From an uncultured Victivallis sp. (GTDB taxonomy: Bacteria > Verrucomicrobiota > Lentisphaeria > Victivallales > Victivallaceae), in NCBI GenBank assembly GCA_944389815.1, contig CALXNS010000087.1:1-64000 (forward strand): a stretch of DNA of 64,000 bases, in the 5' to 3' direction. Positions 1 to 64,000 of the stretch are shown piece after piece. The notes under the pieces are model-generated. The model ran no database searches. It saw only the letters and a program-made list of their open reading frames with translations, and was not told where the DNA came from. The position numbers and the translations under genes were made by a program. Positions within the stretch are counted from its first letter, which is position 1, and each line of letters starts with the position of its first letter.

Positions 1-78
1 TCGCTTATTGTTTTCCGTGAAGTCATAGTGGTATTCCGCAGTTTCGCCTTTGCTGGTTTTTCGCTTTTTGACACTCAT
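1..78 (-). CDS. Tyrosine recombinase/integrase, N-terminal fragment
   Basis: Only the first 26 codons lie in the window; the gene continues leftward beyond base 1. The start is the ATG at 78-76, giving MSVKKRKTSKGETA followed by EYHYDFTENNKR. A short basic start followed by a Y-H-Y-D-F strand is typical of the N-terminal arm-binding region of phage and ICE tyrosine integrases. It is transcribed away from a tRNA 3' remnant at 212-256, has a promoter at 114-143 and repeated arm-like sites at 153-171, which is the usual layout of int next to an attachment site. No catalytic residues are visible because the gene is cut, so the family call rests on this short stretch and on context. Confidence 0.6.
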   Translation of the reverse strand, partial: MSVKKRKTSKGETAEYHYDFTENNKR

Positions 79-113
79 GAGTGACCGCCATCGGTTTGTT
101 TCCGTTTCTATCC

Positions 114-143
114 TAAAATAACATTCATGGGAAGCCATGTCAA
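114..143 (-). promoter_or_regulatory. Promoter of the integrase gene
   Basis: On the minus strand TTGACA (143-138) is followed after 17 bp by TATTTT (120-115), the latter preceded by GT and followed by A. The ATG of the integrase fragment lies about 35 bp downstream. The same GTTATTTT -10 form occurs before rpsO, dedA and the DUF4932 gene. Confidence 0.5.
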
Positions 144-152
144 ACAATAAAC

Positions 153-171
153 GCCACATTTCTGCCACATT
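153..171. repeat. Direct repeat, possible integrase arm-type sites
   Basis: GCCACATT occurs twice with an 11-bp period (153-160 and 164-171), between the integrase start and the tRNA remnant. Short direct repeats in this position are typical of arm-type sites bound by the N-terminal domain of tyrosine integrases. The function is inferred from position. Confidence 0.35.
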
Positions 172-211
172 TTTTGATTTTTAAAGTAATTTTGAGCACA
201 TAAGCTACACA

Positions 212-256
212 CTGGCAGTGTGAGGGTCAGCGGTTCAAATCCGCTATGCTCCACCA
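212..256 (+). pseudogene. 3' remnant of a tRNA-Ala(GGC)-like gene (att site)
   Basis: The segment reads as the 3' half of a tRNA: an anticodon-type loop CTGGCAG (212-218) with anticodon GGC at 214-216, variable bases 224-228, a perfect T-arm with stem AGCGG/CCGCT (229-233 and 241-245) around loop TTCAAAT, 3' acceptor strand ATGCTCC, discriminator A and encoded CCA (254-256). U70 in the acceptor strand fits the G3:U70 identity pair of tRNA-Ala. No matching 5' acceptor strand or D-arm lies upstream: the sequence there is AT-rich and belongs to the element. This is what an integrase leaves when it recombines in a tRNA gene. A restored tRNA would lie at the other end of the element, off the window. 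The tRNA-Ala identity is likely, not certain. Confidence 0.6.
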
Positions 257-268
257 GTTCGGATTCAA

Positions 269-297
269 AACCGGTCAGATTGCTGACCGGTTTTTTT
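269..297 (+). terminator. Rho-independent terminator of the original tRNA gene
   Basis: Ten-base-pair stem AACCGGTCAG/CTGACCGGTT with a four-base loop, followed by a run of T. It lies 12 bases after the CCA of the tRNA remnant and so probably belonged to the intact tRNA gene. Confidence 0.8.
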
Positions 298-370
298 GTT
301 ATACCGTCGAAGTATCCGGCATCACTCCGGCACAGCAGGAGAGTTTTTGTGCTTGAACAAGATAAAAATA

Positions 371-400
371 TCCCGCCGGTTCTGCAATGAACCGGCGGGA
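371..400 (-). terminator. Terminator of the GH35-pseudopilin-SSS-GH123 operon
   Basis: An 11-bp stem TCCCGCCGGTT/AACCGGCGGGA (371-381 and 390-400). Read on the minus strand it is followed by a T-rich tract (complement of 361-370). It lies 30 bases beyond the stop of the last operon gene. Confidence 0.75.
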
Positions 401-429
401 TGTTGAAATATTCTCCGGACGGGGAAGTT

Positions 430-3333
430 TTATTTTTGCTTCAGGAATTCAATCGCTTCGGCGAGGCGGGCGCGATGCCGTTCAAGCGCGTCGGGAAGCG
501 GATTGTATTCGTAGAGGCTGACGCTTACTTCCGCAGGAACCTTCAACAAATTCTCCACTCTCCCGCGGTCGGCGGCCGTGAGTTTCGCCTTCTTTTCTTC
601 CAGGAGGCGGGTGAGAATCCGGAAATATTCCACATCCTCCAGGCCGTCCCGCCACGCCGTCAACCGCAGCGACGGTACCGGGCCGTCCAGAATCGGCTCC
701 GCGCCAGGCTCGTAAACGGCGCGCGGCGGGTAAATCAGCGTGCCGTCTCCATTGCCGAATTCGTTGCCGGTTTCATTGAAGAAGACCGGAACTTCGTAAA
801 TGTTGCGCGCAGGATAGGCCGGTGCTTTCGTCGCGTCACACCAGAAACTCGAGGCCCAGTAAAGCGTGCCGTTCATCTTATATTGCCAGGTCTGCCACAG
901 CCAGGTGCGGAACTCCGCTCCACCGTGATCGATGAAGCCGGTCGCGTAGGGCGCGCGCGGTCCCGTGCAGACATACCACCAGAGTTCTTCGCCGGCCTCG
1001 CGGCAGACCTTCGAGGTGAAATTGACGTAGTGATTGCTGAGGAACGCCCAGATGTCGAGTCGCGACCGCCAGCGATCTTCCACCCAGAAAGGTGTCATCA
1101 TGATTTTCAGTTCCGGCGTGTATTTGCGATACCGTTCCAGACAGAGATCCGCCTGCGGGAACACGCTGACATGCGGTTCGTCCCAGGCGTAGACGAAGCC
1201 GACGTCGAGCAGGTTGTTCTCCTTGTAGAACGCTTCGAACTGCCGGGCGACCGAGGCGAACTGCGCCTCCTGTTCCGGCGTCATCGGGTCGCCGAGTTTT
1301 TTGACGCCCGGCGGAAGCGGAATGTTGATTACGAAACGTTTGAAGTGATAGGTCGAAAGAACTCGTTCCAGTTCCTTCTTGTACGCGGAGAAATCCACCT
1401 TCACTTCCGTTGAACCGTCCTCCGGCCAGCTGACCACCGGATGGTCGAACGGCGTCGGATCGTACGGTGCGACGTGACAGGAACTGAATAATTCCAGATA
1501 TTTGTCATAGACTTCGCGCTTCTCCTCTTCGGTTTTGAGGCGTTGCAGTTCGATAATGTAACGCGGCCCGAGATCGCTGGTCGCAACGGTCGAGAGCACG
1601 TCCGGCAACGCGAAATCGTAAATCCGGACCGCGACCGGAAGCTTCACGGTTTCTTCACCGAGTTTGAGTTCGAATTCTCCCCGGTAGAGCCCGGCCGGCG
1701 TCTCCGGAGTGCTGCGTATGGTAACGAGAAGCGGCGTGTTTTCTCCCGGACGAACCGGAACGCTTCCCGTTACCGGAGAGGCCGGGTCTGTCCAGTAATT
1801 GGTGGTGCTGGTTTCATCGGTCGGATTGGTGATGAAGAGATATTCCAGCAGCCGGATGTCGAAGAGGTCGGCACTGAGCACGTCGCCTGCGTCGCTCTTC
1901 AGATCGTGCGCGACAAGCTGCGCTTCCAGCGTTTGATCGCCGGTGCCGCGCAGCACGAGCTGGCGCGCCGCGGATTCGTTGCCGGCAAGATCCAGCGTGA
2001 ATGCGTCAACCGACGTTTCCGGAACCGGCCGGTAACGGTTGACGCGGTAGGAGGAGCTTGCGCTCCACAAATCCGCTCCCGGAACATTGCTGGAGAGTTT
2101 TACGCCGTGGGCGAGGTCGTCGATGACCGGAAGATTGACGTCCGCGCGAAGCAGGTTGCCGAATTTCGGATCGGAGAAGAAGAGCATCCGTTCGCCGGTT
2201 GCCGGCAGCGTGGTTGCGAGCGTGACCGCCGTCCGTGCTCCCGGTGCGACGGAAAGCGTTTCCGTTTCGGCACGTTTGACTCCGTTGTCGGAGAGCGAAA
2301 GCTGAATATTCTGCGCTTCCTTTCCCGGGTTGACGGCGTCGAGCCGGAACGTGCAGCGCATCGTCTCCGGATCATAATCGATTCCCTGAAGCTCAAGATA
2401 CGGAGCATTCCAATTTTTCCCGGCGCTCTGGATGAAAAAGGTTCGCCCGGTGGTGTGCAGCTCCTCCCCGTCGACAGTGGCCGCAAGCCGGGTGTGGTTC
2501 AATTTTCCCGGTCCGGCGGCCGGGTCGAGCGGCGTAAGCCGCAGATAGAGCGCATCGGCGGAGTCATCCGCTCCGAGCAATTCGAACGGCGTGCCGTTCT
2601 CCTTGTGTTCGCCGACGGTCTGATAATCCGTGCCGTTGCGGGAGAATTCGAGCCGGGTGTTCGAACCGTTGTAATGAATGCGCGCATTGCTGAATTTCCG
2701 TCCGGGAAGTTCATAATGCAGAACCAGCGGATCTTCCGCAGTGAATTCGGCCCGGCGGCCGATGGTCGCGACATCTTCATTCGCGTAAAAGGTGTTGCCG
2801 AAAATCGCTTCGTGACGGCGCAGCGGCAGCGCTCCTCCGATCCGGGCGGCAACCGGAGTTACTTCGCGCAGCACGAAATTGCGCATCCAGAGATCTCCGG
2901 TATGATTCTTCTGACCGCAGCGGAGGAAATTCGCGTCGCTGCCGAGCTTCTCCGGCGCCTGAAAACGGAAGGTGACGTGCCGCCAGAGCTCCGTCGGTTC
3001 CCAGAGTTCGTCCCGTCGGAACGGCAGTTCGACGAACGGCGCGCCGACCGGCCAGCCCCGGTATTTCAATTCGGTGCGGAAATCGAAATCGAGCGCATAC
3101 CATTTCCCCGGTTCAAACGTCCCGACGTGAATGGTTGCGGCGCTTTCGCCGCCGCCGCTGCCGGTGAACTGCAGTTCATCGGCGCCGTTTTTCTTCACCA
3201 CTTTGGCAGTGTTCCATTCATCGCTGGTGGAAAGCTTCCATTCTGCGGCCCCCGCCAGCGTGGCGGCGGAAGTGATGGTGATCGCGGCAAGACCGCAGCG
3301 GCAGAAAAACGGGATGGTCGGGAGAGTTCTCAT
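430..3333 (-). CDS. Secreted GH123/DUF4091-type glycoside hydrolase-like protein (1)
   Basis: 967 residues. A signal peptide (about residues 1-29, ending near LAGAAEW) predicts export. A long beta-rich N-terminal part is followed from about residue 570 by a TIM-barrel-like domain of the DUF4091/GH123 type. The vicinal Asp-Glu pair used by GH123 enzymes for substrate-assisted catalysis is visible as WDEP (D718, E719). The C-terminal WRDGLEDVEY is also typical of the family. Characterised GH123 members are beta-N-acetylgalactosaminidases; activity here is inferred. AGGAGA sits 7 bases before the ATG. The gene follows the second family member by 10 bp and shares its transcript. Many DUF4091 proteins are uncharacterised, so another exo-acting specificity is possible. 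Confidence 0.78.
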   Translation of the reverse strand: MRTLPTIPFFCRCGLAAITITSAATLAGAAEWKLSTSDEWNTAKVVKKNGADELQFTGSGGGESAATIHVGTFEPGKWYALDFDFRTELKYRGWPVGAPFVELPFRRDELWEPTELWRHVTFRFQAPEKLGSDANFLRCGQKNHTGDLWMRNFVLREVTPVAARIGGALPLRRHEAIFGNTFYANEDVATIGRRAEFTAEDPLVLHYELPGRKFSNARIHYNGSNTRLEFSRNGTDYQTVGEHKENGTPFELLGADDSADALYLRLTPLDPAAGPGKLNHTRLAATVDGEELHTTGRTFFIQSAGKNWNAPYLELQGIDYDPETMRCTFRLDAVNPGKEAQNIQLSLSDNGVKRAETETLSVAPGARTAVTLATTLPATGERMLFFSDPKFGNLLRADVNLPVIDDLAHGVKLSSNVPGADLWSASSSYRVNRYRPVPETSVDAFTLDLAGNESAARQLVLRGTGDQTLEAQLVAHDLKSDAGDVLSADLFDIRLLEYLFITNPTDETSTTNYWTDPASPVTGSVPVRPGENTPLLVTIRSTPETPAGLYRGEFELKLGEETVKLPVAVRIYDFALPDVLSTVATSDLGPRYIIELQRLKTEEEKREVYDKYLELFSSCHVAPYDPTPFDHPVVSWPEDGSTEVKVDFSAYKKELERVLSTYHFKRFVINIPLPPGVKKLGDPMTPEQEAQFASVARQFEAFYKENNLLDVGFVYAWDEPHVSVFPQADLCLERYRKYTPELKIMMTPFWVEDRWRSRLDIWAFLSNHYVNFTSKVCREAGEELWWYVCTGPRAPYATGFIDHGGAEFRTWLWQTWQYKMNGTLYWASSFWCDATKAPAYPARNIYEVPVFFNETGNEFGNGDGTLIYPPRAVYEPGAEPILDGPVPSLRLTAWRDGLEDVEYFRILTRLLEEKKAKLTAADRGRVENLLKVPAEVSVSLYEYNPLPDALERHRARLAEAIEFLKQK

Positions 3334-3343
3334 AAAGCGTCTC

Positions 3344-6235
3344 CTACGGAGTTGAAATGTTGCGGAAATATTCGATCAGCCGGGCACATGCCGCGCGTTG
3401 TCCAAGCAGAATGTTTTCATCCAGCGGTACGCACTGGGCGTTTTCCAGCCAGTTCACTGCGAGCAGTTCCTCCGCCTCGCGGAGCGCCGCAGCATGTTCT
3501 TCAGCCGCGCCGGGGCGGGTTTTCATTTGTTCGACGCACGCTTTGAGCAGCCGCAAATAGAGGTAATCCTGAACGCCTTCGCGCATGATCTCCAGCCGGA
3601 GCGACGGCGCGTAACCGCCGCCGCGGATATCCCGGTAGAGCAGAATGCCGTCGCCGCGGTTGTTCACGCTCTGCGGGTCGGTGTTCAAGTTCAAATTGGC
3701 CCACCAGCAGTTGATCCCCCAGAACAAATTGTAGTCGATGTCGTATTTCCACTGCGTCCAGAAGAGCGTCCGGTGCGCCAGGGCCGGGGCGTCGATCACG
3801 TTGCAGCTCGGCTGCGGCGGATAGACGATGTTGAAATAGACGCCGATCTTTTTGCCCCGGGCTTTCAGTTGTTTCATATACTCCAGCCAGCGTTCCTGTT
3901 CGAGGAAGGCGCTGGAGAAGTAGAAGAGATCGACGTCGTCGGCGTAGAAATCGACGTAATCGGTGCCGAACCCCGCCTTATGGAACGCCACCGCGAATTT
4001 CACCCCCGACTTGTCCCGCACGCTGCGGATGAAGTCGAGCACGCGCTGATCGTTCTTTTCCACCTCGTCGTAGTAGGCGTAGACGCTGGAAAGCAGCCCC
4101 TCCTTCTTCAATTGCGCCGCGTTGGCGAGCATGGTTTCGACGACCATCTCGCGGTAGGCGTCGCCCGAAGGGAGTTTGCCGTCGGTGTAGAATTTTTCCA
4201 GCCACTCCACATACGGAATGCCGGCGAGCGTAAGATAGTTGAATTTTTCGATCTGCTGCCGGTAGAAACGGTTGAGGCGGTAGTCGAAATCATCCATGTA
4301 ACGCGGATGACTCAGCCCCGGCGAGGCGTAGAATCCCCGATCGATCAGGAACTGCTGAATCTCCTCTTCCAGCTCCGGGCGGTAATCGGGGAGCGCGCGC
4401 AATTCCTGGGTGAAGACGCCGACGATCGCGACCGCATCGAATTTATCCGGCAGCGTGAAGTTGAAAACGTGAAGATTTGCATCGATGCTGCGGGGCTCCT
4501 TTCCGTCCGCGGCAAATTCCACGCATACCGTGTAATTCCCCGGCGCGAGATCCGGCGGGATTTTGAAATTGATCCACCAGCTGCGGCTGTCGTCGGCGGG
4601 GGTGATGTCGAGCCGGGTGTTCTTGCTCAGAAGATCCGGCACGATATCCGCCCCCGAAACGATATCCTCGATGCTGTAGATGACCGCTTCGGTTGGAATA
4701 GATTTCCCTTCGGCGTTCCGCAGCGTGAAGTTCTTCACTTGAGCGTTTTTCAACGCTCCGAAGAGCGTCGAGGCGGTCAACTGGAAATTCAAAAATTCAT
4801 TCCGCGCACCGCTCAATTCAAATGGTGCCGCCGGATTGAGTTCCTCCGGCAGCCGGGCGCGGTTGTAAATTTTCCGGGTCGATGGCGTCAGATAAAGGAA
4901 ATAATCGTCCTTCAATGCCTCAGCAAGCACGCCGCAGCGATTGAGAATATCCAGTTTCACCACGAGTTTGTCAATCTGACCGAGTTCGGCGCAGAGCTGT
5001 TCGAATCCGGCCCGGTCCTGTTTGGAATTCGCCTCTTTCCCGAGCGCTTCGATCCGGTCGCGGGTCCGACCGAGTTTTTCTGAATTCATGGCGTCAAGTT
5101 TTTCCAGCAACTCCAGCGCCTTCCGCGCCGGAGCGTCGGCGAGAACCGGCGCCGGTTCGCTCATGGAGAGCACTTCGTCGGTCCCGCGGCGCACGACGCC
5201 GAATGCAATGGCGGTCGCGTCCTCCGGAAGTTCGAACACAGCTTCATCGCTAGAATCGGCCGTCGTCGGCTGGAGCCGGGGTTGTTCCGGTTCCACCGGA
5301 GTGAAGATCGCCACTGCGGCGCATTCATCGTCGGCGGGGGCGGGCGTCAGGTGGATCGTATTTTTCCCCGCACGGAGATCGAGACTGCGTCGGTCGTCGA
5401 GCACCACGTGCAGCGGCAGAGCTTCCGTAAGCGAGGTGTACGGTTCCAGTTGAACGAGCGCGGCGCTGTCGGGGGCGGGTACGACGCGCTCCCGGACGCG
5501 GAGTTGAAGTTTCGTGTCGACGCTGTCCGGAATGTTGTTGAGAATGATTGCGAACGTACGCTGCGAATTTCCCTTCCAGATGTGGTAGCGCGCGTCATAG
5601 AGAAAGAGCGGCGCATTCACTCCGGTGAATTCCACCACGCCGAAATTCCGGAACACCCGGAAACTCTCCGCGTCGGGCGTCATCCGTTCCCGGGAGTTGC
5701 GGTTCGGGTCGAACCCGAGCCGCGGCGGGAGTTGCCGGAGGCCGGAACCATAGTCGTAAAGCGTTTGCGCAAAACACTCCTGCGGCAACAGGAGAAAGAG
5801 TTGTTCGAATTCCAGTTTTTCCGGGTGCGGCGTATGATAGTTCACCGTGATCTCAAATCCCTCTTCGGCATCGACCCGGATCGTCAATTTGAACTCACAC
5901 TCGCCGCGGTCACGTTCTACCGTGAGCGTGTCGCCGGCAAATGTGCATTCGTCGGCGGTCAGGGCCGGGAGGTAGCCTTCGTTCGCGTAGGTTTTCGACC
6001 ACCCCTCCGCCACCAGAAGCGGCATGAAGTCGTCCACGAGAATCTCGTCTTTCCAGAGCAGACGGAGCCGTTCATTCTGAAGCTCCGCCCGGTACATGCC
6101 TGCGGTGACGGCGTGCGGGTTCGCTGTGGATTGTTCCGTTTCGCCGGCGGCCATGGCGGGCACGGCAGAAAACGTGCCCGCAAACAGCACCAGGAGCAGG
6201 AGATATTTTTTCAGCACCGGGCGGTAATCTTGCAT
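3344..6235 (-). CDS. Secreted GH123/DUF4091-type glycoside hydrolase-like protein (2)
   Basis: 963 residues with a signal peptide ending at about PAMAAG (residue 30). The N-terminal half is beta-rich, the middle (about 370-430) is helical, and the C-terminal part from about 590 is the DUF4091/GH123 barrel. The Asp-Glu pair is present as YYDEV (D723, E724), and aromatic residues (FYFSSAF, FWGINCWWANL) could line a glycan pocket. The end GVQDYLYLRLL is the family signature. It is a diverged paralogue of the next gene, which suggests two linkages or two steps of one glycan. AAAGGAG precedes the ATG, and an own promoter lies at 6272-6300 in addition to read-through from the symporter gene. Confidence 0.78.
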   Translation of the reverse strand: MQDYRPVLKKYLLLLVLFAGTFSAVPAMAAGETEQSTANPHAVTAGMYRAELQNERLRLLWKDEILVDDFMPLLVAEGWSKTYANEGYLPALTADECTFAGDTLTVERDRGECEFKLTIRVDAEEGFEITVNYHTPHPEKLEFEQLFLLLPQECFAQTLYDYGSGLRQLPPRLGFDPNRNSRERMTPDAESFRVFRNFGVVEFTGVNAPLFLYDARYHIWKGNSQRTFAIILNNIPDSVDTKLQLRVRERVVPAPDSAALVQLEPYTSLTEALPLHVVLDDRRSLDLRAGKNTIHLTPAPADDECAAVAIFTPVEPEQPRLQPTTADSSDEAVFELPEDATAIAFGVVRRGTDEVLSMSEPAPVLADAPARKALELLEKLDAMNSEKLGRTRDRIEALGKEANSKQDRAGFEQLCAELGQIDKLVVKLDILNRCGVLAEALKDDYFLYLTPSTRKIYNRARLPEELNPAAPFELSGARNEFLNFQLTASTLFGALKNAQVKNFTLRNAEGKSIPTEAVIYSIEDIVSGADIVPDLLSKNTRLDITPADDSRSWWINFKIPPDLAPGNYTVCVEFAADGKEPRSIDANLHVFNFTLPDKFDAVAIVGVFTQELRALPDYRPELEEEIQQFLIDRGFYASPGLSHPRYMDDFDYRLNRFYRQQIEKFNYLTLAGIPYVEWLEKFYTDGKLPSGDAYREMVVETMLANAAQLKKEGLLSSVYAYYDEVEKNDQRVLDFIRSVRDKSGVKFAVAFHKAGFGTDYVDFYADDVDLFYFSSAFLEQERWLEYMKQLKARGKKIGVYFNIVYPPQPSCNVIDAPALAHRTLFWTQWKYDIDYNLFWGINCWWANLNLNTDPQSVNNRGDGILLYRDIRGGGYAPSLRLEIMREGVQDYLYLRLLKACVEQMKTRPGAAEEHAAALREAEELLAVNWLENAQCVPLDENILLGQRAACARLIEYFRNISTP

Positions 6236-6271
6236 GAGAGTAGTGCTCCTTTCAGCAATTGTAATAATGAT

Positions 6272-6300
6272 AATATAACCAATACAATCGAATCAATCAA
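6272..6300 (-). promoter_or_regulatory. Internal promoter before the GH123-like pair
   Basis: On the minus strand TTGATT (6300-6295), 17-bp spacer, TATATT (6277-6272), 37 bp before the start at 6235. It lies in the 69-bp gap after the symporter gene and would give the two hydrolase genes a separate transcript. Confidence 0.55.
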
Positions 6301-6304
6301 CCAG

Positions 6305-8332
6305 TCAGTTTTTCCGCTGTTCGTCAGGCGCGGGCACGAACCCGTCATCCTGCGCATGTACCGGGTTGCGCAGTCTGCGATACATTTCCCGCAGATCGCG
6401 GATCCCGCCCCAGGTCATCCAGATTGCGGTGATCGGCGCGAGCACCACGTGAACCAGCAGATAAAACATCATCCAGTTGAACCACATGTCTCCATCCCAC
6501 GCTTCAAACCCCAGTCCCGGAAACGCGAGCGCCAGAATGTTGTACGCAGTAATCACCACGAAACAGAGCGTCCAGAACGCCGTCCAGGAGAAAACCGAAA
6601 CCGAAACGATTTTGTCGCGCAGCGTGAACTCCTCGTCAAATCCGAGGAACAGCCGCTTGTACCAGCTGATCTTGTTCGACGGTTTCTCGTCGGCCACACC
6701 GGTGTCGGCTTCGGCGTATATGCCGCGATGAAGCATCTTATCCATGTTGAATGGCTTTCGGCAGCTCAGGAACGAGACCAGTACGTAGACTCCTCCGGCG
6801 CAGAGCACGGCGATCAAGCTCATCCATGCGCCGTTGAGCGGGCATTTATCCACCGCTTCCGCGAGCACTGCCGAATTCGGGAAGAGTTCCAGCAGCAGAT
6901 TGCGGGCGATTTTCCATCCCCGCGCATCCATCAGAATGATCGAGATCAGCGAGAGCGTCGCCCCGGTCGCCACTCCACTCCATGCGCCGGCGCGCGTGCC
7001 GCGTTTCCAGTAGAGTCCGCCGATGATCGCACACCCGGCGCCGGCGCTGAAGAAGGTGCCGGTGATCATCTGGAACATGTTGATGTATTCATTCTGCTGA
7101 TAACAGAGGCTGAAGACGAATCCGAAAACCGCCACCCCGAGAATCGACAGCCGCAACAACAGAAGATGTATCCGCGCACTGACCGGTTTCCCGTAGAGCG
7201 GCAGCACGATGTCCTGAATGAAGATCGAGCCCCAGCTGTGCAGATAAGTCGTATCGGTCGAGAGCATGAAGAAGAACGCCACCGCCGCGAAAAGCCCCTT
7301 GAGCCCGATCGGCAGGAAATGACTCGCCGCCATCGGCATCGCCATCTGGTCGGCGGTCTGGGCGGAATAAGCGGCCAGTTCGCTGTTGATTGCGAGCTGT
7401 TCGGAGGCGAAGGCCGGGTGGGTGAGGAAGGTGTAGGCGCCGAGCGAAATCATCGCCGAGAACATCGTAATCGACAACATCCGCCAGGTCGAGAGAATAT
7501 TGCCCATCTTCGCCTCGTGCGGATTGACCGCCGAGGCCGAATACCCCTGATTGCCCTGCCATGAACCGTATCCGTAAACGATCAAGATCAAGTTGATCAA
7601 AATGAACCAGATGTTGAAGTCGCTCACATCGAATGAGTCAAACGGGTTCACATAGGATTTCCCCGGCGGCTGCGCGAGCAGCGCCCCGCGGAATTGATCC
7701 ATCGTGAAGAGGCAGACCACCGAAATGCCGACCACCACGCACATGAAATAGCCGAAGAGCGATTGAATCATGTCGGTAATCATGTTCTGCACCTGACCGC
7801 CGCTGATGGTGATCGCCGCGGCGCTGCCGAGGAAGAGAATCATCAAAATCGGATAGAGTTCGACGCCGTTGATTTCGGCGGGCAGTCCGAGAAACGCAAT
7901 GAAGAAGTGCGCGCTGACCGCCGGGAAGATTCCGAAATTGATGATCCCCGACAGCCAGCAGAGAATCCCCATGACCACCCGGAACGAACGGCAGTAACGG
8001 ATTTCGAAAAACTGCGCCAGCGTGAGAACCTTGGTCTGTCGGTAACGGTAGAAGACGAAGCCGGATAAACTAAGAATCGTCATGGCCAGCGTGATGATCT
8101 GCCCCCACCACGACACCGCCCAGCCCGCGTGGCGGTAATTCTGCAGCGCGACCGCCAGCGTAATCAGCCCCATTCCGGCCATGCCGTTGGCCGAGGAGAG
8201 CAGATAACGGCCGCCGGTGCGCCCCGCGGCGAGAAAGTCGGCGACGCTGCGGATGTATTTTTGTGAAAAAAAACAGAAGATCGCAATCACTACGATCGGA
8301 ATTGAAAAGAGAAACCAGTCGATCGGCTGCAT
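6305..8332 (-). CDS. Sodium:solute symporter (SSS) family transporter
   Basis: 675 residues, polytopic, about 13-14 hydrophobic segments. The start (PIDWFLFSIPIVVIA) and the early FLAAGRTGGRYLLSSANGM segment are typical of SSS transporters, where this region contributes to the substrate and sodium sites. A cytoplasmic loop (about residues 535-580) separates the last helices, and the tail is hydrophilic. It presumably imports the sugar released outside by the operon's hydrolases, using the sodium gradient. It lies between the pseudopilin and the GH123-like genes on the same strand. GAAGGT precedes the ATG at 8332. The substrate cannot be read from sequence; the neighbours argue for a mono- or disaccharide. 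Confidence 0.85.
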   Translation of the reverse strand: MQPIDWFLFSIPIVVIAIFCFFSQKYIRSVADFLAAGRTGGRYLLSSANGMAGMGLITLAVALQNYRHAGWAVSWWGQIITLAMTILSLSGFVFYRYRQTKVLTLAQFFEIRYCRSFRVVMGILCWLSGIINFGIFPAVSAHFFIAFLGLPAEINGVELYPILMILFLGSAAAITISGGQVQNMITDMIQSLFGYFMCVVVGISVVCLFTMDQFRGALLAQPPGKSYVNPFDSFDVSDFNIWFILINLILIVYGYGSWQGNQGYSASAVNPHEAKMGNILSTWRMLSITMFSAMISLGAYTFLTHPAFASEQLAINSELAAYSAQTADQMAMPMAASHFLPIGLKGLFAAVAFFFMLSTDTTYLHSWGSIFIQDIVLPLYGKPVSARIHLLLLRLSILGVAVFGFVFSLCYQQNEYINMFQMITGTFFSAGAGCAIIGGLYWKRGTRAGAWSGVATGATLSLISIILMDARGWKIARNLLLELFPNSAVLAEAVDKCPLNGAWMSLIAVLCAGGVYVLVSFLSCRKPFNMDKMLHRGIYAEADTGVADEKPSNKISWYKRLFLGFDEEFTLRDKIVSVSVFSWTAFWTLCFVVITAYNILALAFPGLGFEAWDGDMWFNWMMFYLLVHVVLAPITAIWMTWGGIRDLREMYRRLRNPVHAQDDGFVPAPDEQRKN

Positions 8333-8382
8333 GTTCTATACCTTCAATGTTGGCCGGGAAAAACGCGAATGAAATCTGAAGC

Positions 8383-8420
8383 CGCGGCGGCGGGGAACGT
8401 CGCACCATGCCGCCGCCGCG
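8383..8420 (-). promoter_or_regulatory. GC-rich hairpin between pseudopilin and symporter genes
   Basis: A perfect 11-bp stem CGCGGCGGCGG (8383-8393) / CCGCCGCCGCG (8410-8420) in the 109-bp gap. No T-run follows on the minus strand, so it is not a simple terminator. It could protect the 3' end of a processed pseudopilin mRNA or attenuate read-through into the symporter gene. Confidence 0.5.
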
Positions 8421-8441
8421 CTCCGCAAAACAGCGATTACA

Positions 8442-9137
8442 TTACAGCCAGGACCAGACCAGCTCGGATGGATCCGCACTCCAGCAGTTGGCGATTTCCC
8501 ACGACAGCAGTCCGGGCGTATTGTAATTCGAGGCGTGTCCGTCCAGATAAAGCATGTTGATCGACTCCTTGTGGCGCCAGTCGACGCGGTTCATGAGGTC
8601 GGGCGCCCAGATCTGCCAGAGGCAGGTCGCGTTCTGCTGACACTTGAAGTCGGTGACGGAAGCTTTCTTGCTCGGAATCTTGCAGCTCGAAATTTTACGG
8701 ATCGAATCGCCTACGTCGCTGTTGTCGAAGTGGCCGTTGATCGCATAATTGGTCATCGGGTTGTCGCCGACCATGCGGATCGAATCCTTCCCGCTCGGGC
8801 AGAGCAGGCTTTTGCCGTAATCGTCTCCCGCCTTCTGCGCGGCCTGGGCAAGATAGGGAACGATGCTGGTAACCCAGTAATTGTTTGCGTATTCGCCCGG
8901 ACCGTATTTCGGAATCGGCAGGAAGTCGTTCTGATCCATCGCATAGAAGTTGATGGCTGTTCCGATCTGCTTGAGGTTGTTCACGCAGCTGATCGAATTG
9001 GCGCGCTCCCGGGCCTGATTCAACGCCGGAAGCAACATCCCCGCCAGAATCGCGATCATCGCAATAACTACCAGGAGTTCGATCAATGTGAAGTGGCGTG
9101 ACAGGACGGCGGTGCGATGAGGAAGTCTGGAATTCAT
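8442..9137 (-). CDS. Prepilin-like protein with H-X9-DG signature (type II pseudopilin class)
   Basis: 231 residues. A short basic leader is followed by the type IV pilin-like N-terminal helix [10 protein letters not shown] and then [15 protein letters not shown], with Glu at +5 after the expected cleavage site. The usual Gly at -1 is absent (His instead). The C-terminal half is globular and contains [12 protein letters not shown], an exact H-X9-DG match, a mark of the very large pseudopilin families of Lentisphaerota and Planctomycetota. It should sit in the inner membrane with its C-terminus outside and be processed by a prepilin peptidase. Its place between GH35 and the symporter suggests a role tied to this glycan. 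AGGAG precedes the ATG. The biochemical function of such proteins is not known to me. Confidence 0.85.
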
Positions 9138-9228
9138 GGTCGCTTCTCCTTTTTTTACACGGGGTACGTCAGACTGACTGTAACCAGTTATAATATTTTG
9201 TTATATGTTGAGTGTTTGAACAACGTTT

Positions 9229-11553
9229 TCAAGCCTTATCTTCCTGCAGCTGCTTGCGGGAAACCGCATTCCGGAGTGCGCCGTCGGGCTCGCGGAGGAC
9301 GAATTCATACTTCCGCAGCACTCTGGTTCTGATTTCGCAGTTGCGCCCGCCGGGAATCCGCAGCGCCAGACGTTCGGCTCCTGCGCGGCGGCTCCATGCG
9401 GCCAGTCCGATTTCCCAGACAAGATGTCTGCCGTAATAATGGTCGGAGATGAGTTTCCCGTCGAGGAATGCCTGACCGTATTCGCCGTCGTAGGAGACGT
9501 CGAGCACGAGGTCGACCGCATCGCGCAGCATGTCCGGCGTGATGACCGTTTCAAGCAGCAGTTCATCTCCCGAACAACTCCGATGGAAGCTCAGTTCCGG
9601 CACAACATGTCCGGGCAGATTGCCGTAAAACTGATGAATGCCGAACTCCGCATTTTCCTGCATGCGCACCTCCGCTTCGCCGCAGTGAAGTTCGAGCGGC
9701 CGGGCACTCAGGATGTCCAGCGTGAAGAAATCCCGGTCGCAGAGTGCGGCAATCCGGACGGTGTTGTCGTCGAACCGCGTGCTTTCAAGAATCTGCATCG
9801 AACTGAACGCGGCGTATTCGGCGATGTCGCAGCATTCGCCGGCCCGATCGGTGTCGACGAGAACGAAACGAATTCCATCGAGGCCGCCGAGTTCGGCAAC
9901 TTCGATGCCGCGCGACGGCGAACCGACGATGCTGACCAGATTGGGACTGTGGCGCTTCGCGAGCAGGCCCGGCGTCGTGCGGATCAACTCCGTCGAAGGC
10001 AGTACGAAACTGCTTTCGGTGAATTCGTCGGTCGTCGCGAACCCGATCAGCTGCACACTGTCGCCGTAGGGGCGGCGATCCAGCAGCGTCGTGGTGGAGT
10101 GATCGAGGAAATGCCTCTTTTTGAGCCGGACGAAAAACGGCAGGATTTTCGTGGTCTGCGGCGGAAGTTCGAGTTGAACGAGTTTGGGATATTCCTGATA
10201 AACTTCGCTGGCGAGCCGGTTCGGCGTGGTGAGGATGCGCACATCGCGCTTCCATTCGGAGTGAATGTTGCTCACGTTGCGGGCGAAAATGAAATTGCTG
10301 TCGGAAAGATTCAGCCCGGTCGTGACCCGTGCGAGCGCCTCGACGTTGCGATTGCGTGCATTGGGCGTCGCGGCGACGCCTTCGGCGGAGATCTCCTGAC
10401 CGTAACCGTCGAAGAGATCGCGGTTCTGCGGATTTTCGCCGGGATGTGCGGTACCGCAGGCGCGGAGCAGACACCAGTTCGGATCGGGATGAGTTTTGAG
10501 AATTTCCTCTTCGAAACTGCGCAGGAACCAGCCGAGTCGTTTCAAGCCGCGATAGGAGTCGCGCAGTGTGCCGGTGCAGCTGATCGGCGCCTGGAAATTC
10601 ATATTGCGATACGGGATCATCGATTCATTGTCGTTGCCGAAATGCTGCCCGTCGCAGAAAATGAAAAGTCCGACTCCCGAGGCGCCTTCGGCGACGGTCT
10701 GCTCGGCGAGTGCTTCGACGCTTGGAGCTTTGACGATCGGTCCCTGGAAACTATTCGTGTTACGGTAGGCCGGATAATCGAAGAACCGCACGAACATGCC
10801 GCAGCCGGTTTCTATTGAAAGAAAGGGAACCCCGGTGCTCTGGTGCGGGCACATCGGAACAAGTTCGCCGTCGACACAGAAGCAGGAGGCCGGATAATAA
10901 CCGCCGGTATCGACGTGACTGCCGAGCAGTTCCTCGCGTCCGGCGACGCGGTTGATGTCGATGAACGGCAGATCGATTCCGGCGTCGCGGACAAGTTTGC
11001 TGTAGAACGCCAGATGTTGCCGGTTCTTTTCGTCGTCGACGTCGCCGCGCGGGATGTCGTCGCCCTTGCATCCGGCGGAACCGAGTTCATTTTCGAGCTG
11101 AAAGAGAATGATCGGCCCGCCGGTTGTGATCAGGTGCCTGCCGGCGATGGCGAGCAGTTTCCGATAGAACCGTTCCGAATAACCGAGATATTCCGGATCG
11201 TTGCTGCGCAGTTTCGCTCCGAGCTTCTCCACCAGGAAATCCGGATAGCCGCCGTTGCGGAATTCGCCGTGCACGAAGGGGCCCATCCGGAAAATCGCGT
11301 AGAGGCCGAGTTCGCCGAGCAGCGTGAGCAGATGGTCGATGTCATGGTTGCCCTCGAAATCCCAGACGTCGTCCGCCGTCTCGTGGAAGCGCCAGACACA
11401 ATAGAAGCTTACCGTGTTGATCCCGGCCGCCTTCATCATCAGCAGCCGGTCGCGCCAGACCGCGCGCGGAATCCGGCCGTAGGAGAAGTCTCCGGCGTAG
11501 ATGAAGCGCGGCTTGCCGTCAATTACCAGATATTCTTTTTCAACTTGAAGCAT
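9229..11553 (-). CDS. GH35-type beta-galactosidase
   Basis: 774 residues, no signal peptide, so probably cytoplasmic. The N-terminal barrel starts with GKPRFIYAGDFSYGRIP and RDRLLMMKAAGINTVSFY, as in GH35 enzymes. The acid/base region reads FQLENELGS with E156 as acid/base; the likely nucleophile is E248 in LSIETGCG. The C-terminal 400 residues are beta-rich. It would hydrolyse terminal beta-galactosides taken up by the operon's symporter. It is the first gene of the operon, facing the divergent GntR gene across 279 bp. GGTGAG lies before the ATG at 11553. The family call is firm; substrate beyond a beta-galactoside is open. Confidence 0.85.
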   Translation of the reverse strand: MLQVEKEYLVIDGKPRFIYAGDFSYGRIPRAVWRDRLLMMKAAGINTVSFYCVWRFHETADDVWDFEGNHDIDHLLTLLGELGLYAIFRMGPFVHGEFRNGGYPDFLVEKLGAKLRSNDPEYLGYSERFYRKLLAIAGRHLITTGGPIILFQLENELGSAGCKGDDIPRGDVDDEKNRQHLAFYSKLVRDAGIDLPFIDINRVAGREELLGSHVDTGGYYPASCFCVDGELVPMCPHQSTGVPFLSIETGCGMFVRFFDYPAYRNTNSFQGPIVKAPSVEALAEQTVAEGASGVGLFIFCDGQHFGNDNESMIPYRNMNFQAPISCTGTLRDSYRGLKRLGWFLRSFEEEILKTHPDPNWCLLRACGTAHPGENPQNRDLFDGYGQEISAEGVAATPNARNRNVEALARVTTGLNLSDSNFIFARNVSNIHSEWKRDVRILTTPNRLASEVYQEYPKLVQLELPPQTTKILPFFVRLKKRHFLDHSTTTLLDRRPYGDSVQLIGFATTDEFTESSFVLPSTELIRTTPGLLAKRHSPNLVSIVGSPSRGIEVAELGGLDGIRFVLVDTDRAGECCDIAEYAAFSSMQILESTRFDDNTVRIAALCDRDFFTLDILSARPLELHCGEAEVRMQENAEFGIHQFYGNLPGHVVPELSFHRSCSGDELLLETVITPDMLRDAVDLVLDVSYDGEYGQAFLDGKLISDHYYGRHLVWEIGLAAWSRRAGAERLALRIPGGRNCEIRTRVLRKYEFVLREPDGALRNAVSRKQLQEDKA

Positions 11554-11601
11554 TTCAACTCACCACTGCTTACCGGTTTGGTTCTTTCGAAGATTTTTAC
11601 A

Positions 11602-11630
11602 ATTATATTATGACTGAGAGCGACTCAAAA
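11602..11630 (-). promoter_or_regulatory. Probable promoter of the GH35 operon
   Basis: On the minus strand TTTTGA (11630-11625), 17-bp spacer, TATAAT (11607-11602), 49 bp before the GH35 start. The -10 is a full match and the -35 is poor, so control by a regulator is plausible. The rest of the 11554-11832 gap is AT-rich and holds the palindrome described next. Confidence 0.4.
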
Positions 11631-11777
11631 AGCAACAAGTTTTAAATAAATTCAAATCAAAAAGATATTGTTATTTATTGAAAGTTATTGAAAATATATT
11701 TTATTTAGAAAAATGATTGAAAATGATCTGTTTGACATTGGTATTTCCGGGAAAAACTTTTATAGTACTTTAAGCGA

Positions 11778-11792
11778 TGAATGATTCATTCA
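11778..11792. promoter_or_regulatory. 15-bp perfect palindrome, candidate GntR operator
   Basis: TGAATGA-T-TCATTCA is a perfect inverted repeat 41 bp before the GntR gene and about 150 bp before the TATAAT of the divergent operon. Its size fits a dimeric winged-helix repressor. Autoregulation is the simplest reading. Confidence 0.45.
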
Positions 11793-11832
11793 ATGAGCTT
11801 TGAAAAAGAGATTTCGGAATTGAAGGTGGGAG

Positions 11833-12885
11833 ATGTTTGATTTCACGGCGTTGAAACGGTCGGTCGGGGAGTATGTTGATTCCCTGAAGCTGGAACCTGG
11901 CGACCGGATTCCGACGGAGAATAAACTGTGCCGGAAATTCGAAGCCAGCCACTATCAGATCCGTAAGGTGCTGGCGGAGTTGACCGCTGAACGGAACTGG
12001 GTGACGATTCAGGGGTCGGGCACCTACATGCCCGGCGGTCTGGAGCGCCGTCCGCGGGAACGGATCATTGCGTTCGTGCATTCCAATTTGCACGATATGA
12101 CGTTGCAATTGAGCGAGGCGCATAATCTGGCGCTTGAAAACAAATATCAACTTCTGCTGTTCGGAATCGACCACACCGAGACCAGCGCCGAACAGGAGTG
12201 TCTGGAACATCTGGCCGCGCAGCGGCTCCATGCGCTGATCATCGATCCACACCCCGGAAATGAAAGAATTTCCGAACTGCTCGACCGTTTCGTCGCCCAG
12301 GGAACGCATGTGGTTCTGCTGAATGGTTCTGCGGCGCTCCGGCGGCGTTATCCGACCTACAGTTTCAATTACCGCCGGGCGGGCTACATGTCGCTGGTGC
12401 AGTTGATGCGCCAGAATGTGAAGAAGGTGATTCACATCTCCCCCTACGACTCGATCGCCTGGCAGCATGAGGAGTTTCGTCAGGGGGTGGATGAAGCGAG
12501 CGTTGATTTTTCATTTCCGGTGGAACGGCGTTTTGCGAAGATGTTTCTTGACGTGCGGAATTTCAAATGGAGCTGGCAGCCGCCGGAATTCCAGATCCCG
12601 CTGGAGGAGGATTGCGGTTATGTCGATGACAACGATCCATTTGAGGCCAGTTATCTGCAGACGCAGCTTCAGGCGGCGGGATTGTGCCATGTTCCGGTGA
12701 TTTCGGTTTATTACACGTCCGGGCCGTCCGCCTGCACGACGCTCTGCTTCAATATGAGTGAAGTGATGAAATGGGTCGTGAATGAATTGATTCATAATTC
12801 AGCCCATCTCCCGCCGGAACGCAGATTCAATCCAGTTCTGACGCCGCCGGCGGAGTCGCAGGAGCCGTACCGGGTATTGTGGTGA
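11833..12885 (+). CDS. GntR-family regulator with periplasmic-binding-protein-like sensor
   Basis: 350 residues. Residues 1-70 form a GntR winged helix: LEPGDRIPTENKLCRKF, then ASHYQIRKVLAELT and the wing GSGTYMP. From about residue 75 the protein resembles LacI/AraR-type sugar sensor domains (RIIAFVHSNLHDMTLQLSEA, RLHALIIDPHP, HVVLLNGS). It should bind DNA as a dimer and release it on binding a sugar. It is divergent from the GH35 operon, its likely target. AGGTGGGAG directly precedes the ATG at 11833. The effector is unknown. Confidence 0.85.
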   Translation: MFDFTALKRSVGEYVDSLKLEPGDRIPTENKLCRKFEASHYQIRKVLAELTAERNWVTIQGSGTYMPGGLERRPRERIIAFVHSNLHDMTLQLSEAHNLALENKYQLLLFGIDHTETSAEQECLEHLAAQRLHALIIDPHPGNERISELLDRFVAQGTHVVLLNGSAALRRRYPTYSFNYRRAGYMSLVQLMRQNVKKVIHISPYDSIAWQHEEFRQGVDEASVDFSFPVERRFAKMFLDVRNFKWSWQPPEFQIPLEEDCGYVDDNDPFEASYLQTQLQAAGLCHVPVISVYYTSGPSACTTLCFNMSEVMKWVVNELIHNSAHLPPERRFNPVLTPPAESQEPYRVLW

Positions 12886-12958
12886 GCACAGCAACAGTTG
12901 CCGGGAAAAACGGCGGCAGACGGCAGGCAGAGAAAAAGAAAAAAAGAGAGGCACTCTT

Positions 12959-13528
12959 ATGAAAGTATTGTTCTTTTCCGATGTTCACGGTTCTCCCGGG
13001 AGTCTGGAACTGCTGCAGAAACAGGTCGATTCGCTCCAGCCCGCTCAACTGGTCGTGCTCGGCGATCTGCTCTATCACGGTCCGCGCAATCCGTTGCGTC
13101 CGGATTACGCGCCGCGCCGGGTTGCGGAGTGGTTCAACGCCCGGCGGAATTCGATCGTTGCCGTCCGCGGCAACTGCGACAGCGAAGTCGATCAGATGAT
13201 GATCGAATTTCCGATCATGGCCGAATACGCCGTTCTGCTTGACGGAGAGCGCCGATTTTTCCTCACCCATGGACATCACTGGAATCCGGCATCGCCGCCG
13301 CCGCTCGCCGCCGGAAGCGTTCTCGTTTTCGGGCACACGCACCTGCCGATGCTGGAACGCGGTTCAGATGGGTTGATCTTCTTCAATCCGGGTTCGATTT
13401 CGCTGCCGAAGGGCGGGAATCCGCCGTCATTCGGCTGGTATGATGGAGAGACGCTCCGGATTCTCGAACTTGTCACGGGAAAAGAGATCAAGCGTCTTGA
13501 GCTTGCGGAGAGGAACGGCGCGCAATAA
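12959..13528 (+). CDS. YfcE-type metallophosphoesterase
   Basis: 189 residues, soluble. All metal-binding motifs of the calcineurin-like YfcE family are present: FFSDVHG near the start, VLGDLLYHGP, RGNCDSEVD, LTHGHHW and FGHTHLP, ending with FFNPGSISLPKGG. E. coli YfcE is a manganese-dependent phosphodiesterase active on artificial substrates; the natural substrate is unclear. GAGAGG lies 7 bases before the ATG. It follows the GntR gene by 73 bp on the same strand and ends 2 bp from the stop of the convergent exporter gene. The function has no obvious link to the sugar locus. Confidence 0.85.
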   Translation: MKVLFFSDVHGSPGSLELLQKQVDSLQPAQLVVLGDLLYHGPRNPLRPDYAPRRVAEWFNARRNSIVAVRGNCDSEVDQMMIEFPIMAEYAVLLDGERRFFLTHGHHWNPASPPPLAAGSVLVFGHTHLPMLERGSDGLIFFNPGSISLPKGGNPPSFGWYDGETLRILELVTGKEIKRLELAERNGAQ

Positions 13529-13530
13529 CC

Positions 13531-14427
13531 TCATTTGGCCGCGGCCAGAAGAAATACGCCGAGAAGAATCAGCGCCAGAGCAACCGCCTTGGGGCGGAGA
13601 TTCCGGTCGTGGAAGAAGATGCTTCCGGCGAAGAACGCGACAATGCAGTTGCAGCGGCGCACCAGCGACAGAATGGAAATCTGACTTTCCGGCAGACTGA
13701 GCGCGTAGAAGTAGAGCCAGTCGGCAATGATGAGGAGAATTCCGGTGGCAACGATCGACCAGCGCCATTGAAAACGGAATTTTTCCGCCCCGAGACGGTG
13801 GCGCACCAGGCAGACCGCGCCGAGCAGAATCACCAGATCGGCCGAAAACCAGAACTGTACCATCTCCCGCGGCAATCCGAGAATGCCGAGCAGATATTTG
13901 TCGTACAATGCGGAAAATGCCCCGAGCAGCGTGCCGATGAGAATCCGATGCATGCCGCGGTGGCGCCGGAAACTGATTCCCTCCTGTCTGCCGAGGAGCG
14001 TGAAAGCGTAATACCCCGTGAAAATGAGAAGCATGCCGCATCCCTGCAGCCACGACGGAATTTCTCCGAAAAGCACCACCCCGCCGAGGAACGTCCACAG
14101 CGGCGCACTCGCCCGGATCGGCGACGCGATCGAAATCGGCAAGTCGCGCATCGCGTAATAGACGTAAATCCAGCTGGTTGCGACCAGACAGGATTTCAGC
14201 AGCACGAGAAACCATTCCCACGGAGCGCAGGCGGCGAATGCGGCGAGATTTCCGGTGACCGTGGCTCCGGCAATGTAGAATCCGCTCCCGGAGAGCGTGG
14301 CGAAAAAGAGCACCGGCATCACGGCGTTTTCGCGAACCGCGTGTTTCTTGCAGATGTCATAAAATCCCAGGCAGATCGCACTGGCGAGAATGGGGAGAAA
14401 CCAGCTCCCGGTTGAAGTCAGCAACAT
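13531..14427 (-). CDS. EamA/DMT-family membrane transporter
   Basis: 298 residues with about ten hydrophobic helices arranged as two EamA repeats (about 10-140 and 155-295). It starts TGSWFLPILASAICLGFYD, and the second repeat carries FSADLVILLGAVCLV. The drug/metabolite transporter superfamily moves small metabolites by proton or exchange coupling; the substrate is not predictable. It is downstream of the GT39-like gene on the same strand but has its own promoter (14481-14509) with unusual flanking inverted repeats. No good ribosome-binding site precedes the ATG, and the region just upstream is taken up by one arm of that repeat. Confidence 0.8.
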   Translation of the reverse strand: MLLTSTGSWFLPILASAICLGFYDICKKHAVRENAVMPVLFFATLSGSGFYIAGATVTGNLAAFAACAPWEWFLVLLKSCLVATSWIYVYYAMRDLPISIASPIRASAPLWTFLGGVVLFGEIPSWLQGCGMLLIFTGYYAFTLLGRQEGISFRRHRGMHRILIGTLLGAFSALYDKYLLGILGLPREMVQFWFSADLVILLGAVCLVRHRLGAEKFRFQWRWSIVATGILLIIADWLYFYALSLPESQISILSLVRRCNCIVAFFAGSIFFHDRNLRPKAVALALILLGVFLLAAAK

Positions 14428-14436
14428 GATGATGGA

Positions 14437-14497
14437 GTTCCGGATGATTCTTCTTTATACGTTTGCGTGTGCAACAATATAATATACCATCCGGAAC
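14437..14497. repeat. 10-bp inverted repeat flanking the EamA promoter -10
   Basis: GTTCCGGATG (14437-14446) and its perfect complement CATCCGGAAC (14488-14497) are separated by 41 bp. The distal arm lies inside the -35/-10 spacer and the proximal arm lies in the 5' leader just before the start codon. It could be a paired operator or fold as a leader structure masking the ribosome-binding region. Confidence 0.55.
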
Positions 14498-14509
14498 GTG
14501 TTTTTTCAA
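14481..14509 (-). promoter_or_regulatory. Promoter of the EamA gene
   Basis: On the minus strand TTGAAA (14509-14504), 17-bp spacer, TATATT (14486-14481). The -35 overlaps the stop codon of the upstream GT39-like gene. The start codon is 54 bp downstream. Confidence 0.6.
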
Positions 14510-16146
14510 CGCAGCCGGAAAAACTGCAGTTCGTCCCCGGCCATTGCGAGTGCATCTTCCCAGACGCCGGGATAATCTCCGGCGCGAACCGCGAAGAGCC
14601 TCACCCGGCGGACGGCTCCGTCTTCGGTATGCAGTTCCGTGCAGAGCGGCTGGTTGAGCATCATCCAGGCGGGCAGAAAACGATAGAGTGCCGAAGCCTG
14701 CTTCCGCAGCCGTTCCGGCGTCTGCGGCGGGAAGACGATCAGAACGACATCCGAATCTGCGGGGATTTCATTGAGCGTTTCAAGCCGGAAAAGGGTGGCG
14801 GGCAAACCGGCGACCGTTACCGCTTCGCCGCCGGAGACGGGCAGTTGAATTTCTCCGCCCTGTTCAGTGAGGCCGCTCAAACAGTTGCGGCTGTTGAGCT
14901 GCAACAGATAGCGTTCCGGAGCACGGGATCCGAGTCGGGCGGCGAAATCCATGGAGATGCCGTCGGGACGGTTGTTCCATTCGGCGGTGACGCAGTCGTT
15001 GCCCGGATAGACGAGGATGATCTCCGTCGGAAGTTCGCGCACTTCCTCGTAAACGAGTTTCCAGTCGGGCACCGCCATCGCCGCCGACTGGAACCGGAAC
15101 CCGCAGAACGCCGCCGCCATCGCCACCAGAGGCACGGCGTATCGGAGGAGACGCACGCGGTTTCGGATTGTCGCCAGACGTTGCAGTTCCAGAACGCCGA
15201 TTGCCGCGGCCAGCAGCAACGGCGGAATGGAGGGCTGGTAGACCCGGGTTCCGCCTGCGAGCGTCAGAAGCGCCGCCACGAGCGGGAAGAATGCGATGAG
15301 CAGCAGGGCGACGACCAACCGGCGGTGCCGCACGAAGAGGAGCGCCGCCGCAGCGAAGAGCAGCAGCGGCCAGAAAACCAGATCCGTGAGGCGCGAAAAG
15401 AGAAACTCCAGGAATTCTCCAACCGATTGGATCGCCACTCCGAAGACCTGCCCCTGCCGGAACTGGGCGTAATTAAGTCCAAGCCAGCCGAGAGAAAAGA
15501 GGCCGGCAATTCCACCGCTCACCCACAATGGGACGTTTCTCCGGTCGTTCCAGACCATGATGCCGTAAAGAACGGCCAGATAGAGCACCGAAGTCGGCAG
15601 TGTCAGCATCGAGAGCATTCCGGCGCCGGTCGCCGCCGCGTACCAGCGCCATTCATTTCGCCTGTGCCGCGGTGCGGCTTCCGGGCGGGAGGCGGCAAGA
15701 CCGCCCCGTAGGAGCGCCACCGCGCAGAACATCAGCAGCGCGAGCTGAATCGAATATCCGCGCGCGACCTGCGAATACGCCGTTCCCCACGGGTTGACCG
15801 CAAAGAACGCCATCATCAGAAGCGCGGCCCGGCGGCTGCGCAACGTGAGCAGTGTGAGCGGGCCGCAGAGGAGCAATGCGGCAATTCCGCCGAAGAGCGC
15901 CGGCAGCCGCAACCCCGGAACGCTTGGTTCAAAGAACGCGAACACTCCCTTTATCAAACAGGAGTGAAGGGGATGATTGTTGGGGACGGCAAGCTCGGAA
16001 AAGATCACAGACACCGGAGCGGCGACATACCGCTCCAGCGTCCAGATTTCGTCATATTCGAGCGCACTGCCGAGGTCGGTTATCCGGAGGGCGACTCCGA
16101 AAACGACGATCAGAAGCGAGAGTAACTGAAAGTTTTTCCGATTCAA
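14506..16146 (-). CDS. GT39/ArnT-like polytopic glycosyltransferase
   Basis: 546 residues. The N-terminal half has about ten or more transmembrane helices and the C-terminal 200 residues form a soluble outer domain. The first external loop holds LEYDEIWT (D32-E33), the acidic motif of GT-C enzymes of the PMT/ArnT group, and the next loop carries PNNHPLH. Such enzymes use a lipid-linked sugar donor and act on the outer face of the inner membrane, on lipids or proteins. GGGGATAGGG precedes the ATG. The start is 26 bp after the stop of the upstream FAD oxidoreductase, so the two genes are probably co-transcribed. Donor and acceptor are unknown. Confidence 0.75.
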   Translation of the reverse strand: MNRKNFQLLSLLIVVFGVALRITDLGSALEYDEIWTLERYVAAPVSVIFSELAVPNNHPLHSCLIKGVFAFFEPSVPGLRLPALFGGIAALLLCGPLTLLTLRSRRAALLMMAFFAVNPWGTAYSQVARGYSIQLALLMFCAVALLRGGLAASRPEAAPRHRRNEWRWYAAATGAGMLSMLTLPTSVLYLAVLYGIMVWNDRRNVPLWVSGGIAGLFSLGWLGLNYAQFRQGQVFGVAIQSVGEFLEFLFSRLTDLVFWPLLLFAAAALLFVRHRRLVVALLLIAFFPLVAALLTLAGGTRVYQPSIPPLLLAAAIGVLELQRLATIRNRVRLLRYAVPLVAMAAAFCGFRFQSAAMAVPDWKLVYEEVRELPTEIILVYPGNDCVTAEWNNRPDGISMDFAARLGSRAPERYLLQLNSRNCLSGLTEQGGEIQLPVSGGEAVTVAGLPATLFRLETLNEIPADSDVVLIVFPPQTPERLRKQASALYRFLPAWMMLNQPLCTELHTEDGAVRRVRLFAVRAGDYPGVWEDALAMAGDELQFFRLR

Positions 16147-16172
16147 GCCCTATCCCCTTTCCCGCAGGCTTG

Positions 16173-17474
16173 TCAGAGATATGCGCCGAATTTTCTAAGT
16201 TCGGCGCGGACCTCGCGACCATCGAGCTCCGCCGGCGTTTTGCCCGATTCGATCGCCATCGCGGCGGCGGTTCCGGCCGCCTGGCCGATCGAACAGACCG
16301 GCGGCATGACCCGCATGCTGCTGTGCAGCGCGTGATCGACTGAAATGCACCGTCCGCCGATCAGCAGATTTTCCGGTTTCGGCGGCACGATGCAGCCGTA
16401 GGGAATCTCATAATATTCCCCGCCGGGGAGCGTGCGGATGCAGGTGCCGGTGCCGTTCGGATTGTGAATATCGACCGGATAATTGACCCGTGCGATGGCG
16501 TCGTCGAATTTAGCGGCTTTGTCGAATGCGTCGACTGTCAGCGCGGCAATTCCGGTGATTCGGCGCGATTCCCGCACGCCGATGACCGTGGCGACCGAAT
16601 GGAGTTCGGCGCGTTCGAATCCCGGAACCGAGGCGCGCAGAAACGCCAGAAATTCGCGCATTTGACGGCGTCCGATGATTTCGGCGTCGCTGAGCGATTC
16701 GGCATTGGTGCCGCTGTGCTGAATGATCCGCGTGGTGTTGAAGTGAATGACGTCGTCGTCGAAATCGTCGAAATAAAGAATGTTCTCCCGGACGCAGGAG
16801 ATCCGTCCGTCCTGCTGGGCGGCGACGTAGAGTTTCTGCAGTTCCGGTCGCGGCGGGATGCGCGATTTGTCGACGTGTGAGAGTTTGAAGCAGAGCGTCA
16901 TCGGCTGGCAATATCCCTCTTCGTTGCCGAATCCGAAGGCGCAGCCGCATCTGGCGGCGACGTCGCCGTCGCCGGTGGAATCGATCACCATTTTTGCGCG
17001 GATCGCCGACAGGCCGGATTTGCCGGAGAAGATCACCGATTCGATCCGGCCGTCGTTCAGCACGGCGTCGAAGAACGTATGATGATAAAAAAGCTGCACT
17101 CCAGCTTCAAGAAGCATGTCCTCCGCGGCCAGCATCGCCGGAACTTTTGCGATGTAACGCTCATCCGGAGCCTTGAAGTTGTTGGCGGTCGGGGGGCGGT
17201 CGACCAGATAGGCGCGCATCCGGTTGATCCACTCCAGATAGAGCGGCTGATCGAGCGGCCGGTCATGTTCGTGATTGGGCATGAAGGGGGAAATTTCCCC
17301 GTGGAACGCCATTCCGCCGGGGGCGCCGTAATGTTCGGCGGCGACGACCTTGAGTCCGCGCCGGGCCGCGGTGACCGCGGCGCATAATCCGCCCGGTCCG
17401 AGTCCGACTACGAGAATGTCCGCCTCGGCAATGACCGGCACCTGGGCCCGCAACTGATAGGTAATCGTATCCAT
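16173..17474 (-). CDS. FAD-dependent oxidoreductase (FAD_oxidored family), copy 1
   Basis: 433 residues from the ATG at 17474; a GTG two codons upstream is an alternative start. The FAD-binding motif GLGPGGLCAAVTAARRG sits within the first 40 residues, a second FAD motif reads VIDSTGDGDVAARCG (about 170-185), and the C-terminus has LIGGRCISVDHALHSSMRV followed by GQAAGTAAAMA. This is the soluble flavoprotein family common in polysaccharide loci of Lentisphaerota, Planctomycetota and Bacteroidota; the reaction is mostly unknown. No signal peptide. It has its own promoter (17509-17538) and is a paralogue of the next gene, which suggests a tandem duplication. Confidence 0.78.
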   Translation of the reverse strand: MDTITYQLRAQVPVIAEADILVVGLGPGGLCAAVTAARRGLKVVAAEHYGAPGGMAFHGEISPFMPNHEHDRPLDQPLYLEWINRMRAYLVDRPPTANNFKAPDERYIAKVPAMLAAEDMLLEAGVQLFYHHTFFDAVLNDGRIESVIFSGKSGLSAIRAKMVIDSTGDGDVAARCGCAFGFGNEEGYCQPMTLCFKLSHVDKSRIPPRPELQKLYVAAQQDGRISCVRENILYFDDFDDDVIHFNTTRIIQHSGTNAESLSDAEIIGRRQMREFLAFLRASVPGFERAELHSVATVIGVRESRRITGIAALTVDAFDKAAKFDDAIARVNYPVDIHNPNGTGTCIRTLPGGEYYEIPYGCIVPPKPENLLIGGRCISVDHALHSSMRVMPPVCSIGQAAGTAAAMAIESGKTPAELDGREVRAELRKFGAYL

Positions 17475-17508
17475 GACCACTCTTCTTCCTTGATTTTTGA
17501 ATCGCTAT

Positions 17509-17538
17509 ATAATATCGATCGATTGCGCCGATTGTCAA
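17509..17538 (-). promoter_or_regulatory. Promoter of FAD oxidoreductase copy 1
   Basis: On the minus strand TTGACA (17538-17533), 18-bp spacer, TATTAT (17514-17509), about 35 bp before the start. The -35 is a perfect consensus. Confidence 0.6.
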
Positions 17539-17598
17539 ATTTTTTATTTTGCTTCTGTTTCCGGCGTTGCTGCTGAAATCAACCGCGGCGTCCGCTCA

Positions 17599-18906
17599 TC
17601 AATGGAAAAATGCGCCGATTTCGCGCAGGATGGAGCGCAGTTCATCGGTATTGACCGACCGGACATCGCCGTCTCCGGCGAGTCCCGCGGCGATGCCGGC
17701 GGCCTGTCCGGTGACGAAACACGGCGGCATCACCCGAAGCGAGGACTGGATGGCGCGGTCTGAGGAGAGCGCCCGTCCCGGAACGAGCAGGTTTTTCCGT
17801 TTTTTTGGAATCATCGCCCGGTAGGGGATGCCGTAACTTTCGCCGTGTTTGAACGAGGTTTTCTCCAGCACCTGTTCGACTTTCTTCTGTTCTTCGGAAT
17901 CGGTGCTGGCCGAATGGATGTCCACCGGGTAGCAGCAGCGTCCGATCTCATCTTCGAAATCGGCCCGCCGGCGGAAATCTTCGAACGTCATACGGTATTC
18001 GCCGTCGATGCGGCGGGTTTCGCGCACGCCGAGCAGCGCGGCCGAACTGATAAGTTCGACGTTTTCGAATCCGGGGACATGTTCGCGGTAGAATTTTTCA
18101 AACGTATGGACGATTTTGCGTCCTTCGATGTAACAGCGGGTCAACCCCTCTTCGTCGAGCGTGTCGCCGCCGTAAATGTGGCCGAGGTTGCTGTTGGCGG
18201 TCGTGGCGGAGATCGGCTTCATGCAGACGAAATGATATTCCGGCAGCGGCGCGGTTCCGGCCTTGAGCATGTCGAACCAGATCGACCGGTCGGTGACGCC
18301 GTTCTTTGCCGCTTCCGCGTTTTTGCGGTAATCGATGTTGGCGAAATGGGCGCAGAGCGTCGGGCTCATCGTTTTGCCGTTTTCGTCGCCGTATTCGAAA
18401 TTGACTCCGGCGAGCATGGCCAGCAGTCCGTCGCCGGTGCCGTCGATGAACTGACGTCCTTCGACGCGCTTGAGTCCCATCGAGGTGGCGACCCACAGAG
18501 CCTGGATGCGGTCATTCTCCACTTCGGCCTCGCAGACCTTGATGCCGAAAAGGATGCGGATTCCGGCCTCTTCGGCCATTTCGTCGAGCAGCCGTTTGAG
18601 AATTTCCGGATGAATCGCCTGCCAGTTGTGCGGATCCACTCTGGTATGCATGCGGCGACACATCTCTTCGTTGATTTCGGCGAAGATGCCGCCGTAAATC
18701 ATGCGGTCGCCGTCGCTGGTCGGTGCGAACATCGGCACGACGCCCGCCGTCGCCAGTCCGCCGAGGACGCCGGTCTGTTCCAGAAGCAGCACCCGGTATC
18801 CGCGCCGGGCAGCGGCCAGCGCGGCGGCGAACCCGGACGGTCCGCCGCCGGCTACGACGATGTCACTTTCCGCCAGAAGCGGCAGCTGGTTGCATTTCGC
18901 GATCAT
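17599..18906 (-). CDS. FAD-dependent oxidoreductase (FAD_oxidored family), copy 2
   Basis: 435 residues. It has the N-terminal GGGPSGFAAALAAARRG dinucleotide motif, FIDGTGDGLLAMLAG in the middle and LLVPGRALSSDRAIQSS followed by GQAAGIAAGLAG at the end. Layout and motifs match copy 1, although sequence similarity is moderate, so the two may act on related substrates. Soluble, no signal peptide. GAGAGG precedes the ATG at 18906. Upstream it faces the PocR-AraC gene across 141 bp, so that regulator is the likely activator. Only a weak -35 is visible for this gene (TATAAT in the gap without a consensus partner), as expected for an activator-dependent promoter. Confidence 0.78.
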   Translation of the reverse strand: MIAKCNQLPLLAESDIVVAGGGPSGFAAALAAARRGYRVLLLEQTGVLGGLATAGVVPMFAPTSDGDRMIYGGIFAEINEEMCRRMHTRVDPHNWQAIHPEILKRLLDEMAEEAGIRILFGIKVCEAEVENDRIQALWVATSMGLKRVEGRQFIDGTGDGLLAMLAGVNFEYGDENGKTMSPTLCAHFANIDYRKNAEAAKNGVTDRSIWFDMLKAGTAPLPEYHFVCMKPISATTANSNLGHIYGGDTLDEEGLTRCYIEGRKIVHTFEKFYREHVPGFENVELISSAALLGVRETRRIDGEYRMTFEDFRRRADFEDEIGRCCYPVDIHSASTDSEEQKKVEQVLEKTSFKHGESYGIPYRAMIPKKRKNLLVPGRALSSDRAIQSSLRVMPPCFVTGQAAGIAAGLAGDGDVRSVNTDELRSILREIGAFFH

Positions 18907-18975
18907 TCGAAACCTCTCTTTCGATGGCAGAATTGCCGTGATTGAATTTTCTTTATAATTATACAGGTGAAATGG

Positions 18976-19004
18976 TTGATTTTATAGTAGGATCATGCTA
19001 TAAT
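18976..19004 (+). promoter_or_regulatory. Promoter of the PocR-AraC regulator gene
   Basis: TTGATT (18976-18981), 17-bp spacer, TATAAT (18999-19004). The coding start is 44 bp downstream. Confidence 0.6.
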
Positions 19005-19047
19005 TCAGGATAAAGTTGTCAAAAATGAATATAAAAACAGTTATATT

Positions 19048-19902
19048 ATGATAAAACTTCATCCGGCCATTGAAGATTTGCGTCATAAGCTTGAGGCGTT
19101 CGGTGCGCTGGCGGGGGCGGGCTGCCGCTGGAAGGTCTGTTCGGGGGGAGCGGTGCTGCCGGAGCCGGAACTGCCGTCGGAGCGAACGCGGCATGATGAT
19201 TTATTCTGCTGCCGGATCAAGGAAGTTTCCGGCGGACAGGAGCGCTGCACCTACAATGACGGTTCGCTGCTGTATGAACGGATCTGTACGGAAGCGGGCG
19301 GCTTCGTGCATTGCTGTCACGCGGGCGCGGCGGAAGTGGTTGTGCCGATCCGGATCGGCGGGGAGTGTGTCGGGATCGTGATGGCGGGGCCGTATCGGCC
19401 GGCGGGGAGGACGACCGGGCGGACCTGCGAGGAGGCGCGGGAGGAATTCGATGCGCTTCCGGAGCTTACTTCGGCGGTATCGGAGGCGATCATCGAGTTC
19501 GCGCCGGGGGTATTCGGCGATGTGGTTCGGCGTATCTATCTGGAGTCTGCGGATGTTCTGACCATGCCGCCGTCGGATGAGAGGATCGTGCACGTGCTGG
19601 AATATTTGCGGAAGAATCTTCCGGCCGCGCCGACGGTCGCGGAAGTGGCTGCGGAGGTATATTTGAGTTCATCGCGGCTGCTGCATCTCTTCAAGGCGGA
19701 ATGCGGTATCGGACTAGGGGAATATATTCTGAAACTCCGTCTTCGGGAAGCGCGGCGCTATCTTCTGACGGACGAGGCGCCGATCAGCGAGGTGGCTGCC
19801 GCGGCGGGTTTTTCGGATCAGAGCCATTTCAGCGCGCTGTTCCGGCGGGAGTTCGGGCTTCCGCCGCTGCAGTATCGCCGGCGTTACGGCAGGAGACGCT
19901 GA
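19048..19902 (+). CDS. AraC-family regulator with PocR sensor domain
   Basis: 284 residues. Residues about 20-165 match the PocR ligand-binding domain: conserved cysteines in LFCCRIKEVSGGQERC and GGFVHCCHAG, then VVVPIRIGGECVGIVMAGPY. Residues about 180-284 are an AraC-type double helix-turn-helix (AEVAAEVYLSSSRLLHLFK and SEVAAAAGFSDQSHFSALF). PocR domains sense small molecules such as propanediol-type compounds. It is divergent from the FAD oxidoreductase pair and probably activates it. No clear ribosome-binding site precedes the ATG at 19048. Effector unknown. Confidence 0.82.
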   Translation: MIKLHPAIEDLRHKLEAFGALAGAGCRWKVCSGGAVLPEPELPSERTRHDDLFCCRIKEVSGGQERCTYNDGSLLYERICTEAGGFVHCCHAGAAEVVVPIRIGGECVGIVMAGPYRPAGRTTGRTCEEAREEFDALPELTSAVSEAIIEFAPGVFGDVVRRIYLESADVLTMPPSDERIVHVLEYLRKNLPAAPTVAEVAAEVYLSSSRLLHLFKAECGIGLGEYILKLRLREARRYLLTDEAPISEVAAAAGFSDQSHFSALFRREFGLPPLQYRRRYGRRR

Positions 19903-20003
19903 ACGGATTCGGCGATGCCGGGGAATCCGGATGGAATGCGGAACGAAAGAGGGAGCGAGGACCCGCGGCGAAAAAAAAAGCGCGCTTTTTTGGGCAAAAC
20001 ATG

Positions 20004-20031
20004 TTGACTATATGAAGTTTTGGCGTAATAT
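20004..20031 (+). promoter_or_regulatory. Promoter of the HU gene
   Basis: TTGACT (20004-20009), 16-bp spacer, TAATAT (20026-20031), 60 bp before the ATG. Just upstream, 19974-19991 is a self-complementary A-run/GCGCGC/T-run that may end the regulator transcript. Confidence 0.55.
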
Positions 20032-20091
20032 TAAGAGAATTGCACACGGTTTATGGTCTGTAAACATGAAATATTCAGGGAGAACAGGAAA

Positions 20092-20391
20092 ATGACCAAG
20101 CGAGATCTGGTAGTCAAGATTGCCCGGGAAACCGGTTTTATTCAAAATGATGTGGCGGAAGTGGTACAGAAGACGCTCGATTACATCGCCGCTGATCTGA
20201 TCGAAGGGAATACCATTGAACTTCGCAACTTCGGCGTTTTTGAGATCAAGGTTCGCAAAAGCCGCAAGGGCCGCAATCCGAATCAGCCGAAGAATGAGGT
20301 GATCATTCCGGAGCGTGCGGTGGTTAAATTCCGCGCCGGCAAAGAGTTGAAGGAAGCTGTCGAGAAGCTCGACCCCACCCGGTTCCAATAA
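20092..20391 (+). CDS. HU/IHF-family DNA-binding protein
   Basis: 99 residues from the ATG at 20092; AGGA lies just upstream. The full HU fold is readable: TKRDLVVKIARETGF, a dimer helix, ELRNFGVFEIKVRKSRKGRNP with the beta-arm RNPNQPKNEVIIPERAVV, and a C-terminal helix. HU proteins bend DNA and shape the nucleoid; the PQT-like tip PNQPKN could intercalate. Monocistronic, with its own promoter and a terminator at 20419-20459. Whether it is HU or one IHF-type subunit cannot be decided here. Confidence 0.93.
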   Translation: MTKRDLVVKIARETGFIQNDVAEVVQKTLDYIAADLIEGNTIELRNFGVFEIKVRKSRKGRNPNQPKNEVIIPERAVVKFRAGKELKEAVEKLDPTRFQ

Positions 20392-20418
20392 GGAGCGGTG
20401 GTTCGGCATGAAAAAATG

Positions 20419-20459
20419 CGCCTGACGGGATTTTTTTCGTCGGGCGTGTTTCATTTTTT
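20419..20459 (+). terminator. Terminator after the HU gene
   Basis: Nine-base-pair stem CGCCTGACG/CGTCGGGCG (one G-T pair) around a T-rich loop, followed by TGTTTCATTTTTT. Confidence 0.65.
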
Positions 20460-20487
20460 GTAATATCAAACGGACAGAGAAAGAATT

Positions 20488-21753
20488 ATGGCTACATTCG
20501 CACCGCCGCCGGGGACGGCAGATATTTTTCCGGCCGAAGCGCGCCGCTGGCGCACGGTGGAAAACACCGCCGCGGCGGTCTTTGAACGCTACGGTTATGG
20601 AGAGCTGCGCACTCCGATCTTCGAATATACCGAAGTATTCCAGCGCGGTCTCGGCGGAGAAACAGAAGTTGTCCAGAAGGAGATGTACACCTTCGAGGAT
20701 CGCGGCGGGCGGAGCCTGACCCTGCGGCCGGAGGGCACCGCCGGAGTCATGCGGGCGCTCAGCAACACCGACGTGATGAACGGCGTCGAGCAGCGGGTCT
20801 ATTATTGCGGTCCGATGTTCCGGGGAGAGCGCCCCGCGGCGGGTCGTCGCCGTCAGTTTCATCAGATCGGCGTGGAGAACGTCGGTCGGTGTGCGCCGCT
20901 CCTGGATGCCGAATGCATCGCCATGCTGATGGAGTTTCTGCGGTCGATCGGCATTGAGGATGCGAAACTTGCGATCAACACCCGCGGAGTGATGGCCGAT
21001 CGCGGTCCGGCGGGAAGACTGCTGCGCGATTATTTCTCCGCCCATATCGATTCGATGTGCGACGATTGCCGTTCCCGGCTCGAACGCAATGTCTGGCGAA
21101 TCCTCGACTGCAAGCAGGAGGCGTGCCGCCGGATCGTGGCGGAGGCTCCGGATTATGTTGGTTCCTTCTCTGCGGAATCGCGGGCGTATTTTGCCGAAGT
21201 GCAGGCGGCGTTGACTGCGCTCGGCGTTCCGTTCACGGTCGATCCGCTGCTGGTGCGGGGGCTGGATTATTACGTGCATACGGTTTTTGAAGTGTCGCAC
21301 TCCGGTCTGGGAGCTCAGACGGCGATCGCCGGCGGCGGGCGGTATGAATTGTTTCTGCCGGGGCAGAACAAACCGGTTCCGGGGGTCGGGTTCGCCGCCG
21401 GAGTCGAGCGGTTGATGATGGTGCGTGACGCGCTCGGCTTGAATCATGACGAAAGCGTACCGGTGCCGTTTTTCCTGGTCGGTCTCGGCGGTCCGGCACG
21501 GATCGCGAATTTGAAACTGGCAGACGCATTGCGCCGGGAGGGCGTGGCGGTCGCTCTGGAGCTGGAAGAACGTTCGTTCAAGGCGCAGCTGCGCAGCGCG
21601 AACCGCTGCGGCGCGGCGCTGGCGGTCGTCCGCGGCGATGCCGAACTCGAACGCGGCGTGGCGATCGTCAAACGCATGGACAACGGTGAACAGACGGAAG
21701 TTGCAGAAGACCGGTTGTTTGCGTATTTGTCTGAATTTGACCGGACCCGTTAG
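20488..21753 (+). CDS. hisS: Histidyl-tRNA synthetase
   Basis: 421 residues, usual length for bacterial HisRS. The class II core is complete: PPGTADIFPAEARRW at the start, LRPEGTAGVMRAL, motif 2 YYCGPMFRGERP followed by RRRQFHQIGVE, the histidine signature LVRGLDYYVHTVFEV, and motif 3 GVGFAAGVERLMM. The C-terminal anticodon-binding domain covers about residues 325-421. It charges tRNA-His with histidine in the cytoplasm. It stands between the HU gene and adk, each with own signals; a terminator overlaps its last codons. Confidence 0.95.
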   Translation: MATFAPPPGTADIFPAEARRWRTVENTAAAVFERYGYGELRTPIFEYTEVFQRGLGGETEVVQKEMYTFEDRGGRSLTLRPEGTAGVMRALSNTDVMNGVEQRVYYCGPMFRGERPAAGRRRQFHQIGVENVGRCAPLLDAECIAMLMEFLRSIGIEDAKLAINTRGVMADRGPAGRLLRDYFSAHIDSMCDDCRSRLERNVWRILDCKQEACRRIVAEAPDYVGSFSAESRAYFAEVQAALTALGVPFTVDPLLVRGLDYYVHTVFEVSHSGLGAQTAIAGGGRYELFLPGQNKPVPGVGFAAGVERLMMVRDALGLNHDESVPVPFFLVGLGGPARIANLKLADALRREGVAVALELEERSFKAQLRSANRCGAALAVVRGDAELERGVAIVKRMDNGEQTEVAEDRLFAYLSEFDRTR

Positions 21754-21775
21754 GCAAGGCGGTTCGGTTTTTTTA
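21740..21775 (+). terminator. Terminator overlapping the end of hisS
   Basis: Eight-base-pair stem ACCGGACC/GGTTCGGT with one G-T pair, followed by T7 ATTTTTT. The 5' arm lies inside the last codons of hisS. Confidence 0.6.
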
Positions 21776-21779
21776 TTTT

Positions 21780-21808
21780 TTGTTTATTTATTTCATAACA
21801 TTTTATTT
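21780..21808 (+). promoter_or_regulatory. Possible promoter of the adk-map-infA operon
   Basis: TTGTTT (21780-21785), 17-bp spacer, TTATTT (21803-21808), 29 bp before the adk start. The gap is AT-rich, so other alignments are possible. Confidence 0.35.
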
Positions 21809-21836
21809 ATGTTCAATATCTGAAGGAACGGGAAAA

Positions 21837-22487
21837 ATGCTTAAGCAGAAGAATTTGATTTTCGTCGGCGCTCCGGGCGCGGGGAAGGGAACGTTTTCGG
21901 CATTGCTGCTGGAAAAACATCCGCTGGTTCATATCTCCACCGGTGACCTGCTGCGCGACGAAATCAAACGCGGAACTGCGCTTGGCCAGGAGGCCTCCGG
22001 ATTGATGAAGGAGGGAAAACTCGTTCCGGATGAAGTGGTTGCCGGAATGGTTCGCAGCCGTCTTTCGCAGCCCGACTGCGACAACGGTTTCATTCTTGAC
22101 GGTTTCCCGCGGACGATCCGTCAGGCGGAACTGCTCGACGCCGCGCTTCAGGAGCTGGATCGTCCGCTGGACCGGGTGGTTTACTTCAAGGTGGATGACG
22201 AAGTGATTCTTCAACGGCTGACCGCCCGGCAGAACTGCCGGAAATGCGGAGCGATCTTCAACAAGCTCTTCATGCCGTCCCGTCAGGAGGGGATCTGCGA
22301 CAATTGCGGCGGCGAACTCTATCAGCGGCCGGATGATTCACTGGAGACGGCGAAGGCTCGCCTCGGAGTTTTTTATCAGCAGACGAGCCCGTTGATCGAA
22401 TATTACGGGGACAAAGGCGTGCTCCTGGAAATTACGGAAACCGACAAGGATGAGATCTGCCGGATTCTTGACCGGGAGCTCGCGTGA
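21837..22487 (+). CDS. adk: Adenylate kinase with zinc-type lid
   Basis: 216 residues from the ATG at 21837; GAAGGAACGGG is the ribosome-binding site. The P-loop GAPGAGKGT, the AMP-binding HISTGDLLRDE and FILDGFPRT are intact. The LID is the long form with four cysteines (CRKC and CDNC) that bind a structural zinc, as in Gram-positive and many other bacterial enzymes. It interconverts ATP+AMP and 2 ADP. The next gene, map, starts 3 bp after the stop. The pair adk-map belongs to the ancestral ribosomal protein operon but has no secY in front here. Confidence 0.95.
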   Translation: MLKQKNLIFVGAPGAGKGTFSALLLEKHPLVHISTGDLLRDEIKRGTALGQEASGLMKEGKLVPDEVVAGMVRSRLSQPDCDNGFILDGFPRTIRQAELLDAALQELDRPLDRVVYFKVDDEVILQRLTARQNCRKCGAIFNKLFMPSRQEGICDNCGGELYQRPDDSLETAKARLGVFYQQTSPLIEYYGDKGVLLEITETDKDEICRILDRELA

Positions 22488-22490
22488 ATC

Positions 22491-23261
22491 ATGTCGCGCG
22501 CACAAGTCGTTCATACGCCGGATGAAATCGTCCGGATCCGGCGGGCGGCCCGTTTGACCGCTGAAGTTCGGGACGCGATACCCGGTCTGACGCATCCGGG
22601 AATGACGACCTTCGACCTCGATCAGCTGGCCGGCGAATTGATCCGCGCCACCGGCGGGAAAAGCGCCTTCCGGGGGTATCACGGGTATCCCGGCAATATC
22701 TGCATATCGGTCAACGACGAAGTGGTACACGGGATCGGGCGTCCGGATCGCATTCTGCTGGAAACGGATATCGTAAGCATTGACGTCGGCGTGGAGATTG
22801 ACGGTGCGCTGGGAGATACGGCGTTGACCTTCGGTTTTGTCGAACCGGACGCGGATATTGCCCGGCTGCTCAAGGGAACGAAACAGGCGTTGATGGACGG
22901 CATTGCCGCTGCGCGCGGGGGAAATTATATCCGCCATATTTCGGCGGCGGTGGAGGCGACGGCCAAACATTATCGGCTCGGCGTGGTGCGCGAATATGTC
23001 GGCCACGGCTGCGGCACCCGTCTGCACGAACCGCCGGAAGTGCCGAATTTCGTCGGCTACGGAAAGGGGCCGCAACTGATTCCCGGCATGGTTATCTGCA
23101 TTGAGCCGATGCTCAATCTCGGGACGGCCCGTGTGACGACCGATCCTCACGATCACTGGACGGTACGCACTCAGGACGGCCGGCCCGCGGCGCATTTTGA
23201 ACATATGGTTTTGATAACAGAAAAAGAACCGGAGATTTTAACGTGGCCAAAGACGATGTAA
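22491..23261 (+). CDS. map: Methionine aminopeptidase, type I
   Basis: 256 residues, the size of E. coli MAP. The dinuclear metal site is complete: [19 protein letters not shown] supplies the two Asp, [19 protein letters not shown] the His, and [12 protein letters not shown] and HFEHMVLI the two Glu. [20 protein letters not shown] is the family signature. It removes the initiator methionine from new proteins. It follows adk by 3 bp and overlaps infA by 19 bp, so the three genes are translationally linked. Confidence 0.95.
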
Positions 23262-23461
23262 TCAGAGTTGAAGGGGTGGTTCGGGAGTTGCTTCCCAACA
23301 CGATGTTCAAGGTGGAAATTCAAACCGGACACGTGGTGAACGCCCACATTTCCGGGAAGATGCGGATGAACTTCATCCGGATTCTGCCCGGCGACGCGGT
23401 GACGCTGGAGATGTCGCCGTACGATTTGACCAAAGGCAGGATCGTTTTCCGCAAGAAATGA
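23243..23461 (+). CDS. infA: Translation initiation factor IF-1
   Basis: 72 residues, the standard length. It starts with GTG at 23243 inside the end of map, with GGAG 8 bases upstream. The OB-fold reads [19 protein letters not shown], then [31 protein letters not shown] and [17 protein letters not shown]-1 binds the 30S A-site during initiation. Normally rpmJ, rpsM and rpsK follow; here they do not, so the ribosomal operon has been broken after infA. Confidence 0.95.
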
Positions 23462-23474
23462 CGGGAAACGCGGA

Positions 23475-23669
23475 GTGGCGGGGAAACGAAATTCCATTCG
23501 GCGAAGAGGTTCGGATTGGGAAAAATTTTCCCGCGAGCCGGTCATAAAACTGTTTTCGGATGCCGGGCTGGATCTTCAGGTAATGTACTTGACGGTACGG
23601 GGGCAGCAGCCGGGTGCGGAAAAATTGAGGGTGTCCGGAGAAACTTTTGCGATCGGCTCTTTTCAGTAA
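23475..23669 (+). CDS. Small hypothetical protein (uncertain)
   Basis: 64 codons from a GTG at 23475, 13 bp after infA, with GGGA-type bases before it, ending 28 bp before ackA. The product is basic at the start (AGKRNSIRRRGSDWEKFS) and contains DLQVMYLTVRGQQPG. No family is recognised. It fills the infA-ackA gap almost exactly, which favours a real gene, but the frame is short and a competing frame (23516-23701) is also open. It does not resemble rpmJ (no Cys-Cys pattern). Treat as tentative. Confidence 0.3.
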   Translation: MAGKRNSIRRRGSDWEKFSREPVIKLFSDAGLDLQVMYLTVRGQQPGAEKLRVSGETFAIGSFQ

Positions 23670-23697
23670 AAATTCAAAAGGGGAAAGAGAGAAAAGA

Positions 23698-24900
23698 ATG
23701 AAGGTACTGGTTATCAATGCCGGCAGCAGTTCGATGAAATTCACGCTGTACGCGATGGAGCATGAGGAAATGCTGGCGAAGGGAGTGGTCGAACGGCTCG
23801 GCACCGACAAGCCCAATATGATTTACAAGCGGGCCGACGGCTACAAATTCGAAGGAGTGATCGCGGTTCGGAATCATGTTGAAGCGCTTCAGCAGATCTG
23901 CGCCAGACTGGTGGATCCGGCCGACGGCGTCATTAAAAGTTTGTCGGAAATCACCGCGGTCGGCCACCGGGTGCTGCACGGCGGCGAAAAGATCACCGCG
24001 CCGGTGAAGATCGATGAGCAGGTCAAGGCGATCATCCGCGAGTGTTTCCCGCTCGGGCCGCTGCACAATCCGGCCAATCTTGCCGGAATTGAGGCATGCG
24101 AAGAAGAGATGCCCGGCACCCCGAACGTCGGGGTTTTCGATACGCAATTCCATCAGACCATGCCGCCGGAAGCGTATCTCTATGCGATTCCGTATGAATA
24201 TTATCAGAAATACGGCATTCGCAAGTACGGTTTTCACGGAACGAGCCACCATTACGTCACGCTGGCGACTGCGAAATTTCTCGGCAGGAAACCGGAGGAG
24301 ACGACGATCATCACCTGCCATCTCGGCAACGGTTGCAGCCTTGCCGCCGTCAAGAACGGGAAAGTGATCGATACGTCGATGGGGTTGACTCCGCTGGAAG
24401 GGTTGATGATGGGAACGCGTTGCGGAGACATCGATCCGGCGGCGGTGATCCGGCTGGTCGATCTCGGGAATACGACTGCGGAAGTCGACCGGATTCTGAA
24501 TAAGAAATCCGGCTTGTTCGGCGTCGGCGGCATTAACAGCGGCGACATGCGCGACATGATCAGCGCCGCGGAAGCCGGCAATGAACAGGCCGAACTGGCG
24601 TTGCGGATGTTCGTCCGGCGCATTGTGAAGTATATTGGTTCGTATTATGTTCTGCTCGGCGGAGCGGAGGCGGTTGCCTTCACCGGCGGCATCGGGGAAT
24701 ATTCGTGTCCGATCCGCAAGCGGGTGATGGAAGGACTCGGCGCCCTGGGAATCTACTTGGACGAAGCCCGGAACAAGGAGTGCTTCGGCAAGGCCGGTGT
24801 GATTTCGACCGACGGCAGCAAATGGAAGGCGATCGTGATGCCGACCGACGAGGAATTGATGATCGCCCGCAGTGTGGTGGCGACCCTGAAACTGAAATAA
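23698..24900 (+). CDS. ackA: Acetate kinase
   Basis: 400 residues from the ATG at 23698, with AAGGGG upstream. ASKHA-fold motifs are intact: VLVINAGSSSMKFTLY, GHRVLHGGEKI, GVFDTQFHQTMP, YGFHGTSHHYV, ITCHLGNGCSLAA and AVAFTGGIGEYS. It makes ATP and acetate from acetyl phosphate and ADP. pta follows after 13 bp, giving the standard acetyl-CoA to acetate pathway for substrate-level ATP in a fermenter. Reads in the same direction as infA with no visible terminator between. Confidence 0.96.
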   Translation: MKVLVINAGSSSMKFTLYAMEHEEMLAKGVVERLGTDKPNMIYKRADGYKFEGVIAVRNHVEALQQICARLVDPADGVIKSLSEITAVGHRVLHGGEKITAPVKIDEQVKAIIRECFPLGPLHNPANLAGIEACEEEMPGTPNVGVFDTQFHQTMPPEAYLYAIPYEYYQKYGIRKYGFHGTSHHYVTLATAKFLGRKPEETTIITCHLGNGCSLAAVKNGKVIDTSMGLTPLEGLMMGTRCGDIDPAAVIRLVDLGNTTAEVDRILNKKSGLFGVGGINSGDMRDMISAAEAGNEQAELALRMFVRRIVKYIGSYYVLLGGAEAVAFTGGIGEYSCPIRKRVMEGLGALGIYLDEARNKECFGKAGVISTDGSKWKAIVMPTDEELMIARSVVATLKLK

Positions 24901-24913
24901 GGAGGAGTGGAAA

Positions 24914-25927
24914 ATGGCGGTATTGGATACGTTGCTGGAACGCGCCCGGAATGCGGCGAAGACCATTGTTCTGCCGGAAGGTCAGGATGTGCGTGTGGTG
25001 GTTGCCGCGAACAAGGCCGTGGAGAAACAGGCGGCCCGGCGGATCATCGTTCTCGGCAGTGAGGAGGAGATCACCGCGTCCTGCAAAGAGGGCGGGATTG
25101 CGGAACGGAAGTTTGAGACGGTCGATTATCTCAATTCGGAATTGCTTGCTGATTTCGCCGGCGAATTTTATGAGATGCGCAAGGCCAAGGGCATGACGCC
25201 GGAGAAGGCGGCGTCGATGATGAAGAGCCGGATTTATTTCGGCGCGATGATGTGCCGTCGCGGCCTGGCCGATGGATTGGTTGCCGGGAGCATCGCTTCG
25301 ACCGCCGACATGTTGCGCGCGGCGTTCCACTGCATCGGAACGGCTCCGGGGATGAAGATCGCCAGCAGCTGCTTCGTGATGGATCTCAAGACGCCGACCC
25401 CCTCCGGGGATGACGTGCTGCTCTTCGCCGACTGCGGTGTGAATCCGAATCCGGATGCCAACCAACTTGTGGACATTGCGCTGGCGACCAGTGCGTCGTA
25501 CAAGGCACTGCTCGGGAAGCAGCCGAAAGTGGCGTTTCTGTCGTTCTCGACCAAGGGAAGCGCCGAACATGAAATTCTTGAGAAAGTGAAGGAAGCTGCC
25601 GGATTGTTTGCGGCGAAGGTCGCCGCCGACGGACTCGACATTCTCAGCGACGGCGAGCTGCAGGCGGACGCCGCTCTGGTTCCGTCGGTTGCGAAGGCGA
25701 AAGCTCCGGGCAGCCCGCTCGCGGGCGGTGCGAATATTCTCATTTTCCCGGATCTCAATGCCGGAAACATCTGCTACAAACTCGTGCAGCGTCTGGCTCA
25801 TGCCGACGCCTACGGTCCGATTCTGCAGGGGTTGCGGAAACCGTTGAACGATCTGTCGCGCGGCTGTAACGCCGATGATATCTTTGGCCAGATCGTCATC
25901 ACCGCATGCCAGGCGGCGAATCAGTAA
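24914..25927 (+). CDS. pta: Phosphate acetyltransferase (short type)
   Basis: 337 residues, the single-domain form without the N-terminal regulatory part of E. coli Pta. It starts VLDTLLERARNAAKTIVLPEG and contains ADGLVAGSIASTADMLRAAF, GMKIASSCFVMDL, FADCGVNPNPD and PVLGGANILIFPDLNAGN-type sequence (here SPLAGGANILIFPDLNAGN). It converts acetyl-CoA and phosphate to acetyl phosphate, the substrate of AckA. AAGGAGG precedes the ATG. A strong terminator follows at 25963-26000. Confidence 0.95.
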   Translation: MAVLDTLLERARNAAKTIVLPEGQDVRVVVAANKAVEKQAARRIIVLGSEEEITASCKEGGIAERKFETVDYLNSELLADFAGEFYEMRKAKGMTPEKAASMMKSRIYFGAMMCRRGLADGLVAGSIASTADMLRAAFHCIGTAPGMKIASSCFVMDLKTPTPSGDDVLLFADCGVNPNPDANQLVDIALATSASYKALLGKQPKVAFLSFSTKGSAEHEILEKVKEAAGLFAAKVAADGLDILSDGELQADAALVPSVAKAKAPGSPLAGGANILIFPDLNAGNICYKLVQRLAHADAYGPILQGLRKPLNDLSRGCNADDIFGQIVITACQAANQ

Positions 25928-25962
25928 TAGAAAAGCATTCGTTTCATCGGAAGGTGATTGAG

Positions 25963-26000
25963 ACGCTTCGTCCCCGGGAATGGGGCGAAGCGTTTTTTTT
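25963..26000 (+). terminator. Terminator after pta
   Basis: Stem ACGCTTCG-(T)-CCCC / GGGG-CGAAGCGT with one bulged T, followed by eight T. Confidence 0.85.
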
Positions 26001-26021
26001 GCATGAATTTTAATGCGGGAC

Positions 26022-26050
26022 TTGTAAAGCGGACAATATGAGGTTATTTT
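26022..26050 (+). promoter_or_regulatory. Promoter of rpsO (TATTTT class)
   Basis: TTGTAA (26022-26027), 17-bp spacer, TATTTT (26045-26050) preceded by GT and followed by AA. The distance to the rpsO ATG is 92 bp, leaving an untranslated leader that could hold an S15 autoregulatory structure; I did not resolve one. Confidence 0.5.
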
Positions 26051-26142
26051 AAATAATCTGTAAACGGTTTGGATGGTTGACTGCATCGAATGGTCCGGTG
26101 CGGCGGCTGTCAAACACGCAATGTATGGAAGGATAAAACACC

Positions 26143-26412
26143 ATGGACAAAGCGACCAAGACCGACATCATCAAGAAGTACGCCCGCAAGGAAGGCGACA
26201 CCGGTTCTCCGGAAGTGCAGATCGCGCTGCTGAGCGCGCGCATCAATGAACTGACGGAACACCTGAAGGTGAATTTCAAGGATCACAGCACCCGCCGCGG
26301 GTTGCTGGCGATGGTCAGTCTGCGCAAGAAGCTTCTGAGCTATCTTGCCCGGGAAAATCATGCCCGGTATATCGAGTTGACCGATGAGCTGGGAATCCGT
26401 CGCGCGAAATAA
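26143..26412 (+). CDS. rpsO: Ribosomal protein S15
   Basis: 89 residues, exactly the family length. [23 protein letters not shown] and [20 protein letters not shown] are the S15 signature, ending [13 protein letters not shown]. It binds 16S rRNA helices 20-22 early in 30S assembly. GGAAGGA lies upstream of the ATG. In many bacteria pnp follows; here a terminator follows at once, so it is monocistronic. Confidence 0.97.
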
Positions 26413-26439
26413 TCGTTCGGGCGAATTTCTCAAAAAAAT

Positions 26440-26477
26440 CCCGTTCTGTTCCTGTCGGAATGGAACGGGTTTTTGTT
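26440..26477 (+). terminator. Terminator after rpsO
   Basis: Stem CCCGTTC/GAACGGG with an inner TTCC/GGAA pair, followed by TTTTTG; an A-run in front would let it act in both directions. Confidence 0.8.
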
Positions 26478-26501
26478 TGCTTCAGAAACGGAGATTGGGA
26501 T

Positions 26502-26538
26502 AAAAAAAAACGCCGTTCCATAGTTGCATGGAACGGCG
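26502..26538 (-). terminator. Terminator of the LysM-protein gene
   Basis: Perfect 11-bp stem CGCCGTTCCAT (26511-26521) / ATGGAACGGCG (26528-26538) with loop AGTTGC. On the minus strand it is followed by nine T. Confidence 0.85.
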
Positions 26539-26563
26539 GTCGAGTCCTGGTCGGGTGGGGGAA

Positions 26564-27718
26564 TTATTCCGCCGCAGGAACGAAGAGGATCAGGCCGGGC
26601 TTGAGTTTTCCGTCGACCGGGAGATCGCTGTTGAGTTTCTTCAAGGCTTCCACGGTGGTTTTGTTATTCGTGGCGAATGTTTCAAGATCGACCTCTTCGG
26701 TCACTTCCACCGGCGTAGAGCTGCCGATGACGATCTCCGCTTCGGAGACGGCGGTTGCGGCATCTCCGACTGCGGCGCTTCCGGCGGCTGGCGCCGCGGT
26801 GGCGGCGTTGGCGGCTTCGTTGAGCGCGGCACTCAAATCAAGAGCAACATCGTCCGTCGTGGCCGTCGTCGCAGCGCCGGCGGCCGGCGCCGTGGTTGTC
26901 GTGGTTGTCGTGGTTGTCGCAACGACGGGTGAAGTCGCGGTGGCGGCGGAACTCACCGCAGCAGTGCCGGCGGCCGCGACAGCTGTTGAGGCCGCCTTGG
27001 TGCTCTTGCCCGGAACGACCAGTTTCTGACCGATCTGGAGCCGGCGGGTCTGGGCGTCGGTCAGATTGTTCGCCTTCTGGAGGTCGGCGGTTTTGACGCC
27101 GAGCCGGCGGGCGATCTTGCCGAGTGTGTCGCCGGCCTTAATGACATAAGTTCCATCGGCCGCCAGAGCCGCACTGGCCGCCGCAGTGCTCGTTTTCACG
27201 CTGGAGGCACTGGCGCCCTTCTGCGGGGCGGCAGAACCGCTTTTCCCCGGGATGACCAGCTTTTGACCGATGCGGAGCCGACGTGCGCTCTGGAGGTCAA
27301 GGTTGTTCGCCTTGAGCATCGCCGAAACGCTTACGCCGTACTGATGGGCGATTTTGCCGACGGTATCGCCGGCCTTGACTTCATAGGTGCCGCCTGCCGC
27401 ACTGGAGGCCGTGGTGGATGAGGTGGAAATCGGGTTGGAGGCAACCGAAGCCATCGGCTGATAGGTCGGAGCTTCCGACTTGCGGGTCGAAGGCGCCGCG
27501 ACAGGACGAGTCTGCGGTTCAGCGGGGCGGAAACTGGTGGTCGGCGGGACGTTTTCCATCGGATCGACCGTCATCGGCGCGTCGCTACCCTCCGCCGGGA
27601 CATAACGCCGTTCATCCATCACGACGTTCTTGCAGCCGCCGGACGCGAAGAGCCCGCTGAAGATTACCACATGGAGCGCCGTGACGCCCACCAGAATGAC
27701 GATCATATTTTTTTTCAC
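26564..27718 (-). CDS. LysM-domain cell-envelope protein
   Basis: 384 residues from a GTG at 27718, with GGAGG 7 bases upstream. An N-terminal hydrophobic segment ends in FASGGCK, a possible lipobox with Cys29. Two LysM domains follow (about residues 112-158 and 190-237), both with YxVKAGDTxGKIA and RLxIGQKLVxPGKS, which bind N-acetylglucosamine in peptidoglycan. A Thr/Ala-rich linker with nine consecutive Thr and a diverged C-terminal LysM-like end (TFATNNKTTVEALKKLN) complete it. It probably tethers to the cell wall. It has its own promoter (27786-27813). No catalytic domain is visible. Confidence 0.85.
   Translation of the reverse strand: MKKNMIVILVGVTALHVVIFSGLFASGGCKNVVMDERRYVPAEGSDAPMTVDPMENVPPTTSFRPAEPQTRPVAAPSTRKSEAPTYQPMASVASNPISTSSTTASSAAGGTYEVKAGDTVGKIAHQYGVSVSAMLKANNLDLQSARRLRIGQKLVIPGKSGSAAPQKGASASSVKTSTAAASAALAADGTYVIKAGDTLGKIARRLGVKTADLQKANNLTDAQTRRLQIGQKLVVPGKSTKAASTAVAAAGTAAVSSAATATSPVVATTTTTTTTTAPAAGAATTATTDDVALDLSAALNEAANAATAAPAAGSAAVGDAATAVSEAEIVIGSSTPVEVTEEVDLETFATNNKTTVEALKKLNSDLPVDGKLKPGLILFVPAAE
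26892..26918. repeat. 9-bp tandem repeat in the LysM gene
   Basis: GTGGTTGTC is repeated three times without change, giving (Thr-Thr-Thr)3 in the linker. The unit keeps the frame, so copy-number change would only alter linker length. Confidence 0.8.
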
Positions 27719-27785
27719 AACCCACCCTCCTGAAACGCTTGAAAATTGCTATGCGACCCCTGCCGCAAATTTATGTCTTATATAT

Positions 27786-27813
27786 AATATAAGATGCCCG
27801 CCGGCAAATGCAA
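27786..27813 (-). promoter_or_regulatory. Promoter of the LysM-protein gene
   Basis: On the minus strand TTGCAT (27813-27808), 16-bp spacer, TATATT (27791-27786). The TTGCAT lies in the 3' arm of a short hairpin (GGCAAAT/ATTTGCC) after the ftsB stop. Confidence 0.5.
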
Positions 27814-27840
27814 AGAGAATTTGCCCTTCCGGGAAAAAAA

Positions 27841-28149
27841 TTATTTACTTTTTTCGGGGGCGGGATATTTCATGACCCGTTCGCCTTCGCGGACGAGTCC
27901 GAATTTCTCCCGCGCGACCTTTTCCACGGCGGCGGGAGACTGTTTGAGATCGGCCACTTCCGTGTTCAACCGGACGCTTTCCTCACGTTTTTCGTTGAGT
28001 TCCGCGTTCAGTTCAGTAAGTTCGCCCTGTTTTTTCTGAAGTTCGCGCATCACCGGCAGCAGCAGCACGATCGCCGCCGCCACCAGCAGTACGAAGATGA
28101 GACAGAGCAGATAGGTGGAAAAGGAATTTTTCTTACGGTTCTCCACCAC
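27841..28149 (-). CDS. FtsB/DivIC-family septum formation protein
   Basis: 102 residues from a GTG start at 28149; AAAGGAGG lies 5 bases upstream. One transmembrane helix (about residues 12-32, YLLCLIFVLLVAAAIVLLL) is followed by a coiled coil (about 33-75) and the conserved end EKVAREKFGLVREGERV. This is the bitopic architecture of FtsB/DivIC, which with FtsL and FtsQ activates septal wall synthesis. Downstream of rho in the same direction with a 37-bp gap. Confidence 0.85.
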   Translation of the reverse strand: MVENRKKNSFSTYLLCLIFVLLVAAAIVLLLPVMRELQKKQGELTELNAELNEKREESVRLNTEVADLKQSPAAVEKVAREKFGLVREGERVMKYPAPEKSK

Positions 28150-28186
28150 GGGATCCTCCTTTCACTCCTTGTCCCGGTCGGATTAA

Positions 28187-30076
28187 TCAGTTTGCATTCG
28201 GTTGCAGCGTCAAGAGGAATTCGATGTTGGTCTTGACCTTCTTCAACCGCCCGAGCAGCAGTTCCATCGCTTCCGCCGGAGGAACGCCGTTGATCGCCTT
28301 GCGCAGCAGCCATACTTTGCTCAATTCATCGGGATGGAGCAGAAGTTCCTCCTTGCGGGTTCCGGATTTCTCGATGTTGATCGCCGGATAAATGCGCCGG
28401 TCGGAGACGTTGCGGTCCAGATGCAGTTCCATATTTCCGGTTCCCTTGAACTCTTCGAAAATCACGTCGTCCATGCGGCTGCCGGTTTCGATCAGTGCGG
28501 TGGCGATGATCGTCAAACTCCCGTGGCCTTCGATGTTGCGGGCGGCGCCGAAGAAGCGTTTGGGTTTATGGAGAGCGGTGGCGTCGACGCCGCCGGTCAG
28601 GATCTTCCCGCTGTGCGGCTGCAGCGTATTGTAGGCGCGCGCAAGGCGGGTGATGCTGTCGAGCATGATGACTACATCCTGACCGTATTCGACCAGGCGC
28701 TTGGCTTTTTCGATCACCATTTCGGCGACCTGAACGTGCCGTTCCGGCGGTTCGTCGAAGGTCGAACTGACCACTTCCGCGTCGACGCAGCGTTTCATAT
28801 CGGTAACCTCCTCGGGACGTTCGTCGATGAGGAGAATGATCAGTTTCACCTCGGGATTGTTCGCTCGGATGTTGTTTGCAAGTTTCTGCATCAAAACGGT
28901 TTTTCCCGTTCTCGGCGGCGCGACGATCAGGCCGCGCTGCCCCTTGCCGATCGGCGTGACCAGATCGACGATGCGGGTGGAATAATCGGCCGGATCGCGC
29001 TCCAGCACGAGGCGTTCGGTCGGAAAATAGGGGGTCAGGCTGTTGAAGGGGATGATCTCCTTCTTGCGTTCGGGCGAATCGTTGTTGATGCTTTCAACTT
29101 TGAGCATCGCGAAGAAACGTTCCTTCTCGCGCGGCGTGCGGATCTGTCCGGCGACGTAATCCCCGGTCTTCAGCGCAAAACGCTTGATCTGCGACGGCGA
29201 AAGGTAAATATCCTCCGAACAGGGCAGATAACTGTAACTTGCCGACCGCAGAAATCCGAAGCCGTCCGGCAGCACTTCGAGATAGCCGGAGCCGTAAAGC
29301 TGACCGCTCTTTTCCGCGTTGGCGCGGAGGATTTCTCCGATCAGGGTTGATTTCTCCAACGCTCCGATTCCCTCGATGCCGAGCTCGGCCCCCATCTGGG
29401 CGAGTTCCTGCATGGATTTCTCCTGCAGTTCGGAAATGTTCAGCGAGGGCGCGATGTGATCCCGCGGCATGTCCCGGCGGCCGTTGCCGCCGCTGTTGTG
29501 GTTGCCGCGGCGGAACTCCCGACGCGACTCATTGCCGCCGTTGAAATTGCTGTTGCCGCTGCCGGCTTCGCCGTTCCCCTGAGCCGGGCTGTCGGCCGGG
29601 AGCGTCTGAGCGTGCTCCTTGTGGTTTTCCTGCGGAACGGCGTTCGTTTCCGCCGCGGTTTCACTTCCGGACTCCCGGAATTCAGCGGGGAGATCGCTGT
29701 CGAAATTTTCCCGGACGGCAACTTCGTCGGAATTTTCCTCATGTTCGCGGCGCTCCATCCGGACGCCTCTTTCGGAACGGAAATTTTTTTCCCGTCGGGC
29801 ATTCCGCGGCGGCCGTCCGCGTCTGGCAGGCTGCGGTTGCTGCGGGGCGGCCGGTTCGGCCGGGGCGGATTCGGAAAGCTCCTCCAGGAGCAGTTCGCGC
29901 ATCACCTCTTCCGGAGTCGGTTCCGGGTTGAACGGCAGATCCGCCTGAGTGTCGGAGCGATGGGTTTCTTCGGTTTCGGCGGGTTTCGCCTTGGGGCGAC
30001 GCCCGCGCCGGCGGGGAGCCGGGCGCTGTTCGGCGTTTTCGTTGTTGTCGGGGATCAGATCTTTGTTTTCGTCCAT
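28187..30076 (-). CDS. rho: Transcription termination factor Rho with long N-terminal extension
   Basis: 629 residues against about 420 in E. coli. Residues 1-208 are a charged, low-complexity extension rich in Arg, Glu, Pro, Gly and Asn. The Rho core then begins with [20 protein letters not shown], the RNA-binding cold-shock domain ([18 protein letters not shown] and [19 protein letters not shown]), the Walker [11 protein letters not shown] (about 385-395), [29 protein letters not shown] and the R-loop region [14 protein letters not shown]. It is an RNA-dependent hexameric helicase that ends transcripts. Its start overlaps the end of coaE by 22 bp. Confidence 0.95.
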
Positions 30077-30672
30077 GGTTCCATTGCCTCTGCTTGGTCG
30101 ATTAATTCACAAATCTGCAGCTCAAGTTCTTCACGGGGGCCGTTGTTGATCAAAGCGAAATCCGCCCGTTCGAGTTTTTTATCGGGATCGAGCTGCCGCG
30201 CTTCCCGAAGCCGGATTTCCGAATCGGTGAAATTCCGGTATTGCCGCAGTCGGGCGTGACGGATCTCCGTTGTCGCCCAGAGCACGGCCACATGATCGAC
30301 GCCGAACGAGATTCCCGCTTCGTAAAGAAGTGGAATTTCCACTGCGCCGTTGCTTTTTTCCGCGCGCCATTGCGCGGTCAAGTCGAGAATCTTCCGCAGC
30401 AATGCCGGATAGAGCATCGCCGTCAATTGTGCGAGTTCGTCCGGATCGGCGAAGACGATCCGCGCCACCTTGCGCCGATCCGGCGTGCCGTCCGGCGCGA
30501 GAACTCCGCCGCCCCAGCGCCGCGCCATTGCGCGAACCGGCTCCGAATCAGGATCGGCGTAAAGTTCATGACAGAGCTGATCCGCGTCGGTCGTCCGCCA
30601 GTTGTGCGCGGCAAATGCCGTCAGCGCGGCGCTTTTGCCGCAGCCGATTGCACCGGTAATTCCTAAAATCAT
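30055..30672 (-). CDS. coaE: Dephospho-CoA kinase
   Basis: 205 residues. P-loop [13 protein letters not shown] at residues 4-16, then [10 protein letters not shown], the CoA-domain [12 protein letters not shown] and [19 protein letters not shown], and [16 protein letters not shown] near the end. It phosphorylates dephospho-CoA to coenzyme A. It is the first gene of the coaE-rho-ftsB set and overlaps rho, so the two are translationally coupled. No clear ribosome-binding site was seen before its ATG. Confidence 0.93.
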
Positions 30673-30783
30673 AATAATTTGAAAACCATCCGGGTATTTC
30701 GCTCCGCCCCGCTTGAAAAAGAAAAGCGCAGAATGAAAGCCGCATCGACTTGCTTATGTGGAAAATTCAGACATAGAAACCAG

Positions 30784-30811
30784 TTGAAACAACCGGTGTT
30801 GCTGTTATAAT
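30784..30811 (+). promoter_or_regulatory. Promoter of the NUDIX gene
   Basis: TTGAAA (30784-30789), 16-bp spacer, TATAAT (30806-30811). The ATG follows 109 bp downstream; the leader carries a hairpin at 30814-30835. Confidence 0.6.
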
Positions 30812-30813
30812 AA

Positions 30814-30835
30814 CTTGAAAATGCGATTTTTCAAG
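30814..30835 (+). promoter_or_regulatory. Hairpin at the start of the NUDIX leader
   Basis: CTTGAAAA / TTTTCAAG with a short loop, beginning 3 bp after the -10 box. AT-rich and without a downstream T-run; it could be an operator or a 5' stabilising stem. Confidence 0.4.
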
Positions 30836-30920
30836 TGCATTTTAAATAAAAAGCACAAAAACCGGGCATTTTTTTCCCGATTCGGTCCCGGTTTGCGGAA
30901 ATCAATATGGAATCTGGAGA

Positions 30921-31493
30921 ATGAAACAGCAGAAAGTCATCGGAAGCCGCACGCTCGGAGCCGGGCGTTATCTCACACTCAGGGAACTGGAGTTCATCGA
31001 CGATCGCGGTCGTCGCCGGAAATGGGAGAGCGCCGACCGCTCCGGCGCCGGCGCGGCGGCGTTTCTTGTGGCGGTCATTCAACCGGAGGACGAATTGCTG
31101 CTGGTGCGGCAGTTCCGTCCGCCGACGGGGAAATGGATGCTCGAATTCCCGGCCGGGCTGATCGAACCGGGCGAGACGCCGGCGGAGACCGCGGAACGCG
31201 AACTCTATGAGGAAACCGGTTATCGCGGCAGAGTTTGTTCGGTCAGCAATCCCGGATACAGTTCGCCCGGATTGACCGGCGAACCGATCACGATGGTGAC
31301 CATGGAGATCGATGGAAGCGCGTTTCGCGCCGGCGAGGTGGAGAATCATCCGGAGGATTCCGAATGCATCGAATGCTTCCGGGTTCCGCGCCGGAATCTG
31401 GCCGCGTTCATCCGCGAACAGGAGGCGCAGAACGTCGGGGTGGACACCAAGCTTTACGTCTATGCGCTGGCGCTCGCGTTTCCGCTCAGATGA
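30921..31493 (+). CDS. NUDIX hydrolase, ADP-ribose pyrophosphatase-like
   Basis: 190 residues. The Nudix box is complete: GLIEPGETPAETA followed by ERELYEETGY (about residues 78-100), with the Glu residues that bind magnesium. RQFRPPTGKWMLEFPAGL in front and SPGLTGEPITMV after it are typical of the ADP-ribose pyrophosphatase (NudF-like) subgroup, which cleaves ADP-ribose to AMP and ribose 5-phosphate. GGAG lies very close to the ATG. Other nucleoside-diphosphate sugars are possible substrates. Confidence 0.85.
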   Translation: MKQQKVIGSRTLGAGRYLTLRELEFIDDRGRRRKWESADRSGAGAAAFLVAVIQPEDELLLVRQFRPPTGKWMLEFPAGLIEPGETPAETAERELYEETGYRGRVCSVSNPGYSSPGLTGEPITMVTMEIDGSAFRAGEVENHPEDSECIECFRVPRRNLAAFIREQEAQNVGVDTKLYVYALALAFPLR

Positions 31494-31522
31494 AAAATTT
31501 CGGAAATATTCTTTTCCGGCGC

Positions 31523-31551
31523 TTGCATTCCCGGAATCGCCCGGTTATAGT
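31523..31551 (+). promoter_or_regulatory. Promoter of the Lrp-type sensor gene
   Basis: TTGCAT (31523-31528), 17-bp spacer, TATAGT (31546-31551), 65 bp before the start. Confidence 0.6.
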
Positions 31552-31616
31552 TAGGGCGGAGCGGGACGGCGGTTCCGCTTCGGCGAAGTTCAATATTCTG
31601 AACCAAGGGAGAGTGT

Positions 31617-31895
31617 GTGAAAATGGTTACTGGAATCGTCCTGGTCAATGTGGAACGTGCGATGATCCGCACCGTGATTGAAGATCTGATGAAGATCGAG
31701 GGCGTCTCGGAAGTTTATGCCGTGGCGGGGGAATACGATCTGGTTGTCATGATCCGTGTGCAGAGCAATGCCGAGCTGGCCGACATCATTGCGTCGCGCA
31801 TGACGCACGACATCAATGGAATCATTCATACCAAGACATTGGTGACTCTCAATTCCTATGCGAAAATCGATCTGGAAAAGGTATTTTTAGGCTGA
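31617..31895 (+). CDS. Stand-alone Lrp/AsnC ligand-binding (RAM) domain protein
   Basis: 92 residues from a GTG at 31617, 5 bases after AAGGGAG; an ATG at 31623 is the alternative start. VTGIVLVNVERAMIRTVIED, then KIEGVSEVYAVAGEYDLVVM and a final THDINGIIHTKTLVTLN match the alpha-beta RAM domain of Lrp/AsnC regulators, without any helix-turn-helix. Such stand-alone domains form rings of dimers and bind amino acids. It is monocistronic, with its own promoter and terminator. Its partner is unknown. Confidence 0.85.
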   Translation: MKMVTGIVLVNVERAMIRTVIEDLMKIEGVSEVYAVAGEYDLVVMIRVQSNAELADIIASRMTHDINGIIHTKTLVTLNSYAKIDLEKVFLG

Positions 31896-31926
31896 GCATT
31901 TCGCCGTCACCGACGGATTTGTTTTC

Positions 31927-31957
31927 ACGGCCGGAAGAAAATCCGGCCGTTTTTTTG
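31927..31957 (+). terminator. Terminator after the Lrp-type gene
   Basis: Perfect nine-base-pair stem ACGGCCGGA/TCCGGCCGT, loop AGAAAA, then a T-run. Confidence 0.88.
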
Positions 31958-31967
31958 TATTCGGAAC

Positions 31968-31996
31968 TTGCCAAAGCGTCGCCCTGCCTGTAAATT
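31968..31996 (+). promoter_or_regulatory. Promoter of the lipoprotein-murF-murE genes
   Basis: TTGCCA (31968-31973), 17-bp spacer, TAAATT (31991-31996), 61 bp before the lipoprotein start. Confidence 0.45.
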
Positions 31997-32057
31997 ATTT
32001 CATGAGATCGACGTGGAAGTTGTTTCATCAGAATCAAGCGACGGAGGATAAAATAAG

Positions 32058-32639
32058 ATGCGCGTTGCATTGCTGTTCGCATGCCTGGCGGCGGCGGTTT
32101 CGTTTTTCCTCGGCGGCTGTGCCGAACCGGTGGTTTTTTCCGAGGTGTTCCAGCAGAAACAGGGCGAGAAGCTCTACACGAGGTACAACATCTGGTACAC
32201 GGATCCGGGGAACATCAGCTGCCTGAATATCCAGTCCGGAAATATATTGCCGATCGGCAGCGAAATCGAACCGGTCGGAACCAACGTCCGCAATCAGATC
32301 ATTTTCAAAGATACGGCAGGTCAGGAGTACCGGATCAAATTCGACGCCGGGTACCGCCTCTGCACGATGCGCGACTTCATCGCCTACACCTTTACGACCG
32401 AGCCGCCGTCGGAATTTCTTCGTGACGTGCCGGAGGCGGCGCTGACCCGTATTCATCGCGGCGAGGTGGTTCCCGGGATGAGCCGCGCCGAAGTGCTTTT
32501 CGCCTACGGCCCGCCGCCGGCGATCCGGACGCCCAATCTGCGCAACGAGAGCTGGATCTACTGGTACGGTTCCGACAACCAGAGCGTCCGGGTGGTCTTC
32601 CGTGGCGACAAGGTCCGCAACATCATCAAGGCGGAATGA
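32058..32639 (+). CDS. Outer-membrane lipoprotein with BamE/SmpA-like C-terminus
   Basis: 193 residues. A lipoprotein signal peptide ends in FFLGGC, so the mature protein is acylated at Cys21. The last 60 residues (RGEVVPGMSRAEVLFAYGPP, then WIYWYGSDNQSVRVVF) have the G-M-S/T-x-x-E-V pattern of the BamE/SmpA-like fold. The middle is of unknown fold. GGAGG precedes the ATG. Its stop overlaps the murF start by 4 bases, linking its synthesis to peptidoglycan precursor enzymes. A part in outer-membrane assembly is possible but unproven. Confidence 0.75.
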   Translation: MRVALLFACLAAAVSFFLGGCAEPVVFSEVFQQKQGEKLYTRYNIWYTDPGNISCLNIQSGNILPIGSEIEPVGTNVRNQIIFKDTAGQEYRIKFDAGYRLCTMRDFIAYTFTTEPPSEFLRDVPEAALTRIHRGEVVPGMSRAEVLFAYGPPPAIRTPNLRNESWIYWYGSDNQSVRVVFRGDKVRNIIKAE

Positions 32640-34024
32640 ACGGGACGATGAACATTCCGGCCGGATTGTTTACCGGTGCAGAACTGGCCGCCGCGACCGG
32701 CGGACGCTGGCTCGGCGGCACGGCGGTGGAGCGTGTGACGGGCGTCTGCACGGATACACGGCAGGACGGAAGCGGAAAACTTTTTCTCGCACTGACGGGG
32801 GAGCGGTTTGACGCGCACGATTTTCTGGCGGATGCCGTCGCATCCGGCTGTGCCGCGCTCTGTGTGGCGGAGAGCGCCCGCGGGAAGGTGCCGGCGGATT
32901 GTCCCGTGCCGGTATTGCTGACGAAGGATACGCTTCATGCCTATCAGGCGCTGGGGCGGTTTCACCGGCGGCGGTTTCCGGAACTGCGGCTGGCTGCGGT
33001 GACCGGCAGTGTCGGAAAAACCAGCGTCAAGGAGATGCTGCGGGCGATTTTTGCTGAAGCGTGCGGCGGAGACGAGGAGATGGTTCTTTCCACGTCCGGG
33101 AACACCAACAATCAGATCGGCGTGCCGCAGAATTTGCTGCGGCTGACGGCGGCGCACCGTTTCGCCGTCATCGAAATGGGTACCAACCACCATGGGGAAA
33201 TCGAACCGTTGAGCCGTTGTGCGGAGCCTTCGGCGGCGATCGTCAATTCCATCGCCCCCTGTCATCTGGAATTTCTGGGGGATCTGGCCGGCGTTGCCCG
33301 GGAGAAATCGCACATTTTCGATGCGCTTTCCGCAACGGGAACGGCGGTGATTCCGGCGGAGTGTCCGGCGCATGATGTTCTGGAAGCGGCCACGAAGAAA
33401 TTCCGGTGCCTCCAGTTCGGGCGGGATGTCCGTGCGGAATACCGGGGCGGCGCACTGGATGGAAGTAGTTTTACACTGTATTTTCCCGATGGAAAGAATT
33501 TTACGATTCACTGGGCATTGACCGGGAGCCATCAGGCGTGCAACGCTTCCGCCGCGGCGGCGGCGGCGCTGGCACTCGGGATCTCCCCGGAGCTGATCGC
33601 CGCGGGGTTGACCCGGACGAAACTGCCCGGCATGCGTATGAAAATTACCGAGATCGCCGGTGTCTGTTACGTCAACGACGCCTACAATGCCAATCCCGGC
33701 AGTATGCGTGCCGGATTTGAGTGGCTGGCGGAATTCGCGGATCCGGCGCGGCTGATATTGCTCCTGGGAGAGATGCGGGAACTCGGTGAAAGTTCGCGAC
33801 GGGAACATGATTCCATCGTCGCAACTGCGCGGCGGCTTTTCCCGGGAGCGAAGATCATCACCGTCGGAAAGGAGTTCGCCGGACTGGATGCCGATGCGCA
33901 TCTGGAAAATTCTCCGGCGGCGGCGGAGGTGCTTGGCCGGCTGGTTCGGTCCGGAACGCTGGTGTTCGCCAAGGGGTCGCGCGGCATCCGGCTGGAAGAG
34001 GCGCTTCCGGAGGCCGCGCGTTGA
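32636..34024 (+). CDS. murF: UDP-N-acetylmuramoyl-tripeptide--D-alanyl-D-alanine ligase
   Basis: 462 residues, normal for MurF. N-terminal domain with VTGVCTDTRQDGSGKLFLAL, P-loop AAVTGSVGKTSVKEML, then STSGNTNNQIGVPQNLL, VIEMGTNHHGEI (the MurF signature), NSIAPCHLEFLG and the Mur C-terminal domain with VNDAYNANPGSMRAGFEWL. It adds D-Ala-D-Ala to the UDP-MurNAc tripeptide. It starts inside the lipoprotein stop (ATGA overlap); an ATG four codons in is an alternative. It precedes murE, the reverse of the common murE-murF order. Confidence 0.95.
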   Translation: MNGTMNIPAGLFTGAELAAATGGRWLGGTAVERVTGVCTDTRQDGSGKLFLALTGERFDAHDFLADAVASGCAALCVAESARGKVPADCPVPVLLTKDTLHAYQALGRFHRRRFPELRLAAVTGSVGKTSVKEMLRAIFAEACGGDEEMVLSTSGNTNNQIGVPQNLLRLTAAHRFAVIEMGTNHHGEIEPLSRCAEPSAAIVNSIAPCHLEFLGDLAGVAREKSHIFDALSATGTAVIPAECPAHDVLEAATKKFRCLQFGRDVRAEYRGGALDGSSFTLYFPDGKNFTIHWALTGSHQACNASAAAAAALALGISPELIAAGLTRTKLPGMRMKITEIAGVCYVNDAYNANPGSMRAGFEWLAEFADPARLILLLGEMRELGESSRREHDSIVATARRLFPGAKIITVGKEFAGLDADAHLENSPAAAEVLGRLVRSGTLVFAKGSRGIRLEEALPEAAR

Positions 34025-34136
34025 AGAAGATGAGGATGTCACTTCCGCGATGCATGAAACGTTGTGGCGGAAAAAATTTGAATTCGAAGAGACGGCGGAC
34101 TGCCGCCGGTCCCGGAAACGGGGGAGGAAACGGGAA

Positions 34137-35588
34137 ATGATTCGTTCATTTGAAGAGGCGCTGGGGCCGGTTTTCGTGGCACGGCATGGCTTGGATGGTT
34201 ACGCACCGGGGCGGATTCTCAATGATTCGCGCAAAATTCTGCCGGGCGATATATTCATTGCGATTCCCGGAAGCCGGATGGATGGACACGATTTCATTCC
34301 CGCCGCGATCCGCGCCGGAGCGCAGTGCGTGATTCACGAGAAGGATCTGGATGAATATCTGCCGAAAACCACTTACATACAGGTCTCCGATGCGCATCGG
34401 GCCTACGCGCGCTGCTGCCGGGAGTTCTGCGGTCGTCCCGACGAGGTGGTGAAACTTTTCGGCGTAACCGGAACCAACGGGAAGACCACGACGGCGTTTC
34501 TGCTCGAACATCTGCTGCGTGCGGGGGGGGTGCCGTGCGGTCTGGTTTCGTCCGTGGAGTATCGGGACGGGAAAATCGTCCGGCCGTCGACGCACACGAC
34601 GCCGGAGTCGGGGGTTCTCTTCCCGCTGCTTGCGGAAATGCGCCGGAACGGATTGAAGGCGGCGGCGCTGGAAATTTCCAGTCATGCGCTCGATCAGGGG
34701 CGTTCTGCGGGGGCGTGGTTCCGGGTGGCGATCTTCACCAATCTGACCGGTGATCATCTCGATTATCACGGCGACATGGAACATTATTATCAGGCGAAGA
34801 AGCGCCTGTTCACCGAACAACTCCATCCCGACGGCTGCGCGGTCATCAACATCGACGATCCCTACGGTCGGCGGCTGGCTTCCGAACTGACGGATCGGCG
34901 GATCATCACTTTCGGGACGGATGAATCGGCGGAGTGGGTCATTCAGGAGCAGACGTTGACGGAAAACGCCTCCAGTTTCCGTCTGGCCGGAAGGGAGCGC
35001 GCCTTCGATATCGGCAGCAATCTGATCGGCGAACACAACATACACAATCTTGCCGGGGCGCTTCTGGCGGTGCTGGATTTCGGCCTGACTCCGGAAGCGA
35101 TCGACAATGCGCTTGCCGAACCAATCCGGATTCCGGGGCGGCTGGAGGCGTTCAAACTCTCGACCGGGGCGACGGCGTATGTCGATTACGCCCACACGGA
35201 CGATGCGCTTGAGCACGTGTTGTCGCTCTTGCGGAAGATTTCCCGCGGCCGTGTGATCGTCGTCTTCGGCGCGGGCGGCGACCGCGACCGGAGCAAACGG
35301 CCCCGCATGGGAAGAGCGGCGGCGCATCATGCCGATCTGGCGATCGTGACCAGCGACAATCCGCGCAGTGAAAATCCGCAGACCATCATCAACGAGATCG
35401 TCGCCGGGATGCCGCCGAAGTTCGACTACGAAATCGAACCCGACCGCAAGAAGGCGATTCAGCGTGCGGTATTCCTTTCACGTCCCGACGATCTCATATT
35501 GATCGCGGGCAAGGGCCACGAAACGTATCAGGAAATCGCCGGCGTGCGGAGCCATTTCGACGACCGCGAGATCGTCAGGGAACTTTGA
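34137..35588 (+). CDS. murE: UDP-MurNAc-tripeptide synthetase (meso-DAP-adding)
   Basis: 483 residues from the ATG at 34137. The 112-bp gap after murF holds no convincing gene. DSRKILPGDIFIAIPG, the P-loop GVTGTNGKTTTAFLLEHLL, EISSHALDQGR, NLTGDHLDYHGDM and YVDYAHTDDAL are the Mur ligase landmarks. The specificity motif is TSDNPRSENP: DNPR selects meso-diaminopimelate, so the wall is of the DAP type expected for a Gram-negative. The end overlaps the convergent MlaA-fusion gene by 14 bp. Confidence 0.95.
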   Translation: MIRSFEEALGPVFVARHGLDGYAPGRILNDSRKILPGDIFIAIPGSRMDGHDFIPAAIRAGAQCVIHEKDLDEYLPKTTYIQVSDAHRAYARCCREFCGRPDEVVKLFGVTGTNGKTTTAFLLEHLLRAGGVPCGLVSSVEYRDGKIVRPSTHTTPESGVLFPLLAEMRRNGLKAAALEISSHALDQGRSAGAWFRVAIFTNLTGDHLDYHGDMEHYYQAKKRLFTEQLHPDGCAVINIDDPYGRRLASELTDRRIITFGTDESAEWVIQEQTLTENASSFRLAGRERAFDIGSNLIGEHNIHNLAGALLAVLDFGLTPEAIDNALAEPIRIPGRLEAFKLSTGATAYVDYAHTDDALEHVLSLLRKISRGRVIVVFGAGGDRDRSKRPRMGRAAAHHADLAIVTSDNPRSENPQTIINEIVAGMPPKFDYEIEPDRKKAIQRAVFLSRPDDLILIAGKGHETYQEIAGVRSHFDDREIVREL

Positions 35589-37953
35589 TCGCGTCGAGAA
35601 TTTCCTGCTGAACTGTCGTCACGTAGAGGTTGCCGAGGTGGCCGCCGTGATCGAACCAGGTCAGGCGGCTGCCCATTGTCCGGTCGAGGAATTGGCGGTC
35701 TTCTTCCGTCAGCAGCAGATCGTCGTAATTGTGGAGAATCCGGACGTTCGGGTTGCGGTGCAATGATTCTTCCATCGAACGCAATCCGGAGAGGCGGTAG
35801 AGTTCGGCGAGATCGAGTTCGGGATATTCGGTGGGCGCGAGAATTTTCTCGGCGTATTCCTTGTAACTGATCTGATCAATCTCCAGATAAAGCCGGTTGC
35901 GGTCTCCCCATTTGTAAGGGGTTTTGAGAGATTCGAGCGGCCGGTTCCGATGCGCGGTGAGGAGGAGGCTCCGCAACGGCATCCGGAAATAGAGCGCCGC
36001 CAGATAATCGGCCTGTTCCGCAGTGATCGGCGCGCGGTAATCGAATGCTGCGCCCTCTTTCGCCTCCGGATCGTACGGCGGATATTGGCGGGCCATGGCG
36101 AGGAACGCCTTTCCGGCGGCGTCGGTGAGTTTTTCGAGAGCCTGTTCCTGATTCCAGGCGGCGCTGCCGGCGGTCAACGCATCGGCGATCTCCAGCGCGT
36201 TGCCGAGTTCAACCGGAGGATTGATGGCGACGAACCGGCTGATGCCGAGGGTGTTTTCCATTTCCTCAAGTTCGGCGATCTTGAGCGTGTGCACACCGCC
36301 GAGGGAGTAACCGAGAAGAGAGATGTCCCAGTCGGAAATGCCGGTCTCTTCCCGGATGTCCGCCTTGACTGAATGCAGCACCTGACGGATCATTTCGGCA
36401 TCTCCGGGAACGAATCCGGGAAGTCGCCCGCTCGCGGTGTAGAACTGCCAGCTGAAAGTGCTGTCGAGCGCTGCGACGGCGTAACCGTTGCGGTGGGCGA
36501 GTTCCGCGAGCGCGGTCGTGGTCATGCCGAAATAATTTCCGCCGATGCCGGGCAGCAGCACCAGCAGCCGATGGCGGGGCGCGGGCGGAGTGGGAACGTC
36601 CGGATTGCCATCCTCGCCGCCTGACGTGACGGGTTCGTCGTCCGCATCCTCTTTTTCCGCAGCGGCCCAGAAGCCGTAACGGATCGGTTCGGCGTCTTCG
36701 CCGAACGGATAAATTTTGCGGTCATCGCACTGTTTGCTGAAGTCGGAGTTGAAGACCGACAACCGGAAATACCACGGGTCGTCGTTGTTTTCCGCCTGAA
36801 ACATTACGACACGCAACGTGTCGAGAATTGCGCTCTCCCCCCGGTACCCCGGAATCGTCCGCCAGTTTGCCGTAAGTTCCGCCGGTTTGTCGGCGGCTGT
36901 TTCCATGGGGGCGGGATTTTCCGTTTCCTGTTCCTGCGGCATGGCGGCGGCGACGGTGACGGTTTCATTTCCAGATGTGGTGTTTGAAGGAACAACTTCC
37001 TCTGTGGAAGTAATTTGAATTTCCATTTCTTCTGCATTCTGCGCATCCTGCGCTTCCTGCTCCTCCGCCGCAATTTGAACTTGTTCCGCCATGTCCTGCG
37101 CCTCCGGAGCATCTGGTGCATCCTCCGCGATTTGAACTTGTTCATCGGTCGGAAGCGGTTCTGCTTCAACGTTCGGTGTTTTTTCCTGTGCTTTTCGGGC
37201 GGCGGCCGCGGCGTTTTTCGCATGCCAGAAATATTGCTGGAGCAGGAGCTCGCGGCGCAGCACCATGAGTTCACGATAGGATTTGTAGGGATCCGCGCTG
37301 CCCTGGACCACCGGTGTGTAGGCGCGGTGCGCGACGACCATGCGGTTGAGCGCGGTGGCGTATCCCGCGAACGGGATGTAGGTTTTGAGGTCGAAGGCGA
37401 TGTCGAAGATGCTGCCGACCGAGTCGCGGACGTTGACCGACGACATCAAAGGCAGCATGAAGGTGCACCCCGGTCCGATGCCCCATGCGGCGAAGGTCTG
37501 CCCGAAATCCGAATCCGTCGAATAAATGTCGAACCAGGCTCCTGCCGGATCGAACAATCCGGCAATGCCGATGGTGGTATTGATGAGGAAACGCATGGTT
37601 TCATCTCCGGCGCCCTCCCATTCGGCGCGGGCCAGGCAGCTGAACGCCCGGGCGGGAAATTCGAGATTGACGCAGAGATTGTCGAATTTTTCAATTGCGG
37701 GCCGCGGCAGGATCGACGTGTAAACTCTGCCGAGCGGATCGACGAAGTAATTCATCACGAAATCCGTGCAGGCGAACATCGAACGGTTGAAGCCTTCGAT
37801 GGGATCATCTCCGGCGAGGGTGTTCTCCAGTTCGGATGCCGTCCACGGGGTGCCGTGCGGTTCGGGATCGGGATCGGTCACGGCGCAGCCGCAGGCAAGA
37901 AACAGGAAAAGAACGGGAAGCACCAGCCATGTAACAATGTTTTTCGCCGCCAT
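35575..37953 (-). CDS. MlaA/VacJ lipoprotein fused to an alpha/beta hydrolase
   Basis: 792 residues; GGAGG 7 bases before the ATG. A lipoprotein-type signal (cysteines 21 and 23 after VLPVLFLFLA) leads into an MlaA/VacJ domain (about residues 48-265): DPIEGFNRSMFACTDFVMN, then LINTTIGIAGLFDPAG, DFGQTFAAWGIGPG and FMLPLMSSVNVRDSVG. A Gln/Glu/Ala-rich linker (about 280-400) follows. The C-terminal part is an alpha/beta hydrolase: RLLVLLPGIGGNYFGMTTT for the oxyanion region, nucleophile elbow GYSLGG with Ser550, and WFDHGGHLGNL with His769/His772 near the end. MlaA removes phospholipids from the outer leaflet of the outer membrane, so a fused lipase/esterase could degrade or remodel them. The enzyme activity is inferred from the triad only. 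Confidence 0.82.
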   Translation of the reverse strand: MAAKNIVTWLVLPVLFLFLACGCAVTDPDPEPHGTPWTASELENTLAGDDPIEGFNRSMFACTDFVMNYFVDPLGRVYTSILPRPAIEKFDNLCVNLEFPARAFSCLARAEWEGAGDETMRFLINTTIGIAGLFDPAGAWFDIYSTDSDFGQTFAAWGIGPGCTFMLPLMSSVNVRDSVGSIFDIAFDLKTYIPFAGYATALNRMVVAHRAYTPVVQGSADPYKSYRELMVLRRELLLQQYFWHAKNAAAAARKAQEKTPNVEAEPLPTDEQVQIAEDAPDAPEAQDMAEQVQIAAEEQEAQDAQNAEEMEIQITSTEEVVPSNTTSGNETVTVAAAMPQEQETENPAPMETAADKPAELTANWRTIPGYRGESAILDTLRVVMFQAENNDDPWYFRLSVFNSDFSKQCDDRKIYPFGEDAEPIRYGFWAAAEKEDADDEPVTSGGEDGNPDVPTPPAPRHRLLVLLPGIGGNYFGMTTTALAELAHRNGYAVAALDSTFSWQFYTASGRLPGFVPGDAEMIRQVLHSVKADIREETGISDWDISLLGYSLGGVHTLKIAELEEMENTLGISRFVAINPPVELGNALEIADALTAGSAAWNQEQALEKLTDAAGKAFLAMARQYPPYDPEAKEGAAFDYRAPITAEQADYLAALYFRMPLRSLLLTAHRNRPLESLKTPYKWGDRNRLYLEIDQISYKEYAEKILAPTEYPELDLAELYRLSGLRSMEESLHRNPNVRILHNYDDLLLTEEDRQFLDRTMGSRLTWFDHGGHLGNLYVTTVQQEILDAIKVP

Positions 37954-38034
37954 TACGCATCCTCCGGGGATGAAATCAATACTGCTGTCTTCTTTCGGAG
38001 AACCGGCCGTTTCCGGTTCCGGGAATATATTTTT

Positions 38035-38063
38035 AATATATCGCCGCGTGAAACAAAGTTCAA
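38035..38063 (-). promoter_or_regulatory. Promoter of the MlaA-hydrolase gene
   Basis: On the minus strand TTGAAC (38063-38058), 17-bp spacer, TATATT (38040-38035), 82 bp before the start. The leader holds a hairpin AACCGG/CCGGTT (38001-38018). Confidence 0.6.
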
Positions 38064-38065
38064 TG

Positions 38066-38093
38066 TTGCAATTGTCGAATGCGGGATTATATT
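38066..38093 (+). promoter_or_regulatory. Promoter of ftsK
   Basis: TTGCAA (38066-38071), 16-bp spacer, TATATT (38088-38093), 53 bp before the start. Its -35 lies 3 bp from the -35 of the divergent promoter. Confidence 0.55.
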
Positions 38094-38145
38094 ACCGTCC
38101 GGACAGAATTTTTTCAACAGGCGGCGAGGTATTTCGGTATTCTCT

Positions 38146-40704
38146 ATGGAAAAGAAACAGGACGCGCAACGGAATGAATCGTTTTCCGGGTTCCGGGTGC
38201 GTTATATATTCTACATAGCGGCGGCGCTTCTGGTGCTGCTTGCGGTGTTTTCGTATTCACCGGCGGACGCCGCGGCGATTTCCGGGGGGGTGGATGCGCC
38301 TCCTGCGAACTGGATCGGTCATCTCGGCGCGTGGGTGGGGTGTTTTCTTTTTTTCTTCTTCGGCCTGGGGGCGTACGTGCTGGTAATGCTGTTGCTGCTG
38401 CGGCTGTTCCGGATTTTTCTTGCGGGCAACACGCGACCGCTGCTCTGCCTGACCGGTGAGTGCATGTTTCTTTTCGGGGCACTGCTGCTGCTGGCACTTT
38501 CGCCGCATCCGTTTGTCGGGGTTACCGAGGAGCTCGGCATCGGCCGGGCGGCGTTGCCGGAACTCGCGCTGTCCGGCGGAGTGATCGGTCAGGTGCTGGC
38601 GGCGCCCGCCGTGGAGTCGCTCAGTTTGCCTGAGGGCGTGTTGCGTCAGCTGATCGGCGCGGTCGGGACTTTGATCTTCGCCTGGGCGTTGCTGTTGGGC
38701 GGTGCATTGATGATCTATTTTGCCGACTGGCATGGGCTGATTCGTCGCCATCTGGTAACGGCGGAGGGGGCGGCGGAACGTCTCCCCGGTCGGAACAGTG
38801 CGGAGGCGGCGGAGGCTGCGGAGGAGATCGAAGAGAAGCGGCCCGTGGTCGCCTCCCGTTCGAGTGAGGATTCTGACGAGGCGGAGCAGGAAAGTGATTC
38901 CGCTGAAAAGAAAAGTTCGCCGTTTGACATGCTCCGCAAACTGCGCGACAGCGCGGAAAATGTCATGAAGCGACAGTCGTCCGCCGCGGAAGAAGAGGCC
39001 GCCTCCACCGCAGAGAATCCTCCGGAAACGTCGATGCCGTCGAGCAGTCGTCCCGCCGCGGCTCCGGCAGAAAACATCCCCGCTCCGGCGCCGGCCGCCG
39101 CCGCTTCGACATCATCGGGTTCGCGTGGGACGGAGGTCTCCAGCCGTGTGACCGAACGTGGTGAAAAAGCGACCGCCGGCGGAAGCGGAGCGGAATACGT
39201 ACTGCCGCCGATTTCGATGCTGAGCAAAGGTTCGGATACCGCCGGCGAGGATCCCGAGGCGATCGTGCGGGCCCGGGAAATTCTGCAGCGGACGCTGGAC
39301 AGTTTCAAGGTGCCGGGGACGGTTTCCGGATACATTTCCGGTCCGCGGATCACCCGGTATGAGATTTCGCTGGCCGAAGGGGTCAGCGTCAAGAAGGTGG
39401 AGGCGATCTCCGACAACATTGCGATGAATCTTTCCGCCAAAAGCGTGCGCGTGCTCGCGCCGATTCCCGGTCGGAACGTGGTTGGCGTGGAAGTTCCGAA
39501 TACTCATGCCGAGGCGGTTTTCATGCATTCGGTCATGGACTCCGAAGAATGGCGCCGCTGCAAGGCCGGAATTCCGATCGTGCTCGGGAAGGATGTCGCC
39601 GGAAAACCGGTGGTGCTCGACCTGGCCAAGGCGCCGCATCTGTTGATCGCCGGAGCGACCGGTTCCGGTAAGTCGGTCTGCATGAATACGTTGATTACCA
39701 GTTTGCTTTTTCACTTCAGTCCGGACGATCTGCGGTTGATCATGGTCGACCCGAAGGTGGTTGAATTCGAGGATTACAAACGTCTTCCGCATCTGATTAC
39801 ACCGGTCATCAACGAGTCGCGCAAGGTGCCGATCGCGCTGCGCTGGGCGGTGACCGAGATGGAGAATCGTTACAAGATCCTGGCCCGGGCCGGGGTGAAG
39901 AAGCTTGCCGAATACAACAGCCGCCCGATTCCGGAGGAACCGGTGCTCGATGACGACGGCTTGCCGCTTCCGGAGAAGATGCCGATCTTGATCGTGATCA
40001 TCGACGAGCTGGCCGAATTGATGATGTCCGACGCGCGCAAGGATTCGGAAACCTACATTGCGCGGATCGCTCAGCTCGGCCGCGCCGCAGGAGTGCACGT
40101 GGTGGTGGCGACGCAGCGGCCGTCGACGCAGATCGTCACGGGCGTGATCAAGGCGAATCTGCCGACGCGCATCGCGTTCCGGGTTGGCCAGATGGTCGAC
40201 AGCCGGGTGATTCTCGACGCGAACGGAGCGGAAAAACTGCTTGGCATGGGCGATATGCTCTACATGGCGCCGGGCGGAATGGATCTCGAACGGGTTCAGG
40301 GGGCGCTGGTGGCGGATGCCGACATCAAGAACATCGTCAAATTTGTTTCCGATCAGCGTCCGCAGAGCTTCAACAGTCAGGTCGTTGCCGAGGAAGAGGC
40401 TGCCGGCGAGGAGATCGACGAGAACATGCTTGACGCCGACGATGAAGATTATCAGGACATCGCGCCTTACATCAAAAAATTTCTGCGTCCCGGTGACGAC
40501 GACAACGTTCGGCGGGCGCTCGAAGTGGTGCTGCTGGACCGGAAGGCCAGCACAAGTTACATTCAGCGGCGGTTGAAGATCGGTTACAACCGGGCCGCCG
40601 AAATCATCGATCTCTTTGAGGAGCGCGGCATTGTCGGTCCGCCGTCCGGCAGCGGCAACAAGCGCGAAATTCTGGTGTGGGACGATGCCGAATTCAGTTC
40701 TTGA
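38146..40704 (+). CDS. ftsK: DNA translocase FtsK/SpoIIIE
   Basis: 852 residues from the ATG at 38146; upstream in-frame sequence lies before the promoter and was left out. Four transmembrane helices occupy about residues 20-190, followed by an acidic/Ala-Ser-Pro linker (about 205-345). The motor domain then has VEVPNTHAEAVFMHSVM, Walker A AGATGSGKSVCMN (about 502-514), Walker B-type LIVIIDELAELMM and VHVVVATQRPSTQIVTGVIK. The C-terminal winged-helix gamma domain reads STSYIQRRLKIGYNRAAEII. It pumps chromosome ends through the closing septum toward dif. Ribosome-binding bases are weak and distant (GGCGAGG). Confidence 0.95.
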   Translation: MEKKQDAQRNESFSGFRVRYIFYIAAALLVLLAVFSYSPADAAAISGGVDAPPANWIGHLGAWVGCFLFFFFGLGAYVLVMLLLLRLFRIFLAGNTRPLLCLTGECMFLFGALLLLALSPHPFVGVTEELGIGRAALPELALSGGVIGQVLAAPAVESLSLPEGVLRQLIGAVGTLIFAWALLLGGALMIYFADWHGLIRRHLVTAEGAAERLPGRNSAEAAEAAEEIEEKRPVVASRSSEDSDEAEQESDSAEKKSSPFDMLRKLRDSAENVMKRQSSAAEEEAASTAENPPETSMPSSSRPAAAPAENIPAPAPAAAASTSSGSRGTEVSSRVTERGEKATAGGSGAEYVLPPISMLSKGSDTAGEDPEAIVRAREILQRTLDSFKVPGTVSGYISGPRITRYEISLAEGVSVKKVEAISDNIAMNLSAKSVRVLAPIPGRNVVGVEVPNTHAEAVFMHSVMDSEEWRRCKAGIPIVLGKDVAGKPVVLDLAKAPHLLIAGATGSGKSVCMNTLITSLLFHFSPDDLRLIMVDPKVVEFEDYKRLPHLITPVINESRKVPIALRWAVTEMENRYKILARAGVKKLAEYNSRPIPEEPVLDDDGLPLPEKMPILIVIIDELAELMMSDARKDSETYIARIAQLGRAAGVHVVVATQRPSTQIVTGVIKANLPTRIAFRVGQMVDSRVILDANGAEKLLGMGDMLYMAPGGMDLERVQGALVADADIKNIVKFVSDQRPQSFNSQVVAEEEAAGEEIDENMLDADDEDYQDIAPYIKKFLRPGDDDNVRRALEVVLLDRKASTSYIQRRLKIGYNRAAEIIDLFEERGIVGPPSGSGNKREILVWDDAEFSS

Positions 40705-40729
40705 AGTGAAAACAACGGGATGAAACAAG

Positions 40730-41404
40730 ATGGATCAGGATCAGGAAAAAGAAACCCTTCCGCTGTTCGGAGGACGTGAGACGCCGGAGAACGAGGCTTC
40801 CTCCGGGGACGGTTCCGCGCCGGCGTCCGAATCCGGTTCTTCCGTGCCGAAGCCGGTTGCGGAGGAGCGTCCGCGGCTGCGCATTCAGGTCAATGACGTG
40901 GGCGAGGCGCTTTCGTTCGGAGAATATCTCCGTCGTCTGCGCGAGGAAAATCATCTGACGATCGCCCAGATCGCCGACGAAACCAAAATCCGCGAAACCT
41001 ATCTTGAGGCGTTGGAAAATGAAGATTATTCCACTCTGCCTCCGACCGCGTATGTGCTTGGCTACGTGCGCAAGCTTTGTACCATGTACGGCGTCTCCGC
41101 CGACCGTGCGGACGCCATCACCGCCGGACTGCGCGAACAGCTCGAGTACGAATTGCCCGAAGACATCACCAAAACCGTGATCGACCATGAAATCAGCGAA
41201 GAGAGCGAACGCAAACTGCGGCAGCTGGTCGTGCTGTTCACCGCCGCCGGGGTGCTGATCGTGGTGGTGCTGATCGCGGCGGGAATTCTGCTGCTCGCGT
41301 CGCTGCACGGTTCCGGGGAGGGTTCGGAGACGGAGTTCAACGCTGAGGCGCTGCTGCGGATTTCTCCGGCAATCGAGCTTAATATGACGGAATTGAAGCC
41401 GTGA
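40730..41404 (+). CDS. RodZ-like membrane helix-turn-helix protein
   Basis: 224 residues. A disordered, acidic N-terminus (about 1-60) precedes a RodZ-type HTH: SFGEYLRRLREENHLTIAQI, then ETKIRETYLEALENEDYSTL and PTAYVLGYVRKLCTMYGV. One transmembrane helix (about 165-190, VLFTAAGVLIVVVLIAAGILLL) is followed by a short outer tail. RodZ connects the MreB cytoskeleton to the membrane and shapes rods; the periplasmic beta domain is missing here, as in short homologues. It follows ftsK by 25 bp and is probably in the same operon. Confidence 0.82.
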   Translation: MDQDQEKETLPLFGGRETPENEASSGDGSAPASESGSSVPKPVAEERPRLRIQVNDVGEALSFGEYLRRLREENHLTIAQIADETKIRETYLEALENEDYSTLPPTAYVLGYVRKLCTMYGVSADRADAITAGLREQLEYELPEDITKTVIDHEISEESERKLRQLVVLFTAAGVLIVVVLIAAGILLLASLHGSGEGSETEFNAEALLRISPAIELNMTELKP

Positions 41405-41451
41405 AAAAGCGGAAAACTGGAAAAAAATAAAACTGGTGTTATAGTAATATC

Positions 41452-41922
41452 ATGAAGATTTTATTGATCAACGGTCCGAATCTGCAGCTCCTCGGAGTGC
41501 GTGAGCCCGGTATTTACGGGGCGGAAACGCTGCCCGGAATCGTCGGGCGGCTGCGGAATGTCGCGGCGGAACTCGGAATTGAACTGGTCGATCGTCAGTC
41601 CAATCACGAGGGGGATATGGTCGACTGGATCGGGAGTGCCCGGGCGGAAGGATTTGACGGAATCGTCATCAATCCGGCGGCTTATACGCATACGTCGGTG
41701 GCGCTGCGTGATGCGCTTGCGGCGGTGCGTCTTCCGGCGGTTGAGGTGCATTTGAGCAATGTGCAGGCCCGTGAGGAGTTCCGGCACCGTTCGCTGACCG
41801 CGCCGATGTGCGTCGGGGTGATCGCCGGCTTCGGGAGCGGTTCCTACGAATGGGCGTTGCGGGCGCTGGTCGGTCATCTGCGTGGACCGGCGGCGGTATC
41901 CGGGGCGAAAAAGGAAGATTGA
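41452..41922 (+). CDS. aroQ: 3-dehydroquinate dehydratase, type II
   Basis: 156 residues, the dodecameric type II class. [21 protein letters not shown] carries the N-x-P-N-L-N/Q-L-L-G motif with the catalytic Tyr in GIYG, then [33 protein letters not shown], and [18 protein letters not shown] with the catalytic His in EVHLSN. It dehydrates 3-dehydroquinate in the shikimate pathway. No clear ribosome-binding site precedes the ATG; TTATAG just upstream might be part of a -10. It lies before accB, as in several other phyla. Confidence 0.95.
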
Positions 41923-42021
41923 CGGAAGAAAGAGGATGTCGCGGTACGGAGGCGTTCCGCGTCTTTTGCATGAATAATTGTATTTGTGAGATAACCCAAG
42001 AGCAAAGAGAGTGGCTGGATT

Positions 42022-42489
42022 ATGGAAATTGAAGAAATCAAGACGATCGTCAGACTGATGAGCGAACATGACCTCACCGAGTTCAAGATCGAGGCGGAAG
42101 CGTACAATTTGTGCATCCGCCGCGGTTCCGGCGCACCTCCTGCGCAAGTTGTGATGGCAGCGCCCGCGGCGATGCCGCTTGCGGCGCCTGCCGCAGCGCC
42201 CGCGGCGGCGGCTTCAGTTCCGGCGCCCGCGGCGCCTGCGGAACCGGCTGTTCCGGTGACGACGATCGACTCCCCGCTGGTCGGAACCTTCTACCGGGCG
42301 GCTTCGCCGGAAGCGCAGCCGTTTGTCAAGGTCGGCGACAAGGTGACGGAAGAGACGATCGTCGGCATCATCGAAGCGATGAAGGTCATGAACGAAATCA
42401 AGGCGGAAAAGAGCGGCGTCGTCAAGGAAGTTCTCGTGGAGAACGGGCAGCCGGTTGAATACGGACAGGCGCTTTTCGTCATCGAATAA
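42022..42489 (+). CDS. accB: Biotin carboxyl carrier protein of acetyl-CoA carboxylase
   Basis: 155 residues. A helical start (EIEEIKTIVRLMSEHDLTEF) leads through an Ala/Pro linker (about 43-75) to the biotinyl domain, VTTIDSPLVGTFYRAASPEA, with the biotinylated lysine in IIEAMKVMNEIKAEKSG. It carries the carboxyl group between AccC and the carboxyltransferase. accC starts 21 bp downstream. The carboxyltransferase genes accA and accD are not in this window. The 99-bp gap before it is AT-rich at its end and may hold a promoter that I could not fix. Confidence 0.95.
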   Translation: MEIEEIKTIVRLMSEHDLTEFKIEAEAYNLCIRRGSGAPPAQVVMAAPAAMPLAAPAAAPAAAASVPAPAAPAEPAVPVTTIDSPLVGTFYRAASPEAQPFVKVGDKVTEETIVGIIEAMKVMNEIKAEKSGVVKEVLVENGQPVEYGQALFVIE

Positions 42490-42510
42490 GCAACGGGAGG
42501 CGAAGTTTTC

Positions 42511-43878
42511 ATGTTCAATAAAATTCTGATCGCCAACCGGGGAGAGATTGCGGTGCGGGTCATCCGTGCCTGCCGTGAACTCGGCATCCGTACGGTGGCG
42601 GTGTATTCGCAGGCCGATGCCGACAGCATGGCGGTACGTTTTGCCGACGAGGCGGTCTGCATCGGTCCAGCGCAGTCGTCCGCGAGTTATCTTCTGATCG
42701 ACCGTATCCTTTCGGTGGCGGCGATCTGTGACGTGGATGCGATTCATCCCGGTTACGGTTTTCTGTCGGAAAACGCATATTTTGCGGAAGCGTGCCGCAA
42801 GCACGGGATCGCATTCATCGGTCCGACGCCGGAGGCGATGCGGGCGCTCGGCGACAAAGCGGTGGCCCGGGATACAATGAAGAAGGCGGGAGTGCCGACG
42901 ACGCCGGGCAGTGAAGGGATTCTGATCAGCGAAGCCGATGCGCTCAAAACCGCGCATCAGTTGAAATATCCGGTCATCATCAAGGCGGTTGCCGGCGGCG
43001 GCGGTCGCGGGATGCGCATTGCGCACAATGACGCAAGTTTGATTCAGGGGTATCATGCGGCGCGTACCGAAGCGGAGAACGCCTTCGGCAATGGTGCGCT
43101 GTACATGGAAAAATTCCTGGTGAATCCGCGTCACATCGAAATACAGATTCTGGCCGACAATTACGGCAACGTCATTCACCTTGGTGAACGCGACTGCAGT
43201 GTGCAGCGGCGGAATCAGAAACTGATCGAAGAGTCGCCGAGTCCGGCGATTTCGGCCCGGACCCGTGAGAAGATCGGTGCGGCCGCGGTCCGTGCGGCCA
43301 AGGCGGCGAATTATACCAGTGCGGGAACGATCGAATTTCTGTTCACCGAGGACGGAAATTTTTATTTCATGGAGATGAACACCCGCATTCAGGTCGAGCA
43401 CCCGGTAACCGAGGCGGTGACGCGAATCGACCTCATCAAGGAGCAGATCCGTATTGCTGCGGGCGAACGTCTCTCCTATCGGCAGAAGGATGTGAACTTC
43501 AGCGGACATGCGATCGAATGCCGGATCAACGCGGAAGATCCGGCGAATAATTTCGCGCCGAGTCCCGGAAAGATCGAACTCTTTGTGCCGTCCGGCGGTC
43601 CGAATGTCCGGATCGATACGCACGCCTACACCGGTTATCGGATTCCGTCCTATTACGACAGCATGATCGGAAAACTCATCACCTGGGGGCCGACCCGGGC
43701 GGATGCGCTGGCCACCTGCCGCCGGGCGCTGGACGAGATTGTGATTGAAGGGGTCAAGACGACGATTCCCTTCCAGAAACATATTGTTTCGCACAAGAAT
43801 TTCGCCGAAGGCAAATACGATACCGGATTTGTCGAACGTTTGATGCAGGAACGGGCAACCACGCACAAGGAGGAATGA
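42511..43878 (+). CDS. accC: Biotin carboxylase of acetyl-CoA carboxylase
   Basis: 455 residues, full length. [37 protein letters not shown], the ATP-grasp glycine loop [32 protein letters not shown], and [18 protein letters not shown] with the catalytic Glu/Arg are all present. It carboxylates biotin on AccB with bicarbonate and ATP, the first step of fatty acid synthesis. GGGAGG precedes the ATG. Asp23-family and AmaP-like genes follow within 5 and about 95 bp. Confidence 0.96.
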
Positions 43879-43882
43879 AATT

Positions 43883-44353
43883 ATGAAATCGACAGCAGCA
43901 TCCAAGAAGAACACCGAACCGGTCGAACACACTTCCGCCGTGCTGGAAGGGAATTCCGGACTTGGAGACGTTCGGATTCACGAAAACGTCATTGCCTCGC
44001 TGGTGCGGAAGGCTGCGCTGGGGGTGGAGGGCATTTCCCGTCTGGCGGGCAATGCGCTGGTGGACAACATCGCCGAATTCGTCGGCAGCCGTCGGATGCA
44101 GTCGCGGGCGATCACCATCGACATGGATGACAACAACCGTGTCGCCATCGAGGTGAAGGTCAACATCATCTTCGGTTATAACATTCCGGAAGTGGCGCAG
44201 GCCGTTCAGAAGGCGGTGGTCGAAGGCGTGGAATCGGTGACCGGCATGACGGTCACCAAGGTGCATGTGGTTGTTCAGGAAATTGAAGAACCCGTGAAGG
44301 AAGAAGAGGAAGAAGAGGACGCGGAATCGACTGATTCGATGCCGATCAACTGA
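43883..44353 (+). CDS. Asp23/Gls24-family (YqhY-like) protein
   Basis: 156 residues. The Asp23 domain covers about residues 28-130: GDVRIHENVIASLVRKAALG, then VEGISRLAGN, ITIDMDDNNRVAIEVKVNII and VTGMTVTKVHVVVQEIEEP, and a very acidic tail (EEEEEEDAESTD). Cytoplasmic. In Bacillus the same neighbour order accB-accC-yqhY exists, where YqhY influences acetyl-CoA carboxylase activity. It starts 4 bp after the accC stop, so it is in the same operon and may have that role here. The next gene is its likely membrane partner. Confidence 0.88.
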   Translation: MKSTAASKKNTEPVEHTSAVLEGNSGLGDVRIHENVIASLVRKAALGVEGISRLAGNALVDNIAEFVGSRRMQSRAITIDMDDNNRVAIEVKVNIIFGYNIPEVAQAVQKAVVEGVESVTGMTVTKVHVVVQEIEEPVKEEEEEEDAESTDSMPIN

Positions 44354-44447
44354 TTTCCATTGATTTCCATACGGGGGCGGCGGGACAACGAAAAGCTTGG
44401 TGTTCCGCATCTTCCCCCGGGATATTTTCGCAGGGGGAGGATCGAGG

Positions 44448-44999
44448 ATGAGTTTCTGGAACGATGTGACGAGCAGCGATTTCTGGTACGGGCTCACGTA
44501 CAGCGATTTCAACCGCGGTTATCTGGTTGGCGCGGCGGTGGTGCTGGGACTGCTGCTGTTGTTGTTGATTCTGCGTCTGATACTGGGGCTGCTGTTCCGC
44601 ACGAGACGGAGCGGGACGCTAATTGTGCCGAGTCCCGATGGCGATCTGGTCATTTCGCGCGATGCGGTGCAGAGCGCGGTGCGGCGTGTGGTCGAGTCGT
44701 TCGATCAATTTGACGTGCGGCGGATCCAGCTCTACCGGAAGGGAAAATTTTATTCGCTGACATTGTTCTGCAGTTATGCTGCGGGGAACGCGGGAGTCCC
44801 GGAACTGGCGGGAAAACTCAAGCCGCAACTTTTGGAAACCTTGAAGACGATGTTCGGCATCACCAATTTGCGTTCTATCCGCATTCAAATTGAGAAGTTG
44901 TCCTCGACGGGCGACGAAGAGGCGCGTCGTCGCGCCGGCGACGCCACGCCGGCGGAAATTGAAAATGCCGCGGCTTCTTATGTTGCTCCTGGCTTCTGA
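44448..44999 (+). CDS. AmaP-like membrane protein (Asp23-domain anchor)
   Basis: 183 residues from the ATG at 44448, which has GGGGGAGG upstream; an earlier in-frame start lacks one. After a short amphipathic start (WNDVTSSDFWYGLTYSDF) come one or two transmembrane segments (about 25-48, GAAVVLGLLLLLLILRLILGLL). The remainder, with VPSPDGDLVISRDAVQSAVR and IRIQIEKL, resembles the Asp23-related soluble domain of AmaP, which anchors Asp23 to the membrane in staphylococci. Its place directly after an Asp23 gene supports this. The 3' end overlaps maf by 35 bp. Confidence 0.7.
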   Translation: MSFWNDVTSSDFWYGLTYSDFNRGYLVGAAVVLGLLLLLLILRLILGLLFRTRRSGTLIVPSPDGDLVISRDAVQSAVRRVVESFDQFDVRRIQLYRKGKFYSLTLFCSYAAGNAGVPELAGKLKPQLLETLKTMFGITNLRSIRIQIEKLSSTGDEEARRRAGDATPAEIENAAASYVAPGF

Positions 45000-45537
45000 A
45001 TCTCCGCGCCGGCGGGAATTGCTGCATCAGGCCGGATTTGAATTTACCGTCGAGCCCGCCGTCGGGGTGGAGGAGTTGAAAAAACACTCCGATCCGCGTG
45101 CACTTCCGGCGATCAATGCCGGGCGGAAAGCGGCGGCGGTCGCAGCGTTGCATCCGGAGGATTGGGTGCTCGGCGCGGATACGATCGTGCTTTTCGGCAA
45201 TCGTGTGATCGGAAAGCCGCGCGATCTGAATGAGGCGGAGGAAATTCTTCTTTCGCTTTCCGGAGAAGTTCATGAAGTGATCACCGGTGTGGCGTTGATT
45301 GGAGTTGCGCGGGGGATCCGGGAGATCTGGAGCGAAGTTACCCGGGTGCATTTCCGGGAATTGACTTCCGAGACCATTCGCCGTTATCTCGAACTTGTGC
45401 CGGTGCTGGATAAGGCGGGAGCTTACGGCATTCAGGAACATGGCGAGATGCTGGTGGAATCCGTGGACGGGGATTTCAACAACGTGATCGGATTGCCGAT
45501 ATCATCGGTGACGGAGCATCTGAAGAAATATTTCTGA
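44965..45537 (+). CDS. maf: Maf-family nucleotide pyrophosphatase
   Basis: 190 residues from the ATG at 44965. LLLASESPRRRELLHQAGFE is the Maf signature with the SxSPRR motif, followed by AGRKAAAVAALHPEDWVLGADTIV, IGKPRDLNEAEEILLSLSG and the end GAYGIQEHGEMLVESVDGDF. Maf proteins hydrolyse dTTP, UTP or modified nucleotides to the monophosphate, acting as house-cleaning enzymes. It overlaps the AmaP-like gene by 35 bp, so it is the last gene of the accB operon. It meets the DUF4932 pseudogene convergently 40 bp later with no obvious terminator. Confidence 0.92.
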   Translation: MPRLLMLLLASESPRRRELLHQAGFEFTVEPAVGVEELKKHSDPRALPAINAGRKAAAVAALHPEDWVLGADTIVLFGNRVIGKPRDLNEAEEILLSLSGEVHEVITGVALIGVARGIREIWSEVTRVHFRELTSETIRRYLELVPVLDKAGAYGIQEHGEMLVESVDGDFNNVIGLPISSVTEHLKKYF

Positions 45538-45577
45538 ATGCCGTTTTTGGTTGTGCGGCGGGATGCGCTGTTTCCGC

Positions 45578-47055
45578 TTACGGTTCCAGTGGGGGCGCGG
45601 ATGCCGGCGCGGTGCGAAACCGGTACAATGTCACCGGAAGTACGCCGCCATCGGTGCTGATGAAGCCGGACGACGCCGTTTCGAGATTGAACTTGAAGGC
45701 ATAATCGGTATCGGGTTCAAGTTTCCATTGAATGGTAAAAATGGTGCCGTCCGCGTTGTACGCGGCGGATCGGATTTCCGGTATGTTGAAGGATGTCGGA
45801 TAAACCGCCGCTGATGGTTTCATATGCTTATTGAAGACAATGACCAGTTCCGTCGTTTCCGGATCGACGTCGGTTGCGCCGTCGGCGGGGGTGATCGAGA
45901 GGATGGCTGGAGCGTTGGCTATGGCGAGTTCGCGCGCGTGGAGGAACTCATCAAGGATCCGGCGGGAGTTTTCGGAGTTGACGCAGTCGATATATGCTGC
46001 CGCGCCGTCGGAATAATGCCAGTCGGGAGGGTTGTTTTTCCGTTCGGCGAGAATCGTTCGATAAATTGGTTCGACAAGCACGAAGCCCCGGCCTTTTTCC
46101 TTTTCGATATATTCCGGGATTGTTTCTTCGCCGTACAGGTCGTGAAGCAAGACGAGAGCCGCCGCCCGGTTGAAGGTTTCGATCATCATGGTTTCCGGTT
46201 TCCCGTACCCCATGCGGCTCATCGCTTCCCGGAACGGTGTGAAAAATTCCTCCGCAGCCGTTTGAATTTGCGGATAAATCGCTGAAGTGACCGGGTTCGT
46301 CCACGGGTGGGAGAGAATTCATGGGCGAGAAAAAGGGCGTGTTTGATCGTGAGTTGTTGCCGCACTTCGGATGGGAGTTCGGCAGGAGCCCGGAACTCCG
46401 GGGAGACAAATTTGCTGACCAGATGAAGATGAAATTCGTGGTTTTGCTCCATCGAATCGCTTGTGCCGCCGTTTTCAAACATGGAAGGATTGATCGTGAA
46501 ACGGAGGGGCCGGGGATCTCCGTAGAAACGTTCGAGGTGCGCAATGAGAGAGGATTGCTCCAGATATTTCCGCCAGAATTCGCACTGAGGATGGTAGAGA
46601 GGTAATTGGGTCGTGTGAAATTCCGCAAAATTGCTCCGGCGGGCGAAGTCGTTCAATTGTTCCAGAAATACATCAAGTTTTTCCCGGGGCCAGCGGTGAT
46701 CCAGCGTGTCGAGCGCGTCAGCTGGAATCTGCGGTGATTCGATGGACGTGAGGCGAAAGGCCAGAGAGGGAATCGCATCGTAACTTACGCTGTGCCGGCG
46801 CTGGAATTCGCGTGCCGTTCCGATCACCGGATGCGTTTTCAATTCGGCGAAATGCGTTTCCATCGCCGCCTCGTATCCGGGATGGCCGCAGCGGCTGAAT
46901 TCCGAACAGCCCGCATAATGAAAGATGAGGGAAAGCAGTTCAAGGCGAATGTCGGGACACACCGTCACGACGCCTGACGCATCTTCGGCGGAACCGCCCA
47001 GGTATAAAAAAAGCACCAGCACTGCGGCGGAGACTCTCTTCAAAAATTGATCCAT
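45578..47055 (-). pseudogene. DUF4932-type secreted metallopeptidase-like protein, frameshifted
   Basis: Two frames (46219-47055 and 45578-46222) make one protein of about 490 residues. It has a signal peptide (FLKRVSAAVLVLFLYLGGSA), the DUF4932 domain and a C-terminal Ig-like domain (SITPADGATDVDPETTELVI). The first frame reads LFLAHEFSP and then goes out of frame; a two-base removal from the CTCTC at 46309-46316 restores LAHEFSHPWTNPV and joins the second frame (FREAMSRMGYGKPETMMIETFN). HEFSH is an HExxH zinc site, so the break falls in the presumed active site. AGGAGG precedes the ATG at 47055. It could be a pseudogene, a slippage-controlled gene or a sequencing error. Confidence 0.8.
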
Positions 47056-47105
47056 GGAAGACGTTCCTCCTGATTCTCTTCCTGTCCTGGATACAACGAT
47101 AATGA

Positions 47106-47134
47106 AAAATAACCCCTCGGATTCTTGATTACAA
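47106..47134 (-). promoter_or_regulatory. Promoter of the DUF4932 gene (TATTTT class)
   Basis: On the minus strand TTGTAA (47134-47129), 17-bp spacer, TATTTT (47111-47106) preceded by GT. Same form as at rpsO and dedA. About 50 bp before the start codon. The -35 overlaps the operator-like palindrome. Confidence 0.55.
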
Positions 47135-47145
47135 ATACGTATTTG
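47132..47145. promoter_or_regulatory. LacI-type operator palindrome
   Basis: CAAATACGTATTTG is a perfect 14-bp palindrome with a central CG, the layout of LacI/GalR-family operators. It overlaps the -35 of the DUF4932 promoter and lies 207 bp before the LacI-family start. Confidence 0.6.
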
Positions 47146-47287
47146 ATTTTTCCATGGGGAATCCTTTTCAATGATTTTATCTCACATTTGGGGAAATGAA
47201 TGTGTACAATACGCAGTTGTGTTACGAATTGAACCGTTTCCCGGCCATGCACATGTGGCAAAATAAATAAAAATTTCGACTCAACTC

Positions 47288-47316
47288 TTGACTTTTGTTT
47301 TCGTTTGATGTATAAT
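47288..47316 (+). promoter_or_regulatory. Promoter of the LacI-pseudopilin-hydrolase genes
   Basis: TTGACT (47288-47293), 17-bp spacer, TATAAT (47311-47316), 36 bp before the ATG. One of the best sigma-70 matches in the window. Confidence 0.7.
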
Positions 47317-47351
47317 TTATCCATAGAAAATATTTACTAAAAGAAAAAGTG

Positions 47352-48443
47352 ATGTCGGAAACAACAAAAAACACGCGCAAAAGCGCTTCCAGGGGCGGCG
47401 GCACGTTGAAACAGATTGCGGAACGGGCCGGTTGCTCGGTGCCGACGGTGAGCCGCGTGCTGAACGGTTACAAAACCGGTTTCTCCGTAAAGCCGGAAGT
47501 CGCGGCGCGAATTCACGCGGCGGTCAAGGAATTTCATTATGCGCCGAACCCGCTGCTGCGTTCGATCCGGGCGAAGAATTCCAAGGTGATCGCGATCTTC
47601 GATCCGGTGAGCAATACATTCGGTTCGCTGCGCGATGCGAAAAGCGGGTTTCTCGAAGAGATCGCCGCGACGGATTTTTTTGACGTGACGAAATATGTTT
47701 CGCTTTATCATGCGGAAAGTTACAGGCTTCCATTACCCCCCGCCGGCGCTCTGCTTTTCGACATCAGTGAACCGACGTTTCTCAATTTCATGGAAGAGAG
47801 CCGCATCCCCTACGTCGTCATCAACGGCATCAGCCGGGAACACGGTTGTTCCATCCTGTTCGACGAGGCGGAAAACGTCCGGTGCGTCATTTCCGAACTT
47901 CACCGCCTCGGACATCGGCGGATCGTCTTCTTCAGCAATTATCCCGACCGGGGCGGCGCCACCATGCATTATTCCGGGCGGGTCCGAATGGAATCGTTCC
48001 GCCGCGAAACACTCCTGCAGGATTGTGACGAAATTCCCGGCGACCTCTTCGAAACCGGTGACGCGGCCGCATTCCTGGCACGTGCCGTCGATGCATTCGG
48101 CGCAACCGCCGTCGTCTGTAACGACCACGCCTGCGCAATGAATCTGGTGTTGACCGGAAATACCCTGGAACGTATCCGAAAACATGAATTCTGCCTGGTC
48201 TCGCTGAGCGATGATTTCCCCCTTGAACGCGGCGATACGCCGATTGCCGCCGTCGCCGCGGACGGCATCTCCGTCGGGCGCACCGCGGCGCGGGTCCTTC
48301 TCGAACGCATCGAGGCGAATGAAAAAAAAATCCATGAAGAGAATATGGAGAACAAGGAACAGAGCACACGCCCGAACCGCTTGCTCCTGCCGGGGAAACT
48401 GCTCGTTCGCGGCACTCTTTTTCCAAACAGCAGCCGGAAATAA
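47352..48443 (+). CDS. LacI-family transcription regulator
   Basis: 363 residues from the ATG at 47352; a GTG one codon earlier is possible. The DNA-binding helix-turn-helix is clear: TLKQIAERAGCSVPTVSRVL followed by NGYKTGFSVKPEVAARI and the hinge. The rest is the periplasmic-binding-protein-like sugar sensor (VIAIFDPVSNTFGSLRDAKS, HRLGHRRIVFFSNYP, ATAVVCNDHACAMNLV). It starts a run lacI-pseudopilin-hydrolase and faces the DUF4932 gene. The palindrome at 47132-47145 is its probable site. No good ribosome-binding sequence precedes the start (AAAAGAAAAAG). Confidence 0.85.
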   Translation: MSETTKNTRKSASRGGGTLKQIAERAGCSVPTVSRVLNGYKTGFSVKPEVAARIHAAVKEFHYAPNPLLRSIRAKNSKVIAIFDPVSNTFGSLRDAKSGFLEEIAATDFFDVTKYVSLYHAESYRLPLPPAGALLFDISEPTFLNFMEESRIPYVVINGISREHGCSILFDEAENVRCVISELHRLGHRRIVFFSNYPDRGGATMHYSGRVRMESFRRETLLQDCDEIPGDLFETGDAAAFLARAVDAFGATAVVCNDHACAMNLVLTGNTLERIRKHEFCLVSLSDDFPLERGDTPIAAVAADGISVGRTAARVLLERIEANEKKIHEENMENKEQSTRPNRLLLPGKLLVRGTLFPNSSRK

Positions 48444-48476
48444 AAGCTCATCTTACGCAAAATATGGGAGGAAAAA

Positions 48477-49301
48477 ATGTCCGGAAGAGTTGCATTTATT
48501 GAATTTTCAGCCGTGTTCATGCCGCGGCGCAGAACCGGAATCGGTTCCTTTTCAGAATCGGGAAGGCGGATTGCCTTTTCCCCGGCGATGCTTCAATTTA
48601 CATTGATTGAACTTCTAGTGGTAATTGCGATCATCGCGATTCTCGCTTCGATGCTGCTTCCCGCGTTGAACCGGGCGCGCGACGCCGCCGCCCAGGCGCA
48701 ATGCGTCTCGAACATGAAACAACTGGGCAACGCGACGGCGCTCTACTGCGGCGATTTCGCCGAATATGTCCCGCCCGCGGCGAAAAAGGACTGGTCGTGG
48801 TTCTGGTACAACAACCTCGACTACTTCAAGATCGGCGGAATCAGTTATTCGATCGTCAATTACGGCGGAACGACGAATTTCCTGAAAATCAATATGGTCT
48901 GCCCGAAAACCAAGCTGAAAAACCGGATCGATTACAGTTACGGCCGCAATGGTCACGGCCCGGTGGACACCAACAATTTAATCGTGACCAAACTCGGCAA
49001 GATCCTCAACCCCTCTTCCAAGATCGATTATCTCGATTCACAGGGGAAGATCACCGGTGCAAACATTGAAAACGGTGGATTCATCCAATACAAGATCGCC
49101 GTCAAACCACTCTGGTACGATCAGGATAAGCAGGGCGTGGCCTACCGGCACAGCGGCCGGACCAATGTGAATTTCTTCGACGGTCACGCCGAGAGCCGAA
49201 GCTGGGAGTCGATCGTGAGCAGACTCGATTACAATCCGAGCGAAAATGAAAGCATGATGAAGCAGTTCTGGACCTGGGACGGAAAGCGTCACGATATTTG
49301 A
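48477..49301 (+). CDS. Prepilin-like protein with H-X9-DG signature, long leader
   Basis: 274 residues from the ATG at 48477, chosen because GGGAGG lies in front. The leader is unusually long (about 40 residues, Arg-rich) before [10 protein letters not shown] and [15 protein letters not shown]. As in the other copy, Gly at -1 is missing (Gln here). The C-terminal half holds [12 protein letters not shown], an H-X9-DG match, and [13 protein letters not shown]-type sequence typical of these proteins. It should be an inner-membrane-anchored pseudopilin. It sits between a LacI regulator (33 bp) and a glycoside hydrolase (38 bp), the same context as the first locus. Confidence 0.85.
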
Positions 49302-49339
49302 CCGTTTCAATGATTGAAAAAATAGAAGGTGGGAAATTG

Positions 49340-51988
49340 ATGTTGAAAATGGGACGAAAGATTGTTGCAGGCGTTCTGCTCTGCTTGATCGCGGCGTTCG
49401 CCGGCGCGGCGGAAATTCCGGAGGGGTATTACGCCTGTCCGCTTCAATGGGACGACACCTTGCTCGACGTGGCGACCGACGTCTCATTTCTGAATCACAA
49501 ACCGGCCGGTTCCCACGGCCGGGTCGTCGTCGAAGAGGGGCATTTCTACACCACCACCCCCCATGAGAGAATCCGCTTTCTCGGCATCGGCATCGGCGGT
49601 GACGCGCTTTTTTCCCTTGACGCGGAGGATATGGAAAAAATCGCCGTCCGTCTGGCGAAGGCGGGCGTGAATGTGGTGCGGTTTCACGGGTTCGACGGGA
49701 CATATCAGCCGTATTCGCTGATCGACGTCGAAGCCGAAGAGAGTTCGGCGATGAAACCGGAACATCTCGATAAAATGTTCCGCATGTTCTCCGAACTTCG
49801 GAAACAGGGGATTTATTCGGTGATCGGCGCACTGCGGATGGTTCGTGCTCTGAAACCCGGCGACGGTGTGCCGGAGGTGAAATCCTACCGTGAACGGCGC
49901 TATGCCGACCGCTTCGACGCCATCTTCATCGAGTCGCAGAAGAAATGGGCACATCAATTGCTCGGAACCGTCAATCCCTATACCGGCATGACGCTGGCGG
50001 AAGATCCGGCGCTGCTGGCGGTGGAGATCAATAATGAGAGTTCAATGCTCTACGAAAACAAACTTGACTGGTTTCGCGACCTCCATCCATTTTATCAACA
50101 GCAACTTCAAAAGAAATGGAACCTTTTCCTTCAACGGAAATATTCCAACAGCGATGCCGCTCTGCGGCAGGCCTGGGGCGGTTCCTCGGCGTCCGCGGTT
50201 CAAATTCCTGAAATTTCCCTCGGTCGATGGCGCACCGCAGCGAAGGAGGTGAAACTTCTTGCCGCCGCCGGGACGAATTCCGACGGCAGTGAACTTATCT
50301 GCGAAATCTCCGGCAGCGCCGCCAACGCCTGGGATCGCCAGGTGCGTTCCGGCGAATTGACCGAGCTGCGGACAGGGGAGTCTTATATTTTCAGTTGCGA
50401 AATCGCTCACTCCGGCGGCGGACAGCTCGGATTGTCGCTGCAGCAGATGAACGCCCCCTTCAACGGTTGCGGCTTGAACCGGACGCTGGAACTGCCGGCG
50501 GGGAAGAGCGTTGCCGTCGAAATCGGTTTCGAGGCGACGGCGTGCGGCGCGGGAAATCCACCCGCCCTGAACTGGAACGTCGGCAAATGTCCCGGCAGGC
50601 TGGAGATCCGCAACATCCACCTGGTGAAGGGGATGGATTCCGGACTGTCGGCGGATCAGACGCTCGGAGCCGGGAATATTCCGCTGCCCTTCGTCTCGTC
50701 CCCCGGCAAGGAAAACGACTGGCGAGAATTCCTGATTTCACTGGAATGCGATTATGTCGAAACCATGCGCAGTTATCTGCGGAACGATCTGAAACTCGAC
50801 GCGTTGCTCACCGATACACAGATCAACTGGCCCGGCGTAAGTTCCGTCGAAAGCCAGCGCCGGATGGATTACGTCGACGTGCACTCCTACTGGGGACATC
50901 CGCGTTTTCTGGGCAAGGCCGCAGCATGGGATTTCGTGCCGGGAAACTGGGTGATCGAGCCGGCCACCTCGGTCATTCCGGCGCTGGCGGAAAAACGCTG
51001 GTGGCCGCTGGAGGAGGCGTCACGTTACCGGATCTGGAACAAACCGTTGGTGGTTTCGGAGACGGATTACCCGTATCCGCACCTTTTTGCAAGCGAAATG
51101 ATGCCGATTTTTGCGACGGTGTTCTGCCGTCAGGATTGGGATGCGCTCAATTTGTTCATCCACGGCCGGGTTCCGGGGACGCGTGGAACCGAAGGGATCA
51201 ATCACATGTTCGACCAGACCAACCATCCGGGCAAGATCGGCTTCTTTCCGGCGGCGGCGCTGATTTACCGGACCGGGATGATCGCCCCGGCGCCGCGTTC
51301 CGTCCGGCTTCTGCTGCCGAAGAAGGTATGGGAACAATTTCACAGTTACGAAAGCGCCTGGGGACGAAGCGGATTTCAGCGCGATCCGCTTCAAATCCGC
51401 AGCGCGGTCGTTCCGAATGCGCTGCCCGAGGGGGCGAACCCGGTCGCGGAAGAATCCGGGTCGGCCGAGAATGACGCCCCGGTGCGGGTGTTCGGTCAAA
51501 ACGGCAAATTCTTCTTCTCGGCTGCGGCGCCCGGCTGCGGTATTCTGATCGGTCCGCTGGGCGGAGAGCAGGTCGAAAACACAATGTTGAAGACGACATT
51601 GGAAAACTTTGCTCCGGAGAGTGCGGCGGAAAATTTCGCGGCGGCGGTCGTAGTCGCGCGCGACGGCAAACCACTGCCGGAATCGGAATCGATTCTCTTA
51701 ACGCTCGGCAGTTCGTTCATCAATCACGACGTGGTCATGAGTCCGGAAGGAAACACGATCGCCGCGTTGCGTTCGCCGGATGCCAAATGGTGGGGGAGCC
51801 CGCCGGTGGTCGGGGTGCGGATTTCCGGAAAAATTCAGTTACGCTGTGCGCCCGGCATGCGCGCCTGGCTGCTGGACAGCTGCGGGAAACGGATACGGGA
51901 AATGGAAACGGTCCGCCAGGGGAATTTCACGGAGTTGAACATCTCTCCGGAGGATGAGACAATTTTCTATGAAATCGCCGTCCGTTGA
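49340..51988 (+). CDS. Secreted clan GH-A glycoside hydrolase (family not assigned)
   Basis: 882 residues from the ATG at 49340, 6 bases after AAGGTGGG. Signal peptide KIVAGVLLCLIAAFAGAAEI. A TIM barrel follows: GIGIGGDALFSLDAEDMEKI, LAKAGVNVVRFHGFDG, and the acid/base strand LLAVEINNESS (Asn-Glu of clan GH-A). A beta insert (about 300-430) interrupts the barrel, and the likely nucleophile is the Glu in KPLVVSETDYPYPH. Beta-rich domains follow. The overall plan recalls GH5-like enzymes, but no family can be named from sequence alone. It is the last gene of the LacI operon and probably attacks the polysaccharide that this locus senses. Confidence 0.72.
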   Translation: MLKMGRKIVAGVLLCLIAAFAGAAEIPEGYYACPLQWDDTLLDVATDVSFLNHKPAGSHGRVVVEEGHFYTTTPHERIRFLGIGIGGDALFSLDAEDMEKIAVRLAKAGVNVVRFHGFDGTYQPYSLIDVEAEESSAMKPEHLDKMFRMFSELRKQGIYSVIGALRMVRALKPGDGVPEVKSYRERRYADRFDAIFIESQKKWAHQLLGTVNPYTGMTLAEDPALLAVEINNESSMLYENKLDWFRDLHPFYQQQLQKKWNLFLQRKYSNSDAALRQAWGGSSASAVQIPEISLGRWRTAAKEVKLLAAAGTNSDGSELICEISGSAANAWDRQVRSGELTELRTGESYIFSCEIAHSGGGQLGLSLQQMNAPFNGCGLNRTLELPAGKSVAVEIGFEATACGAGNPPALNWNVGKCPGRLEIRNIHLVKGMDSGLSADQTLGAGNIPLPFVSSPGKENDWREFLISLECDYVETMRSYLRNDLKLDALLTDTQINWPGVSSVESQRRMDYVDVHSYWGHPRFLGKAAAWDFVPGNWVIEPATSVIPALAEKRWWPLEEASRYRIWNKPLVVSETDYPYPHLFASEMMPIFATVFCRQDWDALNLFIHGRVPGTRGTEGINHMFDQTNHPGKIGFFPAAALIYRTGMIAPAPRSVRLLLPKKVWEQFHSYESAWGRSGFQRDPLQIRSAVVPNALPEGANPVAEESGSAENDAPVRVFGQNGKFFFSAAAPGCGILIGPLGGEQVENTMLKTTLENFAPESAAENFAAAVVVARDGKPLPESESILLTLGSSFINHDVVMSPEGNTIAALRSPDAKWWGSPPVVGVRISGKIQLRCAPGMRAWLLDSCGKRIREMETVRQGNFTELNISPEDETIFYEIAVR

Positions 51989-52027
51989 GGTTCGTTCCGG
52001 AATCTGGGAAAATTTTTCCGCTTGTCA

Positions 52028-52056
52028 TTGTAAATGACGGTTTGATGCGTTATTTT
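52028..52056 (+). promoter_or_regulatory. Promoter of dedA (TATTTT class)
   Basis: TTGTAA (52028-52033), 17-bp spacer, TATTTT (52051-52056) preceded by GT and followed by AA; the spacer edges match those at rpsO. The start codon is 68 bp downstream. Confidence 0.55.
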
Positions 52057-52123
52057 AATGCGATTTCTCTTTTATTATCGCAAAAAACGTCAAATTTTAC
52101 AAAAGCGGAACAAGGTTTTCATC

Positions 52124-52819
52124 ATGACCGAAATGATTGCCGAACATATCGGCTGGGCCGCGTCATACGCGCATAGCTGGGGATTTTTTCTGATATTCTT
52201 TTTCATGGCGGTGGAGAGTTCCTTCATCCCGTTTCCGAGCGAAGTGGTGATGATTCCGGCGGGGTTTCTCGCGTATCGCTGCGGGTTGACGTTTGAGTTG
52301 CCCTGGGTGGATTTCACCGCTGCGGTCGTAGTCGGGCTGGCCGGTTCGATGGCGGGAGCGTATGTGAATTATTATCTGGCCGCCTGGCTCGGACGGCCGT
52401 TTCTGCACAAGTATGGCCGATACTTCTTCCTCCCGGAACCGACGCTCGACCGGGCGGAGGAGATCTTCCGCCGTTATGGAGAGCTGGCTACATTCGTCTG
52501 CCGGCTGCTGCCGGGGATCCGTCAGCTCATTTCGATTCCCGCGGGGCTGGTGCGCATGAACGTCTGGCGTTTTTCGTTTTTCACCGCGCTTGGAGCGGGG
52601 CTCTGGATCATCGTGTTGACGTTGATCGGCTGGTATTTCGGACATCTGGCAGGCGATATGAGTTATCTGGAGATGGTCGAACGCGGCAAGGCGATCATCA
52701 GCGAAAATTACGTATGGGTGATCCTCGGGCTTGCTGTGCTGGTCGCAGCTTATCTGGCCGTACACCGCAAGGTGATGAAATCGACGGAGGCGCCGTCGGC
52801 GCCTCCCCCGGAAGTGTGA
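52124..52819 (+). CDS. DedA-family membrane protein
   Basis: 231 residues from the ATG at 52124. It has five or six hydrophobic helices. MAVESSFIPFPSEVVMIPAG holds the reentrant-loop acid and Pro residues of the family, GSMAGAYVNYYLAAWLGRPF the G-x-x-x-G/Y-x-x-G-R segment, and VCRLLPGIRQLISIPAGLVR the conserved Arg motif. DedA proteins flip or recycle undecaprenyl phosphate and other phospholipids and support membrane energetics. It has its own promoter and only a weak hairpin CCGCC/GGCGG downstream. Confidence 0.88.
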   Translation: MTEMIAEHIGWAASYAHSWGFFLIFFFMAVESSFIPFPSEVVMIPAGFLAYRCGLTFELPWVDFTAAVVVGLAGSMAGAYVNYYLAAWLGRPFLHKYGRYFFLPEPTLDRAEEIFRRYGELATFVCRLLPGIRQLISIPAGLVRMNVWRFSFFTALGAGLWIIVLTLIGWYFGHLAGDMSYLEMVERGKAIISENYVWVILGLAVLVAAYLAVHRKVMKSTEAPSAPPPEV

Positions 52820-52932
52820 AGTCCGGTTCCCGCTTCGGTCAAGGCGGTGCGACCAGGAGCACAATGACACCGCCGATGGCGGATGAATGATGTTTTTTTC
52901 TTGCGGAAGTGATGTTTTTTTTCGCTTCTATC

Positions 52933-52961
52933 TTGAAAAAAGATCATTTATATGCTATATA
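52933..52961 (+). promoter_or_regulatory. Promoter of the ABC importer operon
   Basis: TTGAAA (52933-52938), 17-bp spacer, TATATA (52956-52961), 70 bp before the first start. A near-repeat GATGTTTTTTT occurs twice just upstream (about 52888-52919). Confidence 0.6.
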
Positions 52962-53030
52962 TAAACGGGAACCATACGTAAAGTTCGCAATAATTAAAAA
53001 TTTTTTAAAGCTCGAATGAAAGGAGACGGC

Positions 53031-53870
53031 ATGTTTCAGATGTTCCGGATCCCGGTGTTGCTGACGTTCGTCTGCGGTGCATTTGCCGCAGTCGGTTCCG
53101 ATGAGGCCGTGGATGCCATCATGAAGGCGTATTCGGATATGAATTATCCTCAGGCGCGCAAACTTGCCGCGAAACTGCCGGAGCACCCGGAAGCGCGGCT
53201 GGTGACGGCGCTCTGCGATCTTTACGATCGGACGAGTCCGCAGATTGAACGCGCACAGCAGGAACTGGCGCTTCTCTTCCGGGAGGAATCGCTGTCGGTA
53301 CGGCTGCGATCGGAGGCGGGATTGTCGCTCGCGCGGACGGCGCAGCTGATGAAGGAACGGCGTGACATCTACGGAAATGCGGCGGATATTTACGACCATC
53401 TTGCGCTTTTCCGGGAGGTGGAGGAGCTTGTTCCGGACAGCGCGATGGCGCGGGACGCTTTTCTCTACCGCATTCGCGAGGAACTCGAACGTGAAGAGAG
53501 CCGCGATGCCGCGTTCGACGAACTGGAACGGTTCATTGTTGAATTCAAAGGCGATGCGCGGCTGCTGACGCCATTGCGGCAGATGGCCGAATATGAATAT
53601 ATCCGGCTCCGGAGTGATTATGCCAATGCGGTTCGCCATCTGGAGGCGGCATGCGCGGAGGGGTTCGACAATCCGAGTGAGGCGCGTTCCGCCTCATTTC
53701 GGCTGGCGTTTCTGTGCGACCGGAAACTGAAGGATCGGGAGCGGGGGATTCGTTATTACCGGAAATTCATCAGCGAGTATCCGTTTGCCGCGTTGAGCAT
53801 CGTCGCGAAACGGTTTCTGAAGGAGCTTGGCGAAGAGAGCGTGGAGGTCGGCGATGTCGAAGAACAATGA
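53031..53870 (+). CDS. Exported TPR-like helical protein
   Basis: 279 residues from the ATG at 53031, which has AAGGAG 6 bases upstream; an earlier ATG overlaps that site and is not used. A short signal peptide (VLLTFVCGAFAAVG) is followed by helical hairpins with TPR-like spacing (YSDMNYPQARKLAAKLPEHP, RQMAEYEYIRLRSDYANAVR, FRLAFLCDRKLKDRERGIRY). Probably periplasmic. It overlaps the solute-binding protein gene by 17 bp, so it is tied to the importer; a scaffold role is a guess. Confidence 0.6.
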   Translation: MFQMFRIPVLLTFVCGAFAAVGSDEAVDAIMKAYSDMNYPQARKLAAKLPEHPEARLVTALCDLYDRTSPQIERAQQELALLFREESLSVRLRSEAGLSLARTAQLMKERRDIYGNAADIYDHLALFREVEELVPDSAMARDAFLYRIREELEREESRDAAFDELERFIVEFKGDARLLTPLRQMAEYEYIRLRSDYANAVRHLEAACAEGFDNPSEARSASFRLAFLCDRKLKDRERGIRYYRKFISEYPFAALSIVAKRFLKELGEESVEVGDVEEQ

Positions 53871-55515
53871 CGAATTCAGTCGGAACAGCCGTTTTCAACG
53901 GTTTGGTCTGGTGCTGGCGATAATATTTTTCCTGATTTCCGTGGTGATGGTGATCCGGAATCACGGCGGGACGGAGACGATTTTTTCCCCCGACACCAAG
54001 GTGATCACCTTCGCGCACTGGCAGTTGGAGGATGGTTTCCGCGAGGGGTTCGAGGAAGCGATCAAGATTTACGAGGAGGAGAAGGCCCGGCAGGGAGTGA
54101 AGGTCAAAGTCCGGCAGCTCGGCATTCCGATCCGGGGATATTCGCAGTGGCTGCTGACGCAGCTGATCGGCGGAGAACCGGCGGATGTGCTGGAATTGAC
54201 CGGAAGTTCGGATATCTTCAACCAGTATTTCGTCACGCTGTCGCCCTACATCGGAGAGAGGAATCCGTGGAACAAGGGAACTCCGCTGGAGAATTACAGC
54301 TGGCGGGAGAGCTTCGTAGATGACATGCTTGCGTCGCTCGATCCGAACTACAGCGAATTCTTCAGCGTCAATCTCTTCATGATGACCGTCCGCGTTTACG
54401 CGAACGTCGATTTGATCCGCAAGGCGACCGGCAGCGACAAAATGCCCGACACCGTGACCGAATGGCTCGAAATCTGCCGGAAACTGCGCGAATACGGCAA
54501 GGCGACCGACCGTCCGGTAATTCCGATCGGAGTACGGGGATTCGACAAGGCGACGCTGAGCACCTTGTTCTACGATTATAACGCTCAGCTCAACGGCGAT
54601 CTTTCCGACTTCATCAGCGCCTACGGCTTCGGGGGCGTGCCGGCGGATGCGTTCGAAGCGATCAACAATGGAACGCTGGATCGGGAGCGGCTGCTCGATC
54701 CGGTTCGGCTGATTGCCGAAATCGGGCAGTATTTCGCCGAAGGTTTTCCGTCGATCGACCTGGAACAGACCAAATATTTATTCTTCTCCGGAAACGTCGG
54801 CTTTTTCATCGACGGCAGTTACAATGCCTGGAGCATGGTGAACAACTCTCCGTTCGAGGTCAAGGTGATCCGGCTTCCGGAACTGACCGCGGCTCATCCG
54901 CTCGGCGGGCACGCGCTCGGACGCGTGAATGAACTCGGCTCCGGACTCGGCGGGAAATTCGGGATCCCGAAGCGGACGAAGAACTTCGACCTGGCATTGG
55001 ATTTTCTGCGGTTCATCACCTCCTACCGGATCAATCAGCTCACGATGGTCGAGCACAGCCGGTGGCTTTCATCGCTGAAGCAGGTCAAGTACGAGGGTTT
55101 CATGAAGGATCTGGAACCGATTACCGACACCGGTTACACCGGTGCGAATGATCCGTTCAACAACGGCGGCTACAGTTACCGTCGCGTACTGCAGCTGCTG
55201 GAGAAGATCATCATCGAGAAGCCGTCCGACCCGGGGCAGATGTTCTGGGAAGGATTCCTGGACGACCGGCCGATTCTGACGAGCGAACTCTACGAGACGG
55301 TGCTGGGCATTCAACGGACGCTCTGGAGCATGGACGGGTCGCGTTCGGCGCTGTCGCTGGGCGGGTCGAATCCGTCGTTGAGCGAGGAGGAGCGGGAACT
55401 TTTCCGGCGTCGCGGCGGGATTACGCAGGAGGGGGTGACGGGCCGTTACCGGAATCTGGATGACAATATCCGGCTCATGCGGGAAGTGGAAAAACTCAAA
55501 CGGGAAAAGAACTGA
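53854..55515 (+). CDS. ABC sugar importer, membrane-anchored solute-binding protein
   Basis: 553 residues from the ATG at 53854, with GGAGG upstream. One hydrophobic helix (about 17-37, FGLVLAIIFFLISVVMVI) without signal-peptidase or lipobox features acts as an anchor. The remainder has the family 1 solute-binding fold: ITFAHWQLEDGFREGFEEAI, GGEPADVLELTGSSD, GFFIDGSYNAWSMVNNSPF and GKFGIPKRTKNFDLALDFL. It would present an oligosaccharide to the two permeases that follow. Its stop is 1 bp before the first permease. Longer than usual (about 420 residues), with a charged C-terminal tail. Confidence 0.82.
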   Translation: MSKNNDEFSRNSRFQRFGLVLAIIFFLISVVMVIRNHGGTETIFSPDTKVITFAHWQLEDGFREGFEEAIKIYEEEKARQGVKVKVRQLGIPIRGYSQWLLTQLIGGEPADVLELTGSSDIFNQYFVTLSPYIGERNPWNKGTPLENYSWRESFVDDMLASLDPNYSEFFSVNLFMMTVRVYANVDLIRKATGSDKMPDTVTEWLEICRKLREYGKATDRPVIPIGVRGFDKATLSTLFYDYNAQLNGDLSDFISAYGFGGVPADAFEAINNGTLDRERLLDPVRLIAEIGQYFAEGFPSIDLEQTKYLFFSGNVGFFIDGSYNAWSMVNNSPFEVKVIRLPELTAAHPLGGHALGRVNELGSGLGGKFGIPKRTKNFDLALDFLRFITSYRINQLTMVEHSRWLSSLKQVKYEGFMKDLEPITDTGYTGANDPFNNGGYSYRRVLQLLEKIIIEKPSDPGQMFWEGFLDDRPILTSELYETVLGIQRTLWSMDGSRSALSLGGSNPSLSEEERELFRRRGGITQEGVTGRYRNLDDNIRLMREVEKLKREKN

Positions 55516-55516
55516 A

Positions 55517-56419
55517 ATGGCCATCGAGGTTTCTGTAAAGAAGTTGCGCAATTATTACCCGGCGTATTTTCTGATTGCAATACCGCTGTTTCTGGTGTTG
55601 CTCTTCAGTTATCATCCGATTGTGAATGGTTTCATCCACATGTTCTACCGCTGGGACGGGGATACGGTCGAGGAGTTCATCGGGCTAGAATATATGTGGC
55701 GGGTGATTCACGACAGTGAATTGCTGCACAGTTTCTGGGTGGTGACGATTTTCGTTGTGGCGAACGTCGTCAAAATGATATTGCCGATTCTGGTGGCGGT
55801 GGTGCTGCACCACGTGATCAACGACCGGATCGGATATCTCTACCGGATTCTCTTCGTGGTGCCGATGATCATTCCGGCGATGGTCGGGATTCTGATCTGG
55901 AAATATTTCTACGAACCGAACAGCGGCATTCTCAACGGCATGCTTCGCGCGTTCGGTTTCATCGGGCCGACCGAAACGGTGCAGTGGCTGTCCGATCCCG
56001 CGCTGGTGATTCCGTCGCTGGTGTTCATGGGGTTTCCGTGGGTGGGAGCGTTCGGCGTGCTGATTTATCTGGCGGGGTTGCAGGGGATCAGCGAGGACAT
56101 CTACGAGGCGGCGGAGATCGACGGGGCGGGAGCGCTGACGGTATTTTTCAAAATTGAACTTCCACTCATCATGACGCAGGTACGGATCAATCTGGTGCTG
56201 ATGATCATCAGCACGATTCAGAGCTGGGAGAACATTTTTCTCTTCCTGGGCGCGGACGGCGGCCCGGGAGGAATTGCGATGGTGCCGGGGCTGATGATTT
56301 TCCGGGAAGCGTTTTCGCGGGGGCTTTTCGGTTACGGCTGTGCAATCGGCTTCGTCATTTTCGTGGTGACGCTGGCGCTGACGCTGATCAACAACAAAAT
56401 TGTCCGGGTCAATAAATAG
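55517..56419 (+). CDS. ABC sugar importer permease 1 (MalF-like)
   Basis: 300 residues, six transmembrane helices. It starts KKLRNYYPAYFLIAIPLFLV. The EAA loop that contacts the ATPase is clear: DIYEAAEIDGAGALTVFFKI followed by ELPLIM. Binding-protein-dependent permeases of the carbohydrate CUT1 type have this plan. It is 1 bp after the binding-protein gene and 15 bp before permease 2. The ATPase that both would need is not encoded in the window. Confidence 0.9.
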   Translation: MAIEVSVKKLRNYYPAYFLIAIPLFLVLLFSYHPIVNGFIHMFYRWDGDTVEEFIGLEYMWRVIHDSELLHSFWVVTIFVVANVVKMILPILVAVVLHHVINDRIGYLYRILFVVPMIIPAMVGILIWKYFYEPNSGILNGMLRAFGFIGPTETVQWLSDPALVIPSLVFMGFPWVGAFGVLIYLAGLQGISEDIYEAAEIDGAGALTVFFKIELPLIMTQVRINLVLMIISTIQSWENIFLFLGADGGPGGIAMVPGLMIFREAFSRGLFGYGCAIGFVIFVVTLALTLINNKIVRVNK

Positions 56420-56434
56420 GAAGGAGTTCACTTC

Positions 56435-57265
56435 ATGGCGCGCGTGGTTCGGTCCAGATTTGCGGAATGCATGAAGCATCTCTTCATTGTGCTGATACTG
56501 TTTTTCGCCTTTGTTCCGTTGTATCTGATGGTGAATATCTCGCTCAAGGACAATCTGCAGTTCGCGTTGAATCCGTGGCTGCCGAGTTATCCGTTCCACT
56601 GGGAGAACTATGTTTACGGCTGGCACCAGATCGGCGGGACGATATTCAATACGATTTTCGTGGCGACGACGACGACGGTTCTGACGTTGTTTTTTGCGGT
56701 GATCGGGGCGTATTTCTTTGCGCGTTACAAGATGCCGGGGTCGAAATTTCTCTTCGGAATATTCATGCTGCTGATGATGTATCCGGCGGTGGCGAACATG
56801 GTTCCGATGTTCAAGCTGATTGCGTCGCTGGGGTTGTACAACACGCACCTGTCGCTGATCATTCCGGCGGTGGCGGCGGGGCAGGCGTTCAACATCTACG
56901 TGCTGCGCAATTTCATCGAGGACATTCCGCAGGATCTGTTCGACGCGATTGAAATCGACGGCGGGAACACCTTCTGGCAGATCTGGCATGTGGTCATTCC
57001 GATGTCGATGCCGATCATCGGAACACTCGGGATTCTGTCGATCATCGGGCAGTGGAATAATTTCGTGTCGCCGCTGCTCTACATCCGGGATTCCAATTTG
57101 CAGACCATCGCGGTGGCGCTGCTGAATCTCGAAGGGGAATACACCAAGAACTGGGGACAGTTGATGGCCGGTTACACGATCGCCTCGATTCCTTTGATCG
57201 TGCTCTTCATTTTCTGCATGAAACTCTTCATCCGCGGCCTCTCCTCGGGAGCGGTCAAGGGTTGA
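56435..57265 (+). CDS. ABC sugar importer permease 2 (MalG-like)
   Basis: 276 residues with six helices. The N-terminus has the MalG-like ISLKDNLQFALNPWLPSYPF and WENYVYGW, and the EAA loop reads DLFDAIEIDGGNTFWQIWHV followed by VIPM. GGAAGGAG precedes the ATG. With permease 1 it forms the heterodimeric channel of a CUT1 importer. No ATPase follows; the next gene is a ClC transporter 28 bp downstream, so a shared MsiK-like ATPase encoded elsewhere is likely. Confidence 0.9.
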   Translation: MARVVRSRFAECMKHLFIVLILFFAFVPLYLMVNISLKDNLQFALNPWLPSYPFHWENYVYGWHQIGGTIFNTIFVATTTTVLTLFFAVIGAYFFARYKMPGSKFLFGIFMLLMMYPAVANMVPMFKLIASLGLYNTHLSLIIPAVAAGQAFNIYVLRNFIEDIPQDLFDAIEIDGGNTFWQIWHVVIPMSMPIIGTLGILSIIGQWNNFVSPLLYIRDSNLQTIAVALLNLEGEYTKNWGQLMAGYTIASIPLIVLFIFCMKLFIRGLSSGAVKG

Positions 57266-57293
57266 GGCGAAGCCGGAGTCGAATGGAATAATC

Positions 57294-59120
57294 ATGGGGC
57301 GAACAGGACGATATCTGCTGTTGCTGCACCGTCGGGTGATTCTGCGCGGGGTCGGGTTCTGGCAGCATCGCTGGGGCGAGCGAAGTCTGCTGGCGGCGCT
57401 GGCAATTTTGATCGGCGCGGTGGCGGCGTTCATGGCGGCGGCGCTGCATTTGCTGGTGACGCAATGTGAAAAATTCGGCATCTGGCTGACGCAGACGCCG
57501 AAAGAACTGCATGAGAGCGCGTGGCTGGCGGTGTTGCTGGTGTTGCCGATGATCGGTCTTTTCATTTCGTTTCTGATTCAGCGTTATTTAGGGGGGCCGC
57601 GCTACGCGAAGAGCCTGAGTCCGCTGATATTGGCGCTGAGTCGCCGCCGGACGGGGATCCCGTTTGTGGAGACGTTCAACCACCTGCTGTCGAGCGGGTT
57701 TTCGGTCGGGTTCGGCGGTTCGGCGGGGTTGGAGGCGCCGAGCGTGCTGACCGGAGCGGCGATCGGCGCGAATTGCGCCGGTTTTCTCAACATCGACCGG
57801 CGTCGGCGCGGTTTGCTGCTCGGCTGCGGTGCGGCTGCGGCGATTTCGGCGATATTCGACAGCCCGATTGCGGGGGTGTTGTTTGCGGCGGAGGTGCTGC
57901 TGCCGGAATTCAGCGTATCGGCGCTGGTGCCGATGATGATGTCGAGCGCCGTGGCCACGGTCGTATCGCATTTGATTGTCCAGGACAATAAATTTTTCCA
58001 CGCGATCACCGACACATGGCGTTCCGATGCGATTCCATGGTATTTCATCTGCGGGATTTTCTGTGCGTTGATCGGCGTGTACGTAATCCGGGCGGCGTAT
58101 TATACAGCGGAAAAATTGAAACGTTGTTTCCGTTCGCCGTGGAAACGGCTCTGGGCCGGCGGAAGCCTGCTCTGCGTGCTGCTGCTGGTGTTTCCCTTGC
58201 TGCGCGGTCAGGGATATTTGTACATAGAAAAGTTGTTCAACGGGGATCTGGACGCGCTGGCGAGTTCTTCCCCGCTGCTGTCGGGGCTCGATTCCGAACC
58301 GCTGCTGCTGGTGATTTTGTTCGTGGCGGTGATTCTGCTCAAGGTGATCGTCTCGGTTCTGACGGTGGATTCGGGCGGAGACGGAGGAATTTTCGCGCCG
58401 TCGATGTTCATCGGCGCGTTCACCGGGTTCGCGTTTGCCCGGGTGGTGAACCTGACCGGAATCATCGCGCTTCAGGAATTCAATTTCGTGGCGGTCGGGA
58501 TGTGCGGGGTATTCACCGCGGTGATGCGCGCGCCGTTGACGGGGATCTTTCTGATCGCGGAGGTGACCGGCGGCTATGTGCTGCTGGTGCCGTTGATGAT
58601 CGTTTCATCGGTGTCGTATTTTGTCGCGCGCTTCTTCGAGCCGAATTCGATTTATCGGAAGGCGCTGGCGGAGAGCAATCTGCTTGACGAGGACCGCGAT
58701 CGGGCGATGCTCCGGCGCTTGACGGTGCGCGTAAACATCAACCGAAACTATCATGCATTGCGTCCCGGCGATCCGATGGAGACGGTAATTGAGCTGGTCG
58801 AACGGACGCATGAGGAAGCGTTTCCGGTTCTGGATGAAGACGGCCGATTGCTGGGCGTGGTTTATCTGGAACGGTTGCGTTCGGTGATGCTCAATGCCGA
58901 TGTACATGATGCGCTGCTGGTGTTCGACTTGATGGAACCGATGGCGGGAAGCACTCTTCGCCCGGATGACGATCTTGCGCACGCGATGGGGAAATTCGAC
59001 GCGAGCGGTCAGGATTGTCTTCCGGTGTGTGATGAGCAGGGGAAGTTTCAGGGATTTCTCTTCAAGGGGCCGATTTTCGCGAAATACCGTCGGATGGTGC
59101 GGGAGGCGGATGCGTTTTAG
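57294..59120 (+). CDS. ClC-family chloride transporter with CBS domains
   Basis: 608 residues. The membrane part (about 1-440) holds SVGFGGSAGLEAPSVLTGAA, where the usual G-R/K-E-G-P reads G-L-E-A-P but the gating Glu remains, and GGDGGIFAPSMFIGAFTG, the second anion-coordinating loop. FFEPNSIYRKAL links to two cytoplasmic CBS domains (about 480-600) that sense adenine nucleotides. Retention of the Glu argues for a Cl-/H+ exchanger; a fluoride or other anion role cannot be excluded. It lies 28 bp after permease 2 in the same direction and may be in the same transcript. Confidence 0.88.
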   Translation: MGRTGRYLLLLHRRVILRGVGFWQHRWGERSLLAALAILIGAVAAFMAAALHLLVTQCEKFGIWLTQTPKELHESAWLAVLLVLPMIGLFISFLIQRYLGGPRYAKSLSPLILALSRRRTGIPFVETFNHLLSSGFSVGFGGSAGLEAPSVLTGAAIGANCAGFLNIDRRRRGLLLGCGAAAAISAIFDSPIAGVLFAAEVLLPEFSVSALVPMMMSSAVATVVSHLIVQDNKFFHAITDTWRSDAIPWYFICGIFCALIGVYVIRAAYYTAEKLKRCFRSPWKRLWAGGSLLCVLLLVFPLLRGQGYLYIEKLFNGDLDALASSSPLLSGLDSEPLLLVILFVAVILLKVIVSVLTVDSGGDGGIFAPSMFIGAFTGFAFARVVNLTGIIALQEFNFVAVGMCGVFTAVMRAPLTGIFLIAEVTGGYVLLVPLMIVSSVSYFVARFFEPNSIYRKALAESNLLDEDRDRAMLRRLTVRVNINRNYHALRPGDPMETVIELVERTHEEAFPVLDEDGRLLGVVYLERLRSVMLNADVHDALLVFDLMEPMAGSTLRPDDDLAHAMGKFDASGQDCLPVCDEQGKFQGFLFKGPIFAKYRRMVREADAF

Positions 59121-59174
59121 AATCTCCGTTCGAACCCGGGATGTTTTTTTTCCGGAAAGATTTCGCCTGAGAGC

Positions 59175-59202
59175 TTGAAATTTTATTCAGGATGCTTTAA
59201 CT
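59175..59202 (+). promoter_or_regulatory. Possible promoter of the FHA-MoxR operon
   Basis: TTGAAA (59175-59180), 16-bp spacer, TTAACT (59197-59202) in the 133-bp gap after the ClC gene. The -10 is poor. Confidence 0.3.
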
Positions 59203-59253
59203 TATTTGCGAGTTTTTCAGGGGGGAATTTTACCAGCGGACGAAGAGACAATC

Positions 59254-60591
59254 ATGGCAGAAAAAGAGAGCCGGCCAATACATCGTGATTTTCCGACCAT
59301 CACACTTCAGGAGGGGAGCGGCCGAACCCGTGAAGTGCCGGTCAATCGAGAGTTGTTCATCATCGGGCGGGACAGCGACAGCGACATCGTCATCTCCGAA
59401 ACGGATGTTTCCCGACACCATGCGGCACTGCATGTGACGCCTGACGGAGTGTTCATCGAGGACCTCGGCAGCGCGAATGGAACCTTTCTCAATTCAATTC
59501 CGATCGTACAGCAGAATCAGATCAAGCATCTTGACGTCATCCAGATCGGCAGTGCGATGCTGGTGTTCAACGATCCGGACAATCCGGGTGCGCGTGACGG
59601 CGGGACGAAAATTTTCGACAACGGCGACGCAGATTTCACCTTCGAATCGATGCGCGAAATCATCCGGTTGCTGGAGAGGAACATCGGAATCGTTTTCAAG
59701 GGGAAGCCCGGAGTGATCCGCGACACGCTGGTCTGCATGATGGCGGACGGGCATCTGCTGCTCGAAGATGCGCCGGGGGTGGGTAAGAGCATTCTGGCGC
59801 AGGCGCTGGCGAAATCGATACAGGCGCGTTACCGGCGGATTCAGTTCACGCCGGACATGCTGCCGAGCGACATCACCGGAGCGAATATTTACGATGAGAA
59901 GTTAAAGCAGTTCCGTTTCGTTCCGGGGCCGATTTTCGGGAACGTGATTCTGGCCGACGAAATCAACCGGACGACGCCGCGGACGCAGTCAAGTTTGCTT
60001 GAGTGCATGTCCGAATCCGTGGTGACGATCGACGGGAAGGGGCGGGTGCTGCCGAAACCGTTCTTCGTGATCGCGACACAGAATCCGGAAGATTATCACG
60101 GTACGTACCCGTTGCCGGAACCGCAGCTGGACCGTTTTCTGATGCGGTTGTCGATCGGCTATCCGTCGCCGGAGGATGAGCTGGAAATTCTCACCTCGCA
60201 GCAGGGCAGTCACCCGTTGTCGCGGATCTCCTTCGTGGTAAAGGGGTCTGACATCGTGCACTGTCACGCGCTGGTGCGGAAGGTGGCGGTGGCCGACAAG
60301 CTCAAGGAGTACATCGTCAAGATCACCGATGCGACGCGGCATCATCCGGCGCTGGCCAATGGCTGCAGTCCGCGTGCGACGCTGGCATTGATGCGTGCGA
60401 GCCAGAGTCTGGCGGCGTATTCGGGACGCGATTATGTGACGCCGCACGACGTGCGTCAGATGGCGCCGGCGGTATTGGCGCACCGGATGCGGCTGCGTTT
60501 GCGTTTCCAGGGCGAATGGCAGCGCGTGGACCGTGTGCTGGAGTCGATACTGGAATCGATCCCGATGGACAACGAGGACGCGAAGTTATGA
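59254..60591 (+). CDS. FHA domain fused to MoxR-type AAA+ ATPase
   Basis: 445 residues from the ATG at 59254. Residues about 20-105 are an FHA phosphothreonine-binding domain: ELFIIGRDSDSDIVISETDV, SRHHAALHVTPDGV and FIEDLGSANGTFLNS. Residues about 125-445 are a MoxR AAA+ ATPase: LLLEDAPGVGKSILAQALA (Walker A about 173-180), RIQFTPDMLPSDITGANIYD, VILADEINRTTPRTQSSLLE and VIATQNPEDYHGTYPLPEPQ. MoxR ATPases act as chaperones with DUF58/VWA partners. Most lack an FHA part; here the fusion suggests control by Ser/Thr phosphorylation. Its stop overlaps the next start (ATGA). Confidence 0.9.
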   Translation: MAEKESRPIHRDFPTITLQEGSGRTREVPVNRELFIIGRDSDSDIVISETDVSRHHAALHVTPDGVFIEDLGSANGTFLNSIPIVQQNQIKHLDVIQIGSAMLVFNDPDNPGARDGGTKIFDNGDADFTFESMREIIRLLERNIGIVFKGKPGVIRDTLVCMMADGHLLLEDAPGVGKSILAQALAKSIQARYRRIQFTPDMLPSDITGANIYDEKLKQFRFVPGPIFGNVILADEINRTTPRTQSSLLECMSESVVTIDGKGRVLPKPFFVIATQNPEDYHGTYPLPEPQLDRFLMRLSIGYPSPEDELEILTSQQGSHPLSRISFVVKGSDIVHCHALVRKVAVADKLKEYIVKITDATRHHPALANGCSPRATLALMRASQSLAAYSGRDYVTPHDVRQMAPAVLAHRMRLRLRFQGEWQRVDRVLESILESIPMDNEDAKL

Positions 60592-61820
60592 TTGTGGCGC
60601 TGCCGACTGCGCGCGGGTGGCTTTTGACGTTGCTGGCCGCGGGAGCAGTCGCCGTGGCGCTGGTCAATGTGGGTTTGGCCAGTGCGATGGCGGCGACGGC
60701 GTTTTGTTCGATCTGGCTGGCGAGTTTGTTGATGGCGCAGTTTTCGCTGTGGGGAATCCGGGTGGAACGGTTGCCGAATACGGTCGGTTACAGCGGATCG
60801 GAACTGGTGCTGCCGTTGCGGGTGGAGAACCGGATGATTTTCTACCGTCAGCCGCTGGTTTTGATTGAGAAGTGTAAATTTGCCCCGGACGGCGTGTTGC
60901 GCTGGGCACTGGAACCGTTGCGGCCGCGGGAGGTTCGCACGGTGGAGCGGGTATGCCCGGTGGTGAGGCGCGGAGCGTTTGAGTTGTCTACGCTGCTGGT
61001 CGTCGGCGGGGATCCTGCTGGTCTTTTCCGGCGGCGGCGGAAAATTCGTCTACCTGGAGAAGTGACGATCTATCCCCGGATTGTGGCGCTTGATTCGATT
61101 CATCTGCCGAAACGCGGGAGCCGGACGTCGAGTTTCGACGGACGTCCACTGGGACAGTCCGGGCTCGGGCAGGAATTTTTCGGGTTGCGCCCCTACCGTC
61201 CGGGCGATGAGATTCGATTCATTCACTGGAAGGGGACCGCGGCCAAAGGGGAGCTCATGATTCGCGAATTTGAAGCGAATACGGTCGACCAGGTGGTCAT
61301 ATTGCTGGATACCCGTGCGTCCCTGATCGGGAATGATCCGGTGGAGAATAATTTCGAATATTTAATCAGCGTGGCGGCGACGTTGTCGGCGTATCTGCGG
61401 GAGATGTATTGTCGTTTGATGTTCCGAGCGGCGGACGGTCGCAGCGGGGAACTGCTCCGGCTCTCCGCGGATGCTGCGGGAATCTACCGGCGGCTGCTGC
61501 ACATTCTGACGCTGCTGGAACCGGGGGATCAGCCGTTTGAAGATTTGCTGCGTGCGACGATCGAGGAGGCTCCGCGGGGAACGTTGATCTACGCATTGAC
61601 GCTGGATATTTCCGAAGAGACGGCCGAATTGCTGGAAACCTTGCTGGATCTGGATTGCCAGGTGCGCTGGATTGCGGCGCCGAAGAAGAATTTCCCCCAC
61701 GTGCAGCCGGATGAACCGCGGATCGTTTACGCCGGGCGTCCGTATCCGGGAGCCGAACGTGCGGTGAAACCTTTTGAGGTGTGTTTCAATACGACGCTGG
61801 AGGAGGTGCTCCGGCGATGA
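60588..61820 (+). CDS. DUF58 membrane protein
   Basis: 410 residues. Two N-terminal helices (about 10-50) are followed by a beta-rich region and the DUF58 core: SFDGRPLGQSGLGQEFFGLR, then PYRPGDEIRFIHWKGTAAKG and ELMIREFEANTVDQVVILLD, a VWA-like segment. DUF58 proteins are the standard partner of MoxR ATPases and of transglutaminase-like TgpA proteins, all three being adjacent here with 4-base overlaps on both sides. The molecular role is unknown; proposed functions concern envelope proteins. Confidence 0.9.
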   Translation: MIVALPTARGWLLTLLAAGAVAVALVNVGLASAMAATAFCSIWLASLLMAQFSLWGIRVERLPNTVGYSGSELVLPLRVENRMIFYRQPLVLIEKCKFAPDGVLRWALEPLRPREVRTVERVCPVVRRGAFELSTLLVVGGDPAGLFRRRRKIRLPGEVTIYPRIVALDSIHLPKRGSRTSSFDGRPLGQSGLGQEFFGLRPYRPGDEIRFIHWKGTAAKGELMIREFEANTVDQVVILLDTRASLIGNDPVENNFEYLISVAATLSAYLREMYCRLMFRAADGRSGELLRLSADAAGIYRRLLHILTLLEPGDQPFEDLLRATIEEAPRGTLIYALTLDISEETAELLETLLDLDCQVRWIAAPKKNFPHVQPDEPRIVYAGRPYPGAERAVKPFEVCFNTTLEEVLRR

Positions 61821-64000
61821 AGTGGATCGTTGCATTATGGCGGAAGATGTTTCCGCGTAAGAAGATTGTCGATCATTCGCGCCGGAGGAAACATCCGGAT
61901 CGGCTGCCGTATCACTGGCTTTACATTCTGCTGGCGGGTTTTGCGGTGGTGGCATCCCTCTGGCAGTATGGGAATGCTCAATTAACGACTGGAATCTTGA
62001 TAGCGCTGCCGCTGGCGGGGGTTCTCGCTTATGTGCCGTACCGGGTGATTCCGTCCTGGAGTCGTTTTACGCTGCAATTGTTGATTGCGTTGTTTGCGGG
62101 AGGCTGGCTGTTCTGCCGGCTGGGGACGGGGGTGGTCGCGGACAAGGCGCTGCTGGAACTGCTGTCGGTGATGCTGCTGATCTTCTGCATGGCGCAGAAC
62201 TCGCGTGATTACGGTTATTTATTCATGATTGCGGCGATATTGCTGCTCTATGGAGCGCTGCTTCCGCGGACGATCTATCTTTTCTGTCTGGTGGGGGCGC
62301 TGGTGGTGACGCTGGTGCTGCTTTACAACAATCGGGTTCGACAGCTGGCGTCGTCGCCGAATCTGGCGAATCCGCGCGGGATTGTTCGGCGGAACTGGCA
62401 TCTGGCGCTGTTGCATACGCTGTTGACGCTGGGATTGTTCTGGCTGATTTTCCCTCATTTCCCGTCGCAGAGCCTTACTTCGTACGGGATGTTCGCCGTC
62501 GGCTTCAGCAATGACAAGGAGTCGCTGTTGCCGGCGAGCATGCAGAAATGGTTTCAATCGGAAAAAAGTCATCAAAACGGAGAAGGCAGCCGGATCGTCC
62601 GGAGTGGCCGTCCGGATACACTGGGCGGTTCCGGGACGCCGATCTCGCTGAAGAATGCGGAAGAGAAGGCGTCGTCGTCGGATGGCTCCGGCAGTTCGAC
62701 GCCGGGGCGGGATCTGGTGCTTCGGGTGAAATCGCCGTTGAAACTTTATCATCTTGCGCAGCTTTACGATCATTATAACGGGGAGGTCTGGATTACGACC
62801 GATCGTTTCAAACGTTCGGGGTTGCGCCGGGACGTGCCGACGGTGCCTTCCCATCAGCATCTGGTGTCGCGTTATACGATTCACAAATGGATCACGCCGA
62901 AATTACCGAGTCCTTATCGGCCATTGAATTTCGAGCGAGAGGGAGACGGGAGCGTGTATCAGCAGTTCCGGGTTACTTTTTTCAATGCGGAACTGTTGGG
63001 CGACACGTATCCGGCGTTGCCGTTTTCCTACCGGGCCATCAGTGTGCTGGATGTTGCTTCGCGGCAGACCGGGGAAGTGCAGCAGCGTGTGGTGCAGTGG
63101 CCGGAGCGTCTGCCGCGGACGCATTATCTGCAACTGCCGGAAAAGCGGATTACGGAGCGGCTCCGCAAAAAGGTTGAGGAGTTGACGCGCAACTGCCCGG
63201 ATGATTACAGCAAGGCGATAGCATTGCGGGATTATCTGCGGAATAATTATCGTTATGAACAATATTCCCGGGCGGTTCCCGAAGGGCGGGAGGCGGCGGA
63301 CTATTTCGTATTCGACTTGAAGGCGGGTCACTGTGAATATTTTGCTTCGGCGCTGGCGGTGATGGCGCGGATTGCCGGCTTGCCGTCGCGTGTGGCGTCC
63401 GGTTTTTCTCCGGGCGACTACAATACGTTGCTCAACGTGTTCGAAGTGTATGAATACCATGCGCACGCCTGGACTCAGATTCATATCGATGAATACGGCT
63501 GGCTGACGATGGATCCCACGCCGCCGGGAGAGATTCAGTCGCGTACCACGCCGATCGGGCTGGGGCAGTTGCGCGATCCGTTCGGAGATGAATGGCGCGT
63601 CACGCCGCCTGAGCTGACGGAACATACTCTTTCCACGCTTCAGGAGGCGTATCTCCGGGAACTGGAACGGGAGAAGGAGAAAGCGGAGCCGTCGATTCTG
63701 GATGAACTTGCCAAAGCCGAAGAGACGATTCGCAATCAGGTGCAGGAAGCCTATCGCAAGATCGCTCCGCCATCGGGGAATGAGGCGAAAAAAATACAGC
63801 GCCCCCTCACGTGGCGCCAACGTCTGGACCAGGCGGCGCTCGCAATGCGGGAATTATGGCATAGTGGAGTGGAGTGGGTTTTATCGCATCAGTATCAATC
63901 CGGGGCGGCGATTGCAGTTCTGGCGGCGTTGCTCTGGGTGATGCGGCACTGGCTGGGGTATTGGCGGCGTGGACGGCTGGCGCGCCGCGGACGGAAGATG
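61817..64000 (+). CDS. TgpA-like membrane transglutaminase-fold protein, partial
   Basis: 728 codons are open from the ATG at 61817 and the frame runs out of the window without a stop. Six or more helices fill about residues 30-215 (YHWLYILLAGFAVVASLW, LLSVMLLIFCMAQNSRDYG). A transglutaminase core follows, with the catalytic triad Cys506 (AGHCEYFASALAVMARIAG), His550 (YEYHAHAWTQI) and Asp566 (GWLTMDPTPP). A coiled coil (about 605-640) and a further helix (IAVLAALLWVMRHWLGYW) end the visible part. It is the third gene of the MoxR-DUF58-TgpA set and overlaps DUF58 by 4 bases. The outer-facing core could process or crosslink envelope proteins. Confidence 0.9.
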   Translation, partial: MKWIVALWRKMFPRKKIVDHSRRRKHPDRLPYHWLYILLAGFAVVASLWQYGNAQLTTGILIALPLAGVLAYVPYRVIPSWSRFTLQLLIALFAGGWLFCRLGTGVVADKALLELLSVMLLIFCMAQNSRDYGYLFMIAAILLLYGALLPRTIYLFCLVGALVVTLVLLYNNRVRQLASSPNLANPRGIVRRNWHLALLHTLLTLGLFWLIFPHFPSQSLTSYGMFAVGFSNDKESLLPASMQKWFQSEKSHQNGEGSRIVRSGRPDTLGGSGTPISLKNAEEKASSSDGSGSSTPGRDLVLRVKSPLKLYHLAQLYDHYNGEVWITTDRFKRSGLRRDVPTVPSHQHLVSRYTIHKWITPKLPSPYRPLNFEREGDGSVYQQFRVTFFNAELLGDTYPALPFSYRAISVLDVASRQTGEVQQRVVQWPERLPRTHYLQLPEKRITERLRKKVEELTRNCPDDYSKAIALRDYLRNNYRYEQYSRAVPEGREAADYFVFDLKAGHCEYFASALAVMARIAGLPSRVASGFSPGDYNTLLNVFEVYEYHAHAWTQIHIDEYGWLTMDPTPPGEIQSRTTPIGLGQLRDPFGDEWRVTPPELTEHTLSTLQEAYLRELEREKEKAEPSILDELAKAEETIRNQVQEAYRKIAPPSGNEAKKIQRPLTWRQRLDQAALAMRELWHSGVEWVLSHQYQSGAAIAVLAALLWVMRHWLGYWRRGRLARRGRKM

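Follow-up and report, generated by a model that had tools for sequence, protein, structure and literature searches.

A lineage-wide MlaA–α/β-hydrolase fusion in Lentisphaerota as a probable one-polypeptide counterpart of the MlaZ–MlaY pathway

PldA (OmpPLA) is an outer-membrane β-barrel that acts in the outer leaflet. In Pseudomonas aeruginosa, as relayed after Guest et al. (2023) in PMC11131202, PMC11977310 and PMC12569750, the MlaA homologue PA3239 (MlaZ) hands mislocalised phospholipid to PA3238 (MlaY), which degrades it, and the published catalytic triad of MlaY consists of Ser187/Asp388/His415 (PMC11977310). In Escherichia coli, MlaA uses a C-terminal tail in the periplasm to recruit MlaC, whose lipid pocket is aligned with the channel of MlaA (PMC10245069, PMC10719372). 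A long form of MlaD has been described for many phyla as ancestral and MlaC-independent, and PVC MlaD lacks an outer-membrane barrel (PMC10665443). Of interest here are the way in which MlaA-family proteins deliver lipid to their partner and the reason for the two MlaA paths of P. aeruginosa.

In the window, i.e. the whole 64,000-nucleotide stretch of Victivallis DNA that was analysed, one gene joins an MlaA domain to an MlaY-type hydrolase domain. Its features, in the order of the protein, are as follows:

35575–37953, minus strand: MlaA-hydrolase (mlaZ-mlaY-type) fusion gene, 792 aa (open frame; matches in 34/41 genomes)
37885–37953, minus strand: predicted lipoprotein signal peptide with the lipobox Cys at position 23 (GC lipobox aligned in relatives)
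37249–37809, minus strand: MlaA domain, residues 49–235 (PF04333 and fold match)
36889–37221, minus strand: Ala/Glu/Gln-rich linker, residues about 245–355 (composition and pLDDT)
35578–36888, minus strand: MlaY-type α/β hydrolase domain, residues 356–792 (AlphaFold2, VIA-align and MlaY homology)
36304–36306, minus strand: codon of the nucleophile Ser550, in GYSLGG (invariant in 34/34; aligns with MlaY Ser187)
35755–36207, minus strand: large helical cap, residues ~583–733 (secondary structure of the model)
35719–35721, minus strand: codon of the catalytic acid Asp745 (invariant in 34/34; aligns with MlaY Asp388)
35638–35640, minus strand: codon of the catalytic His772, in DHGGHLGN (invariant in 34/34; aligns with MlaY His415)

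The open reading frame comprises 792 codons from an ATG, with no stop or frame break, and all parts that the initial annotation had read from it (a lipoprotein signal, an MlaA/VacJ domain, a Gln/Glu-rich linker and an α/β hydrolase) were recovered. AlphaFold2 modelled the whole 792-residue protein with a pLDDT of 87 and a pTM of 0.83, and a Foldseek search with this model matched the MlaA half to solved MlaA and the remainder to α/β hydrolases. Lipidation is predicted at Cys23, which lies in a lipobox column common to the aligned relatives. The PF04333 profile matched residues 49–235 with an E-value of 7.9e-44 (150 bits; cut-off 25), and the MlaA half resembles 5NUO and 5NUR with a TM score of 0.82 and an rmsd of 2.7–2.8 Å (TM 0.77–0.82 and 26–27% identity over 5NUO, 5NUR and 5NUQ). 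This MlaA is the only one of the source genome. The linker of ~110 residues contains 18% Glu and 11% Gln, with Ala, at 22%, the most abundant of the three; it is modelled in part as helix, with low AlphaFold2 confidence (pLDDT) at residues 315–347, and across 78 fusions the linker length ranges from 7 to 136 aa (median 40). The MlaC-recruiting C-terminal tail, expected to be absent from hydrolase-linked and present in MlaC-linked MlaA, was rejected as a marker of the partner, since most MlaC-linked MlaAs in the phylum also stop just past the core.

Modelled alone, the hydrolase half yielded a confident α/β hydrolase (AlphaFold2 pLDDT 90, pTM 0.91), which VIA-align related to esterases, lipases and thioesterases at Z scores of 18–20. 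In the predicted models, the helical cap (~150 residues) is inserted between the core strands 571–577 and 737–742. Both motifs singled out in the initial annotation, GYSLGG with Ser550 and a C-terminal DHGGH, were found, the latter carrying His772. Asp745, the third triad residue, had not been named there. The triad is unbroken, with S550, D745 and H772 all intact, and Ser/Asp/His are invariant across 34 of 34 diverse family members. The hydrolase half on its own matched no Pfam or NCBIfam family above threshold; in the domain search of both halves, MlaA thus scored above its cut-off and the hydrolase was recognised via its fold and its family members, 20 of 29 of which matched Abhydrolase_6 and 17 of 29 Abhydrolase_1. 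Assignment to a generic named hydrolase family was rejected, as none exceeded the Pfam/NCBIfam threshold, PDB sequence matches were weak (best E-value 1.3e-4) and fold matches were scattered over many esterases at similar Z. Stand-alone hydrolases of the family bear, by eye, Sec-like signal peptides at their N-terminus, in line with a periplasmic enzyme, and the window hydrolase would likewise reside in the periplasm.

A P. aeruginosa plasmid record encodes an α/β hydrolase followed by a VacJ lipoprotein. Residues 187, 388 and 415 of this hydrolase are Ser, Asp and His, respectively, and we therefore took it as MlaY, given that these positions equal those of the published triad. The window hydrolase is 26% identical to MlaY over 348 aa (BLAST E-value 1.6e-30 in an eight-sequence set), the hydrolase family profile matches MlaY with an E-value of 7e-70 (search set of roughly a dozen sequences), and in the alignment the triads are in register, with Ser187/Asp388/His415 corresponding to S550/D745/H772. 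Judged by sequence, MlaY and the window hydrolase are homologous, and the latter is probably a phospholipase, with a predicted lipase activity. In the hydrolase tree, a fully supported branch separates MlaY-type from PVC-type hydrolases, which appear to represent one family with a deep split. Due to the ~26% identity and the deep separate branch, the substrate of the window hydrolase could differ from that of MlaY. In the MlaA tree, the window MlaA is placed on a branch separate from MlaZ, and a single clade, hence a single origin, of all hydrolase-linked MlaAs is neither established nor rejected (p-AU 0.159). The initial annotation had presented the fusion as an alternative to MlaA plus PldA. 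This comparison was abandoned, as PldA (PF02253) was found in none of 41 genomes (source genome and 40 relatives) and the window hydrolase has an α/β fold, unrelated to the PldA β-barrel; the closest precedent is instead MlaZ plus MlaY.

A survey of close relatives, as had been proposed, found the fusion to be present, with matches to the fusion protein in 34 of the 41 genomes (source genome plus 40 relatives). The isolate Victivallis vadensis DSM 14823 (L108) and the complete chromosome CP071032.1 (L123) also carry it; in a same-genus genome of 99% completeness (G006) the fusion gene was not found. Sorting of the open reading frames in relatives yielded mostly fusions and a smaller set of two frames in the order mlaA-hydrolase, abutting or overlapping, and this split version is present in several families of the order. 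In a survey across the phylum, 83 of 289 genomes gave a match to the hydrolase profile, and at the inspected loci every hydrolase was either fused to MlaA or encoded by the next open reading frame, bar pieces at contig ends. Genomes of the sampled class without the hydrolase are also without MlaA, except for three that pair MlaA with MlaC. Beyond the class, fusions occur in Verrucomicrobiota, e.g. in an Akkermansiaceae bacterium and in Pedosphaera.

When the hydrolase was used to scan public genomes for relatives outside the phylum, it was also detected in Gammaproteobacteria and other Proteobacteria, where its gene immediately precedes mlaA, usually with an overlap. In the adjacent pairs of Fusobacterium vincentii and Skermanella, the hydrolase gene is likewise directly upstream of mlaA. 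As an exception, G307 has the two genes about 24 kb from each other, apparently on a single contig, and in a gammaproteobacterial MAG (L148) the two are fused with the hydrolase preceding MlaA instead of following it. Of the MlaA copies in gammaproteobacterial genomes, one is usually located close to MlaC and a second one alongside the hydrolase.

The hydrolase and MlaC are almost mutually exclusive in the surveyed genomes. Among the 289 genomes of the phylum, MlaA was present in 114, the hydrolase in 83 and MlaC in 31 (one without MlaA); the 114 MlaA genomes divide into 82 with the hydrolase only, 29 with MlaC only, one with both and two with neither (Fisher p 1.3e-23, ancestry ignored). No MlaC was detected in the source genome or in 82 of the 83 hydrolase genomes using the PF05494 profile, from which a strongly diverged MlaC could escape. 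The genome that combines hydrolase and MlaC (G191) has two MlaAs, one adjoining MlaC and the other fused to the hydrolase. As to the genomes with neither partner, the MlaA of G280, truncated where its contig ends, clusters with fused MlaAs in the tree, and G283 has an MlaA with neither MlaC nor hydrolase. Among the nearer relatives, MlaC occurs only in G035, where it adjoins a plain MlaA and the hydrolase is absent. The MlaA tree implies a minimum of two partner switches; with so few switches, the large exclusion count stems from a small number of events together with pairs of paralogues, and the counts are therefore not independent.

We suggest that the fusion represents a one-polypeptide MlaZ–MlaY pathway, standing in place of MlaC-dependent phospholipid return in this lineage, a reading to which we assign a probability of roughly 80%. 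The MlaA domain in the outer membrane would capture phospholipids misplaced in the outer leaflet; the lipase would be attached at the periplasmic C-terminus of MlaA, i.e. the end that recruits MlaC in E. coli; and cleavage of the lipid by the tethered hydrolase would follow on the periplasmic side, instead of MlaC carrying it inward. Phospholipid would thus be the substrate, possibly handed over directly between docked domains, and its removal may serve lipid asymmetry. The proposal of the initial annotation that extraction is coupled to hydrolysis is well supported by the conservation of the family, the invariant triad, the adjacent-gene versions and the MlaYZ precedent, with MlaY taking the place of PldA in the comparison. 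A wider hypothesis, which could as easily fail as hold, is that Lentisphaerota and some Verrucomicrobiota maintain asymmetry via hydrolysis rather than carry-back, with an MlaA-lipase replacing the MlaC shuttle, the lipase sitting at the MlaA channel exit and the lipid passing directly to the active site; across bacteria, MlaA would then partner with either MlaC or an MlaY-type lipase, each excluding the other.

No further mla gene was detected on the contig of the window, in agreement with the initial annotation, which had seen none in the window itself. MlaE and MlaD are each encoded twice in the source genome, on contigs other than that of the fusion gene and unlinked to it; the MlaD open frames span 342–351 aa. 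The hydrolase might be an accessory, with MlaA passing intact phospholipid to the long MlaD of two MlaE-D complexes without MlaC, as would suit the presence of MlaE in 40 of the 41 genomes and the description of long MlaD as the ancestral MlaC-independent form (PMC10665443). We regard such a route as unlikely, given that PVC MlaD lacks the outer-membrane barrel (PMC10665443), that the mlaE and mlaD genes are on other contigs and that the hydrolase, its triad intact, stays with MlaA throughout. In addition, MlaE is present in three relatives without MlaA and without hydrolase (G010, G011, G024), suggesting that MlaE is probably independent of the fusion protein.

Slightly less probable still, the hydrolase may act on another lipid or ester delivered by MlaA (acylglycerols, exogenous or dietary lipids, or envelope acyl transfer), in scavenging or remodelling rather than in asymmetry. 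Its fold is common to esterases, thioesterases, monoacylglycerol lipases and acyltransferases, its identity to MlaY is only about 26%, and several relatives are annotated as gut bacteria. However, the hydrolase family is paired with MlaA in lineages and habitats that differ widely, a distribution that favours an endogenous substrate in the envelope, and the MlaY precedent, as given in PMC11131202 and PMC12569750, also speaks against a different substrate. An assembly artefact or chance joining of genes, conceivable in a 135-contig assembly, is already refuted by the intact frame and by the identical fusion architecture in dozens of independent genomes, including an isolate and complete chromosomes.

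As a natural fusion, the protein fixes the stoichiometry and proximity that are only proposed in the MlaYZ model, and thus supports hand-over from MlaA to the lipase; it also offers a single purifiable protein for studying this step. The mutual exclusion of MlaC and hydrolase points to either carry-back or destruction in place as the route used by any one MlaA lineage, and to a reliance on lipid destruction throughout an entire lineage of gut and environmental bacteria.

Among known systems, the α/β-hydrolase lipases and esterases, including PlaF (6I8W), share the core fold and the triad with the window hydrolase but differ from it in its ~150-residue helical cap and its pairing with MlaA, and no curated family common to them was found at the sequence level. 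PldA is alike in the proposed outcome, the destruction of mislocalised phospholipid, but its β-barrel is of unrelated fold. The canonical Mla system (MlaA-OmpC/F, MlaC, MlaFEDB) has the same MlaA fold (5NUO), and MlaE and MlaD are encoded elsewhere in the source genome; unlike in that system, MlaC is undetected here and degradation of the lipid, not its transfer to the inner membrane, is the predicted outcome. The initial annotation had seen in the arrangement its strongest candidate for an undescribed one, which does not extend to the principle of an MlaA paralogue with a lipase, already described in P. aeruginosa. A literature search whose reach did not include the original MlaYZ report returned no mention of an MlaA-hydrolase fusion or of Lentisphaerota MlaA; what looks new is the fusion, together with its fixation in Lentisphaerota and in some Verrucomicrobiota and the near-perfect exclusion of MlaC. 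As in MlaYZ, an MlaA-family protein other than the MlaC-linked one is co-encoded with a homologous α/β hydrolase, here fused or, in relatives, adjacent. P. aeruginosa, however, has two genes in the order mlaY-mlaZ that run alongside a canonical Mla pathway, whereas the source genome, with a single MlaA and no MlaC detected, encodes one polypeptide in the order MlaA-hydrolase.

The fusion gene of the window, in which an MlaA domain is followed by a linker and an MlaY-type alpha/beta hydrolase, meets a murE-like open reading frame at its 3' end:

35575-35588, convergent: 14-base overlap of the fusion gene and the murE-like ORF, at the 3' ends of both

Two MlaD genes are present in the same genome, at loci L032 and L033, with open frames 342 and 351 aa long; the one in L033 is preceded by an MlaE frame. 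No recognisable MlaC, the lipid shuttle of the canonical Mla system, was found in this genome. In G283, one of the 289 genomes of the phylum survey, the MlaA gene (L189:5138-5965) has neither MlaC nor the hydrolase within about 4-5 kb, and its product lies on a long branch of the tree.

A single open frame in the gammaproteobacterial MAG RYN_606 (L148:7566-9860) carries the hydrolase ahead of MlaA, the reverse of the order in the window, and likely arose by an independent fusion event.

The two also occur as paired genes. In Skermanella mucosa (L245:3363-8113), the hydrolase-MlaA pair is immediately followed by a TamB-domain gene; the TamB family has been linked to the delivery of phospholipids to the outer membrane. 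Fusobacterium vincentii likewise has a hydrolase-mlaA pair (L244:3375-5448), on a 2.1-Mb record that is labelled a plasmid and has the appearance of a chromosome. The hydrolase was matched in three Pseudomonas aeruginosa plasmid records, among them pHPA0698-2, where it belongs to a pair (L243:3285-5453) resembling mlaYZ, the lipase and MlaA-paralogue genes of this species, with flanking genes that resemble a chromosomal block.
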